The notes under the pieces: model-generated
What the model saw: the letters and a program-made list of their open reading frames with translations, nothing else
Database searches by the model: none
Told to the model about the DNA's origin: nothing
Source: Harmothoe impar
Taxonomy: Eukaryota; Annelida; Polychaeta; Phyllodocida; Polynoidae
Reading direction: 5' to 3'
NCBI GenBank assembly: GCA_947462335.1
Contig: OX381721.1
Span: 33,408,303 to 33,472,302 of the forward strand
Length of the DNA: 64,000 bases
Translations under genes and position numbers: made by a program
Shown here: positions 1 through 64,000 of the stretch, one piece after another
Layout: every line of letters begins with the position of its first letter
Position numbering within the stretch: position 1 is the first letter of the stretch

Positions 1-650
1 ATCAATTTTGTCAATTAATTGGAAGTTTGAGGCCTTCTTTTTCCCCTTTAACTAGTTTAGATAATAATTTCCCAGAATTTCTTACTATCATCTCTATTTT
101 CCTCCAGCGCGTCTCTCATATATTTGGCTTTTGCTCTGCATATAAACTTAACAACATTATTTCTTAGGCGCTTTGCAATAGCCCAATCCTCATGAGATTT
201 ACAGTCTATGTCATGAATCATTTCAATAATATGGTCTGTGATCCAAGGAGACCTGTCCTGTACTACCTTAAATACCTTAACAGGGCACATAATATTGAGT
301 TGTTTATTCAGAAGGTTCAAAATAAATTCCCACCTCTGATTTACATTGGCACACACGTCATACGGTCCCCAGTCTGCACCTTTGATACATGCTTTAAATA
401 GATCCATATTGTATTTTCCATAAGTCCTACCCGTGAAATTCACCTTGGTAGTAGTTACATAATGATCAACCACAGTTATTCCTACTACTAAATGGTCACT
501 AATATTCTAAGCTCTCGTAAACTTTTGAACATTTTAGAAGTATTAGTGATCACGCAATCCAGACAGGTTGCAGTCTCTTCATTGCTCCTTATTAGTACAT
601 CAATCAGTTGCTTAAGACCTAACAAATTAATACATTTTTTAACCATTATT
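1..650 (-). pseudogene. Non-LTR retrotransposon fragment (endonuclease end and linker)
   Basis: On the minus strand, 473-57 encodes 138 residues including NQRWEFILNLLNKQ and RSPWITDHI. This matches the part between endonuclease and reverse transcriptase in CR1/L2-like elements, and it resembles the same region of the retrotransposon at 48.3-49.3 kb (NEKWEYILAQ, REPWVSNHM). Further upstream, 645-510 reads CINLLGLKQLIDVLIRSN and CLDCVITN, typical of the C-terminal half of an exonuclease/endonuclease/phosphatase domain. It is joined after a one-base frameshift near 505 to the terminal ISDHLVVGI motif. No start, no reverse transcriptase and several breaks are visible, so this is a dead 5'-truncated copy cut by the window edge. 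Confidence 0.75.
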
Positions 651-2990
651 CTTTTTCTTACATCAAATTAGTTCACATCTTCTTATCTGACTTAATATTT
701 AAATACAGTAGGTGCAGTATGTTAATGGCTAAATTATTGCCAGGTGCCAGAGCAAAGGTAACTATGATAACTGTACCTACTTAACTCTGGATAATACATA
801 GAAACTACCATGAATGCTCCAATATAAGCCTGACCTGTATGTCAGCCTTGTGGGAATGTTATAAGCTGATCAGGACATTTGGTTATGGCAACTTTTGCAG
901 TCTATACTAAAAAGCTTTTCACCATGCAGGACATTCAGTCCTGCAGACTTGTAAATCTGCAGGCCCGGCTAAATGTTTGCAGGCCCGGATACCCGGGGGA
1001 AATGTAGAGAGGGAATAATGTTAAATGGAAGTTACTGGCATATCTAAATCATATCAAAAATCATAATTTATAAACTTTTGTGTCTTTTTTACATAATATT
1101 CAGGCTCTCTAGTTTACTCTCCTAAAACCTTGATAATGGTCAGATTTACAAGCCGTAAAAACTGGCATGTAGCCCAGGATCACAGCGAGTCATTGGGACC
1201 GGCAGACACAAACTTTTTGCTGGTCCAGCAGGCTTTTAGCTACCCCCAAATGAAGGACGTACCTCAAAGGAACCCCATACCTCGACTGAGCAATGCCCTT
1301 CAAATGAAACCTGGAGTTTTAGATTTCAAATTACTGTATCTTAATTTCAAATTAAATTCTAATTGTTATCTCCATTGTAATGAGTTAGATTTTCTCTTGC
1401 AACCAGTGTTTTCATATTCAAAATTGAGCAACTACGGCCTTTCTTAATTGAATAAACACCATACACAAGATAAAGAAGTGTGGTGTCATGTCTAACATAA
1501 TTCCATTTGCTAAGTTAGTCCCACACCTAATTAAATTGAAATTACTGAGAAAATGTATATAAAGCAACCGCCAGGAGGAAAAGTCTGCCCTCATTCCCGG
1601 GGTCTGTAAGCCCCCCGCCCCCCCTCCTTACTGCATGGGGAAGCTGTGAAGATGCCGGCCAACTCACCCCCCCCCCCCCACACACACACTTTCTTATATA
1701 ACTGTACCTCAATTGAGGGACATCCCTCAATGGAGGTAGGTTGCTCCTTTCAGTGTTGGGACTCAACCTGCTTAGCCGGCTTTAGCCGTTGTCCAGCACG
1801 TTTGCGTATAGACTGCTTTTGTTCTGTAGTACATATCTTAAAACCTGTGCATGCTGTCCCTAAGAGGTGTGCCGTTAAGGAGCCTGCAAGATGTATATAA
1901 TTAAAACATGTCTAGAAGTAGTGACTGTAAGGGGGCGTTTGTATGTGCCATTAGTATATGGCATCTGTACGCAGCATTTGTATATGGCATCTGGACGCAG
2001 CATTTGGATGTGGCATTTGGATGCAGCATTTGGATGTGACATTTGGATGGGCATTTGGATGCGAATCAAAAAATTGACAACACCTAACCCATTCATGTTT
2101 AAGCCCATTCACGGTAGTCTTGAGCATCAAAGGTGTTCCAGAGAGTAAGGGGATAGCGTTTTAAGACTAAGGGAAATATACCAAGACTACAGGAGTTATG
2201 CTTTTAGAGACTATACAATTTTTGTCAAGGCATATTTTCCAGTTCCCTTGTTGCAATTCATACAGTGTGCAGTGAGGATGGTCATTTTGAAAAGTAGAAC
2301 TTAGTGGGTGAGTTGAGATTACTTTCAGCTGATGGTTTGGAGGGCGAACCCAACTTGTAATAAATTACTCATCCCTCATGACTTACTTGTCCATAGTGTT
2401 TGTCTGCCAGACACCAGCTTGTTCAGTCAGCTCAATTTGACTTGTAAATCATGCTTTACGCTATACACCAGAAAACTCCCATCCTTGTTGCCTTTAATGT
2501 CACTACCTATTAAAACTCTAGATGTTCATTTTAGGGTGAAATATCTTTCAATCTCAAAATAAATTGCTCTATATTGGTAGCCATCACATCCCGGCTGACA
2601 AAAATATGTAATTTTACGTCAAAATAATGTTGTATAACATTAAATAACATTTTGCCACAATAAGGAACCATAGAGAGATGTTATATAACATTGTATAATG
2701 TGTTTTGTTCACTGGCTTTACTTACCATTCAATGAAACTAATGTTATTGATGAGAGTGCATGGCATGAGATACTGTTTGCTAACTCCCCTGTGTTTTCTA
2801 ACTACCCTGTGCCTGTGTGTGTTTGTGTCTATAGCCATGTGGTTCAACTTCCCCCCTACAGAGGGTGTGCTTGTGCATGGGATGGTGGTTCAGGGCTCTC
2901 ACACAAGGGGGCAGCACTGTCTTCAATGTGAGCTGGAAACTGTCCAGCTTCCATCAGGATGGGTCAGATCTAGAAACAGATTTTTCCAGT
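651..2990. other. Intergenic stretch without a recognisable gene
   Basis: AT-rich sequence with no ORF showing a domain, codon bias or splice-linked exons. It contains a C run at about 1667-1680 next to a short CA repeat, and a small array at about 1965-2062 in which GCATTTGGATG-like units recur six or more times. Nothing else is supportable. Confidence 0.5.
1965..2062. repeat. Short degenerate minisatellite (GCATTTGGATG units)
   Basis: Units of about 11-12 bp reading GCATTTGGATGTG, GCATTTGGATGCA and similar repeat head to tail. No coding constraint is seen. Confidence 0.6.
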
Positions 2991-2991
2991 T

Positions 2992-3890
2992 AAGGTGAAT
3001 CGCTACCTGTTGAAAATGAACCCACTGCGCAGGTCTCTGCGCATGCAGCTTAAAAGTATTATAAAAAGAATGGGCCCAAATTGCACAGTCTTATACACAT
3101 ATAAGTTTCCTATGTCATATACGAAAATTAGGCAAATTCAAGTAAACTTAAGCATTTTATGGGACTTTTAATATTTGCTATATTTGTTACCGATAATATT
3201 TCCTATTTTTTACATGAATTAGTGCATTGGCATTAATTACCAATGAATCTTCTTAGAAATACTATAGATCTTATCATGTTTCTTAAGACAGTCAATGTCA
3301 TTTAATGATGACATTTTAGTGCCAGATTTTGATGATATTACCCATCATACAGTGCTCTGAATATGAAATCTAGTCCGGTTTTGCATTATTTTTTATTTTC
3401 AAAGGCCCAAAACCCTAAAATTATACACGGGACCACCCCTCAAAAATAACTTTCATATGTTAGCAAATGATCTGAACTAATTTCTGAGATAGTTAAAAAA
3501 ACTGAATACTATTTTTAGCCAATAAGCCTACAAAATAATGACAATTTATTCTTACCTTTTCCCAAAACATCAAATTTTTACCCAGAATGCCATTGCATGA
3601 AATTATTTTTGCAGTAAAGTGGAACATATAGGCGTTTCACATGTGAGGTTTCACATTTCTCTGCATAAATGTTGATATGAAAAAAAATCATGGAAGTTCA
3701 CAATTTTTTCCATTTTTTTGTGAAAAAAGAAAAAACTTTAATTTTTCAAAATTCTGTATTTAAAAAAGTAGCTCGGGACCCCCCTATTTTTCTCTGCATT
3801 ATCTAATTCTATATACTTTAGACTGTGTGTAGAAAAAAAATAGAGAGATTCTGTTAATTTTGATCAAAGGGTAGCGACCCACCTTAACCA
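2992..3890. repeat. MITE-like element, ends TTAAGGTG..CGCTACC
   Basis: The left end reads TTAAGGTGAATCGCTACC and the right end is its approximate reverse complement, GGTAGCGACCCACCTTAA. The interior is AT-rich and non-coding. Part of it (about 3360-3440, with AAAGGCCCAAAACCCTAAAA) recurs inverted near 30670-30740, so this is a dispersed family. No transposase is visible. Confidence 0.55.
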
Positions 3891-6349
3891 CCTCAGATTT
3901 CTTTTTTCTTAACATTTGGCATGCAATAGACCAATGTATGCTAAGTACCAAAAGTAAACATTGCTTTCATATACTGAGAGGTTTCCAAGTGGTGATATTA
4001 TTTGCGTGGGGGCAGCTTGCTCATCAATTGAGATGTTAAGGCTTGTTAATTGCCAGAAATCTACTATGTAGCGACTATGGTAACTAGAAACATACTGCTC
4101 ACTTCAGAAACTCACGTATGGATTAGCATGGTTTGGAAACACTTATATCACTACTACCAGTGAACCTTTTAAAGTAGGGAGGCACCAAACATGAGAGAAA
4201 AAAATACCAGCCAGAAAAATCTTGTGTTGTAAAATCAACACAGTTAAATGCCTTATCGTAGGACACTAATTTCTGATATTTGAGTGTACAGAGCTTATGC
4301 ACAAATGATAAGTTACTTTGTTTAAAGACGACAGGGGTGCTGTGAGTGCCTCCTATCAGAATAACACAACTTTAGCAGATATTTCGGGCATGTGGACACA
4401 CTTGGACAAACATGAAATTATGATGCAACTTCTACAAATAATAGGATGGCATGTGCTAAATAAATATTCATAAAATGTAATAAGAAGAAAGGTATTCAAT
4501 CATGAGATAAATAAGAGTTACACAAATGTGACAATCTTGTTTATGGTCATGACATATGTTGGGCAGCAAACAGTGTACCTGTCCTTGCATTACATTACCA
4601 TTTCCATCCCCCATCTAATGACAAGTCCACTTGTTGAATTCAAAAGCTTTATTTTTTGACAGTTTAGCAGTTAACATGCGCATTAGGGGAAAACAATTGC
4701 TGTCCTATTATTAACAATGCTGAAACAACATTTTCAATTTTTGGCAATATAACAGTATATCTACTGAAATCTGATTAACGTTATTGTAAGTGCCAAGGCC
4801 TTACTTGAATTGCACTGAACTGATATTATTTATTCATCCTGGAATATCTAAATGGGGGCAGGCTAGGACTTGCTAGCGAGAGTGGAAAATTGTATACTTG
4901 ATAGTTAGTAGTTCCATGATATTAAGGAAATATGTAAATGCTGTTATGAGGAACAGTTATCCACTTTAGGCAATCAAAAGCAGTGCCTTAATAGGATAAC
5001 CAGGGTGCATCAAGCCCAACACAGCAAGAATGGATGACTTTTTAAAAATTAAATGTAACATAACCTGTCCATAAGGACCTATCATGTAATTATACTCATT
5101 AATTATTGTATGTTCATTGAACACCACGAGCTGGATTATTATTAAAACATGCCCTGGGCTAATGTAATAATTCAGGATAAATAAATGAAATTTCAACTTC
5201 AACTTCAATGCTAGTTTGCTTATGTACTCTCGTCTTGTTAAGTATTTTGTGTGTTAGTTAAGATAAGATTGTACGTCGTCTCATTCTTTCTTCCTCCTTC
5301 TAAAGTCTTTCTATGGCTGGGTAGGTAGACCCTACCTCCACACATGACGGAACCCTGCTGCTCATAAAATAACTTTTTACTATTCCTTATATCGTTTTCT
5401 TCTATCTCAACAAATCAAAATCTTGACCCTTACTGTTCCCCATTGCCTCCTGTCTACCTACTCTTTTCTCTACTTTTCTATTCTTACTCATACCTTGATT
5501 TACAAACTAGTTATTCCTGTAGTTATAGCTACTTAGGATAAATGGGTTTTGAAATTCCAAACTATATTATGTTGGCAAGAATTATATTAGTAGATTAAGT
5601 GGTAGTATAATTGGTAAGTACTTCATCCTACAGTAAACATATATATTCTTGCGGGAAAAAATTCTTATGAATTTGGCAAAATATACAATTCTGTGTGTTT
5701 TAAAGTTAGGATTTCTGAGATTTTGCTTTTGATTTGATATTGTATAGATATTCACTCAGGACATGAGGTCACAGATTTCAATTTCCACTAAATTTGTATA
5801 AATAGTTACAGCCCAAAAGTAAATATGATTACAATGTTCTACAGCTAAGGAAGATGTATAACATGAGGATAAATAGAGTGAATACTCCGCCATTGTCACA
5901 GTGTTAACATGTACTACTGATTAGGGGGGGTCAGTTAGTCCTGGATATTTTCATAATTTGACTGTTGGAAAATTGTCTTAGTCTCGGATATGCAGGTTTC
6001 TTTGTCTATTTTGTTCAATTTATGGGCAACAGATATTCAAGACTTTTCTCATAGAACGGATCCCTATACCCTCTTATCAAGAGCCTCAATGCACTATATG
6101 CTATCTGGTCTCTTCATTGACGAGAGTTAGCTTATTTCACTCTGTACCTTTTTTTTTACTTTGGATATATAAGAATTGCTGATCTTAATTTTTCCACAGT
6201 ATCACATAGATTGTTACTTATTGGAAATAACATTTGTCTAAAATCTAATTAGTCAGGTAAAACAACACCATCCATCAATAAAACATATTATTTTAACCAA
6301 ATATATGATCCATTATGGCCAAGCTTTACTCCACCGGATTCTATTGGAT
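3891..6349. other. 3' intergenic region of protease A, no gene recognised
   Basis: AT-rich, with only short ORFs lacking any recognisable motif. I could not identify a clear poly(A) signal for protease A among the candidate AT-rich sites below 6350. Confidence 0.45.
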
Positions 6350-6511
6350 TCAGACTTTGCTGATTGTCTCCTTGATCCAGCAGCTGTAGGGACTGACTCG
6401 AGTGAATACCGCCGGGAATTTCCCGGGTGCTGGTGAAAAGACGAACGAGGCGATACCGGCCTGCACCCATCTGTTTCCCTTCTTACACACCAGGGGGCTG
6501 CCACTGTCACC
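6350..6511 (-). CDS. Protease A coding exon 8 (GDSGS exon)
   Basis: Starts in phase 0 right after an acceptor (ATCATTCAG) and encodes 53 residues from GDSGSPLVC to ETISKV plus stop. It carries the nucleophile Ser252 and Cys258 (Cys201 equivalent). It has the same 162 nt length as the last exon of protease B. Confidence 0.9.
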
Positions 6512-9500
6512 CTGAATGATGAAAACAATGGAGGTCAGGTAGGATTCATCAGTGCAAATATTTTGGGAATTATTGGCTTGTGGATGGATATTCATAATTC
6601 CATTCAACATTTTCAAATATTCTAGAGTATCTGAACCAGGGCTTTGGTGATTTATTCAACAGGACTGTAAATTACACATTTCCTATGTTAAAGCAATGGC
6701 ACTGTCATATTTCATGAAAAAATAAATGTCCATATTATATGCTTACGTCATAGTATCATATCATTTCATTCAAATCTGTGCTTAGCATTTCAAAAGTTGA
6801 TATGATATTTGAGTTACAAGAGCAGCAATGTTGCGTTGACATATAAGACTTTCACATTCTTAGGCGATATTTTTGACACTCTTTTATTGATTTCAATGGA
6901 AATTCATTGAAATGAGCTTATTTCCATTTCAATTAAACGGGCCGTTGGTTTAGGGCACTGGGCTTTGGTGTGGCCCCGGATTGGGTTCAGATCAGGTTTT
7001 GGACGGGCTGAACACGGGCTCAAATCGGGTTTTTGGACGGGCTTCTCGAATGGGGTTCAGATCGGGTTTTGGATGGGCTGCCCAAATTGGGTTCAGATCG
7101 GGGTTTTGACAGGCTAAAACTGGGCTCAGATCGGGTTTTTGGATGGGCTGTCTGAATTAGGTTCAGATCGGGTTCTGGATGGGCTGAAAGCAGGCTCAGA
7201 TCGGTTTTTGGATGGGCTACTCAGATCAGGTTTTGGACGGGCTGCCCGAATTGGGTTCAGATCCGGTTTTTGACATGCTGAAAGCGGGCTCAGATCGGGT
7301 TTTTGGACGGGCTGCCCAAATTGGGCTCAGATTGGGTTTTTGGACGGGCTGCCCGAATTGCATTTAGATCGGGTTTTGGGCGGGCTGCCCAAATTGGGCC
7401 TGATTGTTTTTTGGACGGGCTGGCCAATGTGGTGCCACAGCACCAGCTGATAATTATGGGTTTTTAGAATCTATTCAATCATTTCCCAATATTTTCTTGT
7501 ATTTGTCAAATAAGATAGGTCCTGCTAATCAACCCTAAGGCATAATCATACTCTTCCGGTCCTATTATGGAAGTACCAAGCAGGCCTATTATCATTAGGT
7601 TTAAGCTACATGCAGCATAGACAAGCTTCAATTGTGTACACTGGCCATCGTTCATACCTACATGGAGCATATGAGTCTGGTGTTAAGTAAATTGTAATGC
7701 CACAGAAATAGTGTCTACACCGGTAGCTGCTTAGAGAACCACCTTTTTATCATTCAAATATATAGTCTATCTTATTTTCAAACTGTGAGCACATCATTCT
7801 ATTTATTATTTCCTATTCTACATCACTTTAACCTTTTCTTGTATTATTGTATAATGTCAATTTCATCTGGCTCTGTTGGAAAACTCCCTATACTGTATTG
7901 TAGTGACATTTGGTGTCACTGATCAGAACTACTAGACCAGTTGCCCTGTCCAAACCCAACCCAAGCCCACATCGAGCAGCCCACTTTGAAACTGATCTGA
8001 GCCCAAATTGGGAAGGCCGATTGGGGCCACACTTCAGCCCAGCAATCTGCCCTACATGAACCCAAAACGGGCAGCCCTCTTTGATACTGATCTGAGCCCA
8101 ACTGGCACTTCCCGCTTTGAAACCAATCTGAGCCCAAAACGTGCAGCCTGCGTTGAAACTGTTCTGAGCCCAAATCCGGCAGCCTGGTCAGGGCCACATT
8201 TCAGTCCAGCCATCTGACAACATGAAACCCAGCTCAGTTTTGCCCAACGTCAAACAGCCAATCTGAGTTAAAACCAAATTGGCCTCGTGCGGGCTTGCTA
8301 CTAGGGTAACCTTGGTATTACAGTATATTTGTGATTTGACATTTTCTAATGGAGTTATTTGCTCACCTGACAGATGCCCATGCCTTTCTCTAAATGTCCT
8401 GCACAGAAACGTGTGAAGACCTGCATTTTCCAGAAGGTCTCACAGAGTGTGTCGTTGACCTTAGGGAGCATCACCTGGAACGCTACATCAGTCACACCAC
8501 CACCTGGTGAGACAAATACAAACTAACATTACACCTTATGGGATAAACACAAACTAACATTACTCCTGGTGGGATAAAAACAAAATAACTTTTTGCCCAA
8601 TTACAGTGGTAGGTTCCAGGAAAGCAATTTTACTAAAATGATTCAGTATAATATAGCAGAATGTAATATTTGATATTATATTGCACTGTACGTTGGGACC
8701 TCAATGCATGCTATGACCCACCTTTCTCGCTGCAGCCCCATCCTGTGAACATACACTCCTGGTCGTCCTGTGGGAAGTCTTGGTCGAGAGACGAGGCAAT
8801 CTCCACCTGCTGGATGGCCTCCACGTTGTTGGGGTCTACGGGCACGGGTTTAGTCAGATGCATCAGCGCTAGGTCATGCAGCATTACTTCTGTAAAATAC
8901 AGGTTCATGTAACATATGTCAATTTAAAACTTAGATGATGACTCTCCATTGCTATGCCTGAAGATGTAAATTTACTAAGAAAACAACAGTTATTAAATTA
9001 CCTTTGTCATCATTAGGCTATCCATCTGACCACAACTATTTATATCAAATTTAGTACATCCAATGATCTCAAAACATATCCAGGATGTTGACCAACACCA
9101 TATTTCCCCTCCTACCTATTCCATTCATATTTGTTTTCATTCTGCTCAAATTCTATGACTAGGATAGTGAGACTTGAGGACTAGGCACCCACCCATCTTC
9201 TCACTGCCTTTGTGAATTATATCGGGTTCTCACATTCCTCCCTAGATATATAGACAAAGGTGCACGAGTAGAGTTCCTCACTGTGGGTTATTTCACTAGG
9301 CGAGTGGGGAACTTGACGAGTGTACGGTCAGGTGTCCTGAAACAAACCTTTTCTGGCCTCATCAAAGATTCAGACTTTTTTGATATAGGGACACGATCAT
9401 TGTACTCACTGTTAGGGCCGATCTTAGATTGGTACTGGGGGTGTACCACGATCTGGTCCACTTTCATTTTCCAGTCCTTTAACTCGTCTTCATTTAAAAT

Positions 9501-12500
9501 GTCTCCAAAGAAGCCCTTCAATTTGTCCCATGAGGAGGACTGAAGCATAGATTAGTTTGACGATTAGTGTTCAATAAGAGTTAGTCCCAGGAATGCAATA
9601 GTACAGAACTAATTCAGTAGCCAATCAAAAACATTTTCCAATTTAGAACAAGCCCAATACTCCAAAGGGTGCATGTGTTTCCTGTAAGAAATATAGCATA
9701 ATATTACTATTTCAACAAAAACGGAAGAGACACATGCCCACAGCTATGTCAAAATGTGTGAATAGATTATTAAGCTTTTAAACCCTTCTTGCCATTGCAA
9801 TTGCCTTACTTTCCAGGTATTTGGCTATCATGAGTAATCAGTACTGAGATATGTGACTTATATTTATCCCAGAAAAAGACTCCACCCTCCTTACCTCTCT
9901 CTCTAAGTCAGCTAAGCCTACCGTCCATTCTTCGGGTTTAGTCGTACCACTGTAAGAAAATATTTAATTGAGATGAAAAACATGCAAAGTGGATTTTGTG
10001 ATGAACATTTGATAGTATAGCCTAAAGAGAACATTCTGTAAGTTTAAAAGCTAGTTTCAATCTTTATTAATTCAGAAATTATTTGATATGCTTATGTGTG
10101 TTTAAGATTACCCGACCCTATATGGCAAAAAAGGGGTCAACTCTAAAACATTTCTTTTTTAAACCCAACATATCTACCCTAGATCGTAAGGTACTGTGAT
10201 AGTACTTTATTTCGCTGGGTTTATGGTTGGATACGAGTCTCTTGTCTTTCATTCGTCATATATATTGTGGTTAGTTTATTTATTTTATTTTTTTCTCAAT
10301 TGGCTTATGTCGAGTCAATATATATCTAATAAACAGGCAGGTAGAATCCAGCCCAAGTCCATATAACGTATTGTGCTTTATTCAGTCTCCAGAATTACCT
10401 TTAACCAATATTTTCCCTATATTCACGGAAATACTACAGTATAGAATAAATACCCCTGAATTAGTCTTTTTGCCACCTCTGAGAAAATATACACCCTTGA
10501 ATATAAGTACTTTCACAGTAGGTGATTTGAATAGCCAATTTTACTTCAGAAATGTCCCCTCCCCAACCTGCTGGTTTACTTACATACAGTGGGCTGCTGT
10601 GAGGATCCACTCTGCACTGATCAGAGAGCCTCCACAGAACCCACGAGCCGTTGCCCCGTCAAGTTGGAAATAAACCTACACCAAGAAAAGAAAACATTTT
10701 GCGTCAGGTGAACCATGAATAGAATTCTCTTGACGATCCTAAGCACTGTAAGCTTACTTTGAGCAACACTTCCTTCCCCATCCCCCCCCCCCAAAAAAGA
10801 AGATAATAAACCCATACAGATACATAGCCCGAGGTCCAAGATGACCTGTCTGAATGAAAGGTTTCTGCATGAATGGTACCTTGGATCATATCACACGAGG
10901 CAGAGGTGGAGAAACCAGGAATTCAGACTAATTAGAGTGAATCTCTGTGTTTATTTCATGCAATTATTGATAAATTATATATAAAATGACATTTAAAGAT
11001 TTGTTTCATTATTCTATTCTAGTGATGTCATCATGGAAAAGCAACTCATGGAAAATAAGCATCAGTTTTTCCATGGGGGTGTGGAGAGCGGCCATTCTAC
11101 CAATTAAGCATAGTAAGTTTGTTTCTACACTTGAAATAAATCCAGAATCTCCAATATACATTGATAGATTAATATCTAGACGGCAACCATACCGCATTAC
11201 TTTGTTTTTACGACAAAGCGTTCATACTGTGAGTTAATAAACTCTGCCACATTGCTCACCCCGTCTCAAGACAAGCAGAATGTAATTTAAAGTTAAAGTT
11301 AAACCTCAATATAAGCATTAGTAGCATATGCTTAATCCACAAATCCAAGCGAGTTTTCTCTATAACCTACGGTGAGTGAGACTAGCCATGGCGCTGATAG
11401 TTCCTTGGCTTTTTCACCACCAATCACGCGCCTCAACAGACTCTCTAATTCCTGCATCTCACGGGTCTCCTCATCTGTAAGAGAGTATAGCATTAATCAT
11501 ACTGCTAAATAACCTTAACTCTTCCTTTACCAGGCTCCACATAAAGACACCCCTCCCAAAACCAGATTTTTTCAGATGAAATTCAAATGGGATATTGAGA
11601 TTTAGGGGATGGCCTAACCTTTTAGAAACTGAAGGACTTTTGTAAATATCCAAACTAGAAGTACATCTGTGACAAACTGAACAATAAAGTGAGATACCCA
11701 AATCGCCCTAAGTGTTCCAATTAGGGAGATAAAGCCCTATTTGAAATTAATTATAACTTATTTTAGTGTATATGTTGCCATTGAAACTTACATTTAGGCC
11801 AGAATGCATTAAAATAGACCTTGAATTTTTGCCCTAAATATTGCTCAAATTATATTGAAAATGAGTTAAATATCATCAAAGTTCAGATGTCAGATGACTA
11901 CTGTCAGAAAAAATCATGGGATTCTATGAACTTTTAAGCAAACCACAGGGGGTCAGAAATCGACGAAAATCGGCCAAAAATCGGCCGATTTTGTGCATAA
12001 ATGCGCGATCGGTCCTGAGGGGTAAATTCGCATAAATGCGCGATCGGGAAAGGAAGAGTTAAAAGAAAAGCCCAACGTAATTTCATGCGACATTCTATCC
12101 CTAGTATTGGTTTTAATTTTTTATCTATGAAAATAGTGATGTCACAAGAGAACAAAAACGCAACAAGCCTTATTAATCCTATACAAATATGGTACATTGT
12201 AGTATCATTTAGACACTCAATCCCTGAAAAAGGAGTTAGTCATTGTCTTTATCAAGTACTTATACACCATTTTCCTTTTCCATTTTACAAAGAGAGTTTC
12301 TAAGTAGGCCACAAAAGCCGATATAAATGAAACAAATAGAAAGCATAAAATCGTCTCCACCTACTCTGCCCTGTGATTAGCCCTCGAGTGGCCCTTAATT
12401 AGCTGTTAAAGCACACTCACAGTCCAAATATTGCAAATCAATACCAATAAGGGTAATGGAAAGCCACATTGAATTACGCTGGTCTTTTCTTTTAAAGGGC

Positions 12501-15445
12501 GGCCTAATATATTACTAGCTATCAGGAGTTTTTGGATTCCTTAGCAGTATTCTGATATACCCACTATCAAAATGTGCAGCGTAAGGCATTTAAACCTGAA
12601 ATATACATGCAGAGAGTGACGTAACGGAGGAACAACAATTTATCCAGCCAATCTAAACCTCCACCAGTTGCCTAGTCCGCATCCGATCAGTTACTGCCGG
12701 CTCCCCTTGCCGCACACTGTTAAGTCCTATTCCTCTCGCCAGGGGGCAGCACCTGACTAGGTCCACCCCAGTAGAGGGGGGTGCAGTGTCACTCCATTTT
12801 ATAGGCACATAGACATTAGCACGTCTATCTGCACAGTAACAGACACAGAAATGTTATCTGGAGAAAGCGATACTTGAACCCACGACCCTCAGATCTAGAC
12901 CCGCTGCTTTACCAACTGAGCTACATCCCCATCTGATAACTTGACCGCAGCGTATGTTTGAACCGACACATGGGTAAAGTTGGGACTCCACTACCCAATC
13001 TTTTGGGCAATTCTCACGATCTGATCATATATCATATTACATGTCTGGACAGTTTGCTCAGGTATTGATAAAGTCCTTTATAAATCTACCTGGCGCATTA
13101 AGCCATTCATTTTCTGTATAAATTGTGTATAAATCGGCCGATTAGAGTCCTGCTGATGAGACCAATGAAAATCAAACCTGTTAGATATGGGATTGGAGCC
13201 CAAATTGGCCTGGGTTGCAAAATAGCGACATAATCGGGACCTAAATCTTCTTACATGGCCTTGGCAATTCTATTTTCCACTTGTTTATGAAAATAAACAT
13301 TATTTATAAACGTAAACGGTTTGCAGGGTCTGTGGTACCTCCCTGTTAAAGGTAAGTAATTGTCATGGTATATAACTGAGTCAGATTCGTGAGAATTGCA
13401 CCGATTTGTGAACAAAATCGGCTAGTGGAGCCTCACCTTAAGGCAGACTCGGAACGGTGGTTCCCTCCTGCATGCTCGCCACAAGGAGAGTCTGTTCCCC
13501 TACAATATGCATATGCTTATTGTGACCAAAGATCAGATCTTAATACCGTAAATTCCTGCGTACTACCCGCGGGTTATGCGCAGACCAGACTCAGCTTTCA
13601 TTTGATACCAGACATGCCTATATAGGGTGTGGCCTGTTGGATATACGAGGGGTTTTATTACTATACCAGCGCCTTCGGGGACTGGGATTTTGAATAAAAA
13701 AAGACTGGGGTAAGAGGGTGGGGGGCTACACGGGGGGGCTACACGGGGGGGGGGGCTGGGACACGCCACCCTGAGGCCGCGTATCCTCTCACATCGCCAA
13801 ACCCCAGATCGGCGCGGGAACATTGCTGCGTCCCACTGCCCCAGATGGCCCTTGGCGATGTTGTCATGGAGATGCGTCCCTACCAACCTCACTCTCCTAA
13901 CAGATTCTTACGGAGGTGATCGACTCAGAAGTTTAGGTGGGATTATCTTATTTATTTGAATACTTTATAGTATCATACTCATAGGGGAACATTGCATGAG
14001 TATTTACAGTGATATTTCGTTGTATTTCGTCACAATGCTTTAATAGATTAGTTATTTCAGCACCCATTTGATGCAGAAAACAATGGCAGACATCTGAGAA
14101 ATTGGTTACCTGATGTTGTCAGGCACTCTGTGCGAGAATAATGTGTATTATATGTAGTTTTCTTTTGAAAACAATCGTATTATAATAATTAATCTGATAT
14201 AGAAAAAACTTGTCAAATGTGAGGTCCTCCCGGCAAGCACCCAGGCCAAATTCAATGGGGGAGTTTGCTGGTCCCAACTAATGCAGTTTTATATAAAGGG
14301 GAATAACAGTACTAAAATCGACTTTTTCAAACCCAGAAATTAGTAGATTTTTCCAAGTTAGGGGTGTGGATAATTTGTGAGATGCGGGTTATCCGAGGGA
14401 ATTCACGGTATTTCAGAATTTATTGATCTTAAAAAGGGAGGAAAAAGTAAGTTATTTCTATCCACCTGCATGACTGGCAGTATTAGCTTTATTTTGATAC
14501 TAAACATGCCAGTACTCCTCAATCTTTGCTCTGTTTTTTTGTTTTTTTAAATTAGTAAACAAGAATTGCGGTTGTTGCCACGTAAAGAAAATATTTTGTG
14601 ATCACATATGCATAAATTTGTGTTGTAACTCCTTAATCCAAGATGGTGGCACCCATTCTGACTTCTGGTGAAGTGCGAACATCACGTTTTGTATAGGGGC
14701 ATAACCAGATGGAATGATCCGAAACCAATGTATACGGAGATAGAGATCCTTTGGAAGTTTAAGTTGGCAATTAAAAAAGACTCCCCACGTTGCTTTATGA
14801 ATGTTAATTAAATCCTCATACGACATACCATAACCTCATCTCATCTCATCTCATCAGAAATATTTGTAATAATTGTAGGAAATATCTTTTTGTGAACTCC
14901 ATATTATAATGAAAATTCTGTAAGGATGCCATTGCTACTCATTTATTAAAGACTGTCAAAGAATTTGTATAGATAGGAGTGCTGGCGGCAGAAGGGCAAT
15001 GCGCCCAAGCTAGCTTTTGTCTGAAAGGGTGATCAAATCCAATAAATCCACAATAAAAAATATATCTCGTCCTGGTGGACTGCCCACCACTTCGGCATAA
15101 AAAAAAAGAGAAACTTCAACTCAAAACTTGATTTCTATGACGCCAGGAATGATAAGAAAACCTTTTGTTTTGAGGGGCCATATGCAACTTTCTGTATAGC
15201 TCTCTAACTGGTGCCGACTTGTTCCCGTGATCACATTCCTTACACTGACACTGACAATCTCTTGTGATCTTGGGATGTTATAGTGTGTGTGAGTATGGTC
15301 CCTGCCAAAATTTCATGAGAAATTCTGTGGACAGACCTAAGATGGCTGCGAATGTGGAGCAACTAGAATTATCGCTATACGAACCTTTGATTGGAGATGC
15401 AGTTACAGCAATAACCAGCAGCAATAGTAGGCAGGTCCTCATCAT
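6350..15445 (-). CDS. Serine protease A, S1A (chymotrypsin fold), 8 coding exons
   Basis: Secreted zymogen serine endopeptidase of 302 aa. Coding segments in order are 15445-15385, 11474-11371, 10675-10584, 9949-9895, 9539-9410, 8889-8722, 8503-8367 and 6511-6350. All junctions are GT-AG, phases agree throughout, and the total is 909 nt including stop. Residues 1-18 form a signal peptide (leucine-rich core). Residues 19-36 form an acidic propeptide ending in RR, then VIGG at 37-40. The catalytic triad is His84 (TAAHC), Asp153 (HDLAL) and Ser252 (GDSGS). The residue at chymotrypsin position 189 is Gly and 216 is Val, which suggests elastase-like cleavage after small residues; 226 is Ala. The active-site motif reads GDSGSP instead of GDSGGP. 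Cys191 is present but Cys220 is missing; an extra Cys follows GWG (residue 200). Cys293 looks unpaired. Protease B downstream on the same strand is a paralogue with the same exon plan. Substrate and tissue are unknown. Confidence 0.88.
6950..7440. repeat. Minisatellite, GGGTTCAGATCGGG / GGACGGGCTG units
   Basis: Ten or more degenerate units of about 40-60 bp combine CAGATCGGGTTTTTGGACGGGCTG with CCCGAATTGGG. It lies in the last intron of protease A. Related units in the opposite orientation occur at about 7975-8225, with others at 36120-36235 and 40200-40375. Confidence 0.75.
7975..8225. repeat. Inverted-orientation copy of the GGCTGCCC minisatellite
   Basis: Units such as CTGAGCCCAAAT and GGCAGCC repeat about five times, reading as the complement of the array at 6950-7440 and lying in the same intron. 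The short ORFs here on both strands are by-products of the repeat. Confidence 0.65.
8367..8503 (-). CDS. Protease A coding exon 7
   Basis: 137 nt, phase 1 in and phase 0 out, donor GTGAGC. It encodes [13 protein letters not shown] through GMGICQ, including the Cys168-Cys182 pair (residues 224 and 237) and Cys191 (residue 248). The S1 base residue (189) is Gly. Confidence 0.9.
8722..8889 (-). CDS. Protease A coding exon 6 (catalytic Asp)
   Basis: 168 nt, acceptor TTTTACAG, donor GTGGGT. It encodes the catalytic aspartate in HDLALMHL, then a 30-residue loop, Cys193 (136 equivalent) and FTGWGC with the extra cysteine at residue 200. Confidence 0.9.
9410..9539 (-). CDS. Protease A coding exon 5
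   Basis: 130 nt, begins in phase 0 with [13 protein letters not shown] and ends in phase 1 at a GTGAGT donor. This acidic surface segment is an insertion relative to compact trypsins and is conserved in protease B. It ends with [10 protein letters not shown], the usual strand before the catalytic Asp. Confidence 0.88.
9895..9949 (-). CDS. Protease A coding exon 4 (micro-exon)
   Basis: 55 nt between acceptor TTCTTACAG and donor GTAAGG. It encodes [18 protein letters not shown], the strand and loop after the catalytic His. The first T completes an Ile codon with the previous exon. Confidence 0.85.
10584..10675 (-). CDS. Protease A coding exon 3 (catalytic His)
   Basis: 92 nt, donor GTAAGT. 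It encodes VYFQLDG, then [18 protein letters not shown], with the Cys42-Cys58 pair and His84. Confidence 0.92.
11371..11474 (-). CDS. Protease A coding exon 2 (propeptide and activation site)
   Basis: 104 nt, acceptor TCTTACAG, donor GTAGGT. It encodes the acidic propeptide [15 protein letters not shown], the activation junction RR|VIGG and the first strand PWLVSLT. Confidence 0.92.
12650..12930 (-). repeat. tRNA-headed SINE candidate
   Basis: On the minus strand from 12930 the sequence has a tRNA-like 5' half (GATGTAGCTCAGTTGGTAAA) and a B-box-like GTGGGTTCAAG about 35 bases on. The acceptor and anticodon stems do not close properly, so this is not a working tRNA. A non-tRNA body of about 200 bp follows. 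It lies in the long intron between exons 1 and 2 of protease A. Confidence 0.55.
13547..14413. repeat. Possible MITE with ATACCGTRAATTC ends
   Basis: Left ATACCGTAAATTC and right GAATTCACGGTAT are inverted, each with a nearby ACCCGC/GCGGGT block. The interior has GC-rich and G-run parts. This is one of the weaker repeat calls. Confidence 0.35.
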
Positions 15446-15463
15446 GAAGCAGTCAACACCGAG
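15385..15463 (-). CDS. Protease A exon 1 (signal peptide)
   Basis: The exon starts after the acceptor TACTATTTCAG with 18 nt before ATG at 15445. It codes for [20 protein letters not shown] and ends in phase 1 at a GTTCGT donor. The first base G plus AT of exon 2 gives Asp21. An ATG in the upstream exon at about 24.25 kb would be in frame (see findings). Confidence 0.85.
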
Positions 15464-16759
15464 CTGAAATAGTAGAAACACATCTCAGGGAGTCATCATC
15501 TTTTTTAACAACAGGGGGGGGGGTTGGTGGATTTTCTTGCGAACAGGTCCATATTTTCTTGGTTCCGCTGGGCCGACCTCTTTGGGCTATAAAAAGATAA
15601 AGGGGTGCGATTTTGTTGGTCCCCCCCTCAAGAGGGATCCAAATTCTGTTTTGGTTTCCCCACCCCCCCAAATGCAACACTCCCCCCCCCCCCTTAAAAG
15701 ACCCCTCCCCTAGGTCTAAACAACAATCACACACTTCTGTTCCCACATCTTAACTCGTTGATGGCAGAATCATTTCAATGTCAACTTCAAAATAATTTAA
15801 TCATTTAATGAAAGTACATGTTTATATGCTCTAATACCACTACGAACTAAAACAAAAACACAATCTAGCCCGTCGGTATCTATCTTAATACCAATAAACT
15901 GTGTTTCATTCCTGCACAGAAATTGTCTATATTTGGACTTTCCAGCAAATTTGCTTGTTCCAGCCAGAAAGCCAACTCGATGTGCTATTAAAACTGGGAA
16001 ACCCATGCTTGACCGGGCCTATCAAAATAACGTGGTATATTGTACTTAGAGTCATCCAAAAGGAACTAGTGCTAGTCTCTGTTCTACCCAAACCATCAGT
16101 GTCTACCAATAGGTCTCTATATAAAGGAGCAATCAAGGAAGTATAATTAGCCCTTAGCACCTTAGAATCACCCATAATGAGAACACAATCTTTGTGGCAG
16201 GCCGTCCACCATACTTCCAACAATTATATTGAAATTGTATGGTGTCTGAACACTGACAGTTCAGTCTGTGCATTCTTAGTATCCAATCGCTAGCTGAGAT
16301 TTCTATGGCTCCCCTTAACGTAAAAACAATCAACTTGCCCTCCAACCTTTCCCCCATACCAAATACATGTTTACAGGTTGTGAATAGCCACTCCACTGTA
16401 TCTCAACCCTCACCCTATTCACCGGGCTGGGTCACGACTGGTATTACTCTGAAACTGAAGGTTATTATAATACCAGGCTTCGTTGCCTGCTGCTCAATAT
16501 ATCCAACAACCTTCTCTCCAATTCAACTGACTGTTAAAATTCAAGCCACTACTTCCAGGTGTCTACCCATGGTGCACAGATTGAACTGTCAGGGATAATA
16601 TACCATAAAATGGTCATGTGGCAGTATGGCAATCCACAGCTACTACACAGACTAGGCCCCTACCCATGCCATGGACCAAGCAGCTCAGAAAGTCACCTCA
16701 TTGCTTTAATATTACAATAAAGCTCACATAGCCACAGAATGTATAGGAAATAAAGGTAA

Positions 16760-17002
16760 GGCTGTGTCTCATGAACTTGGGCAATGTTTTTGTCTGGGTG
16801 CAATCTATGACCGGCTTGAAAAAAAACGGTTTATTCAGGGCAGATGTAGATAGAAGTTGAAATAGAATGAGTGATATAAAGTCTCAAAACAGCCATTAAC
16901 ATTTTCCACCATTTAAGTCTTCGTATACCCTAAAAAAGGTGTTTTTCAAAGCCGGTCATAGATTGCACCCAGTCGTTGGCCCAAGCTGTTGAGACAGAGC
17001 CC
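16760..17002. repeat. Foldback MITE, GGCTGTGTCTCA family, short copy
   Basis: Left arm GGCTGTGTCTCATGAACTTG and right arm ending TTGAGACAGAGCC are inverted. Inside are GCAATCTATGACCGGCTT and its inverted partner AAGCCGGTCATAGATTGC. Both arms carry a single copy of the unit that is expanded into arrays in the copies at 24.3 and 25.9 kb. It lies in the 5' UTR intron of protease A. Confidence 0.75.
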
Positions 17003-18056
17003 AATTTTGTCATCAAATCAGAGCTATTCTCACAAACCAGACCCAAACTTATGTGAAATAATGTGTATTTAAACAAAACCAAGCCTCTCATAATCCATGT
17101 TACCATGATCTGAAAGATTTACTTTCGTGAGAATGGACCAAAATATCGGTTAGTGGAGCGCCAGCTTTAAACATCAAGTATCACCCCACACATCTGAGTA
17201 ACTGATGGATATACACCGGTTTAAGTTTCAGCGTTAGGAGGCTACCCGGGGGTGGAGGGTGTGACTGATAAGAAAAATAGAAAAGGCTGTCCTTAGACTA
17301 TATGTCATTATTTATGTATTAGGTGAGGTTTTACAAGTAGCACATTTTCTTCATACTTGGCAGGTCATAAAGTAAATCTGTGAACAAATACACCAGCCAT
17401 AGGTAAGACCATTAACTGAGGACTTGCCATAACAAATTTGGCTTATAGGCGAGTAAGAAATCCAATATATAATATCAATTTATGTACGCTAGTTTCATAT
17501 GCCCAGTGTATAAAACAGATGGCCTATTTAAGATCTCGCTACACAGGCCACATGTGGGGGGGGGGATTTTGGGGGTCAAATTAGATTTACGAGTTATTAT
17601 GCTTCAAAACGCCTGTGTGCACCAATATTTTTGAGCCATAGGGAGGGGGATTGACCCCTTGACTGGGGATATAAGAAAAACAGCTGCTGGGAGGGTTAAG
17701 GTGACATTCAGTTAAAAAAGAGAGGGGGATGAGTTTCTCAAATGAGTATACATGTACTTTACCGTAATGCGTAAGTAATGCAACATAGGGGATGGGGTGG
17801 TTTATTTTCTAGAGGAAAATGCGCGACCATTAGACATTGGCAATAATGGCCCTCTTATGATCCCATAGCGTCCCTTCTGTGTCCAGTTTAGTTGCTGTGG
17901 AGAGCTAGTCTTTGAAGATTTGAATGAGAAGTTGGTAGTTAAAGCACTATTCTCCAGTGCTTTTTGTGCCAAATAGCTGTCCTCAATACTCTTTGAAATC
18001 ATCCAACTGTATAACACCTCTGAACCATTGAGATTTACTAGTATTAGGCCAAAAAA

Positions 18057-18321
18057 AGAAGGTTTGTTTCAGGTCACGCGACCGACCCTATCTAAACAGG
18101 GCCGACCCTACGTATTTATGCAATTTTGAAGAAATTTTTATATTTTTATACTTTTTTTGGGGTCAATTTTAGGTTTACAAAATTTTGGGGAAAAAATCTC
18201 CCCATTTTACACTTTATTAGGTCAATTTTAGAGGGGAAGTTAAAAAAAAAAAATCCAACCTACCGACCCCAGAGTTTCTTCCCATGTTACCTGAAACAAA
18301 ACTCTTTTTTTTTATTTGGCC
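18057..18321. repeat. TTA-flanked MITE (GGCCAAA family), copy 1
   Basis: 265 bp with inverted ends GGCCAAAAAAAG...ATTTGGCC and inner GTTTGTTTCAGGT / ACCTGAAACAAAAC. It is flanked by TTA on both sides (18054-18056 and 18322-18324), consistent with the 3 bp TWA duplications of PIF/Harbinger-type elements. It has no ORF of its own. Confidence 0.75.
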
Positions 18322-18755
18322 TTAGCATAAATGAATGTATGTGCCTTTAACTTCACTTCAGTGTCACCCCTGGTGTGACTATTTTTCTGAGGGACAAAAA
18401 TACCTTCCTTTCCTACCTACCTTAATGATGCATTACCAGCTAGTTTTGGTGGGTTTTTTTCATTATATTTTACATATACCAAGTGATTGTAAGTCCATAT
18501 GAGAAATTTGGAGTCTATTATTTCTCTTTTAATCTGTAAATATGACCATAGCTTGCAAAATGTATAACTGCGAGCTAGCAGAAATGAAGATTAGATTTCA
18601 TAACAAATGGATATCCTATGATAAAGGGCATGTCAATGGATAAGGAAATGACTAATGGAAGTCTACATTCGGCTCTTCTATCTTTTCACTCCGGTCCCGA
18701 AGGGACTGGCAGGCGTATATCCCCGCAAAGGCTACGCCGAACATTCGGTTTAGGG

Positions 18756-19079
18756 AGTGGTCATTTTTTAACAACATGGGGGGGTTGGTGGATATTCGAG
18801 TGAGCAGGTTGAAATTTTGTTGGTTCCCCCCGGGAGGGGTCGACATTTTTTGGGTCCCCCCTCTCAGGCAAGTTGAGAATGAGTGAGGCCGACCCCTTTG
18901 AGCTATAGTAACATGTAGGCTTTTTCGCTAAAAAGGGGTGTAATTCTTTTGGCCCCCCCCTTCAAGGGGTCCATTTTCTTTTGCTCCTACCCCCTTTAAG
19001 GGGTCAAAATTATTTTGGTCCCGCCGCCAAATCCGGCAGACATCCCCCCCCCCCATTGTTAAGAAATGACCACTCCCTT
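18756..19079. repeat. G/C-run MITE (GGGAGTGGTCATTT family)
   Basis: Left TAGGGAGTGGTCATTTTTTA and right AATGACCACTCCCTTA are inverted, and each is followed inward by AACAATGGGGGG-like runs. The interior is poly-purine/poly-pyrimidine tracts. Relatives occur at 29393, 31400, 36000, 38694, 42623 and 63735. Confidence 0.75.
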
Positions 19080-20224
19080 ATTTCATAACTTGATTTTGGG
19101 TCGATTGAGGTGCTAATGTGTCTTTGAGCAGCTGTGTTAATCTACAAGAATTAAGCTCTTTCATTTCAAAATATTGATGCAATTCAGTGGCAGAGCTTCC
19201 CTCAGTCCTGTTGATAAAGCAGTGTTCAAAGTCTACATTTTTGAAAACATTGTAATGTTGTTTTTCAACCAATAATTTCTTGATTTTTGTTAACATATGA
19301 ATATCGTAGTTTTCATGAGATCTAAAACATGTGGTTTGAAAGTAACGAATGTGTAAAGAGTAACACCAAATTATTGTTATTCGTCAATCTTTTTGTAGGG
19401 AACATTATCAATACTATGAATTCCATGCATTACCCACAGGTTGTACACCAACCAAACTGCGCTTTAGTTTGATACCAAACATGTCTATATACCTGCACAT
19501 TGCTATGTATAAAGGTCAGTGGGGGCATATAATAAATGGGCTACATTTACAGTATTTCTGAGAAATCTGCAGTGAAGATTTCCTGATACATGAGTGTGAC
19601 CCAGACTGCTTGATAGTCAAAAAGTACCAGACTTGTATGAATCAATACATCTCTGTGACAGATAGTGGGAGGATCCAGTGTCAACTTGTCTCCTTCTGGT
19701 TTTGCAAGGACAATAAGAAAATAACTCTACCCTTAAAGGCTAGCCTTATGTCTTACAGCTCTATGTTCATTTGTCGTTGTGATGCACTAGTTTGGTACAG
19801 GCAAGGAACTAACTAGCAACCAATATTGCATTGGTGCATCCTGCCAATCTGTATTGACTGTGTGGTGACAAAGGGCATAATGGATTTAAGCACCTACAGC
19901 CTTTGATAGAGGGTTATAACTTATATAAGAGAATCGACATAAAAAAAGATAAATGATTGATGCAGGAATTCAGAGAAATAAATAGATCTTACTCTGGTCC
20001 TTGTAAAAAGTAGTGTAGTCACCTACATATTGATGATTTCTTATGAAAAAGGGAAAAAACCTATTCTAGCTTTTCTTCTCAAATCATTGAGTGTGTTACT
20101 TGATGATTCATTTTAACGCCCCCTGCATAGCAGGAGACAGGCACACAATGCCTTCTATGCACGCCCGGGATAGTTCTCCTAGGTGCAAGGACAAACGTTA
20201 AGAGCGCAATCTTAATCTAAGAAT

Positions 20225-20345
20225 TAAGATGCTCTTAATTGTCTTAAAAGTAATAATGTCACTCCTTCATAGAGTGCACCACCCATCTTAATTATCTTAA
20301 AATGATACTGTCACTCCTCCATAGAGTGCACCACCCATCTCAATT
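20225..20345. repeat. 60 bp tandem duplication
   Basis: Two head-to-tail units share TGTCACTCCT, CATAGAGTGCACCACCCATC and AATTATCTTAAAA with few differences. Confidence 0.7.
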
Positions 20346-21537
20346 ATTTTAAAGTTAGTCTTAATTGTATGTTAATCTATCTTAATTCTATCTTAAACTA
20401 CACAGTCCATTATAGGATAGGCTAGTCGACTAGTATGTAAAAGGGGGCTCTGCCCTCTGACCCCCATTTTTTTTTTTTTTTTTTCTTTCTTTGTAGATTA
20501 AGACATTTTAAGATGTAATACAAGCCGGTATACTGTTCTCCACACATTAAGATAGGAGAGCTAGCACGTATTTGCGCCTTCTATAGGCTGTGCAAAAAGA
20601 AAACCTGTCTAAGAAACAAGAAGACTTTAATGCTACTTTTGATAGCTCTGCAGAGGTTAATAATTAGAATATCAATGAAGGAAAGTATAAAGGTTACAGC
20701 TATATATTGACACCTAGATCATCGTTGACTAATTAAATAACCACATCAACAGTGGCCCTGTCCTAACCAACTGAGCAAACCTTTAATCCCTTGGTGATTT
20801 GTTATAGAGTTAATAAGTTAAATTAAATTGAATCTTCATTTATCTGTACTGTATACTGTGAAGTATGCTGAAGGCCTGTCTTGCCTCTATAACAGTGTGA
20901 ATCAGACACAGTGTGTGTCTATTCATTAGCAAAAAATAAAAAGCATAAAAAGCATATAATGTTGATTTAGCTATATGTCTTGTCTGATGTTGGTGGACAC
21001 GATAATTGTGTGGAACTCATGTTCACTGAAAAGTGAAGCAATTACTCTTCCTTGAGACTGGGGGCCTTTCTGATTCATTGACAAGTTGTCCCCCGTTGGT
21101 CCGGGCATTCCCTATGCATGGAGGTATTTTATTCTAATGTATAGAAACTTTTTCTTTTAGGCAGTTTTATATAACTTTTTCCTATACCACCAAAGAATCC
21201 AGCCTACCCAGCTAACTTAAAAACGTTTTCCAAACGGTTGTAAAACGTTTGCTGGAGGTTTACAAAGTTTGCAAAAAAAACGTTTTAAAATGTTAAAACG
21301 TTGACAGAAACAAACTTTGTGTTAGAACGTTTTAAAACGTTTTATAAACGTTTGGAAAAGGTTTGGAAAAGGTTGGGAAAAAGTTTTGCAAAAGGTTTGC
21401 AAAAGGTTTGGATGCAAACTTTTGCAGAAGACTTTGAGCTAATGAGGCTGATGGACGTAGCTCATTTAACCCAGACGTAGCGTATGCATTCAGCATTGCT
21501 ACATCTGCATTTCATGAGCTACATCGGTACTAGGCCT

Positions 21538-21602
21538 TGAGGTGGTAGGGACAGGTGAGGTGGTAGGGACAGGTGAGGTGGTAGGGACAGGTGAGGTGGT
21601 TG
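21538..21602. repeat. Three 20 bp tandem units (GGTGGTAGGGACAGGTGAGG)
   Basis: Three near-perfect head-to-tail copies, inside the 21.2-22.4 kb element. Confidence 0.8.
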
Positions 21603-22025
21603 TCTAACTTCAATTGGTGGTGATAGGTGGGTTGGGGGTCATTAGGGACCTTTAGCAACCACGTAAAAGCCCATAAAATGCAGACGTAGCAGTGCTCAAA
21701 GTATAGGATACGTCTATGTTTAATTGGCTACGTCGGGTTTGCTAAAGGTCCCTTTTGCCTTTCTTGTCTTCGCCTATCTCGCCGGTCCTTGTGCAGGTTG
21801 CCTATTTTGCCAGTCCTTGTGTAGGTCACCTATCTCATCGTTGCCTATCTCACCGGTTCCTTGTGCGAATAACGGCCGCTATTCACACGGGCCGGTCCTA
21901 TTGGGGTCCCATGCATATTCTAAAGTTTTTTTTTGTTTTTGAAATAAAAAAGAAATAAAAAGGGGGCATGCAACCTCAATGTGGTATATCTATATGCACA
22001 GGTTTCAGCAGGCTTATTACCAGAT

Positions 22026-22095
22026 CCTCAGTAGAGTAGGGGTAAAGCATTATACTCACATGTGGGAGATCCAGGGTTCAACCCCCTGGGCAGTT
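22026..22095 (+). other. Degenerate tRNA-like sequence inside the AACGTTTT element
   Basis: GTAGAGTAGGGGTAAAGCAT resembles an A-box region and GGGTTCAACCCCCTGGG a B-box/T-arm, spaced as in a tRNA, with CAC in the anticodon-like position. The acceptor stem is not convincing, so this is a tRNA relic or SINE head. Confidence 0.4.
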
Positions 22096-22882
22096 CTTGA
22101 TGAACCTTCTCCCCCACAATATTTTTGCCAAAAAGGGACGACTTTTTTTTTTGCCCCCCACCTTTCGATGGGTCATAAAGCTGTAGGTCTACTAAGTATA
22201 GCAAAACCATAGGCTACACAAACGTTTTAAAACGTTTTAAAACACATGTTTGTTTCCGAACCATATACAAACGTTTTAAAACGTTATAATACAAAGGTTT
22301 GTTTCCGAACCAAATACAAACGTTTCTAAACGTTCTAAAAACGTTTTTTGTTAGCTGGGTACACGACTGTATGAAGCAAACCGGTCCTGGGTCTACTTTA
22401 TACAGTATGTATAAAAGAATTTTCAATTGAATCAGAAGGAGAATAACTTTTTCCATCACACAATACTTTTCAAAATTAAAGATTTTGTTCCACTTTTAAA
22501 TCACTAACTAATGACAGTTATTCCTAGATTTTAAAGTCCGTGTGTATGCCGTCATGCATTAATCATTTTATAATTCTAGCCTACTTTTGAATGTTTGAAG
22601 TCTCTTGTTCCTTCTGTATACTTTTCTAAAAATCGATTTATCATTGTTAAATCTCAATTTTTATTTTTTATGGAATACGGCAGTACCATTGACTTAACCA
22701 AGGAAGGCCGTATTACACACCCTCTGTTAAATAACCCATGGCCGTATTATGCGACCCTATGACGTCATGAACATGGTAGTTTGTTTACATTTTGAACGAT
22801 GTAGGAAATTGTCCTTTTAGCCCCCCTGCCCCCTGTAGGCCCTAATACTTTAATTTGAATTGAAAAAGGTAAAAAATAAACA

Positions 22883-23033
22883 CAAAGGCACACTTGTTTC
22901 TGGTCTTTTGAAGGGTTATTTCACTTGTTGACCCTCGGGCTGCATTTCACTCGGCCTGCGGCCTTGTGAAATACGGCCTGAGGGTCAACTCGTGAAATAA
23001 CCCTCCAAAAGACCAGACACTCGTGCACCTTTG
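22883..23033. repeat. About 150 bp near-perfect palindrome (foldback MITE)
   Basis: CAAAGGCACACTTGTTTCTG...GGGTTATTTCAC on the left is mirrored by GTGAAATAACCCTCCAAAAG...CGTGCACCTTTG on the right around a GGCCTGCGGCC centre. It would form a long hairpin. Confidence 0.75.
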
Positions 23034-23304
23034 TCTATAAATTTTATTTCTTGTCATAATTACCGAACTACTTACACCACAAAAAGTGTACAGTATCTGA
23101 AATATGGCCCAATATGTATAGAATATCATGATACTTTGTTTTTTATTGGGAGATACATAGATACCTGCGGATATGCCATAGACTGAGGTGATACAATACT
23201 CCCTACTGCAGATGCAGGTGCCATGGGCGGCCTACTCACCCAGTATTACCCTGTGGGGAGGCCCTGGGCGCCTTGGATGTAACACCCTAACATGGGTTAC
23301 AACA

Positions 23305-23778
23305 GTGGCGGATGCAGGATTGGGGGGACCCAAACCTGGCCAACCCAGGGTGAATGGCTGTTCCGCGCTGGCACCGCAAGCAAAGCACAGCGGTAACACT
23401 AGGGGGGTTTGGAGGCATCCCCCCCCCCAAGAAAATGTTGATAGTCATACTCATGCATCTGGGGCTTGTATCTAGCCTCTACCAATTGGATTGGAAAAAA
23501 CATAATTTTATGAAGTTAAATCTTGTATTCAAATACAGTCACCCACCCATGGTACATAATACAGTGCCTCAACCTTAAAACAATTTGGAAAGTATGGACT
23601 GGATGGAGCATTCTAATGCATTTTGGCTAAGAATTTATATGTCTATGTATCTCTATGGTGTTTGCCTATATATGATATCATCCCCTTTTCTCTCTTTCTT
23701 TCCCTCCTTTCTTCTCTCTCTCTTTTTTTTGGGGGGGGGGCAAGGCCCGTCGGGCCACCCCCCCTGGATCCGCCAATG
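23305..23778. repeat. MITE with GTGGCGGATSCAGG ends
   Basis: Left AGTGGCGGATGCAGGATTGG and right CCCCCCTGGATCCGCCA are inverted and lead into G/C runs. The same terminal family appears at 35490-36905. Confidence 0.6.
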
Positions 23779-24246
23779 TTATTATATCGGTGCATCTCGG
23801 TTGGAAATGTTGCATTTTTAACGCCAGGCAATCTTTAAAGGGTTAAAGGATCAGTATTCTCACCGATGCTTCTGGGACATAACCCTAGATGCAGCTGTTT
23901 AAACCTTCAGGCCTGCATGTTGTCTTTATAAGGAACAAGTGTTCTCATGATACATCAATGCAGTACATCAAGCCTATCAGGCAGCATTGTAGGAGTGTAT
24001 CAACCCTGTACGGTTAGCATGATGCCTGAGGAGTTGACTTGCCATGAGGAGTAGACTTGCCGGAGCTGAATCTTGGCATGTCTACTAAGTACCTACACTC
24101 TTAAATAAAGCTTTGAATTTCACATATTGTCTTCAACTTCTTCTAGATTACTGTACTGAGTCACGCATCAATTGTCGATCCCCTCCCCCCCCTTTTCAAA
24201 TTCCTGCATTGGCCTCTGAACCCTTACTACAGAAAACTGTACTTAC

Positions 24247-24273
24247 CACCATGTGGATCTTCTCACCTGTGTG
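24247..24273 (-). other. Predicted 5' UTR exon of protease A
   Basis: On the minus strand the segment ends at a strong GTAAGT donor (donor bases 24246-24241), lies about 30 bp below a TATA box, and aligns with the matching segment of protease B at 52.86 kb. It contains CCACATGGTG just before the donor. Its 5' boundary is estimated from TATA spacing. Confidence 0.55.
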
Positions 24274-24296
24274 CCGGCTGCTCCGGTCCACCGCCT

Positions 24297-24303
24297 CTTT
24301 ATA
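24297..24303 (-). promoter_or_regulatory. TATA box of protease A
   Basis: TATAAAG on the minus strand, followed by AGGCGGTGGACC, a block shared with the protease B promoter. A foldback repeat begins only about 26 bp upstream of it (24329). Confidence 0.65.
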
Positions 24304-24328
24304 CCTCACCATCCACCACCCCATACCA

Positions 24329-24983
24329 GGCTGTGTCTCAACAACTTGGGCCAATGTTTCGGTCTATGACCGGGTGCAATCTATGACCAGGTGCAATCTA
24401 TGACTGGGTGCAATCTATGACCGGGTGTAATCTATGACTGGGTGCAATCTATGACTGGTTGCAATCTTTGGCCGGGTGTAATCTATGACTGGTTGCAATC
24501 TATGACCAGGTGCAATCTATGACTGGGTGTAATCTATGACTGGGTGCAATCTATGACCGGGTGTAATCTATGACTGGGTGTAATCTATGACTGGGTGCAA
24601 TCTATGACTGGGTGCAATCTATGACCGGGTGTAATCTATGACTGGGTGCAATCTATGACCGGGTGTAATCTATGACTGGGTGTAATCTATGACTGGGTGC
24701 AATCTATGACTGGGTGCAATCTATGACCGGGTGCAATCTATGACTGGGTGCAATCTATGACCGGGTGCAATCTATGACAGGCTTGGGGAAAAAACGCTTT
24801 ATTTAGGGCAGATTAAGATATAAATGGTGGAAAATGTTAATGGGTGTTTTAAGACTTTATATCACTCATTTTATTTCAATTTCTATCTATATCTGCCCTA
24901 AATAAACTGTTTTCTTTCAAGCCAGTCATAGGTTTCACCCGGTCATTGACAAACACATTGGCCCAAGTTTGTGAGAAACAGCC
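24329..24983. repeat. Foldback MITE with expanded minisatellite arm, GGCTGTGTCTCA family
   Basis: The ends GGCTGTGTCTCA and GTGAGAAACAGCC and the core arms TTTATTTAGGGCAGAT / ATCTGCCCTAAATAAA match the copy at 16760. The left arm carries about 18-19 copies of a roughly 22 bp unit, TGACTGGGTGCAATCTA (about 24355-24780); the right arm has about one. It lies immediately upstream of protease A's TATA box. Confidence 0.8.
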
Positions 24984-25088
24984 ACCCCACCAGCCCCCAT
25001 AAATACAGTTCCTATTTCCATCACCGTCCTGGACAAATTCCTATCTATAGAAAAATAACTCGAATCCTGGATCATTTTATGATAAGGT

Positions 25089-25367
25089 CTATAGACCAAT
25101 GCAACAAGAAAGGGTGACCTATCACAAAAGTTAGTGATAACGTTTTTGAACATTTATGAAGTGTGACCAACAAGTACATGAATATAACCTCAAAATCCTG
25201 CATTTTACTATAATACTATTTGATAGATAATTGTCCTGTGAATCTCCTGATATGAGATGTTTGCAAATATAGCTATTATGGACAATGTTGCGGGCATCCA
25301 GCTAAATCCAACGATAACACAACTTTATTTTTAAAAAGTCCCCCTTTCTTGGTGCATTGGTCTATAG
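25089..25367. repeat. MITE, CTATAGACCAATGCA family, copy 1
   Basis: CTATAGACCAATGCAACAAG on the left and TTGGTGCATTGGTCTATAG on the right are inverted. It shares GTCCTGTGAATCTCCTGATA with the copy at 27607, which lies in opposite orientation. Confidence 0.75.
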
Positions 25368-25479
25368 AATGGTCATGAAAAAAGATATTGGTTGCCATTT
25401 TTGTTTGCCTGACCAACCGGTTGCGATGTCATTCATTTCACAAATAATCTCACCGATGCTTTTGGGACATCTACCACAT

Positions 25480-25790
25480 AGACATCTACCCCTATGACAT
25501 CTACTCTCAGACATCTACCTCATGGGACGTGTACCACTAGACATCTACACCCTCAGAAAAGTGAGAGTCATTGTCGCTACCATCACCTGAGAGTCAGGCA
25601 GTGTGTGTGTACTCTGGACATCTACCTTCTAGGACATATACCCCCCAGACATACGCCCCTGACATACACCCGGACAAATACCTCTGGACATATAGGAATC
25701 TACCCCCGGACATCTACCCCAGACATCTAATCCCTAGGACATCTAGACCCTTGCACATCTACCCCCTAGGACAGCCACCCCCTCCATATT
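25480..25790. repeat. Degenerate GACATCTACCCC array
   Basis: More than 15 imperfect units of 12-20 bp reading GACATCTAC or GACATATAC plus a C-rich spacer. Open frames here come from the repeat and are not genes. Confidence 0.7.
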
Positions 25791-25936
25791 GAACCCGTTG
25801 CCTCTTGCTCAAGAAAAACCTCAAGTTATGGTTTGTAACCTCCTTGAAATTTTATCCACTTTTTCCCTCTAGGTCTTCATCTCCTAGTCCCATTCAGTCC
25901 GTGTCTGCAGCCCAACCACTGTGTGTATATGTATAT

Positions 25937-26285
25937 GGCTGTGTCTCACGAACTTGGGCCAATGTTTTCGTCTGTGACCGGGTGCCAGCTCTGACCAGGT
26001 GCCAGCTCTGACCGGGTGCCAGCTCTGACCGGCCTGAATAAAAACGGGTTATTTAGGGCAGATGATGATAAAAATGGGCAACTAATTACTAGTTTAAAGA
26101 GTTATAACATCCATTAACCTTTTCAGCCAAGTTCTATCTACATCTGCCCTAAATAACCCGTTTTTATTCAGGCCGGTCAGAGCTGGCACCTGGTCAGAGC
26201 TGGCACTCGGTCAGAGCTGGCACCCAGTCAGAGCTGGCACCCGGTCAGAGACAAAAACATTGGCCCGAGTTAGTGATAAACAGCC
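25937..26285. repeat. Foldback MITE with symmetric expanded arms
   Basis: Ends GGCTGTGTCTCACGAACTTG and TAGTGATAAACAGCC, core arms GGGTTATTTAGGGCAGATG / CATCTGCCCTAAATAACCC. Here both arms are expanded with a different unit, GGTGCCAGCTCTGACC, about three to five per arm. Flanks are TATAT-like on both sides. Confidence 0.8.
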
Positions 26286-27606
26286 ATATAGGCACTGAAC
26301 TGTACAATAGGGTGGGCTACATACTATGTCAGCCTCTGCTCTTTGCGAGGGGTTACTATCAATCCCTCATTTACATGAGACATTTAGGCTTATTCTATAC
26401 ATACAGGGGCATATCCCAGATTATCTCTGTCCTTTCTGGAATGAATAGTTGATAAATTAGGGTTAAAAATGTTCGAGTAAGACTACATATACATAAGTTT
26501 AATACAATCTTTCAAAATCCAGGGATCATATATACATTTTAATACAAATATACAAAAACAGAATGAGTGGATAAAATATGAACTATCTATGGAAGTTCCC
26601 CCGGAAATTAACTTTGGTGACAGTTAAAATGACAATACCAAGCCTTTATTGCAGCCAATATATAAACATACACACTGAAGAGCAATGGATGCACAATTCA
26701 TTTGCCCTTGTTCGCGATGATGCATGAATGAAACCCTGGTGAGTAACTCGCCAGTGCTGAACTCAAGCGTCATGTGATGTAGAATGATTAAGGTATGGGG
26801 AGAGGCGCGGCAGGGGGGGGGTGATATAGCTGTGTGATTACTTAGAAATATCCTGTGTACAGATTTCCTTGCTTCCCCGATTTTATGTCTTGTCATTCCA
26901 TTTTTACTCTTTTCAGGAATATAGCCTTTTTCGTCACTATTAGATACTGAAGGATGGATTGCTGATGTCTCTATAATTATTAAGATATATAGATCTATAC
27001 GTCAGTCTTAACGAAAACATGCAGGGCAGTGGCAATGTCCTCCTAAAATGCCATCGGTCCAGCAGATTCACAAATGTAGCAGGACCGAATGTTGGGCTTA
27101 TCTAAACTAAAATAGTTTAGTTGGGTCTGAAATATGTTAGTCAATATATTCTGTAACACTATTTATTTTTCCTGATTTAGCCATCGATGATTACACATAA
27201 AATGGTCAAAACTATTTTCTGGTTAAAATGCATGTTAAAATGCATAAATTGTCAGCTATGTGGTTATCCCATCCTTCAAAAATGTAGCCGGTCCTACAAC
27301 ATTGAACATTTGCAGGACCGAATGTCCTGTACGATAAAAGATTTTCGCATAGACTATAGAAATAACAAAAAAACTAAAAATCTTTATTTCCAAACACTTT
27401 AATTGATGTGTCTGTGGTACGATGTTGACATCTCTACCCTTCTCCCTCAATATGTCCCGGCATAACAAAATCATGTTTTGATTTCAGAATGTTTTATTTG
27501 GTCACAGTATAGCAGTTAACATGATCAGTAGCAGTTACTCACATGTTGTGAACAAACCTGAAATTTGATTTTCTCAACCATCGGCAGGCCATTAACTACA
27601 TATCTG
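26286..27606. other. Intergenic, no gene recognised
   Basis: Between the protease A promoter and the 3' end of protease B. One segment (about 27045-27130 and again 27280-27330) contains GTAGCAGGACCGAATGT-like motifs repeated. No coding or RNA feature is supportable. Confidence 0.45.
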
Positions 27607-27852
27607 CTATAGACCAATGCAACAAGAAATGACAACCTTTTTATAATTAAGTTGTGTTTACTTTGCTTTTAGCAGAATCAGTTTGCAAACATCTCATATC
27701 AGGAGATTCACAGGACAATTATCCTTGAAATAGTTCACATTAGAATGTAGGACTTGAGAGTATATTTATGTATTGTTGGTCAAACCTCAGAAATATTAAA
27801 CATTTCAATAACTTTTCATAGAAGTCACACTTTCTTGCCGCATTGGTCTATA
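27607..27852. repeat. MITE, CTATAGACCAATGCA family, copy 2 (inverted)
   Basis: Same inverted ends as 25089-25367. The internal ATCTCATATCAGGAGATTCA block reads as the reverse complement of copy 1. Confidence 0.75.
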
Positions 27853-28340
27853 ACATAGGATCACCATACTCCAAGTGCCCCAGCCCGTATTCATATGGAG
27901 TACAGTAGTGAACATGCACCAAACAAAGCCTTTGTATTTTTCCAATAGTTGTACTTTGATATTCTGTCTCAACATTGGCAAGATTGATGACCGTAATTAT
28001 CAAATACATACACGCAATGGAATTCATTGATATATAGCCTGGAAATACAATAAAACCTGGTTAGAATGAGCTTCAGCATGAAAACGCTTTTATGACCCTT
28101 TTACACTTTCATTTTCATCCGTAGGTGTTACATATGTGCATGCATGGATGTGACACAAATGGGACCAACCAACTATGTACCTTACAAATTACAGCCTCTT
28201 TTGCACAAATGTTTGCATTTTAATTGCTGTTTTTCATCAAAGCGGTCGAATAAAATAACACAATCTACGCTGGTTAATTGACATAAATCAAATAATTTAC
28301 CAATTATAACCAAGCTTTACTGTACCAGGTTCAATAACAC

Positions 28341-28604
28341 TAAAGTGACATGGTCCGATTTTTTTTCCATATTTTAAATCCTACTCAAATGTTTACCACA
28401 TGCTACTACACAATTTCCAATGGGTAGGATTGTAGCGTGCACTCCAAACATGGTAAATTGAGCCTAAATCTGAGTTCCAAGATGAATTCTATTTGATCGG
28501 TTTAAACAAAGTAGGTAGCACGTATGGCTATATAAAAGGAACATTTTGGCTGAATATAAATGAGATTGATTTTTGAATCCTAATAATTGGACCATGTCAC
28601 TTTA
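28341..28604. repeat. MITE with TAAAGTGACATGGTCC ends
   Basis: Perfect 16 bp inverted ends TAAAGTGACATGGTCC...GGACCATGTCACTTTA around a non-coding AT-rich core of about 230 bp, just downstream of protease B. Confidence 0.8.
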
Positions 28605-28689
28605 ATGCTAAAAGATTACATTTGTTGCCATGATAAACCGATGAAGCCCTAGCAAGTAACTTGCATCCGGCCACCTCTTTGGGCGTGTC

Positions 28690-28805
28690 TCATCCCTGTA
28701 GGGTCATCATGATGCTTGAATGCAGCCCTGGGCAGTTACTCGCCTGGGCTGCATTCATGCATCATGACGACCAAGGACATGATGGATTAAGGCATCATGC
28801 CGTCC
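28690..28805. repeat. Palindromic repeat (GATGC..GAATGCAGCCCTGG family)
   Basis: CTTGAATGCAGCCCTGGGC faces GCCTGGGCTGCATTCATGC, with flanking CATCATGATGC-type motifs. Related copies occur near 23985-24060, 26700-26770, 51950-52030, 58265-58335 and 63640-63715. Confidence 0.6.
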
Positions 28806-28820
28806 TTAAAGCATTAAGGT

Positions 28821-28982
28821 TTAGTTGTTTCTGAGGGTCTCCTTGATCCAACCACTATAAGCGCTGACCCGGGTGAACACCCCGGGGTAGTTGCGGGGGT
28901 TATCGGCGGCCGTGAACGAGGCAATACCAACCTGCAGCCATGTGTTTCCCTTTTTACACACCAGAGGGCCACCACTGTCTCC
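28821..28982 (-). CDS. Protease B coding exon 8 (GDSGG exon)
   Basis: 162 nt after acceptor ATCATTCAG. It encodes [15 protein letters not shown] through ETLRNN and stop, with Ser257. Confidence 0.92.
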
Positions 28983-31900
28983 CTGAATGATGGAATATAA
29001 CAATGAAGGTCAACCAGGTTTTATTGGTACATATATCATGCATTGGCCAAAAGGATTTAAGATGTGTTTTGGGTTACCAAACTCTGCATTTGTTTACATT
29101 CACTCTGCAGACAGGGTACTTTGGGGCTATTTTTGAAGTAAATTAGGAGTAAAGTGAAAAGAAAACATGTAACCTGAAACGCAGCTTACCTTTTTACCGT
29201 AGTTCAGAAAAGGAATAGGATATATGGTAAATACCCATTCAATGAGTTGTATAATTTCTCTTCATATTACTTTCTATGATAACAAACTATAAATCTATGT
29301 GGTTCTAAATCATGTTGTGAGACCCTAACCAGGCTTGTTAAGGATCTGCCTAGGGATTACATTATTCAAGATTTAACTAAGGGAGTGTTCATTTATTAGT
29401 TACAGGGGGGGGGGCTTACAAATTCAGCCCCTTTTAAGCAAAAAAGCCTGCGCGTTACTATAGTTCAAAGGGGGGGGAGCAAAATTTTTTCGGCACCTTC
29501 GGTGAGGGGGGACAGGGAACGTTCAAAGCGCTCTTGAGGGGGGGGCATAAAAAAAATTTGCGCCTCCGCACGAGATCTCAACATCCCCCCTCTGTAATTG
29601 AACACTCCCTAAATTGAAATTTGATACTCACAGGACAGATGCCCATGCCTCCCAGGGCGTGTCCTGCACAGAGCCGGCCCGTGGCCTGGATGTTCCACAG
29701 CTTGGCACAGTCTGCGTCCTTCCACTTAGGGAGCACCACCTGGAACGCCACATCTGCCACCCTGCCACCTGGTGCAAGAAACACAAACTAACATTACTTC
29801 AGGGGGACAACCTGGAACGCCATGTCAGCCACCCTGCCACCTGGTGCAAGAAACACAAACTAACATTACTTAGAGAGCACCTGGTGAGACAAACATAAAC
29901 TAACGTTACCCATCCACACTTTTAACCTCACAGCACCAAGCATGCTGGAAGTACTTTCCCCATCAACCTTTGGTGCCAGCAATGACACTCAGGTAAAGAG
30001 GTCGATGTGGTGCCAGCTTGAACTACCGTAATAGCCTCTTTAAGCGCAGGGGTCTTAAATAAGCGCAGGTCTCGTTTAAGCGCAGGTCTAGGACCCCTCT
30101 GAAACCCCAAATCTCTCTTTAAAGGTACTCATATAAGCGCAGGTCTCTGTATAAGCGCAGGGGGTAACAGGGAGTTGAAATTTATAAGCGCAGGGGCAGT
30201 GTGTCTATGTACCCACCTCCTTTGGTGCAGCCCCAGCCCTTGAACACACACTGCTGGTCGTCCTGAGGGAAGTTGGTGTCGGTCGGCGAGGCGAGCCCCA
30301 CCTGCTGAATGTCCTCCACGTGGTTGGGGTCGGACGGCACCGGTTCACTCAGACGCACCAGCGCTATGTCATTCAGCCACTTCTCTGTAATACAAAGATT
30401 TAGGTAGCACTTATTCATTTAGTAAATAGATGATGACTTATTTCAATGGCTCAATGGCCTCTGTCGATTTTGCATTAATCACATTGTTCAGCTACAACGC
30501 TTTGTGGCCATCAGTATTTCGCCGTTGGTGATTTGACCGACAGACCCTTATTTCATATAGTTAAGACATTAGGTAAACTAGTCCATCAGCAATCAAGATA
30601 TTATGGATCAACAGAACTTTTTCAAACTCTCTCAATTAATTGTTTATACCATTTGCTCACATAAAAAAACTTTTGTTAGGGGATCCCGCGAATAATTTTA
30701 GGGTTTTGGGCCTTTGAAGATAAAAAATAGTACAAAAACGATTTAAATCTTATTCTCAACGCCTAAAATAATGGGTAAAATGGCAACATTCAGAGTATAA
30801 AATGGTTGTATTCTATACCCTTGGTTATTTCAAACAACATCATAAGATCAAACTCATTCTAGATGATGATTCGTTGATAAATAAATTCAATGTTTTAAGT
30901 TAAAAATAGCAAATATCATTGGTTACAAATATATCAAAAGGTTCTCTAAAACGCCCAATTTTGTTCGGAATCATACATTTTCTCAGTAAACATGTGTTTG
31001 TATCCGGTTATCTAATATTAACTCATTTTGACAGATTTAAGCTGTATGCGGAAAGACCTGTGCAGTGGGTTTATATTCAACAAGTAGCGGTCAACCATAA
31101 TGATATTTTCCAGTGAAAATTGCAAAAAATTCTCAAAGGACGATTTTGGAGACGTGCGCGGTGATGAGAAGAAGTATCAGAGTGGCCTACACAGAGGCGT
31201 CAAAAGGGAGTCCAGGTTGCCTCCAGAAGGACTCGTCTCTTTAGGGGAGCCCAGGGCCTTATGTGGCTCCCTTAGATGACTCCCTTATGTCAAGCAGGGA
31301 GTCACCCAGGCTCCCTTAGGCGGTCTAGGCTTCCCTAAAGTGGAGAGTCATTCTGGAGGCAACCTGGACTCGTTTTGTCACTATTTCTTTTTTCTGTGTA
31401 AGGGAGTGTTCATTTATTAGTTACAAGACGGGGTGGTGGGTTTTGGGGGGCATAACAATTTCAAACCCCTCCTGAGGGGAGGTGTCAAAAATGCTGTCCC
31501 CTCTTGAGGGGGGCATAACAAATGCAGCCCCTTATAAGCATTAAGCGTGTTACTTTAGTTCAAAGGGGAGAGGCGAAAAATTTCCAGCGCATTGAGCGAG
31601 GGGAGGCATGAAAGGTTCTATGCACAAAAAAAGTTCGCGTCTCTGCACGAAAATCTCACCACCCCCCCCCCCTCCTTAATCAATAAATGACCACTCCCTC
31701 ATATATCAACATCACTCACTGTTGGAGTCGTACTGCGGGTGTATGATGATCTTGTCTGCCTTGATGACCCAGTCCTTCCACTCATCCCTGTCTATCACGT
31801 CTCCGATGAAGCCCTTAAAGTCGTCCCACAAGGAGGACTGAGGAAGATGTAATCCTTCGTGAATACATTGTTCAATGTAGCATGGGAAATAACCAAGAAG

Positions 31901-33368
31901 GTAACTTTACAAAACTAATCAAGTTCACAATCAAAAATATTTTCAAACTTCAAAAATAGCCAACATTCAGAGGATGTACATGTTACATATGTTTGCTGTA
32001 ACAAGCATAGCATACATATTTTTATTTTTTGGAATGCCCCTATTGAATACGATTTGGCCGGATTCAATAGCTAAGAAAAATTAGTTTTTCCTTCATTAAA
32101 TGGCTTCAAATAAAAATTTGTCTATATATCATTTTAAACATGAATGTCCTGAACTGTATAAATATTTACTGAGATGTTTGACTAAAATACTAAACTATAA
32201 CTTCCCCTTTTCTTACCTCTCGGTCTGTATCTCCAAAGCGCGCTTCCCAGTACTTGGGGGTCCTGCCATTTTTACTGTGGGAAATAATGGGAAAAAACGG
32301 TAGGTTGATAGCATTGAATCAGGAATGTCCATTGTCGTAGACCACAGAAATATGGAATGATACCGTAAAAAGAATCCTTAGATATTCCCCTTCATTCTAA
32401 AGGTAAGTATCAGAGTGCTAGAATTTGGCATTATGGGGAAGGGGAATGGAGGGTTTGGATAAGGCCACTAAGCTTAAAATGTGTGTTGCAGAATACCCTA
32501 TCCTACGTAGCTAAACAAAGCGGAGTTGTTTTTTTAACTACCCTAAAACCCCGCCTATAAGCCGAATTATTTTTGGCGTTTTTATTTCCTATAAGCCGAA
32601 TTTCTCGCTTCAAACTCACATTCGGCTTATGGGCGGGGTTTGGCAAAGCATATTTGGAATAATACTGTAGAAAAATATGAAAACTCAGCCATTAATTTGA
32701 CTGTATCTTAAGGCCTAACTAATCATTTCCACGTGAAGTTTACATATTAAACAAGCTTAACATGGTATTCCAATGAAATAAAAGGATTAAAATCTGTTTT
32801 AAAACTCGTTTAGTGGGACCAATGTACGGGCTAGGGGGGGCCCTAACACCCCAAAATTCAAATTCGGCTTATAGGCGGGGTTCTCCTGAATACCAATATG
32901 ATTTCATATTAGCCGAATTTTTGCCCTTAAACTCACTTTCGTCTTATAGGCGGGGTCGGCTTATAGGCGGGGTTTTACGGTAGTCGGTTCTATGCCTTTT
33001 TGTTTTTCTGTTTTTTTATCCTGAAATAAGAAAATCAATTTTTGTTGTACGCTTACTTACATGTCAGGGAAGCAGTGCGCGGCAGTGAGGATCCACCGAC
33101 TGTCAATCAGGGACGCACCGCAGAAAAAGTTGTCGGATGAAATTGTGAACCCGAACCATGTCCGCGTAGGGACATCGCCCTATACAAAGTAAGATAAAAA
33201 TAAAGATAAAAAAGATATGTTCTATTAGGCCAATGGGCAATAGCTCATCCCGACATACCAATAAAATTAGAAAAATTGATAGATGTTAGCTTAACACATA
33301 TGAAACATTATTATATAACCTTTAAGTTTTAGTTGATTTCAGATCAAAAATCTTTATACATATATAAT

Positions 33369-33443
<75 letters not shown>

Positions 33444-35376
33444 TTACAGCCTACCTTGAGTGAGACTAACCAGGGCCACACCCCACTCTCCACCTTCTCA
33501 CCACCGATCACACGCCGCAAAAGGTTCTCAAAGTTCTGCATCTCCCGGCTCTCCTCATCTGAATAACGGTATCAGCAGTGAAAAAGTATCGGAGTTACCA
33601 CATGCATTACAATAAATCCTTAAAGGTCAACCACAATGCTTTTTCTGAGGTGATGGGGCGAAGGTACATTACCTAAATTACATACTATTGAGAATTTGTT
33701 TCAGAATGATGATAAATCTATGAAATATGACCATTTTAGTCAATAGCTGCCACTTGGCTCCAGTCCCTAACAGGAGAGCACACTGGTGCTGCCCTCTCAT
33801 GGATAGAGGAGGTGTAAGGTACCCTATGATATAACTTAGGTTCCCTATGACGTAACAAGGATCCTAAGATTGTATGGGTGATATGAATTACAAATGACTC
33901 AAGGCAGAGTACCCAAGTACAGAGGCCTAGAGATATACATACTTACTCAAACCGATACTGTTTCAAAATTGTAGTAGGCAAGCAACTAGCTGTCAACAGG
34001 GAATTAGGGATACAGGGAGTGAGGGAGTAGGAGAATATTGAAGTAACAGATGAGGTAACCCTCACTGCATACCATTTTAGTGTTGGTTCCACTCCTACTG
34101 GCTCCCTCCCAGTGTCTCATTATCCCCCCTCTGTTACACTGGTTCCTACACCTGATTCCTACTGGCTATAGCCCCGTCTCACTGGTTTTTACATTCAGCC
34201 CCAATGGTTCCTACACCAAGTCCCACTGGTTCCTACACCCAGTTTCACTGGTTCCTACCCCCAGTGCCACTGATTCCTACCCTGGGTCTTGTTGGTTCCT
34301 ACACCTAATTTCACAGGTTCCTACCCCCAGTCCAACTGGTTCCTACGCCCCAGTCCAATTAGCTTCTAACCCCAGTCCCACTGGTTCCTACACAGAGTCT
34401 TGCTGATTCCTACACCCAGTTTCACTGGTTCCTTAAGCAGTTAAAAAGTTAATTTGACTGTGTGTTTATATTAGGTCCCTGTATTTAGTTAGAAAAAAAG
34501 ACTATCCTTCAGAAAAACTCACTACTGCCTACAAGAGTCGAACCCACAATAGCCCCGTCCATAGTCCCATGCCTTATCCATTATACCAGGGAGCTATATG
34601 CAAGGTTGAACACCTTCAGGTGTACTATATCCTGTACTAAGACATCAAACATGGTAAGATCTTTAGTGAATGATTTTCTCCCTAGAGGGGAGGACTGTTA
34701 CACTGCAAGCCCAGTTGTGAATCATTATGCTTGTGCTAGTGGTTCTATTTGAAAAGCTCAACCAACAGTTGAAACAAATGCTAAGACGTGGACAAATATT
34801 GGGATATTTGGTATCAAATCAAAGCTTATACGGTCAGTAATGCAATGAGCTAGGAATAACTTACAACAAAGTTATTTCACCAAATCAATAAACTCTAAAC
34901 TACTAATATGTAAAAAATCATTCGCAAAAAGTCTTAATTTCCCTTTTCATTTTAGCCCTCAGTAAAAAAAGTTTAAGAAAAAAGGCCCTCGTCATGTTTT
35001 TCACTGGTGGGTGATGAGCAACAACTTTTTTTTTTGAGTGGTCTTATGCGTAAACATTAGGCAAAAAAAATAAAAGGTTTGTTTCAGGTAACAGGGGAAG
35101 AAAGACTAGGGTCGGTAGGTCGGATATCTATTCTATTTTATTTTATTTTGTTAACATTAAAATACTAGGTATCCTCTCTGAAAACCCTAAATATGGCCCA
35201 AAAAGGAAAAAAATATGAGTTTTTCTTCAAAATTGCACAAAAAAAATTAGGGTTGGCCCTGTTTTGCTAGGGTCGGTCGGGTGACCTGAAACAAACCTTT
35301 TTTTTCATTTGGCCTTACCTGGAGCTGCCCTCACGCCGACCACCAACAGCACCGTCAGTAGTACCAGACTTCTCAT
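28821..35376 (-). CDS. Serine protease B, S1A (chymotrypsin fold), 8 coding exons
   Basis: Secreted zymogen serine endopeptidase of 307 aa and close paralogue of protease A. Coding segments are 35376-35319, 33558-33455, 33179-33061, 32274-32217, 31837-31720, 30384-30217, 29768-29632 and 28982-28821, all GT-AG with consistent phase (924 nt with stop). Residues 1-18 are a signal peptide. The propeptide [16 protein letters not shown] precedes VIGG (36-39). The triad is His89, Asp158 and Ser257 in a canonical GDSGGP. Position 189 is Gly, 216 Thr and 226 Gly, so small hydrophobic P1 residues are the best guess. The eight mature cysteines fit 42-58, 136-201 and 168-182 plus a non-standard pair between the Cys after GWG and Cys191, since Cys220 is absent. 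Compared with A it has a longer exon 3 and no unpaired cysteine, so it is the more conventional enzyme of the two. Function beyond secreted proteolysis is unknown. Confidence 0.9.
29393..29614. repeat. G/C-run MITE, copy in protease B intron
   Basis: Left AAGGGAGTGTTCATTTATTA and right AATTGAACACTCCCT are inverted around runs of G and C and AGTTCAAAG motifs. It ends only 18 bp from the donor of exon 7. Confidence 0.7.
29632..29768 (-). CDS. Protease B coding exon 7
   Basis: 137 nt, acceptor TTGCACCAG, donor GTGAGT. It encodes [13 protein letters not shown] through GMGICP. A partial copy of its first bases and acceptor lies about 70 bp upstream in the intron. Confidence 0.9.
29785..29905. repeat. 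Partial tandem copy of exon 7 start in intron
   Basis: Between 29808 and 29868 the sequence repeats the beginning of exon 7 plus its acceptor (CCACCCTGCCACCTGGTGCA) and the following AACACAAACTAACATTAC. A third, shorter piece ends at 29905. The AAACTAACATTAC motif also repeats at 8505-8575 at the equivalent place in protease A. Confidence 0.7.
30030..30200. repeat. TAAGCGCAGGTCTC repeat
   Basis: Six or more copies of TAAGCGCAGG with variable spacers, in the intron before exon 7 of protease B. Confidence 0.7.
30217..30384 (-). CDS. Protease B coding exon 6 (catalytic Asp)
   Basis: 168 nt, acceptor GTATTACAG, donor GTGGGT. It encodes [11 protein letters not shown] with Asp158, then CVFKGWGC. 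Confidence 0.92.
30650..31135. repeat. Relative of the element at 2992-3890, inverted
   Basis: Contains TTTTAGGGTTTTGGGCCTTT and AATAATGGGTAAAAT-like blocks complementary to 3300-3420. The ends are not clear. It lies in the intron between exons 5 and 6 of protease B. Confidence 0.45.
31192..31386. repeat. About 195 bp foldback MITE
   Basis: GAGTCCAGGTTGCCTCCAGA on the left faces TCTGGAGGCAACCTGGACTC on the right, with a second inner pair CTTTAGGGGAGCC / GGCTTCCCTAAAG. It is in an intron of protease B. Confidence 0.8.
31400..31700. repeat. G/C-run MITE, copy 3
   Basis: GGGAGTGTTCATTTATTAGT on the left and AATAAATGACCACTCCCT on the right. Its right end is about 20 bp from protease B exon 5's donor. 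Confidence 0.7.
31720..31837 (-). CDS. Protease B coding exon 5
   Basis: 118 nt, acceptor TTCCTCAG, donor GTGAGT. It encodes [20 protein letters not shown] and then [10 protein letters not shown]. It is 12 nt shorter than its partner in protease A, an in-frame difference. Confidence 0.9.
32217..32274 (-). CDS. Protease B coding exon 4 (micro-exon)
   Basis: 58 nt between TTCCCACAG and GTAAGA, encoding [19 protein letters not shown]. Confidence 0.87.
32538..32983. repeat. MITE, CTACCSTAAAACCCCGCCTA family
   Basis: CTACCCTAAAACCCCGCCTA and TAGGCGGGGTTTTACGGTAG are inverted. CTATAAGCCGAATT and its complement recur inside. The outer element at 35465-37322 belongs to the same family. Confidence 0.75.
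33061..33179 (-). CDS. Protease B coding exon 3 (catalytic His)
   Basis: 119 nt, donor GTAAGT. It encodes [25 protein letters not shown] and ILTAAHC with His89. Confidence 0.92.
33371..33440. repeat. (TA)n microsatellite
   Basis: About 35 uninterrupted AT dinucleotides ending just before protease B exon 2's donor region. The tyrosine/isoleucine ORF across it is an artefact. Confidence 0.95.
33455..33558 (-). CDS. Protease B coding exon 2 (propeptide and activation site)
   Basis: 104 nt, acceptor GTTATTCAG, donor GTAGGC. It encodes [19 protein letters not shown] and WPWLVSLK. A (TA)n tract lies within 15 bp of the donor. Confidence 0.92.
34080..34430. repeat. CACTGGTTCCTACACCCAGT minisatellite
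   Basis: About 14 imperfect units of 20-25 bp. The plus-strand ORF here is repeat-derived. It lies in the intron between exons 1 and 2 of protease B. Confidence 0.8.
34527..34594 (-). other. tRNA-like relic (Arg-type boxes)
   Basis: On the minus strand TGGTATAATGGATAAGGC is a good A-box context and GTGGGTTCGACTCTTG a good B-box. The anticodon and acceptor stems do not pair, so it is probably a SINE head or pseudogene. Confidence 0.45.
35060..35314. repeat. TTA-flanked MITE, copy 2, at a splice donor
   Basis: 255 bp with GGCAAAAAAAATAAAAGGTT and AACCTTTTTTTTCATTTGGCC ends and TTA on both sides (35057-35059, 35315-35317). The right TTA overlaps the GTAAGG donor of protease B exon 1. Confidence 0.8.
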
Positions 35377-35397
35377 GTTGACGCCCTCAGCTCCAAA
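35319..35397 (-). CDS. Protease B exon 1 (signal peptide)
   Basis: The acceptor TTTATTGCAG precedes 21 nt of 5' UTR and ATG at 35376. It encodes [19 protein letters not shown] and ends in phase 1 at donor GTAAGG. Bases of that donor come from the target duplication and end of a MITE (35060-35314). Confidence 0.88.
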
Positions 35398-35489
35398 CTG
35401 CAATAAATGTATTCTTATGTCAGAGAAAACTAACAGAATAACCACACGTGACTTGTTACATACAGTAAAACCCCGCCTATATCCTGATC

Positions 35490-36905
35490 AGGGGCGGACG
35501 CAGGAATTTGAAAAGGGGGGGGGGGTCCACCAAACACCAAAGTACTGAAAAGTGAGGGGCCGTCCATAAATGACGTCACACTCATTTGGGCCATTTTCAA
35601 TACCCACCCACCCCCCTGTCACACTTTGTCACACATCAGCCAACACCCCCTCGAAAATTATGTCACAAATGTGCAGACACCCCCCCCCCCCCCGATGCAT
35701 GAGTTAGGTATCATGTCAGAATTCCAATATAGAAGACCATACATGTGTTATGATTAAGCTAAGCAATAGAATATCATGTATTGAATATATTCTTAACCAG
35801 TGGGATTTCTATCACACTGGTCAAATATCACACCCAGTCAAGTGCACCCGGAATTTCACATTGGCCTGATCTCGTGCACAGCCATCAGTCAAATTATGCA
35901 AGTCTTTCTAAATCAGTGGTGATCAATTTTGATGTAAAAGCATATAATTCACTAGAAGTGACAATAACATATTCACATGAGTATTCATTAGTGAGTTGTC
36001 ATTATTAAACAAGGGGAGGGGGGTGGTAGGTGGATTTTTGTACGAGCATGCAGAAATCTTTCTGCCCACCCCTCCTTGAGACCTCAAGAGGGGGATGACC
36101 ACTCCCTTAGTAGTAATTTTGCCCAAAGTGGGCAGCCCGTCCAAAACCCGATCTGAGCCCAGCTCAGGCAGCCATCCAAAACCCGATCTGAGCCAACTTT
36201 GGGCAGGCCGCTTGGGGCCACACCAAAGCACAGTGCCCTAACCGACGGGCGCCCATTAGTTAGGCCACTCTGGGCCACGCTTGCAAACATGGTCTGGCCC
36301 TGTCCGGAACCACACCGTGTTTGCCACTAGGGTTCCTTGCACATTATTTTGGATAGCTTATCCTGTACATTAGGACATGCAAAGTCACCGGTCCAATGAG
36401 AATTTCCAAGGGATGCAGGCTGCTATGTTTTAGACAATGGATGGTGCTTACAAACTATCAGATGGATGTACGCCTGTATTGTGATTGAGGCACAAATAAC
36501 ACAAGCTTGTATGACTGGGATGTAAACATGATGGCTGACTTACTACAGAATTGACACTAATTGGAGCCAATAAAATTAGCTGATAGAATCTCCAATCTGC
36601 AACAAGCTTAACCTTAAACCCTAACTGTTCTATTAAAGCTTTACGTTTAAAAATAGGTTTTATTTGTATTTTCCAAAGTGTGACGTCACACTGGGCTTGA
36701 CACCCCCCCCCCCCCACCCCCTGTTACACTTTGTCACACTTGGACCAACACCCACCCACCCCCTCCAGTGTGACGTCATATATGGACGGCCCCTGACGTG
36801 CTGCAACTCGCGGCGGATCAAATTATCATTAAAGAAATCTAAATTTTATTCCAAAAGGGGGGGGGTCCGGACTCCAAGGATCCCCCCCCCTGGATCCGCC
36901 CCTGC
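35490..36905. repeat. Middle nested MITE (CAGGGGCGGA ends)
   Basis: CAGGGGCGGACGCAGG on the left and CCTGGATCCGCCCCTG on the right, each adjoining a G or C run. It is inserted in the outer element and interrupted by a third element. Confidence 0.65.
35555..36794. repeat. Inner nested MITE (AGGGGCCGTCCATA ends)
   Basis: AGGGGCCGTCCATAAATGAC on the left and its near-perfect reverse complement at 36768-36794, each including TGACGTCAC. Inside it lie a partial G/C-run MITE (36000-36110) and GGCTGCC minisatellite units (36120-36235). Confidence 0.7.
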
Positions 36906-37590
36906 CGATCCGGACTGTAAGCCGAAAGTGAGTTTAAGGACAAAGAATTGGCTTATTTGAAATCATATTGACATTCAGGAGAAGACCGTCTATAAGTCGA
37001 ATGAGACTTTTTGGGTCTTAGAGTGCCCTTGGCCCCCACTTTGGCCCCACAAAAAAGAGTTTTAAAACAAACTATAATCCTTTTATTTCATTGAAATACC
37101 ATGTGTCATTTGTTTAACATGTATACTTCACGTGAAAATGATTGGTAAGGCCTTAAGATACAGTGAAATTAATGAGGAAGTTTTTATACCATTCTATAGT
37201 ATCATTTCAAATATATTTTGCCAAAACCCCGCCTATGAGCCGAATGTGAGTCTGAAGGGGAAAATTCGGCGTATAGGAAATAAAAACGCCACAATAAATT
37301 CGGCTTATATGCAGGGTTTTACATTAGTATGCGTATATACGAAGAGATCCATGTGCCTTGGGCCACACGTGATGACAATGTTTAATCTCTGGATGATTAG
37401 CCGTGGACACACCTCGAGAACAAAATCGTGTACAAAATACTGGACAATGAATTTGTGATGGCATTAAGATATTTGCCCTGTTAGAATACAATCCATTAGT
37501 ATACCTCATTGACATGATACAGTTAGATGTAAAAATAACATCTAATCAAATACCCAGGACAAATGTCCACCTTTTGATGAACGTCAAAAT

Positions 37591-37858
37591 GCACACTCAA
37601 AAATAAACTTGTCTCCAGACTCTTCCAAGTGACAGTCATAAAATAAACGAGTCAAAAACTCATCTAAGTGACAAGGACGCGGGTCTTCTAGCTGGATATA
37701 AAAGACCCACTTGGGATGTGCCAGCCCAAAACCCAACATTTGCCAGCTCCAGATTCAATTTTTGGATGGTACCCTGATAGGTTAGATAACTTTTGACTCG
37801 TTTATTTTATGACAGTCACTTGGACGAGTCTGGAGACAAGTTTACTTTTTCAGTGCAG
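37591..37858. repeat. MITE with long inverted ends (AACTTGTCTCCAGACTC)
   Basis: About 60 bp arms: AATAAACTTGTCTCCAGACT and its complement, followed inward by GTGACAGTCATAAAATAAAC and its complement. Confidence 0.85.
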
Positions 37859-38087
37859 GACATACTGACCACATTCCTCTTATCATGTGGAGATCATGTG
37901 GGCTTTTATCATACTGATACATGTTGCGTATTAGCTGACTTGGGTATACTTATCCCCTACCCTATGTACATTTACAAAGAGATAGTCCGCAGCATGTGTA
38001 GGTTTTGATACACATAGAGGACATGTAAGTAGGTGCTGTATGTACATGCTGTATGCATGCATTAGGTACACAGAGATAGTGGGAATA

Positions 38088-38345
38088 GATAAGCCGGTGA
38101 TCCACTGCCTCAAATTTCCTGTGAATTTGTTGCGGATTACACTTGTGCGCGTGAAAATGGAGAAAAGGTTCCAGCAGTGGACCTACTGCTGCGAGTCCTT
38201 GCGACAATATTGGCGTAAGAGGCGTTTGACTTGCGAGTAAATTCGCAGAAATCTTAAATTTTTGATTTTTACGAGTGTACTCGCATGTTTCTCTCGCAAG
38301 ACAACATTTGCAGCAAATTCGCGGCAGTGGATCACTGGCTTTAAT
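38088..38345. repeat. MITE with AAGCCRGTGATCCACTGCC ends
   Basis: AAGCCGGTGATCCACTGCC and GGCAGTGGATCACTGGCTT are inverted. The interior is rich in GCGAATTTG motifs and non-coding. Confidence 0.8.
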
Positions 38346-38693
38346 AACTGTCTGCAGCAAGTGTCATTTGGTCTCTCTCCCTCTTTGTGTCTCTGTGTTT
38401 CCAGGTCTGTCTCTGTCTGTCTGTTGCAATCTCTCTCGCCCTTAGTACCTATCCCCTTCCCTTTCCCTCTGATATTTTGATAAGTTTCTTCCCACTTAAA
38501 GGAGAAGTCATCTTTCATACAAGGGACAGGGGGCGGTGGAATTTTGCATTCTCACCTCCACCCACTGCTAGAGGGGTTATAAATGTTTTCCCTCTCCCTT
38601 TGTTATTTTTCTCTGTATCCTACTACTTACGGTAGTGGTAATTTTGCTATCAACATTTTGCAGGGCCGCTCGAAATCATTCAAGCATATTTAC

Positions 38694-38852
38694 TTAATGT
38701 GTTGGCTTTTTAATGAAAGGTGACTAGTTTTTACCCCCCCCCCCCCCCATATAGAGGGTGAAATTTGCTATCCCCCACCCCCAACCCGTCAATGGGTCAG
38801 CGATCTTTCGCCCCCCCCCCCCCCTGCAGTGAAGAAATGTGTACTCCCTTAA
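38694..38852. repeat. G/C-run MITE fragment
   Basis: C runs at about 38732-38748 and 38810-38824 with the right end AAGAAATGTGTACTCCCTTA. The left end is unclear. Confidence 0.5.
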
Positions 38853-38907
38853 ACCTCTACCATTAACCACCTTCTCAGGTGACAGCTGTATACAAAGTGG
38901 TGTTGGT

Positions 38908-41900
38908 CAGGGCTGTTATGGTAAATTTCAAGACATCGATGAACAAGGGCCCAAATTTTGCCCAGTTGTCATAAATAACATATATTTTGATATCATAAGG
39001 GGTGCCAATGTGTGGGGTGGCTTTGAGGGGCATATGACCCCTTTTTGGGGTCCTGGTCCATAAAATTAGTTAAATTTCTCATAATTGATGCAAATATAAC
39101 AACTTTATCAATGGTTATGCGTAAAAATCAAAAGATTACACCCAACAGTATGTACTTCAAAATGTTTGAGTGCTGTTGAGGTCCCAAGGTCAAGATCAAG
39201 GTCACTTGATCCATGATACTTTGTGATTTCAGGGAATAGTTCAACCATTTCTTATATACACTATTTCTTATAAGTCAAAATTGAGTGAATGCTTTTAGGT
39301 GCTTTGCCTCACAAGATGAACTTCTTATTTAATGTACTAATGTATTGGTATCACTTATTTTGACATAAACATAGCAAATTATTGGTATATGTGAAGAAAT
39401 ATGAAACCTTTAAAAATTAGTTATACTCAAATATGCTTGGTGATTGCCACCCTATGACACATAGTAGCAACAAATATCTTACATTATATGATTTTATTGA
39501 GATTTTTTTGGCCATTTGACCTTGACCTACTTTTTATAGATTGAATAACACAAAAGCTACCTTCACCATTTGGAGACTTTCAATGTGAATAATTGATTGC
39601 TTTTAAGTTAGGATATGGTACATACAAGTGGGGTATTTTGGGTAAAGTAAAGGGTAGGTACTCAGGTAAGTGCTTTTGTACTTAGCGCTAGCCCACACAT
39701 AGATTCAGAGCAGGTTATGAGATAATTATTTATATATTTTTACTACTGGTGATCAAAAAGATGTTCAAAATGATTAAAGGTCTCCATATAGGCTCAGAGC
39801 CTGCCTTTAATTTATAAGTCCAGTAATCTTTGACAATTCTTGCTTGTAAATCATCTCCCTCTGGTATAGAAACATGAATAAATCTTCCTTAATCAGGGCA
39901 ATAGGTAGAGCTATGGACATCATTGCACATGATAAACATTAGCATTGTTTTTAATGTTGCCTATTATTGTGATGCCTTACAATAACTAAAACAATAATTA
40001 TAGAGGGCTGTGTAACAACTGACTGGGAGAGAATGATCTCTTTGTTCACAGATATATATGAATTGGATCTCTAGAAAGGCTGCTGTTAGAGGCAGTAGGC
40101 CATTAGAATATCCCTAGTAGTAAGCCCACATAGGGCCAAATTGTTCTTTGCTGGGGCAGATCTCAGTACCTAGGTTTTACCTGGGCTAGTGGCTTGGATT
40201 CAGGCACAGCCCAAACAGGTTGCCCAAATTAGGAAAACCGATTATAGCCTGTTTTGCGCCCATAGGTTTTGGTCATTGGGTTTTGGTGCGGCCCCCATGA
40301 GGGCTGCCTGATGTGGGCGCAGATCAGTTTTGGTGTCGGCTACCTGGTGTGGGCTGAGGTGGAGTGTGGACAGGTCAAACTTATGTGATAGTTCTGGAAC
40401 ATGACACTAGATGGTCCTCACTATACAATATGTAGACATTTTATCCAAACCAGGACCTATTTTCAGTAGTACAATGAAACAAAAATAGGATACTAAGTTG
40501 CAGGTATTTTAAGCAAATTATAGGTAATAATGAACAGATTTCCTAAAGGTTTTGAAATATATGAAGGTTCCTGTTTGAATATGCAAAATAAGGTTCCCCA
40601 AGTAACAATAAACCATAGACCCCATACCTGTCACTTTCAAATTACCTTAAGTAGGGGCACATGCTTCATGCTTGTAGGAACTATAGGCTTTAAGGCCAAT
40701 ATGTCCCTAGATCAGATGAGTGTGACTTGTCTCATCTGCATGGCTCAAAACTGATGATCATACTTCATGCTTGTCCATAACTGGATAGGAAGAGTATGAT
40801 TCAACCTTGGGTGCATTAATTAGCAGCACTTGGTATTTTCTAGTCAGTAATTGTTCAGTGTGGGCTTGCTGTTGTGGAGGGCAGCATATTTCCATTTTCT
40901 CAGTCTCAGAGGAGGGGAGGGTTGGACTTTATGCTAGGTTGCCAGGCAGAGTGGTTGAGGCCCTTTCAAGACAATTCTGGAGCAACAGCATAAATAAATC
41001 ATATCTATGTCAGTAGGCGAATACCCTCTTTACTGTAATACTGACGTCAAACACATTGCTGAGTAGTATAAGCATCAGTATGAAGCAGTAAGACATATAG
41101 ATAACATAGTATACATGGCAGGAATCTTAATTCCCTTAAGGTTTTGTATGGAAAAGTATCTGAAAATCCAAGATGGCTGCCACAGAGGCTTTACAAAATG
41201 GTTTGATTGAATTCCCTGACCTCTTACCTGCACTCTTCAAATTGTTATTTGTTTTCCTAAGTTAGTTAGAAACAAAGAGCTCTTTCAAGTTTTCGTTAGA
41301 AGCCATTTAGGAATATGGCGGCCATATTTGATAGGAATTTGAAATTGACTGGCCCCAAGTTTCAAATCCTCTTTCATGTTATTAAGCATAAGTCTACTTG
41401 TGTCTCATTGATCCAGTTTTATCTGTTCCTATGTTTTCCCAATTTACAAGAATACAAGGGGAAAGAACTAGTTAATCATTGTTTTGCATAAATTATGCTA
41501 ATTAGGTAAAATAAAATTTTGAATTCTGGTGTAGTTCTATTCACAAGGGCTATTTCTTAAGAACTGACCCTTTTTGAATATACAAATGGGTGTTTTGCCA
41601 TCATTGCATGCTAAATAGGATAATTTACCTGATCTAATTAGATATACTAATTAGAGGCCTAGGTATGCAAATACCAGAATGGCCCCAAGCAGATTCAGAT
41701 TCTCTGGCAAAAACTGAATAAGAATCACTCATTGTGCATAAAAATATGATTGTGGTGAGCAGAATAAAGAATTGATCTGTTCATTGTGAGCAGTTTGCAA
41801 TTTTAACAGAGTTCACTAAAGTGACAACAAGTATGTCATTTCTTAACACTTTACTACGATTAGCATATCGTTGCGAAGCTGATGCCCGGGGCTATCATCT

Positions 41901-42317
41901 CCATGTCATTTTGAAGATCTATGTGTCATTTGTTTGACACAGGATTTAATGTTCTAAAGACATTGGTGGAAAAAGAGGCATTTTTGGAAAGTATGACCTT
42001 GAAAAATGACCTTCACCTTGAGTCATGAACATACCCATGAATAAGTAACTACATATGCATGTTGTCAGTATCTCTGAGAGTTTATAGACCTAGACACTAC
42101 ATATTTATGGTGATAACTTTAGTCATACCAGTTCCAGACTTTTAAGTTTTTTCATGAAAAATCTGAGTTTACAAGGGGCCCCTCGCCCCCCTGGCCATAG
42201 TTTTTGTTGGCACCCCTTCTGAAATCATTAATTACATATTTTTCTATCCATAAAAAAAAGTTGGGGCTTTGGTCACATCTGTCTTGAAATGGCCCTGGCC
42301 AATGCATAACAGCCCTG
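38908..42317. mobile_element. 3.4 kb non-autonomous DNA element, ends CAGGGCTGTTATG
   Basis: The left end CAGGGCTGTTATG and right end CATAACAGCCCTG are perfect inverted 13-mers. The next bases (AAATTTCAAGACA / TGTCTTGAAATGG) are also partly inverted. CAGGG termini are typical of hAT-like elements, but no matching 8 bp duplication is evident and no transposase ORF survives. It includes a GGGTTTTGG/GGGCTGCC minisatellite at about 40200-40375 and otherwise featureless AT-rich DNA. Confidence 0.55.
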
Positions 42318-44870
42318 ACTATGTATGTATATACACCAGGCTTATATGTAGTGTAAAAGGACGTATTCGGCTCGAACTTGTCTCTGTGCTATACAATATA
42401 TACTTGAATGAATGTGCTGTATATTATATACCTCATATGGCAGTACCCCGCTGTGAAGGGTTCCTTACTCCAGAGCCCTGCACTTGATGCCCATAAAGCA
42501 CCCGATGTGTATACATCAAGATGGTAGTAAAGACATCCACGCACTCCCCTGTGACAGTTAGTAAGGTGATACAGTGCCAGCTGGTCTCTTCCTGGTTTGG
42601 GAAGGATAACTCACATAATTAAGGGAGTGGCCATTTTTAACGACCGGGGGGGGGGGGGTTGCATGAGCGCACCTTTGCATTGGCCTACCCCTTTTAACTG
42701 CACTCAAATATGATGAAATATTCCTCCTCCCCAAAATCGGTTAGAACACTTGTGCCCCCCACCCCGTCAAATGATCCAGGTCCTTTCGCACCCCCACCCA
42801 CCCCGACCCTAAAGGGTACATGTATATTTGCCCTCCCCCCTCCAACACCGCTTTTCCTCATTACCCTCACCTCTTCTTGTCCATCACGTCTCTCCTTGTT
42901 GGCTCCTGGAGATTCCCTCATTAATTAGTTTACGTTTGATTTTTGCATAGGCTTTAAATGTCGTTGTATGAACCAGCAAGGGTGTAGCCTTTAAAAGATA
43001 ACAACAACAACACCCCCCTCCTCGCCCAGTAGATCCGTCCACCATGTGTCAACTCCCTCAGAGGGCTTCGAGAATGATAAGGTGGAACACAAAAAAAAAT
43101 CCAGAGAAATGGGGAAAAGATGGATCAAGAAATACGATAAATAAACACTGCTATTCTACAAGAATATATACTACAGCATGGACCTCATGCAACAGCAATG
43201 TAGAGGAGTAAACAGATTAAAGTCCTTGTTCATATATACTCAGTGCTCTGGTGTACACATACACAAACGGAAATATACCCTGCTCTCATATAACTCACCA
43301 CCAATGACATTGAATTGGTTATGACACTACTAAGATGCCAGGAAACGTTTTCATATCTATATATTTCATATCAGACTTTGCTATAGAATCACCCATTCTT
43401 GTGAGCAAATCGAGCCCTAAGAAGGGACATTCCACTGACTGTAATGTGGAAACTGTGGGCCATACCCGAAATCGGGGGAATTCGGTGCAGCTTCAATTTT
43501 GACTGCTGTATTGATTGAAATGATGTTACATGTGTGATATGTCATTATGAAGATATACTATTATCCCTGACAGATACGCCCCAATTGTCTTAATAAACTT
43601 CCCCATAACCTAGGCGGTGTAGTCGCATGTATCCTAGTGTAGTTTAAAATTCATAGGATTTCTATATGGGTCATGTTTCCATTATAAAGCTGTGTTAAGC
43701 CGTTAAGGACTGCATAGCACTTCAATGTAGGATGCCTGTCTTGTCGGCTGTTTTTATAGTCATGATGTAAGTATGTATACGTCTGAGGGGTCGGAATCAT
43801 GCATAGAATCATTACCGATTGCATTGGCACATAAGGACGCCAATCAAACATGAGCTTTGAGACTCATCCTATACTTCTAAAGGGCCAATATCCTAAACCG
43901 AGATTGATTGATTGATTGATTTGTTTTACTTCCAGACGTACCAAAAGTACCTCACGGGACATCTCAAGTTGGCAAGGAGTCATCCACAAATAGTGGTAGT
44001 CTGTCTTGCAGTAACTAGTAGGACAGATATTTATATGCTGCTTGCCCAATACAGCAGTGACCGCATCTATGGATGATCGAATCTATGAAATGAATGACCG
44101 CATCTATGAGGTGAGGGAGAAAACCGCTACCGGGCATGTCCCCTACTCTTTTCGAAGGATAGCAAGTGTTCTTTTATTTGCCTGTTCCTACCCACCTGGG
44201 CTAGTACCATAGTAGGCAGGGCCAGACAAACCACGGCCTTTGATATCTCAGACGTGGTTCACTGAGGAGGAATCCCATGCCAGACCACCAGCAAGAAGGC
44301 CCGGGCCCGTGCATATGGGCAGCGGTTGCCAAACAGCTTACGTGACTGATCACAGCAGTAAGGCACGAGACCCCTCCAGTTTTGCTGCCTTTTACGAATC
44401 CGGTATGCCCATTGGTATTATGGAAGGCTCCGGATGAAGTTTTCTACTCCTTCATGCCCCCATCATGAAGGTCCCCACTAACACAGGGGGACCTAAACCG
44501 AGAACCCTTACTCAGTGTCGTCCTGGACAGGTCAAGTGGAACACTGACTGTCGTCAATGTAATTTTCTACTTTAACTGGTTTCGCTTTGTGTCATATGGG
44601 GTCAGCTTAATATACACGTCTATACACAAGTATAGACACATCATCTAGTTATGTTGCACCTGGTTTAGGGGAGTGGTCTTTGCAGTTAAGTATGCCAAAG
44701 AGGAGAGATACTGGGATATTCCGCACTAGCGAGTTGCAGTGATTCTCCCTTGTGAGACATATTACTGTAGCTGGTTCCTTGCATGTCCAAAATATGCAGT
44801 GTTAGGGGTCATTACCTGTGATCACCTTTTTGAATGGGTGGTAGCTGAATATTCCTCATATCACCTGTCC
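42318..44870. other. Intron of protease B, no gene recognised
   Basis: Contains a partial G/C-run MITE at 42623-42850, a TTGA microsatellite at 43902-43921 and a GC-rich piece at 44240-44437 whose plus-strand ORF (TWFTEEESHARPPARR...) has no domain I recognise. A TTTCGAAGG/CCCCCATCATGAAGG segment follows. Nothing firmly coding. Confidence 0.4.
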
Positions 44871-44871
44871 A

Positions 44872-45215
44872 GATTGGGGGAGTGGTTGGACACTGGCAAC
44901 TCAATTCAAAGGTCCTGACTTCGAATCCATGCCAAGTATGCATGGTTTGCTCACCATTTTTCCTATTTGGTCAAGAATAGTTATAGTATTCACACACAAA
45001 AAACCTTAAGATTCATACTGTAATTTATTTAGATTACCCTATAAGAATGTACATTGTGTAAAGTAACTTTACCACCCAATTGTGCACCATCATGATTTTT
45101 GGCTAACAAAAATAAACCACTAATTGTGTGTGGACCACATAACCATGGTATGGATTCGAAGTCAGGACCTTTGTATTGAATTGTCAGTGTCCTAACCACT
45201 CCCCCAATCTGAACA
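44872..45215. repeat. Foldback element with tRNA-like arms
   Basis: Left arm CAGATTGGGGGAGTGGTTGG...GGTCCTGACTTCGAATCCAT and right arm ATGGATTCGAAGTCAGGACC...CCACTCCCCCAATCTG are inverted. Each arm has a B-box-like GACTTCGAATCC about 35 bp from a GTGGTTGGACACTGG A-box-like motif, as if two tRNA-like SINE heads face each other. Confidence 0.7.
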
Positions 45216-45689
45216 GTTGACCTAACAACTACTCAACTATCACCCATTCAAAATACCAATCATGCCACTCTCCTGGCTAGCACCCTAATCTCGTTCACGA
45301 GATTTCCCTGAGCTGGTTGCTGTAATGTAGAGGCTACTCACTGGTACCAATAAACATGGTGCTGTCCACTGGACATCTAGCTAAGGCGGAATACTCCAGG
45401 GTCGCCCTTGCAACCCTAGCATTGTTTAAGGTCAATCCAGCTATTAGGGCTAAGACCTCCACCTTGATTATATTGTATACCCTTACATAACCGAAGGTTA
45501 ACTTAGAAAACCTCCTTGTCACCGAGTTATGTAATAATGACAATGGTAAGGTGGCTGGTGCCCTCAGTCTGTCGTAGTTATTTTGACATACACTCAGTTA
45601 CTCGTGGGGCATCTATTACTTACTCCAGGGCGACAATGCTTACTACATGCTAAAATGTGTAGTAGTTAAACCACTACCAGACCGCTGTA

Positions 45690-45960
45690 TGTAGGTTCCA
45701 AAAGCCTCTATAAAAATAAATGATATCCCTTTAACTAAGGCCTATACCTACAGATACTTGGGTATCACAAACGATACAAATTTAAATTTTAAGGCTCATG
45801 TCAAGATGATCAAGATCGCTGCCTAGACACGCCGATCGGAAAAGGGGCTCCCGGTATTTTTCGGTAACTGACGAGTTACGGTAGTTACACAAATCTGAAA
45901 CTGCTTTCAGTAATACATGAATACTCACTGCCAATGTTAGGCACCATGACAACTTGAAAT
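45690..45960 (+). pseudogene. Reverse transcriptase thumb fragment of an older non-LTR element
   Basis: The frame at about 45690-45824 reads IKINDIPLTKAYTYRYLGI and then NLNFKAHVKMIKIAA before a stop. This is the usual RT thumb motif (Y-LG-x-x-D...H). It sits directly upstream of the retrotransposon ORF1 and is a separate dead copy. Confidence 0.65.
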
Positions 45961-46216
45961 GTTGACTAGAGCAAGGACAGACGGTCAAGATTTGATAGCC
46001 CTGCCCATGAAAGGACGACTCAGGGCCGCCAAGGTAGTGTCAATCCCACTCGCCGTCACCGCTGGACAGACACCACCCCCCGCCGGAGCCTTCGACCCCA
46101 TAGCCCGGCTACGCACCTCGCCGTCACCCAGTCTCTTTCCCCTGCCGCCGCTACCCCAACGCACGCCGCCAAAGCCACCGAAGCCTCCCACTGACAAGGT
46201 AATCTCACCCATCGCC

Positions 46217-47536
46217 ATGGCTGACCCGCTTGAAGCGATTAATATCAGTCTACAGCAGATTTTCACGCGTCTTGGCAGTGTAGAAATAAATGGGTCTACA
46301 ACCAATACATCAATTGAGGGACTGAAAGAAAAGATGCGCCTGTTAGCATTATCCGTCGACAACCACGTGACAAATCAAACTGAACTGTCAACAACTGTCG
46401 ACCGCATGGCGTGTGCACTGAAAAGGAAAGCCTCAAAGATTGAATCGTTGGAACACAGGATAGCCGAGATGGAGAGAGATAGAAGGAAGCTTAATATTAT
46501 TATTAATGGCATGAAAGACGAGGCAAACTTCGACTGGGAACTAGAAGTTGGCAATTTGTTTGACGACCTGGGTCTGTCATACGACGTGTCTGAGATCGAG
46601 GCTATTTTCAGAATTGGCAAGAAACGGCACGACAGCAAGTTTCGTCGTCCCATCCTGTTGAAATTCAAGAACTTCGGGCAAAAGCTGGAACTATTCAGGA
46701 ACCTTAAGAAGTTGAAACACCACAAGGATAAATACGGCAAATTGTCGATCAACCTGTCCCCTGAGGATCAAAAAAGGCACCGAGATATCAGGGCGCTGAT
46801 AAAGTTTATCCGTGAACAAGACGACGTCTCTCCCGAGGATATCAAGCAAAAAGGTTTGTCGATTATTTACAAACGCGAAAAGTTTGCTTTCCATGAACTG
46901 AACAATCTGCCACTTGGAAAAAGACTGGTAGATGCCAAAACCAGGGTTGTCAGTGACGGTGTGGCCTTCCAGGGCCCGCACTCGCCCCTCTCCAACTTCT
47001 ACCCCAGTGACATTTTTTACGGTGGGCATTTATACGCCAATGCTGAGTGTTTATATCAGACCCAAAAAGCTGTCGCTGCTGGTAACCAAGGAGCAGCTCG
47101 CCAACTCATGTTAATGACAAACCCATACGAAGCAAAATGGGCAGGTGACAGATGTGGAGTTGCAGAAGACTGGGAGCAGAGAGACGAAAATGTCATGGAA
47201 CAGGTCATAGAGCTGAAATTCTCACAAGACAGTGAGTGTCTGGAAGCCCTACTAGCTACTAAGGGCTTCTTATACGAAGCCACCAAATCAGAAAGGTGGG
47301 GGTGTGGATTTGGCTTGGAAAACAGTGACGAGATTGCCCAGGATAAGATCACTGGAGAAAACAGGCTAGGTAAACTACTTGTTGAGTATAGAAGCAAACA
47401 GCAGGCTCTACAAGAGGAAAAAGAGGAAGCTGAGAGGAAGAACCAAGCAGAGGCTGATCGACAGGCTGAGCAAGCCAGACTTAACGCCCAGCCTCCACCC
47501 AGGACTCCTACTCCACCTGTAACACCACAACAGTGA
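46217..47536 (+). CDS. Retrotransposon ORF1: RNA-binding protein fused to NADAR domain
   Basis: The frame is open from 45959 (525 codons), but ATG at 46217 has an excellent context (GCCATGG) and starts right at the conserved part, giving 439 aa; the upstream 86 codons are Pro-rich. In 525-aa numbering, residues 100-175 form a coiled coil. Residues 176-310 look like an L1-ORF1-type RRM and C-terminal domain (RRKLNIIINGM, RRPILLKFKN, KYGKLSINLSPEDQ). Residues 336-479 match the NADAR (YbiA-like) fold: SPLSNFYPSDIFYGG, NAECLYQTQKA, PYEAKW, DWEQRDENVMEQ, ELKFSQ, WGCGFG and GENRLGKLL. A charged coiled tail with PPPRTPTPP ends the protein. NADAR proteins elsewhere cleave N-glycosidic bonds and include enzymes that remove ADP-ribose from DNA; here the role is unknown. 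The usual His after Glu in the AEH motif is Cys. Confidence 0.85.
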   Translation: MADPLEAINISLQQIFTRLGSVEINGSTTNTSIEGLKEKMRLLALSVDNHVTNQTELSTTVDRMACALKRKASKIESLEHRIAEMERDRRKLNIIINGMKDEANFDWELEVGNLFDDLGLSYDVSEIEAIFRIGKKRHDSKFRRPILLKFKNFGQKLELFRNLKKLKHHKDKYGKLSINLSPEDQKRHRDIRALIKFIREQDDVSPEDIKQKGLSIIYKREKFAFHELNNLPLGKRLVDAKTRVVSDGVAFQGPHSPLSNFYPSDIFYGGHLYANAECLYQTQKAVAAGNQGAARQLMLMTNPYEAKWAGDRCGVAEDWEQRDENVMEQVIELKFSQDSECLEALLATKGFLYEATKSERWGCGFGLENSDEIAQDKITGENRLGKLLVEYRSKQQALQEEKEEAERKNQAEADRQAEQARLNAQPPPRTPTPPVTPQQ

Positions 47537-47547
47537 ACTAGTAAATC

Positions 47548-48216
47548 ATGGCGAGTTACGTCAGGCCTACAACAATCATTATATACTCTGATATTCGAGG
47601 CCAAAACTTACAACCTATCGTTAACACTTTAAACACAACAGGTTGTAATATTGTTGTGATCAATCTGGGCGAAGTGAAACTAGAGCAAATGTGCTCCTCA
47701 GCGTCGATACACCTTGACACACATCCACTGGACATAGTGTACTTCCTCGGCGGAGCATACAACATGTTAAAATGCCATGAAATCCAAGGCATTGGCGCTA
47801 CCAAAACCTTTGAATGGCAAACAGCAGCAGAAATGGTGGTCTACATGGAAACGCTTTTTATTAAAGAAATAGGCCAGCTTAAGACTCGCCACCCTACAAG
47901 TCGTATTGTACTTAGTACCCTACCTGCAATGCAAATGAACAAAGTGTGTACAAATGCTACTGCACAGAGGCAAATATTGCTCGACTCAGCAATCTGGGAC
48001 ATCAACCAGCACATATATCAACTCAATAGGTTCAATGATATGTCCACTCCCTGGCTGGCTCGTTTCACACACAAATACCACAAGAGAAAAGGTAGAGACA
48101 ATGACTACAAGAGTCTAGAAGACGGGTTCACACCAACTACCGGTACCATAAAATCATGGGCCTCCCTACTGATTAATCACGTCAACACCCTTAAATTAAA
48201 ATATAATATAGATTAA
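47548..48216 (+). CDS. Retrotransposon ORF2: SGNH-hydrolase-like protein, degenerate
   Basis: 222 aa, ATG 11 bp after the ORF1 stop, so the two are probably translated from one transcript. The order of motifs resembles the esterase domain found in ORF1 of CR1-type elements: TTIIIYSDIRGQNL in block I position, DIVYFLGGAYNM in block III, a long middle helix with TSRIVLSTLP, and EDGFTPTTGTIKSWASL at the C-terminus where SGNH enzymes have D-x-x-H. The catalytic Ser context (GDS) is altered and the terminal His is replaced, so if the fold is right the enzyme is likely inactive. The call rests on pattern only. Confidence 0.55.
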   Translation: MASYVRPTTIIIYSDIRGQNLQPIVNTLNTTGCNIVVINLGEVKLEQMCSSASIHLDTHPLDIVYFLGGAYNMLKCHEIQGIGATKTFEWQTAAEMVVYMETLFIKEIGQLKTRHPTSRIVLSTLPAMQMNKVCTNATAQRQILLDSAIWDINQHIYQLNRFNDMSTPWLARFTHKYHKRKGRDNDYKSLEDGFTPTTGTIKSWASLLINHVNTLKLKYNID

Positions 48217-48329
48217 TTTATTCCTGAATAAATAGACAGTTATCCACTCCTGAAGACAGAAGCAGTTTTTAACAATTGCCTGTCAATTTCAGCTATGGAT
48301 GTGTCCTAAAAATATAGCGTATAGTTCTA

Positions 48330-49307
48330 TTGAACTATACGCTGATCAGACATGACAGACAATGGGGTGAACGTCAAGGCAGTGACCTACCAAAAATAGG
48401 AGGAGGACTTGGAATATATATACACGACTCAGTGATTGGTTACTGTCAATTTGAGTACGCGCATCTAAACATGTCAACTGCTGATATTGAATTACAAGTT
48501 GTTAAATTGTTGTATGAGAACCAGAAACGAGTGGTTATCATGAATGTATATCGGCCACATGAAGGTACATTTGAGGGATTTTGGAGAGCATTAAAAGAAA
48601 AGATTGGTCTTATTACTGACAAACATAAAATAAACTTGTACGTGATGGGAGACATGAATGTGAATCTCTTGACTAGAAATAATGCTGACGTTCAAACATT
48701 GTGTAATGGTCTAGGTGCCTTTGGCTTGACCAGCTGGATTGACAAACCCACACGTCACAGTGATAATCCTTCTTGTCTAGATTTAATTTTCTCCAGTGAT
48801 GATCGTTTAAACTATGCTGATGTTCTGAAGCCACACATTAGTGATCACGACTTAGTGTATGTATCTCGACGGAGAGTAAAGCAACCCATCATAAAGGTAA
48901 CCTTTAGAGGTAGAGGGCTGAAAAACTACTCGAATGTAAAACTATGCAGTAAATTGGATCTAGTCGACTGGTCGATGCTGGATAATTTGGCGCATGTAAA
49001 CGAAAAATGGGAGTACATCCTAGCACAAATTGTATTGATCTTAGATGTATTGTGTCCTTATCAAGACTTTGTAGTAAAAGAAAAAAGAGAGCCTTGGGTT
49101 TCAAATCACATGCTTGAAGAGATAAAAAACAAAGACCGATTAATCAACAGGGCTAGGAGGACTAGAAATGAAGCTGACATTGAGATTGCTAACACTGCAA
49201 AAAACTACATAACAAATATGTGTAAAAGTGCAAGAGAGAATCATGTTAAAGGTATACTAGAAGCGGCAAAGGATAATCCAAGAAATATGTGTATTTATAG
49301 ATTTTAA
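48330..49307 (+). pseudogene. Retrotransposon ORF3 N-part: endonuclease domain, truncated
   Basis: The first codon of the open frame is TTG and there is no good start. Homology begins mid-domain: GGGLGIYIHDSVIGY, YRPHEG, VMGDMNVNL, PSCLDLIFSS and HISDHDLVYV are the later motifs of an EEP endonuclease, while the N-terminal catalytic Asn and Glu motifs are missing. The linker runs to NPRNM, after which the frame leaves the RT (the natural continuation at about 49294 is in another frame). A deletion between linker and RT palm is inferred. Confidence 0.8.
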
Positions 49308-50367
49308 AAAAGCTTTCGATACCGTAGACCATTTAATATTGCTCAAAAAACTAGAAAAATATGGAATTAGGGGAAAAACTCTGTCTTGGATTCAAAATTA
49401 TTTAGAAAACAGGGAACAAGTTATGTTGGCTAATGGAACAGCTTCTGAACCTGAAAAGGTAGTCTGTGGAGTCCCCCAAGGGTCTATACTAGGCCCGTTG
49501 TTGTTTTTGGCCTACATAAACGACGTAGAGTCATGCTGTGTACACAGCAAAATTTCACTATACGCTGACGACACAGCCATATATATGTCCGGCGAAAGAT
49601 TAGATGAAATTGTACAATTCCTTCAAGCCGATCTTAACTCTTTTTCTAAATGGTGTGCAGGAAACAAATTGACTGTAAATGTTTCAAAGACAAAATACAT
49701 GAGTTTCAGCCACCGCCCTCGCATGTGTAATCTTGTGTTAAATAATGAAAGGCTTCTAAGGGTACCAACATATACATACCTTGGTGTAATCTTAGACCCA
49801 AAATTAAACTATGAAAAGTTCATAAGCCACCAGGTTAATAATGTGAATTACAGATCGTATCAAATGGCCAAGCTTGCCAGGTTCATGGGTACAGTTTTCC
49901 TCACCACGATTTATAAAACCTTTGTTCTCCCTGTGATCGAATACGGCGATATCTTGATAAGTAATGCTAACGTTGACTCACTTGTAAAACTAGAGAGATG
50001 TCAGAGTAAGTGCCTAAAGATAGCATTAAAGGTACCAATTAGAACCCCAACTGAAGATGTGTTAGCATTGACAAGGTCCAACTCAATTAAAGAAAGGAGA
50101 AGATCCCACATGTTGATAGCAGCCTATCAAAGGTCTAGACAGGATAAATATGTAGATCAGAGACAACTTATTACAAGAGGTTGGGATGGACCCATGCTGA
50201 AGATCCATTTCTCAAAACTGACAATGTACCAGCACAGTCTGGAGTATACATTAGCTACCCTATGGAACAACACTAAGGTTGAAGACAGGATAATACCCTC
50301 TCTGGAGCTTTTTAAAGCTACCATGAAGCAAAGGCTGATTGAAAAACTCCCCAATCCTCCAGACTGA
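49294..50367 (+). pseudogene. Retrotransposon ORF3 C-part: reverse transcriptase, 5'-deleted
   Basis: Continuous frame from motif A (FIDFKKAFDTVDH) through GVPQGSILGPLLF (motif B), YADDTAIYM (motif C, catalytic Asp pair), TKYMSFSH, TYTYLGVILDPKLNYEKF (thumb) and a C-terminal tail to stop at 50367. The finger motifs before A (about 200 or more residues) are absent. Family features point to the CR1/L2/Rex group, but the 3' tail is poly(A). Confidence 0.88.
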
Positions 50368-50888
50368 AACCTTTATTTGACTAGAGGTATAAAGTTGATA
50401 ATCCACATGTAATCTGGTTACAACGTGCATTTTTAGATTTAAGGAGTCATATCCCTATATCAGGAAGCAGTTATTAAAAATTGCCCTGTGTAGGATGTTT
50501 CAAATATTAAGTGTATTAAATCATAAGCCTTGTGATGGCAGGCACATTACTCACACTCTCATTACCATTTTTGTGTTATTACACGCGACAGAGTATAAAA
50601 TGTACATGATGTGAGAAGGGGTCAAAAAAACATTCGTAAGTTGAGAGATTTGTTGTATTACTATTTAGACATGAAGATAATTAGTACGGGTGGACTAGAC
50701 GCCATAATGTCAAATTTATCTAAGATTAGAGTAAGTCACATTTGTGACAAAGCTTACCGCCGAAAACCAGTTGTTAAACTGAAAAGTGGCCTGCTTGTAT
50801 CAGGAATTACTGCTACCAACATTTTCTGACTTAATAATGTAACTGTGATAACTTCCTGAAATAAAGCTATTTGTTCAAAAAAAAAAAA
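50368..50888 (+). other. 3' UTR, AATAAA and poly(A) tail of the retrotransposon
   Basis: After the RT stop there are about 510 bp of non-coding sequence, then CTGAAATAAAGCTATTTG and a run of A ending at 50888. This marks the 3' insertion boundary. A 72-codon ORF inside has no recognisable motif. Confidence 0.7.
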
Positions 50889-50889
50889 G

Positions 50890-51370
50890 GAGGTAAATAG
50901 AAATGTCAACCACAAAACTCACATGTTTAGATGGTACAGGAGAAAAATAAGCACCACAGCAAGTGAAAAGGTACTAAAGAATATGATTCTCCCATTGGAT
51001 TATGGTGACACTGTCTATGATGAAGCCCCAAAAACTATCCTGGATAATTTGCAAAGTGCCTTCAACATAGGTCTAAAGACTACTTATAATAAGGAAGAAT
51101 TTCATTAGGTTCCTTGCCTTATAAAACCGAAGGTAAACACTTTAGCTCACATGAGGGAAATGCATTTAAGTCAGGCTGCTTATAATCTATCTCAAGATCA
51201 TAGCTGGATTGATAAATTAGATATCAGAACCAGAGCTCATGATGGCAAATTACTAATAATAAAAAGGCCAAAAAAAAACTTCATAGGAAAAGTCTGGAAT
51301 TTAGCTTACTAACCCTCTGGAACTCCTTCAAAGAGGAAACAAGAAATGTCATAGAAAATGAAAAATTCCT
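50890..51370 (+). pseudogene. Older RT C-terminal fragment next to the retrotransposon
   Basis: The frame from about 50893 reads NRNVNHKTHMFRWYRRK, NMILPLDYGDTVYDEA and LDNLQSAFNIGLKT, the typical post-thumb region of non-LTR RTs, then breaks at 51108. A second frame (ALTHMREMHLSQAAYNLS-like) continues to about 51350. The younger element appears to have landed in or beside it. Confidence 0.7.
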
Positions 51371-51730
51371 AGCCTCCCCCCCCCCCCCCCTCAAATCTGA
51401 AATTTTGGTGTCTTTCCTTTTTCACTCACACCCTCCACCCCACCACCCAAGCTTAGGAAGAAATTTTTATAATAAATTTCATGCTCAAAATGGACAAAAC
51501 ATCAGTCCTCTGGGAAAATTCCACGATCCCAAAGAAAATTCTATAATTAAAATTGGAAACAACATCACCTTTTGTACCTCATATACAGTCAGGCCATTTC
51601 TTTTGTTCTGACGACCAAGTGTGATATAATATATCATACACGGCACTGTTTGTGAAACAGGCAGATCAGTCTTCCCACGACCGAAGGCTCAATATATACC
51701 CTGTGTGACTTTGAAGGTGATTAGCCCTTT

Positions 51731-52280
51731 ACAGGGGCACAATCACTGAGCGTTTCCCACTCACAGTTCTAGTACTGTTCTAGTCTGCTATGTGGTAAGT
51801 GTGAGTGTTGAGAATGCCCCTTTAAGAACGGCATACTGCCTTAAAGTGGCACAATCACCCAGTGTGTCCCATTCGCATTCCTTGTACTGTTCTAGTCTAC
51901 TATGTGGAGAAGTGTGAGTGGAGTTATTGCCCCTTTAATGTGCATGCCCTTTGTCATCATGATGCATCCACACAGCCCTACTAGTGAGTAACATGCTGCA
52001 TTCACGCATCATGCCAACCCATGATACACCAATGGCATGATACACTGCATTGGTGCATGTTTGACGACAAATGTTACTTTAAAAGGGGCTGAATCACCAC
52101 TCACACTTCCCAATATAGTATACAGTAGACTAAAACAATTACAGAAATGTGAATGGGACACGCCCCGTGATTGTGCCGCCTTAATTAAAGGGGCATTCTC
52201 ACCACTCGCACTTACAACATAGCAGACTAGAACAGTACTAGAATTGTGAGTGGGAAACCCTCGGTGAGAATGCCCCTTTA
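51731..52280. repeat. Cluster of ~100 bp MITEs (AAAGGGGCATTCTCA ends)
   Basis: Four copies in mixed orientation at about 51731-51828, 51838-51938, 52078-52188 and 52188-52280. Each has CACTCACACTTAC, an ATAGYAGACTAGAACAGTACT core and GGGGCA ends. A fifth is at 53296-53394. The cluster lies in protease B's 5' UTR intron, within about 1.2 kb of its promoter. Confidence 0.75.
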
Positions 52281-52289
52281 ATGCAAGTC

Positions 52290-52854
52290 CTCTGACTAAG
52301 CTGTCAAACTGTGATGTGCGACACTGTGATAATCATATAGATACTACTTACATGCTATGTCTGTACAATAGGAGAGTATACCCTGTAGTGTTAGGTATAG
52401 TTCTGTATGTATCCAGGTGCTATTATAGAAGGGAGTGGGGAATGTATCTATATACAGTTACAGGTATCCCATCACACTGCCCTACCTGCCTCCACCTACT
52501 CTCGTTCACAAATCCTTCTGAAGGAAAGCTCTGGTGACAGCCAGTATGACCTTGAACTTGGGATTCTGCTGGGTTTGGGCAATCCCTGCTGGTAGCTTAG
52601 AACCAGTGGACAGGAACCAGAATGTATGATGGTAGTTTTACCTGTATTTCCCATCATACTTTCTGGTTCCATTTCTAGTTCCTGTTTGCTAGTTCCAAGC
52701 TAACTACAGGGACTGCCTGAACCCAGCAAAATCCAAGTTCAATGTTATACTGGCTGTCCCCAGAGCCTTCCTTCGGCAGGATTTGGGAACGAGAGTAGCC
52801 TTTACCTTACTACTACACACCCACCCTACTACACCCGGCACTACACCCATCTGC
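52290..52854. repeat. Inverted pair around AGAACCAGTGG/ATTCTGG segments
   Basis: CTCTCGTTCACAAATCCTTC...GGGATTCTGCTGGGTTTGGG at 52497-52580 is complementary to CTGAACCCAGCAAAATCC...TTGGGAACGAGAG at 52710-52797, giving a foldback of about 300 bp. Confidence 0.65.
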
Positions 52855-52860
52855 ACCTAC

Positions 52861-52893
52861 CTGTGTCTTGATCCTCTCACCTGTGTGTAGTAC
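52861..52893 (-). other. Predicted 5' UTR exon of protease B
   Basis: Aligns with the protease A segment (shared CACAGGTGAGARGATC) and ends at a GTAGGT donor (52860-52855). The 5' boundary is estimated from the TATA box. Confidence 0.55.
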
Positions 52894-52915
52894 TGGGCTG
52901 CACAGGTCCACCGCC

Positions 52916-52923
52916 TTTTTATA
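52916..52923 (-). promoter_or_regulatory. TATA box of protease B
   Basis: TATAAAAA on the minus strand followed by GGCGGTGGACC, the same core as in protease A. Upstream on the minus strand is a long G/T-rich tract (complement of 52930-52980). Confidence 0.65.
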
Positions 52924-53295
52924 CCACTCCACCCCCCCCCCCCACACACACACACCCACCCACGCCATACACACACCCTGTCACCTCCTCCCCTCCAACC
53001 ACCACATCATTGCCACCCCGCCTGTTAAACCCGCAGATCTTACTGCACGTCCAGTAACAGTCAGAATGCAGTCGGGACAGGTACTCAGCCCTATACATGT
53101 ATATAGGGGTGCTGGGGGTTTAAGCCCCACCTCCTCTATCAAGGCCCATAATGCTGGTCCTCGTTCAGCTCCAACTGTTACAGGAGGGACAGCCAGTGTC
53201 ATGCCTTTAAGGAGTGATCATTACTAGCAGGGGTAGGGGGTGGTGGGAAAGGGCGGAAATTAGGTTGACCCATCTGGGTACAAACATAAACGTTA

Positions 53296-53394
53296 AAGGG
53301 GCAATATCACCGCTCGCACTTAACCACATAGTAGATTATAGAACAGTACTAGAAATGTGAATTGGATACGCTTGGTGATAATGCCACTTTAATC
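53296..53394. repeat. Fifth ~100 bp MITE copy upstream of protease B promoter
   Basis: AAAGGGGCAATATCACCGCT on the left and GGTGATAATGCCACTTTA on the right, with the family core GATTATAGAACAGTACTAG. Confidence 0.7.
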
Positions 53395-53536
53395 TATTTA
53401 GACAGAGGGTGTAAAACTATTTTCAGTAAAAGTCTACCCCTTTTCAGTGGAAACCCCTGTGTGTAATTATAAAGATGGGGTTCCGAGAAATCTCCCCAGG
53501 CTTTGAGAAGAAAGGACTGAACGATTACTCAATATA

Positions 53537-53828
53537 GGCCAAAAAAAGGTGTGTTTCAGGTGACCTGACCCTAGCTATACAGGGCCGAGACCCTAGAAAT
53601 TGTTGTCCAATTTTGGAAAACATTTGTATTTCAAGTAATTTAGAGTAGATTTGATAGTCCACAAGTCGATGCCGTTTGTCAGTGAGTCAGCGCTGAAGTT
53701 TGTGAGTCAATTTTGGGGTATTTTTAGGCCAAAGTTGTAAAAAAAAAGACCATCAAAAAAAAATCCAACCTACCCTACCTAGATTTTCAGACTATGTAAC
53801 CTGAAACACACTTCTTTATTTTTTGGCC
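53537..53828. repeat. GGCCAAA MITE, copy 3
   Basis: GGCCAAAAAAAGGTGTGTTT and ACACTTCTTTATTTTTTGGCC are inverted ends. The flanks (ATA / AAG) no longer match, so this copy is older or its ends have decayed. Confidence 0.65.
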
Positions 53829-54042
53829 AAGAGAGAAAAATCACTTTGCAACCCTCCCCCCCCCCCCCCCTGTTGTTAGATACTGACTGCCCCCTGTCAT
53901 TACTCACACCCCTGACTCCTCCCACACCCAGCCTCCCCACAGCATGTAAATTATAGGTCAAATTTGTTTTGGTTCTGTTCGTTCTCAGATACACATAGTT
54001 ATCATACACAATTATCCCTTCCAGGGCTGCATTGTGCTTTAA

Positions 54043-54048
54043 TGTACT
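54043..54048. other. Target-site duplication TGTACT, left
   Basis: Exact direct repeat of 63613-63618, immediately outside the inverted repeat that begins AGTAGTATAG. Six-base duplications are the rule for Polinton/Maverick elements. Confidence 0.85.
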
Positions 54049-54460
54049 AGTAGTATAGTATGTATCGGAACGGGACTATAGTTAAGTACTGTTTATTACT
54101 CAATCGACATGCAGCCAATCAGAGGCCTCCATTTGGTCACGTGACCCCCTCATTTGCATAATTACGTAATAGGCCACGCCCCCTCATTTGCATAATTACG
54201 TAATAGGCCACGCCCCCTTGATCACCAGCCAATCAGGGCCGCCATTTGGTCACGTGACTCCCACGTGACCCCCTCATTTGCATAATAGACCACGCCCCCT
54301 TGATCACGTGACCCCCTCATTTGCATAGTAGACTACGCCCCTTTGATCACCAGCCAATCAGTGGCTTCCATTTGGTCAGGTGACTCCCTCATTTGCATAA
54401 TCATGGATCACGTGACCCCCTCATTTGCATAATAGGACCACACCCTCTTGGTCACGTGAC
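54049..54460 (+). repeat. Left terminal inverted repeat
   Basis: Begins AGTAGTATAGTATGTATCGG. After about 60 bp it becomes a modular array: CAGCCAATCAG (54112-54122), GGTCACGTGACC (54135-54146), CATTTGCATA (54151-54160), ATTACGTAAT (54161-54170) and GGCCACGCCCCC, repeated with small variations six times or more. Confidence 0.9.
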
Positions 54461-54613
54461 CGGAAGCGCTCTTTATTTAGAGAATAGGCCACACCCCCTT
54501 GGTCACGTGACTTGACCCCCTCCCTCATTTGCATAATATAGACAATAGACAGACTACGCTTCCCTTTTGGTCACATGACTTGGACTAGCTAATGGGAGGC
54601 TTCTATAAGGGGC

Positions 54614-54730
54614 GAGGGGAGGGGAGGGGGGGGAGGGGGGCACTTTAAGATGCATGGGGAGGGGAGGGGGGGGAGGGGGGCACTATTTATGGGGTGGGCG
54701 GGCACTTGGGGGGGAGGGGGGGCCTTTGGG
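54614..54730. repeat. Purine tract repeats in the Polinton-like element
   Basis: GGGGAGGGGAGGGGGGGGAG followed by GGGGGGCACT occurs twice with a 46 bp period and a third partial unit follows. It could form G-quadruplex or triplex DNA. Confidence 0.8.
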
Positions 54731-54782
54731 GTCTGCTCGGGAGAAAAAAAAAAAATTATCTGATCTCTAGGGAATCGCTTCC

Positions 54783-54818
54783 TCTCTACCCCCCTTTAGG
54801 GGGGTAGGGAGGAGGCGA
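54783..54818. other. Inverted repeat CCTCTCTACCCCCC / GGGGGGTAGGGAGG
   Basis: A near-perfect 13-14 bp stem with a 4-5 nt loop (TTTA/G), just inside the purine tract. Confidence 0.7.
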
Positions 54819-55007
54819 GTCGGAGGTGACTGTAGAGGAGTTTTTCGGTGACTTGATGCCTTTCAAACGACTGTGCTGATAGTTGATGAATTTGACTTTT
54901 TGACTTGAATATTTCATGCGACTTTGTGACTTGTAAGCGAAAGCGAAAGCGACTTTGCGACCCGTAACCCTTTAAATAAAGAGGTGACTTTGTAACCTCA
55001 GGGGGGA

Positions 55008-55042
55008 GATCCTTCTACACCCCCACGGAGTAGAAAGGATCT
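55008..55042. other. Inverted repeat GATCCTTCTAC / GTAGAAAGGATC
   Basis: A stem of about 11 bp with one bulge around ACCCCCACGGA, followed within 60 bp by a long A-run (55080-55117). Function unknown. Confidence 0.65.
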
Positions 55043-55439
55043 CGGTTGATTGACTGTACTTTGACTTGTTGTTGTAAACAAAAAAAAAAAAGAAAAAAAA
55101 AAAAAAAAAAAAAAAAATCAATGAATAGAACGACCCCCTCATTGCTAACAAAGGAACGACTTTTGAATTACACAAATGACCCTCGTTTTGTAGGGGTTAG
55201 CGGTAACTCGACTTGAATTAGAGTATTAGGGAGAGCAAAACGCGACCACACACCGTCTTAGACTGTCGTCTTACGGCCCGGATAACAATAACCCTAGTTA
55301 CCTCGGTTACTGTTGCTCAAGAGACGGCGATGGATCTGGTCACGTGGATACTGAAAGAAGGTCTACCTATAACCACCACGCTAGTTTGAACGCGGCGGGT
55401 ATGAGTCATCATGGGGCCCTTGACGGGTGGGTCCTCCCC

Positions 55440-55800
55440 ATGCAGCCGTATGTCGAATTTAAGAAATGCCCATGTCACACGTCACTAAGGGAGAAAACGT
55501 TTTTTGAAAATATTTAGAACCCGAATTTGAGCATTCTGGTACATTTTTAAGGACCCAGACACTGCAAAGCCGAGTACCATCCAAGAGAAAAAAAAATTTG
55601 GCGAAATGTTTAGGCTTGAAATGGCACTTTTCTGATGCACTCTTTGAACATTTTTTTTTTTCCTCATGTCACTATGGTCCATGGCACATGTGGGACTCAA
55701 GAAATGCCACATGTCCCATGTCACTTAGATGTCCGTGCCCGTGTCGTCGTATCGAATTTTAAGAAAATGCCCATGTCACCATATCGAATTTAGGGGTCTA
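55440..55800. repeat. AAGAAATGCCCATGTCAC repeats
   Basis: Variants of TCGAATTTAAGAAATGCCC followed by CATGTCAC occur at about 55452, 55697, 55755 and 55785, separated by ORF-less sequence. They are specific to this element in the window. Confidence 0.65.
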
Positions 55801-55978
55801 GTGACATCAACATGTCCGGCTATCCTCCACAAATTTAGCTCTAAAATGTTTACTTTTTTTTTTGGGCTGATTTTTCATCATTTTAAAAAAAAACAATAGG
55901 TTGTTTGAAATGTTTGCTGTTGTAAATAGAAACAAAAACAAAACAAAAGCGCATGGTAAGATTATGTCACATTGCAAG

Positions 55979-56027
55979 TGGCGGGTCCGCTCGAGGCTTA
56001 TTCAGCCTCTTCGTGGATCCGCGACTG
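55979..56027. other. Hairpin GCGGGTCCGC..GGATCCGC
   Basis: GCGGGTCCGCTCGAGGC and GCCTCTTCGTGGATCCGC form an imperfect stem of about 17 bp around TTATTCA. Confidence 0.6.
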
Positions 56028-56133
56028 CCAATGTGATCATATACTAATCACCGGTGTTTACGGTATTATATACTAAGGTATGAGACGGGTCTTACAGAAA
56101 AGGTGTCTAAAGAGCCCTGTGACCTGATTGAAA

Positions 56134-56141
56134 TGACGTCA
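56134..56141. promoter_or_regulatory. CRE palindrome TGACGTCA
   Basis: Perfect CREB/ATF consensus in the Polinton-like element. A second perfect copy is at 57251-57258, just upstream of the 117 aa CDS. Confidence 0.5.
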
Positions 56142-57099
56142 GCGCCGTCTGCTCGTCAGTGCCCGGCTGTAGCCCGTAGGACATGTTATTCTGCTTTTCT
56201 GGATGTTTTGAAATATTTTGATTTAACTGTTAATACCTGATAACAAGCCTCTGAAGCAGATTTTTGGTCGAGCACCTGTTCTCTACTCTTCCATCGATTA
56301 GCTGCTTCAGCAAAAAAAAAATCGCGCGCGCAGTCTAGTCTATATGACGAAGTCGCTAAAGCTCTGTTTAGAGAGTGGAACTTGACCTTGAGTATAGACT
56401 CAGTACTAACTGAACGCCCCGCGGGGTCACCCCTCACGTGGGAATATGTACAAGCTCTGGTTCTTCACTTTACAGCTTGACTAAAACTGAGACGCGTCCA
56501 TGATAAACTCTAGCCTTTTTTTTCCTTTACTAGGATCGAGAGAGAGATTTTAAATGGGGCGTTTATCTAAATAGCGTGGAACTAAAATCAGGCTGCGGCA
56601 GATAGTATCTCTGCGCACCTCAAGACTCAACGTAACTTTCACTCTCCAGCAGAAGTTTAGTTGTGACTAATGATGGGCGGCGACCGTCGTGCACTGGCGG
56701 ACATTGGAGAGTGTTGGAGAGCTGAACCTTACAGACATATAAATCAATCGCTTTGGTGGAAATATCTCGCCATAGATTGGAACCAAATACTTATCTAATG
56801 GAATCGTTATCAGTTTTCAGTTTTCTTGCCGTACAAAATTTATTTCCCACTCTTCACGTGGTGATAGCTGAAGGTCGCTCGTCGTAGGTACGTGTGACCG
56901 GAACACCCTTTTTGTTTTTGGCGCGGGTTGACATCAGATTTGTACCGTACTGTCGCGATTAAGAGCTCTGAGGGAGGGCTTTTCAATTCGGTGAAGTTCT
57001 TACTCAGGAGCTATATACAAGCCAGGCGCTGGCGCTTATTCAAAGTCGCGATTTTAGTGCTTGAGAAAAAACATTTGGAGGCTCTTATACTCCGGCGCT

Positions 57100-57258
57100 T
57101 ATAAAAGACCGGCACGCTTTTCAACACTAGTTGCTTTATCGCGACCGTACGGTATGACTTCGGTGTCAAAAGATCCCAAACTCCAAATAAGGAAGTGAAA
57201 CGACGTCGTCTGTCTACCTCGCGCGCGTCATAGCGTCGTCGAAAATAGTGTGACGTCA
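57100..57258 (+). promoter_or_regulatory. Predicted promoter of the 117 aa CDS
   Basis: TATAAAAG at 57100-57107 and a perfect CRE (TGACGTCA) at 57251-57258 lie 195 and 37 bp before the start codon. The CRE is downstream of the TATA, so it would be in the 5' UTR or serve a second, TATA-less start. Confidence 0.4.
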
Positions 57259-57294
57259 GCATCTCTCAGGTGGCTAGGAAGTCAGTTCGACAAA

Positions 57295-57648
57295 ATGGCT
57301 CACAGAGTGAACTTCGTGGCCGTTTCTCGATCTATGATCGATGCGGCCGTGGAGAAGGAATTCGTAGCCGTGCAACAGAGAGAGGAGGCGGAGAGACAGA
57401 ACTTCGTGGCCGTTTCTCGATCTATGATCGATGCGGCCGTGGAGAAGCAGTTCGTAGCCTCGCTACAGAGAGAGGAGAGACAGCGGACTGCTGCTGAAGC
57501 AGAGGGTGTGGTGGATGAGCTGATCGAGAACGTCGCTGATCAACTCATCCGCCGGTGCGTGGAGCAGGTCAAGCAGCAAGTCTGCATGGAGGAAGGCTTA
57601 CCGCCCGCCGTGCTGGAGGAGCTGCTGAAGGACTGCCACGCGTTATGA
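57295..57648 (+). CDS. 117 aa protein with duplicated NFVAVSRSMIDAAVEK motif
   Basis: ATG at 57295 in AAAATGG context is preferred to the in-frame GTG at 57250, which is only an open-frame extension. The protein is MAHRV, then two near-identical blocks of NFVAVSRSMIDAAVEKXFVA (X is E or Q; residues 6-25 and 38-57) separated by a charged linker, then VVDELIENVADQLIRRCVEQ and a helical C-terminus ending DCHAL. It has no signal peptide, no membrane segment and no domain I recognise; it looks mostly alpha-helical. Codon use is GC-richer than its surroundings. The block duplication is also visible at DNA level. Function unknown. Confidence 0.6.
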   Translation: MAHRVNFVAVSRSMIDAAVEKEFVAVQQREEAERQNFVAVSRSMIDAAVEKQFVASLQREERQRTAAEAEGVVDELIENVADQLIRRCVEQVKQQVCMEEGLPPAVLEELLKDCHAL

Positions 57649-57878
57649 CCACGCCCTCCGCTTCAGCAGCAAGGTCCCTGCGACCCTCTCTCTACCAAAC
57701 GGTCCTTTTAAGGACCAACCACTGATCACAAAAGTTGAAAATCAATCTCAATATAATATACGCATCAGAAAAACCCTAATACGCTATACACTGAAACCCT
57801 GTTGAGTAGGTAGATCGAGTTGGGCATTTTTTTTTTTAGGAAGAGCAATCAGGTCATCGTGTGGAGATCATCAGGTGT

Positions 57879-57883
<5 letters not shown>

Positions 57884-57945
<62 letters not shown>
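57884..57945. repeat. (TG)n microsatellite
   Basis: About 30 uninterrupted TG units, 235 bp after the 117 aa CDS. Confidence 0.95.
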
Positions 57946-57947
<2 letters not shown>

Positions 57948-58369
57948 TTTATACAAATACAATTATTCATTCCTTTCAGCAAGAAAATTAGCTCAATGTA
58001 ATCATATGATTTTAACTGCCCTACTTATCAGAGCCTTGACGACATCTGACCGCCCCCCTTTTCAAGATCTAAATGGAAATTCACCGCCACCGCTTTTCAG
58101 AGTACTGCAGCGCCATTACCTAATTCTTTTTGTATGTGAAAAAAAACAGCACTGATAAGGGGTTTAATTAGACAGATATTGGTTTCTACACTATCAAAAA
58201 AATAAAACCCTCAGCGCTTTAATGCTAAAGGTGGCAATAGTGCTTTAATGCGCTACGCCCTTTGTCGATACGCCAGTGTATGCATGCATGCAGCCCTGGT
58301 GAGGAACTCTGAGTGCCGCATTCATGACTTATGACGACAACGGGCACTGCATATTAAAGCGCTATGCGA

Positions 58370-59705
58370 CTATTAAAGGGTTAGATCCAGTCTTGCTACA
58401 GGCATCCAGAATGCTATACCCAGAGTTGGTGGTCTGGTCCAGACTGCTGTACACAGATTGTAGACGGGATGGCGGGTTGCTGCCAGACTATCCCTCTGGT
58501 ACGATATGCGGCTGGCGCGGCCGAGCCTGTCTTATATGATGCTGAGTCTAACTATGTATTAGATACCCTACGAGTAACTGAGAGTATGTCAAAATAATCA
58601 CGGCAAACTGACTGGCGTCTTCATAGGATCATAGGGTGGTTATTATTACATAACTCAGTAACCTTTGGTTATGTGTTAGATAGAGTACGCTTGGACACGG
58701 TTATTCCATATACCCACTGCCCCACAGGGTCAAGACGAGGTGATTTAAATAATAAGACCCAGACGGGTAAAATAGCCAAAGTCAACAATGACCTGTTTTG
58801 TTTTGTTTTTTTTGTTTTTTTTAGCCAATATGGACAAAGAGACACGGGGTGCTGTACACAGGTTGTGGACGGGCTGGTGGGTCACTGCCAGACTATCTCC
58901 CTGGTCCGATATGCAGCCGGCGTGGCCGAGCCTGTCTTATATGATGCTGAGTCTAACTATGTATTAGATACCCTACGAGTAACTGAGAGTATGTCAAAAT
59001 AATCACGGCAAACTGACTGGCGCCTTCATAGGATCATAGGGTGGTTATTATTACATAACTCAGTAACCTTTGGTTATGTGTTAGATAGAGTACACTTGGA
59101 CACGGTTATTCCATATACCCACTGCCCCACAGGGTCAAGACGAGGTGATTTAAATAATAAGACCCAGACGGGTAAAATAGCCAAAGTCAACAATGACCTG
59201 TTTTTTTTTGTTTTTTTTAGCCAATATGGACAAAGAGACACGGGGTGCTGTACACAGGTTGTGGACGGGCTGGTGGGTCACTGCCAGACTATCTCCCTGG
59301 TCCGATATGCAGCCTGCGTGGCCGAGACTGTCTTATATGAGGCTGAGTCTAATTATGTATTAGATGTGCTACGAGTAACTGAGAGTGTGTCAAAATAATC
59401 ACGGCAAACTGACTGGCGACCTCATAGGTCAGTTATTATTACATAACTATTATTACATAACTCAGTAACCTTCGGTTATGTGTTAGATAGCGTGCACTTG
59501 GACACGTTTATTCCATGTACCCGCTGCCCCACAGGGTCAACACGAGGTGTTTAAATAATAAGACCCAGACGGGTAAAATAGCCAAGTCAACAATGTCCTG
59601 TTTTTTTTTAGCCAATATGGACAAAGAGAAACGGGGTGCTGTACACAGCTTGTGAACGGGGTGGCGGGTCGCTGCCAGACTATCCCCTGGTCCGATATGC
59701 AGTAA
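58370..59705 (+). repeat. Four tandem units (~405 bp) with exon-like ORFs
   Basis: Full units start near 58669 and 59073. A partial first unit (58430-58597) and a shortened last one (59475-59705) flank them. Each contains a T-run ending TTTTTTTTAG followed by CCAATATGGACAAAGAGA-type sequence. In one frame the units end in GAGA-poor but conserved peptides: VDGLVGHCQTISLVRYAA, EPVLYDAESNYVLDTLR and VTESMSK then stop (58597, 59002, 59398). Unit 1 keeps the peptide with amino acid changes and unit 4 has a one-base loss. The pattern suggests duplicated terminal exons with a 3' splice site, or a 106-109 aa intronless ORF. Product unknown. Confidence 0.65.
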
Positions 59706-59900
59706 ATTTTCTGCACCGTGTGACAACGACCGATCAGCTACCAACCTATTTTTGGTTATTTTTCTATTCAGTTTTTGATCAGCGCACTTTATTATCGTGG
59801 TTTTTTTTTTTTAATTTTTTAATCATAAATAATATGTAGACTTGGAAAAAAAAAAGAGAGCTGACATGTCGCTGTTTTGTCACTAAACCCAAAGACCCAC

Positions 59901-60101
59901 CCACCCCGTAGGAAGGGTGGACGTTTGTGAACGTTCCCTTAGGTCTCTATTCTTTATTTATTGTGTGGCCCCTAAAGAGGGGCCAACCAACTGACACTGT
60001 CAGTTGGTTAGTAGATGCTACTCAACATGGGCGTAATTAATTACACCTAGTGTTGAGAAACAACATGACTGAGCTCAAAAGGCCCCCGTTGGGTGGGGGC
60101 C
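59901..60101. other. Cluster of five strong hairpins
   Basis: Consecutive inverted repeats: 59901-59920 (CCACCC/GGGTGG), 59967-59984 (GGCCCCT/AGGGGCC, 4 nt loop), 59985-60009 (perfect AACCAACTGACA/TGTCAGTTGGTT), 60021-60057 (CTCAACA...TGTTGAG with TAATTAATTA centre) and 60081-60101 (GGCCCCC/GGGGGCC). Three abut or nearly abut. Such spacing is not expected by chance; an RNA structure, transcription end or replication signal are all possible. Confidence 0.7.
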
Positions 60102-60879
60102 CTTGTGGCACAACGAGTTGGTTCGTTTTTCAGATTACCGACTCGGCGAGAGTTTCTGCCTATGTATCTTTTATAAAGCCTTAGATATGGTGTGGTATTT
60201 TTCATCTCGCTATAGTTTAGTTGGTATTCAAAGAAACTGCCTCATTTCTATCAGAAATACACAATATTGAATTGTTTTTATATTTTAATATATTCAGAAG
60301 CACACTTTGTTGCCTATATAGCTCATTATGCGTTGAAATGTTCGCGAGCATCGTAGGAATGTACAAATCCCCTATTGTGGCGCCATCTGACGAAAGAGCA
60401 AGGAACTATACGTGACCTGAACCCCGCCCTCAGCGCGTTCGTTATTCGCATCTTTGACAGCGACTAAGAGACGCTCAAACTGTCTCTTATTTAGTTTGAA
60501 CTTATCACAAATTTGTCTTTGATAGGTCGTAGATCGACTTCTGACTTTTTAGTTAGAATAAAAAACAAGTGACGCCGCCACAGACCCGCGCATTAACGCG
60601 CTCCGCCGTCTTCAGAGGGCCGAGTCTATAGTACAGTAGATTCTACTGTGTACTTACACTAACAGTGCTACATATACATACCTGAGTCATAAGTGGGTTT
60701 TTTTTTTTGGTTTTTTAGGGGAAAAAAAGTGATCTACTCACCCAAACCGCTATTAGTAGGTAACCTGTATGACCCATGCCGCAAACATCTGCCTCGTGAC
60801 TGATAGTGTACCGGTGGTGAAGTGCTGTTGCAAGAACAATTGAGGCTCTTTATATAGCTGAGAGAGCGAATGGACTAAT

Positions 60880-61465
60880 CTTGTTTTCACCTTGAGCCCC
60901 ACCCTATTCCAGAGAGGGTATCAAAAATCGCATGTACACGTATATGGGCTTATAGCTGGTGAATAGATAAGGCGGGGCACCTGTGTATACTAAGACTCCA
61001 GGGGGCGTTTTAACGACAGGTGTGACGCGCCAGCCCGTGGAGGGAGCTTTTTTGTTTTTCACCTAGAGAGCGTATACAAAGCCTACAGGGGGTGATTAAC
61101 GCCCGGTGTGACGCGCCAGCCAGTGGCCGGATCACCTCATCTTCTAAGCTTTTGTTTTCACCTAGAGAGGGGATCGAGAGTGTATACAAAAAACTACAGG
61201 GATGTTTAACGCGGCCAGCTGCCTACATGCTATAGTCTAAGCCTGTTTTCAGCTAGAGAGGGATCTACATCACCTAAGCCCTTTCCACCCTTAAATCGAT
61301 CTGATAATTACCATAAAGAAGAGTAATGCGCGTTACATGTATATGGGCTTATAGCTGAGTAAGAGCTTAAGATGCTAGTCAACTGTGTATGCAAAAAAAC
61401 AAACTACAGGGGGTGTCTAAAGTCGATTGTCATGCGCCAGCGGGCGGACAGAAGTCTGCCACTCT
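60880..61465. repeat. Degenerate repeats, ACCTAGAGAG..GTATACAAA..CTACAGGG units
   Basis: Units of about 110-130 bp contain TTTTCACCTAGAGAG, GTATACAAA, CTACAGGGGGTG, TTAACG and GTGTGACGCGCCAGCC. Three to four are visible, and TGTATATGGGCTTATAGCTG occurs at both ends of the region. No ORF is conserved. Confidence 0.65.
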
Positions 61466-61752
61466 AGCTGTGACTACAAGCGCGTGCGTGTGGTAGACAG
61501 CTTAAATCAAACACGAGTTAAGCTCCTTATAGCTTCCTACTGTCTGCGGATTCGAGTCTTTTGTTTTTTTCATGTATTTCCTCGGAGGGTCGAACAGGAT
61601 TAAAGATGTAACGAACCCGCGCCTACACAGGTAGACAGCCGGTCGCCTTCCTAGTGAGAGTTTTCCTCCTGAGTTAAGAAGCTTATCTCGGAGCCTAGTA
61701 CATAAGCGAGAGTGAAACATGAGTCCCACACACTTCTTCAACCACCTTCAGC

Positions 61753-63066
61753 ATGGCGTCATCAGGAATCACTCTACGTTCTACCGAATGTGAGCAATCC
61801 CAACACTACTACAGAGCCGCGACAACACCACATGAGGAGACGTCCATGTTTACTGATGAGTCAACAAGTAGCAAGGTGGAGGTTGGTTTTTATCAAGATT
61901 CGTACGGGTGGCTGGAAAGTGTGAGGGCTACTTCTGCAGCTAATGCTGCTGCTCGTGCAAAACGTGAAGCTCGTAAGGTGGAAGTTGGTTTTTATCAAGA
62001 TTCGTACGGGTGGCTGGAAAGTGTGAGGGCTACTTCTGCAGCTAATGCTGCTGCTCGTGCAAAACGTGAAGCTCGTATCGCTGTTCGTGCTACACATGTA
62101 GCATACGAAGTTGCCAATGCTGCTAACAACGTTGCTGTTACTCTCGCCGCTGCTGCTCGTGCTGCTAATCTTTTTGCTACTGTTTCCGCTCTTGCTACCG
62201 ATGCTGCTGCTACTGATGCTGCAACGTCTGCTAAAAGTGTCGCTGTTGCGGCTGCTGCTAGGGCTAATGCTATTAATGCTTGTACAGCTGCTAAAAAAAT
62301 AGCCTGTTTTGCTTATGCTAGTCGCAGTGTCGCTGTTACGGCTATGACTGATGCCCATGATGCTAAGTTACGGGCTTCTGCTTTTGCTGAAGATGCTGTT
62401 GATGCTCAAGATGTTGCTGCTGCTGCTGCTACTGCTGCTGATGAGGCTGCTGCTGCCGCTGCTGCTGCTGCTGAAGATGCTGCTGCTGCTGCGGCTGATG
62501 CTCTAGACACCTATGACGCTGCTGCTCTAGACACCTATGACGCTGCTGCTGCTGAAGATACTGCTGCCGCTGCTGCTACTGCTGCTGCTGAAGATGCTGC
62601 TGCCGCTGCTCTAGACACCTATGACGCGGCTGCTGCTGCTTTTGCTGAAGCTACTGTTGATGCTGCTGCTGCTACTGCTGCTGCCGCTGCTGCTACTGCT
62701 GCTGCCACTGCTCTAGACACCTATGACGCTCCTGCTACTCCTGCTCTAGACACCTATGATGCTGCTGCTGCTGCTGCTGCCACTGCTCTAGACACCTATG
62801 ACGCTCCTGCTACTCCTGCTCTAGACACCTATGATGCTGCTGCTGCTGCTGCTGCCACTGCTCTAGACACCTATGACACTCCTGCTACTCCTGCTCTAGA
62901 CACCTATGATGCTGCTGCTGCTGCTGCTGCTGCTGAAGATGCTGCTGCTGCTGCTGCACTAGTCATCTATGACGTGGCTACTGCTCTAGACACTTATGAC
63001 GCGGCTGCCGCTGCTGCTGCTGCTGAAGATGCTGCTGCTGCTGCTGCTCTAGACACCTATGACTGA
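61753..63066 (+). CDS. 437 aa alanine-rich repeat protein of the Polinton-like element
   Basis: Single open frame from ATG (GCATGG context) to a TGA just before the right inverted repeat. Residues 1-40 are a Ser/Thr-rich head. Residues 41-108 are two nearly identical 34-residue blocks (KVEVGFYQDSYGWLESVR, then ATSAANAAARAKREAR). Residues 109-220 are Ala-rich helix with regular Ala/Val/Arg spacing. From about 250 to the end, poly-Ala segments of 5-11 residues alternate with AEDA and LDTYDA (about 12 times), the last residues being LDTYD. The DNA is mostly GCT/GCTG repeats, but LDTYDA units are precise to the codon, arguing for selection or recent unit duplication. No signal peptide or known domain. 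A fibrous or coiled structural protein is the best guess; a poly-GCT artefact is the alternative. Confidence 0.65.
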   Translation: MASSGITLRSTECEQSQHYYRAATTPHEETSMFTDESTSSKVEVGFYQDSYGWLESVRATSAANAAARAKREARKVEVGFYQDSYGWLESVRATSAANAAARAKREARIAVRATHVAYEVANAANNVAVTLAAAARAANLFATVSALATDAAATDAATSAKSVAVAAAARANAINACTAAKKIACFAYASRSVAVTAMTDAHDAKLRASAFAEDAVDAQDVAAAAATAADEAAAAAAAAAEDAAAAAADALDTYDAAALDTYDAAAAEDTAAAAATAAAEDAAAAALDTYDAAAAAFAEATVDAAAATAAAAAATAAATALDTYDAPATPALDTYDAAAAAAATALDTYDAPATPALDTYDAAAAAAATALDTYDTPATPALDTYDAAAAAAAAEDAAAAAALVIYDVATALDTYDAAAAAAAAEDAAAAAALDTYD

Positions 63067-63199
63067 AAACATAGTAGGCGTTATTTACAAACACTGCTGT
63101 TACCTATGCCTAAACTTAGTAGGTCTTATTTACAAACAAGAGAGCCACGTGGTGTTGTTTACAAACAAAGAGAGCCACGTGGTGTTGTTTACAAACAAA

Positions 63200-63612
63200 G
63201 ATAGTCACGTGATGTTGTTGTGGTCTATCATGTCAATGAAGGGGTCACGTGATCAAGGGGGCACGGTCTATTATGCAAATGAGGGGGTCGCGTGACCAAA
63301 TGGCGACCTCTGATTGGCTGGTGATCAAGAGGGCGTGGCTTATTATGCAAATGAAAGGGTCACGTGATCAAGGGGGCGTGGCCTATTATGCAAATGAGGG
63401 GGTCACGTGACCAAATGGAAGCCTCTGATTGGCTGGTGATCAAGGGGGCGTGGTCTATTACGTAATTATGCAAATGAGGGGGCGTGGCCTATTACGTAAT
63501 TATGCAAATGAGGGGGTCACGTGACCAAATGGAGGCCTCTGATTGGCTGCATGTCGATTGAGTAATAAACAGTAGTTAACTATAGTCCCGTTCCGATACA
63601 TACTATACTACT
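63200..63612 (-). repeat. Right terminal inverted repeat
   Basis: Reverse complement of the left repeat, very similar over the outer 155-200 bp and then modular, with some units gained or lost. Inner units (GAGAGCCACGTGGTGTTG) continue almost to the stop codon of the alanine-rich gene. Confidence 0.9.
63564..63569 (+). terminator. AATAAA in the right inverted repeat (outward)
   Basis: AGTAATAAACAG near the outer edge. The mirror copy at 54092-54097 on the minus strand faces the other way. Each could end transcripts leaving the element, including that of the alanine-rich gene, about 500 bp downstream of its stop. Confidence 0.45.
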
Positions 63613-63618
63613 TGTACT
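63613..63618. other. Target-site duplication TGTACT, right
   Basis: Exact copy of 54043-54048 immediately outside the right inverted repeat. Confidence 0.85.
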
Positions 63619-64000
63619 GTGCCCCTTTTATTTCTTGATGCATAAATGCAGCCCTGGCAAGTCATTCAGTCACAAAAATTGAATGAATGCATCATGCAGC
63701 TTCATAAGTGTATCAACCCCATGTAGACAGCATAATGCTGTCCCCTGTTGTTAAAAGATGACCACTCCCTTACTTTACAATACAAGGCTGATGTCTGCAT
63801 TGTAATCTATATTAAACCTACCGGACTACGGCTATAGCCGGCAAATAGTCTGCCGGTCTAGCGGAGAAAGAGATACTTTCAGTCTGGCTGTGTCCCAAAG
63901 ATTCTTGCCTATAATATTATGCCATTTTTTACGGCTTGTAAATCGGACCATTATTAAGGTTTCTATAGCATAAAACAGAAACTAAAATAGTTAATATAAT
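63619..64000. other. Right flank of the Polinton-like insertion
   Basis: Holds a palindromic GCATAAATGCAGCCCTGGC repeat (63640-63715) and a terminal piece of a G/C-run MITE (GATGACCACTCCCTTA near 63757-63772). No gene. Confidence 0.5.

Follow-up and report, generated by a model that had tools for sequence, protein, structure and literature searches.

A 9.6 kb element with Maverick-type ends in Harmothoe impar carries a 117-codon ORF followed by a predicted histone-type 3' stem-loop

The window analysed, a 64 kb stretch of Harmothoe impar contig OX381721.1, contains an element of approximately 9.6 kb at positions 54049-63612, with the hexamer TGTACT duplicated exactly on either side (54043-54048 and 63613-63618). 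The element is bounded by terminal inverted repeats at 54049-54401 (plus strand) and 63270-63612 (minus strand). The left repeat starts with AGTAGT and contains octamer, CCAAT, E-box and CCACGCCC motifs; the right repeat has ACTACT at its end and carries the mirrored motif set, with five octamers. The terminal 30 bases of both ends are perfect reverse complements. Maverick end motifs are either (AGT)2//(ACT)2, the commonest form among vertebrate Mavericks, or (AG)3//(CT)3, and Maverick terminal inverted repeats range from 46 to 1,447 bp (PMC8097293). The element shares with vertebrate Mavericks the (AGT)2//(ACT)2 ends, terminal inverted repeats that are a few hundred bp long (approximately 353 bp) and a perfect 6-bp target-site duplication. 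An earlier note on this DNA had reported long inverted repeats, 5'-AG ends and an exact TGTACT duplication, and had read them as Polinton/Maverick-type boundaries; all three were found again in the sequence, and the match to the published end motif strengthens the assignment (PMC8097293).

The repeats comprise an outer pair (54044-54236 and 63425-63617; 193 nt, 98% complementary) and an inner pair (54262-54401 and 63270-63409; 140 nt, 89% complementary). A 24-base piece taken from close to the end has two occurrences in the window at up to three mismatches, one in each arm, and was absent from 100 shuffles. Forced global alignment of the arms revealed two mismatches and one gap, located at the inner edge, over the outer 188 bp, while the 224 bp that follow in the left arm showed 25 mismatches in 195 aligned columns together with 40 gap columns. 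The proposal that the element moved recently is supported only in part: its outer 188 bp are nearly identical, but the divergence of the inner repeat argues that the copy is not very young and fully homogenised. Each repeat also contains an outward-facing AATAAA (54092-54097, minus strand; 63564-63569, plus strand) that may serve as a poly(A) signal. Searches of IMG/VR returned no occurrence of the inner repeat piece CCCCCTCATTTGCATAAT, five stretches containing the 17-mer TTATGCAAATGAGGGGG and six containing the end 18-mer, which by rough estimate is about the level of chance; the stretch lying closest to a contig start, inspected visually, did not resemble the repeat any further. The segment 54049-54560 had no match among phage records.

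The ends are rich in short motifs. Twelve of the 15 octamers (ATTTGCAT) in the window belong to them, ten within the repeats and two just inside the left repeat (54423 and 54527), and all six window copies of CAGCCAATCAG and all four of TTACGTAA fall within the repeats. Seven octamers were observed in 54049-54560, whereas 2000 simulations averaged 0.027 and never gave more than 1. Within the diverged inner repeat, 3 of the 74 columns that belong to motifs are mismatched, versus 22 of the 121 remaining columns. The repeated motifs are partly a product of tandem duplication, rather than of independent origin. NF-I sites resemble CCAAT. The terminal repeats of adenovirus contain NF-I and NF-III/Oct-1 motifs used for replication (PMC6410123), and the element likewise has octamer-type and CCAAT-type host-factor sites shortly inside its end, a likeness of motif type and not of sequence alignment; its short end repeats, moreover, fit jump-back initiation (PMC6410123, PMC6141750). 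Unlike adenovirus, the element has many copies of these sites spread over approximately 0.5 kb and no adenovirus gene, and a replication-origin function of its ends is putative.

Six-frame translation of the element, with stops read as X, gave no match to a Maverick core gene above the Pfam family cut-offs: neither a protein-primed family B polymerase nor a retroviral-type integrase was found, nor were capsid, ATPase or protease genes, with limited sensitivity for the capsid because capsid proteins can diverge fast. No transposase was found inside the element by the same search. As a control for the method, a LINE at 45.6-50.7 kb yielded RVT_1 and NADAR in its three forward frames, with Exo_endo_phos slightly under the cut-off (21.1 versus 24.5 bits). 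At the sensitivity of Pfam, the claim that the element lacks ORFs for polymerase B, integrase, ATPase, protease and capsid is upheld. In this it differs from Mavericks, as it does in its length, intact vertebrate elements measuring 12.7-24.6 kb (PMC8097293), and in having a histone-type 3' stem-loop behind one of its ORFs.

This ORF, of 117 codons, lies at 57295-57648 on the plus strand. A single-sequence search revealed three relatives of its product (E 9.3e-50 to 2.4e-14), and a profile incorporating these recovered three more (E 6.0e-20 to 8.9e-16). The seven aligned sequences, comprising the window protein and relatives P0001 to P0006, share 20 invariant columns, and a 30-residue unit is present twice in the window ORF and P0001 and once in P0002-P0005. 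G+C content at codon positions 1, 2 and 3 is 0.69, 0.34 and 0.69. The length of the ORF is by itself weak evidence for a gene, because first-order Markov simulations of 54049-61700 produced an ATG-initiated ORF of at least 117 codons in 148 of 500 runs. The only plus-strand TATAAAA of the element (57100-57106) is located 195 bp upstream and is a candidate promoter motif; the nearest octamer lies approximately 2.7 kb away.

The predicted protein is acidic (22 D+E versus 14 K+R) and is predicted to form one long helix. It matched no Pfam family above cut-off and no histone family, and its predicted fold is not a histone fold; the six relatives had no annotation or Pfam domain pointing to a virus or transposon. 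Fold searches gave nothing at E ≤0.001 among viral models or solved structures. Several weaker similarities were rejected or left unused. A ubiquitin-like match of profile and fold spanned only some 16-21 residues, with a profile score that accumulates over polyubiquitin copies. An SRA1 match was weak and below cut-off (three of four members, best E 0.0068, window ORF 0.026). Other sub-threshold Pfam names, together with PHROG 6264 (E 0.0059; unknown function), were set aside. Pattern searches for further relatives gave 133 stretches in IMG/VR and 589 in GTDB contigs, none of which was confirmed.

A stem-loop with a 6 bp stem and a 4-nt loop (57701-57716) starts 52 nt past the stop codon of the ORF, a position that fits a histone-type 3' end. 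The Rfam histone 3' UTR model (Histone3, RF00032) matched 57696-57740 on the plus strand, running on past the stem-loop itself, the side on which histone-type mRNA genes have a purine-rich element that pairs with U7; the match spans the full model length with no broken pair (E 7.8e-6 for the entire window against 4227 families), although at 33.4 bits it is slightly short of the cut-off of 34. The histone-type pattern occurs only here when both strands of the 64 kb are counted, and 0.22 occurrences of the bare stem-loop pattern per 64 kb are expected by chance (60 simulations). The predicted fold has an energy of -9.4 kcal/mol (z -3.1). Neither this stem-loop nor the octamer and CCAAT arrays figured in the earlier note. 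No AATAAA or ATTAAA is present between the stop codon and the stem-loop; an AATAAA at 58201, approximately 485 nt 3' of the stem-loop, could yield a polyadenylated transcript as an alternative outcome. Two other Rfam candidates, isrG (29.2 bits at best, cut-off 100) and MIR1219 (29.7 bits, cut-off 79), coincided with trinucleotide repeats or with a strong hairpin and were discarded.

The 117-codon ORF shares with replication-dependent histone genes (PMC5706932) the lack of an intron, an upstream TATAAAA and a stem-loop soon after the stop codon with neither AATAAA nor ATTAAA in between. The octamer is present in S-phase H2B promoters, where it drives transcription (PMC5706932), but the octamers of the element reside in its ends and not beside the gene. 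Again unlike these genes, the ORF encodes an acidic protein of one long predicted helix that belongs to no histone family.

We favour the view, at a probability of approximately 55%, that the element is a non-autonomous Maverick satellite which is probably moved in trans by a putative helper Maverick and carries a likely 117-codon gene, coupled to S phase, with a predicted histone-type 3' end. A protein-primed polymerase of the helper would start at the terminal AGT repeats and then jump back, as has been proposed for Mavericks, and the helper integrase, also supplied in trans, would paste the copy and create the 6-bp duplication. The octamer (POU) and CCAAT sites of the repeats may attract host factors, such that the arrays would act as an S-phase promoter or enhancer, as a replication origin like the ends of adenovirus, or as both. 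The 117-codon mRNA would be processed by SLBP and U7 and would have no poly(A) tail. Since it is predicted to be cut at the histone-type stem-loop, its production would be largely confined to S phase, at which time its product may be useful to the replicating element.

The same features might instead mark an internally deleted, decayed Maverick, its core genes lost or replaced by repeats and the 117-codon ORF being an ordinary accessory gene that owns the stem-loop. Most vertebrate Mavericks contain accessory regions whose ORFs encode diverse proteins, 96% of loci in the vertebrate survey are degraded, and 9.6 kb falls below the 12.7 kb minimum of intact elements (PMC8097293). We nonetheless consider this unlikely: no remnant of a core gene was recognised in the six frames, even though just 2 of 188 positions are mismatched between the outer repeats. 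It is less probable still that a host gene with a histone-type 3' end was captured passively, in which case the stem-loop would betray its host origin and have no role in the element. Such an origin would suit both a host-type signal and relatives that nothing in their annotation or Pfam domains ties to a virus or transposon, but the variable number of 30-residue units among homologues indicates an instability atypical of a conserved host gene, and no known host family was recognised because no Pfam family scored above cut-off.

A shade more improbable is coincidence, whereby the stem-loop would have arisen by chance in an element that is non-coding except for chance ORFs. While the Rfam score just under cut-off and an ORF length that is not significant alone are compatible with this, the six protein relatives are not readily so, and nor is a full-length match, flanks included, whose stem lies 52 nt past the stop codon. 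We regard as very improbable an origin of the ends in another superfamily with 6-bp duplications, namely IS3EU, GingerRoot or Dada. Dada duplications are 6-7 bp. Duplications of 6 bp, as seen here, are usual for IS3EU and are found also in GingerRoot, but IS3EU ends are TA..TA and those of GingerRoot mostly TA..TA and occasionally TG..CA, and autonomous members encode a DDE transposase (PMC10045372); the element, compared with these two, has AGTAGT..ACTACT ends and no transposase detected inside it.

Were the element indeed a helper-dependent satellite, it would represent a non-autonomous Maverick with a gene of its own and a mobile element borrowing histone mRNA 3' processing. Ongoing Maverick movement in this host could then be probed directly, because a satellite can move only with a working helper, and one could ask whether selfish DNA took over histone-type RNA processing. 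A search of titles and abstract openings in the open-licence literature revealed, among the papers listed, no case of non-autonomous Polintons/Mavericks or of histone stem-loops with transposons, which is weak evidence of absence. A broader idea, possible if doubtful, is that Mavericks are themselves parasitised by genomic satellites, which retain nothing but the ends for replication and integration and carry a gene resembling replication-dependent histone genes, active while host and helper copy DNA; the octamer arrays would then be S-phase promoter and protein-primed origin at once.

The earlier note described at least two coherent unknown ORFs; the 117-codon ORF has its six relatives, whereas none was detected for the second, an alanine-rich ORF of 437 codons (61753-63066, plus strand) that lies mostly within trinucleotide and longer repeats and whose coding status is unproven. 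Its first 150 residues gave no relative at E ≤1 among the 7994 scored candidates with the most shared words, and the ORF matched no Pfam family at E 0.1 and no PHROGs at E 0.01. A tandem array described as exon-like is real, with 3.2 copies of a 405-bp period (58445-59702, plus strand), but the exon-like reading is not supported: over an ungapped 218-bp prefix, a small sample, copies 2 and 3 differ at 6-7 non-synonymous versus 1-2 synonymous codons whichever of the three forward frames is read, and because these differences are mainly non-synonymous there is no sign of coding constraint. Structured DNA, also claimed for the interior, was borne out on the plus strand by a long hairpin at 54763-54827, whose predicted fold contains an uninterrupted run of 20 pairs (z -6.7), and by a string of four predicted hairpins at 59965-60105 (z -3.6 for 59878-60012 and z -3.1 for 60010-60120).

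The element (54049-63612) begins with AGTAGTATAG, ends with CTATACTACT and is immediately flanked on left and right by TGTACT. On sequence, both the terminal inverted repeats (54049-54401 and 63270-63612) and the 6-bp duplication claimed in an earlier note were confirmed. Excerpts of a vertebrate Maverick survey (PMC8097293) give (AGT)2//(ACT)2 (5'->3') as the most frequent end motif. Duplications there are 6 bp long, terminal repeats span 46-1,447 bp and intact elements measure 12.7-24.6 kb; such end repeats are expected to allow jump-back initiation by a protein-primed polymerase. IS3EU and GingerRoot also generate 6-bp duplications, but their ends, as described in part of PMC10045372, are unlike those of the element. 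By three tested features, the ends are of the Maverick type.

The 9,564-bp element, translated in six frames with stops written as X, yielded no Pfam family above cut-off, although fast-evolving capsid genes might escape such a search. Three sub-threshold Pfam names (E 0.013, 0.071 and 0.075) were disregarded. As a control, the same method was applied to three forward frames of a LINE (45.6-50.7 kb), clearly recovering reverse transcriptase and NADAR, with endonuclease slightly below cut-off. The earlier report that polymerase, integrase and capsid genes are lacking therefore holds at the Pfam level. Because polymerase and integrase were looked for in this way and not found, the element is not classed as a Maverick; we infer that it is a satellite of a Maverick in its way of working. 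Among the literature matches listed, there was no precedent for non-autonomous Polintons or Mavericks. The LINE-like unit itself (45950-50367) opens with an ORF (45950-47536; 528 aa stop to stop) containing the NADAR domain (E 9e-23), followed by the endonuclease-like frame and the reverse transcriptase (E 9.5e-27).

Between the two repeat arms, the outer 188 bp show 2 mismatches and a single gap; further in, 25 of 195 aligned columns are mismatched and another 40 columns are gaps. The outer part looks young or recently evened out, and the inner part would have escaped evening-out at the last move. Near-identity had been taken to imply recent movement; given the inner divergence, a recent move is plausible rather than implied.

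The repeats are rich in short motifs. The octamer ATTTGCAT occurs seven times in 54152-54534 (five within the left repeat as drawn, two just past it) and five times in 63273-63509, together 12 of the 15 copies in the window. All window copies of CAGCCAATCAG (6/6) and TTACGTAA (4/4) lie in the repeats, and all six of GTCACGTGAC at 54136-54511 and 63402-63525. Part of this copy number stems from tandem duplication. In the inner, diverged part of the arms, mismatches fall at 3 of 74 motif columns versus 22 of 121 others, a count that treats motif classes as non-overlapping and is biased towards conservation by including motifs intact in either arm. Octamers mark S-phase H2B promoters (PMC5706932), and excerpts of PMC6410123 and PMC6141750 describe NF-I and NF-III motifs in adenovirus terminal repeats that bind replication-promoting host factors. 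A putative function as S-phase promoter, in replication, or as a combination of the two would fit the element.

The interior had been said to carry at least two coherent ORFs, of which that of 117 codons (57295-57648) gained support from six relatives. Its length is within chance expectation (an ORF of at least 117 codons arose in 148/500 simulations). A single-sequence search found three relatives among 123 candidates, and a profile built from these picked up six when 7,992 candidates were scored; the initial three recur there by construction. All six (P0001-P0006) come from short ENA contigs (longest 537-1,537 bp), with alignment identities to the window ORF of 93, 84, 44, 46, 40 and 34%, respectively. 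A 30-residue unit is present twice in the window ORF and once in P0002-P0005; P0001 starts within the first of the two units and P0006 recognisably retains just the unit's end. The seven-sequence alignment contains 20 invariant columns, 16 of them from residue 72 onward. Upstream of the start, TSADL in P0003 and P0005 resembles TSASL in the window's in-frame stretch, and this stretch is therefore also conserved. G+C by codon position is 0.69/0.34/0.69. AlphaFold2 (four-sequence alignment) predicted a 99-residue helix and a short helix (pLDDT 91, pTM 0.43); fold searches of viral models and solved structures gave no match at E 0.001 or better, and no histone family was matched in Pfam.

A stem-loop, GGTCCTTTTAAGGACC, lies at 57701-57716, 52 nt past the stop codon of the 117-codon ORF, within a full-length Rfam Histone3 match with all pairs intact (33.4 bits against a cut-off of 34; E 7.8e-6 when 4227 families are searched over 64 kb). 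The histone stem-loop pattern occurs just once in the window, counting both strands (0.22 expected per 64 kb), and its fold has a z of -3.1. A TATA box is part of replication-dependent histone gene anatomy, and the sole + strand TATAAAA of the element is at 57100. The ORF also resembles such genes, as described in part of PMC5706932, in being intronless with a 3' stem-loop. ORF, stem-loop and TATAAAA together are laid out as in a replication-dependent histone gene, and histone-type processing of the mRNA is predicted. AATAAA at 58201, downstream of the stem-loop, leaves room for a polyadenylated transcript. Since the closest octamer is about 2.7 kb from the ORF, a direct promoter role of the octamers for it is weakened. 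The literature matches listed held no precedent for histone stem-loops tied to transposons. Together with the LINE, the histone-type stem-loop suggests an animal host. A CRE-like palindrome, TGACGTCA, at 57251-57258 starts 44 bp 5' of the ATG; a second is at 56134, and the window has seven.

The other ORF, alanine-rich and of 437 codons (61753-63066), fared less well: no relative was detected by search, and repeats whose period is a multiple of three account for much of its length. Nor was the exon-like reading of the 405-bp tandem array (58445-59702) upheld, no coding constraint being seen there. Strong hairpins are predicted at two places: a very stable one a short way in from the left repeat (54763-54827; 20 consecutive pairs, z -6.7) and a string of four spanning ~140 bp (59965-60105).

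Elsewhere in the window, a MITE-like 174-bp hairpin (31203-31376) has 52-nt arms that are 85% complementary, with a MIR1882 match far below the Rfam cut-off (38.3 vs 107). At 24329-24983, an array of short TCTATGACCGGGTGCAA-like units in steps of 17/34 bp has an inverted copy at its end and is bounded by a 59-nt inverted-repeat pair.
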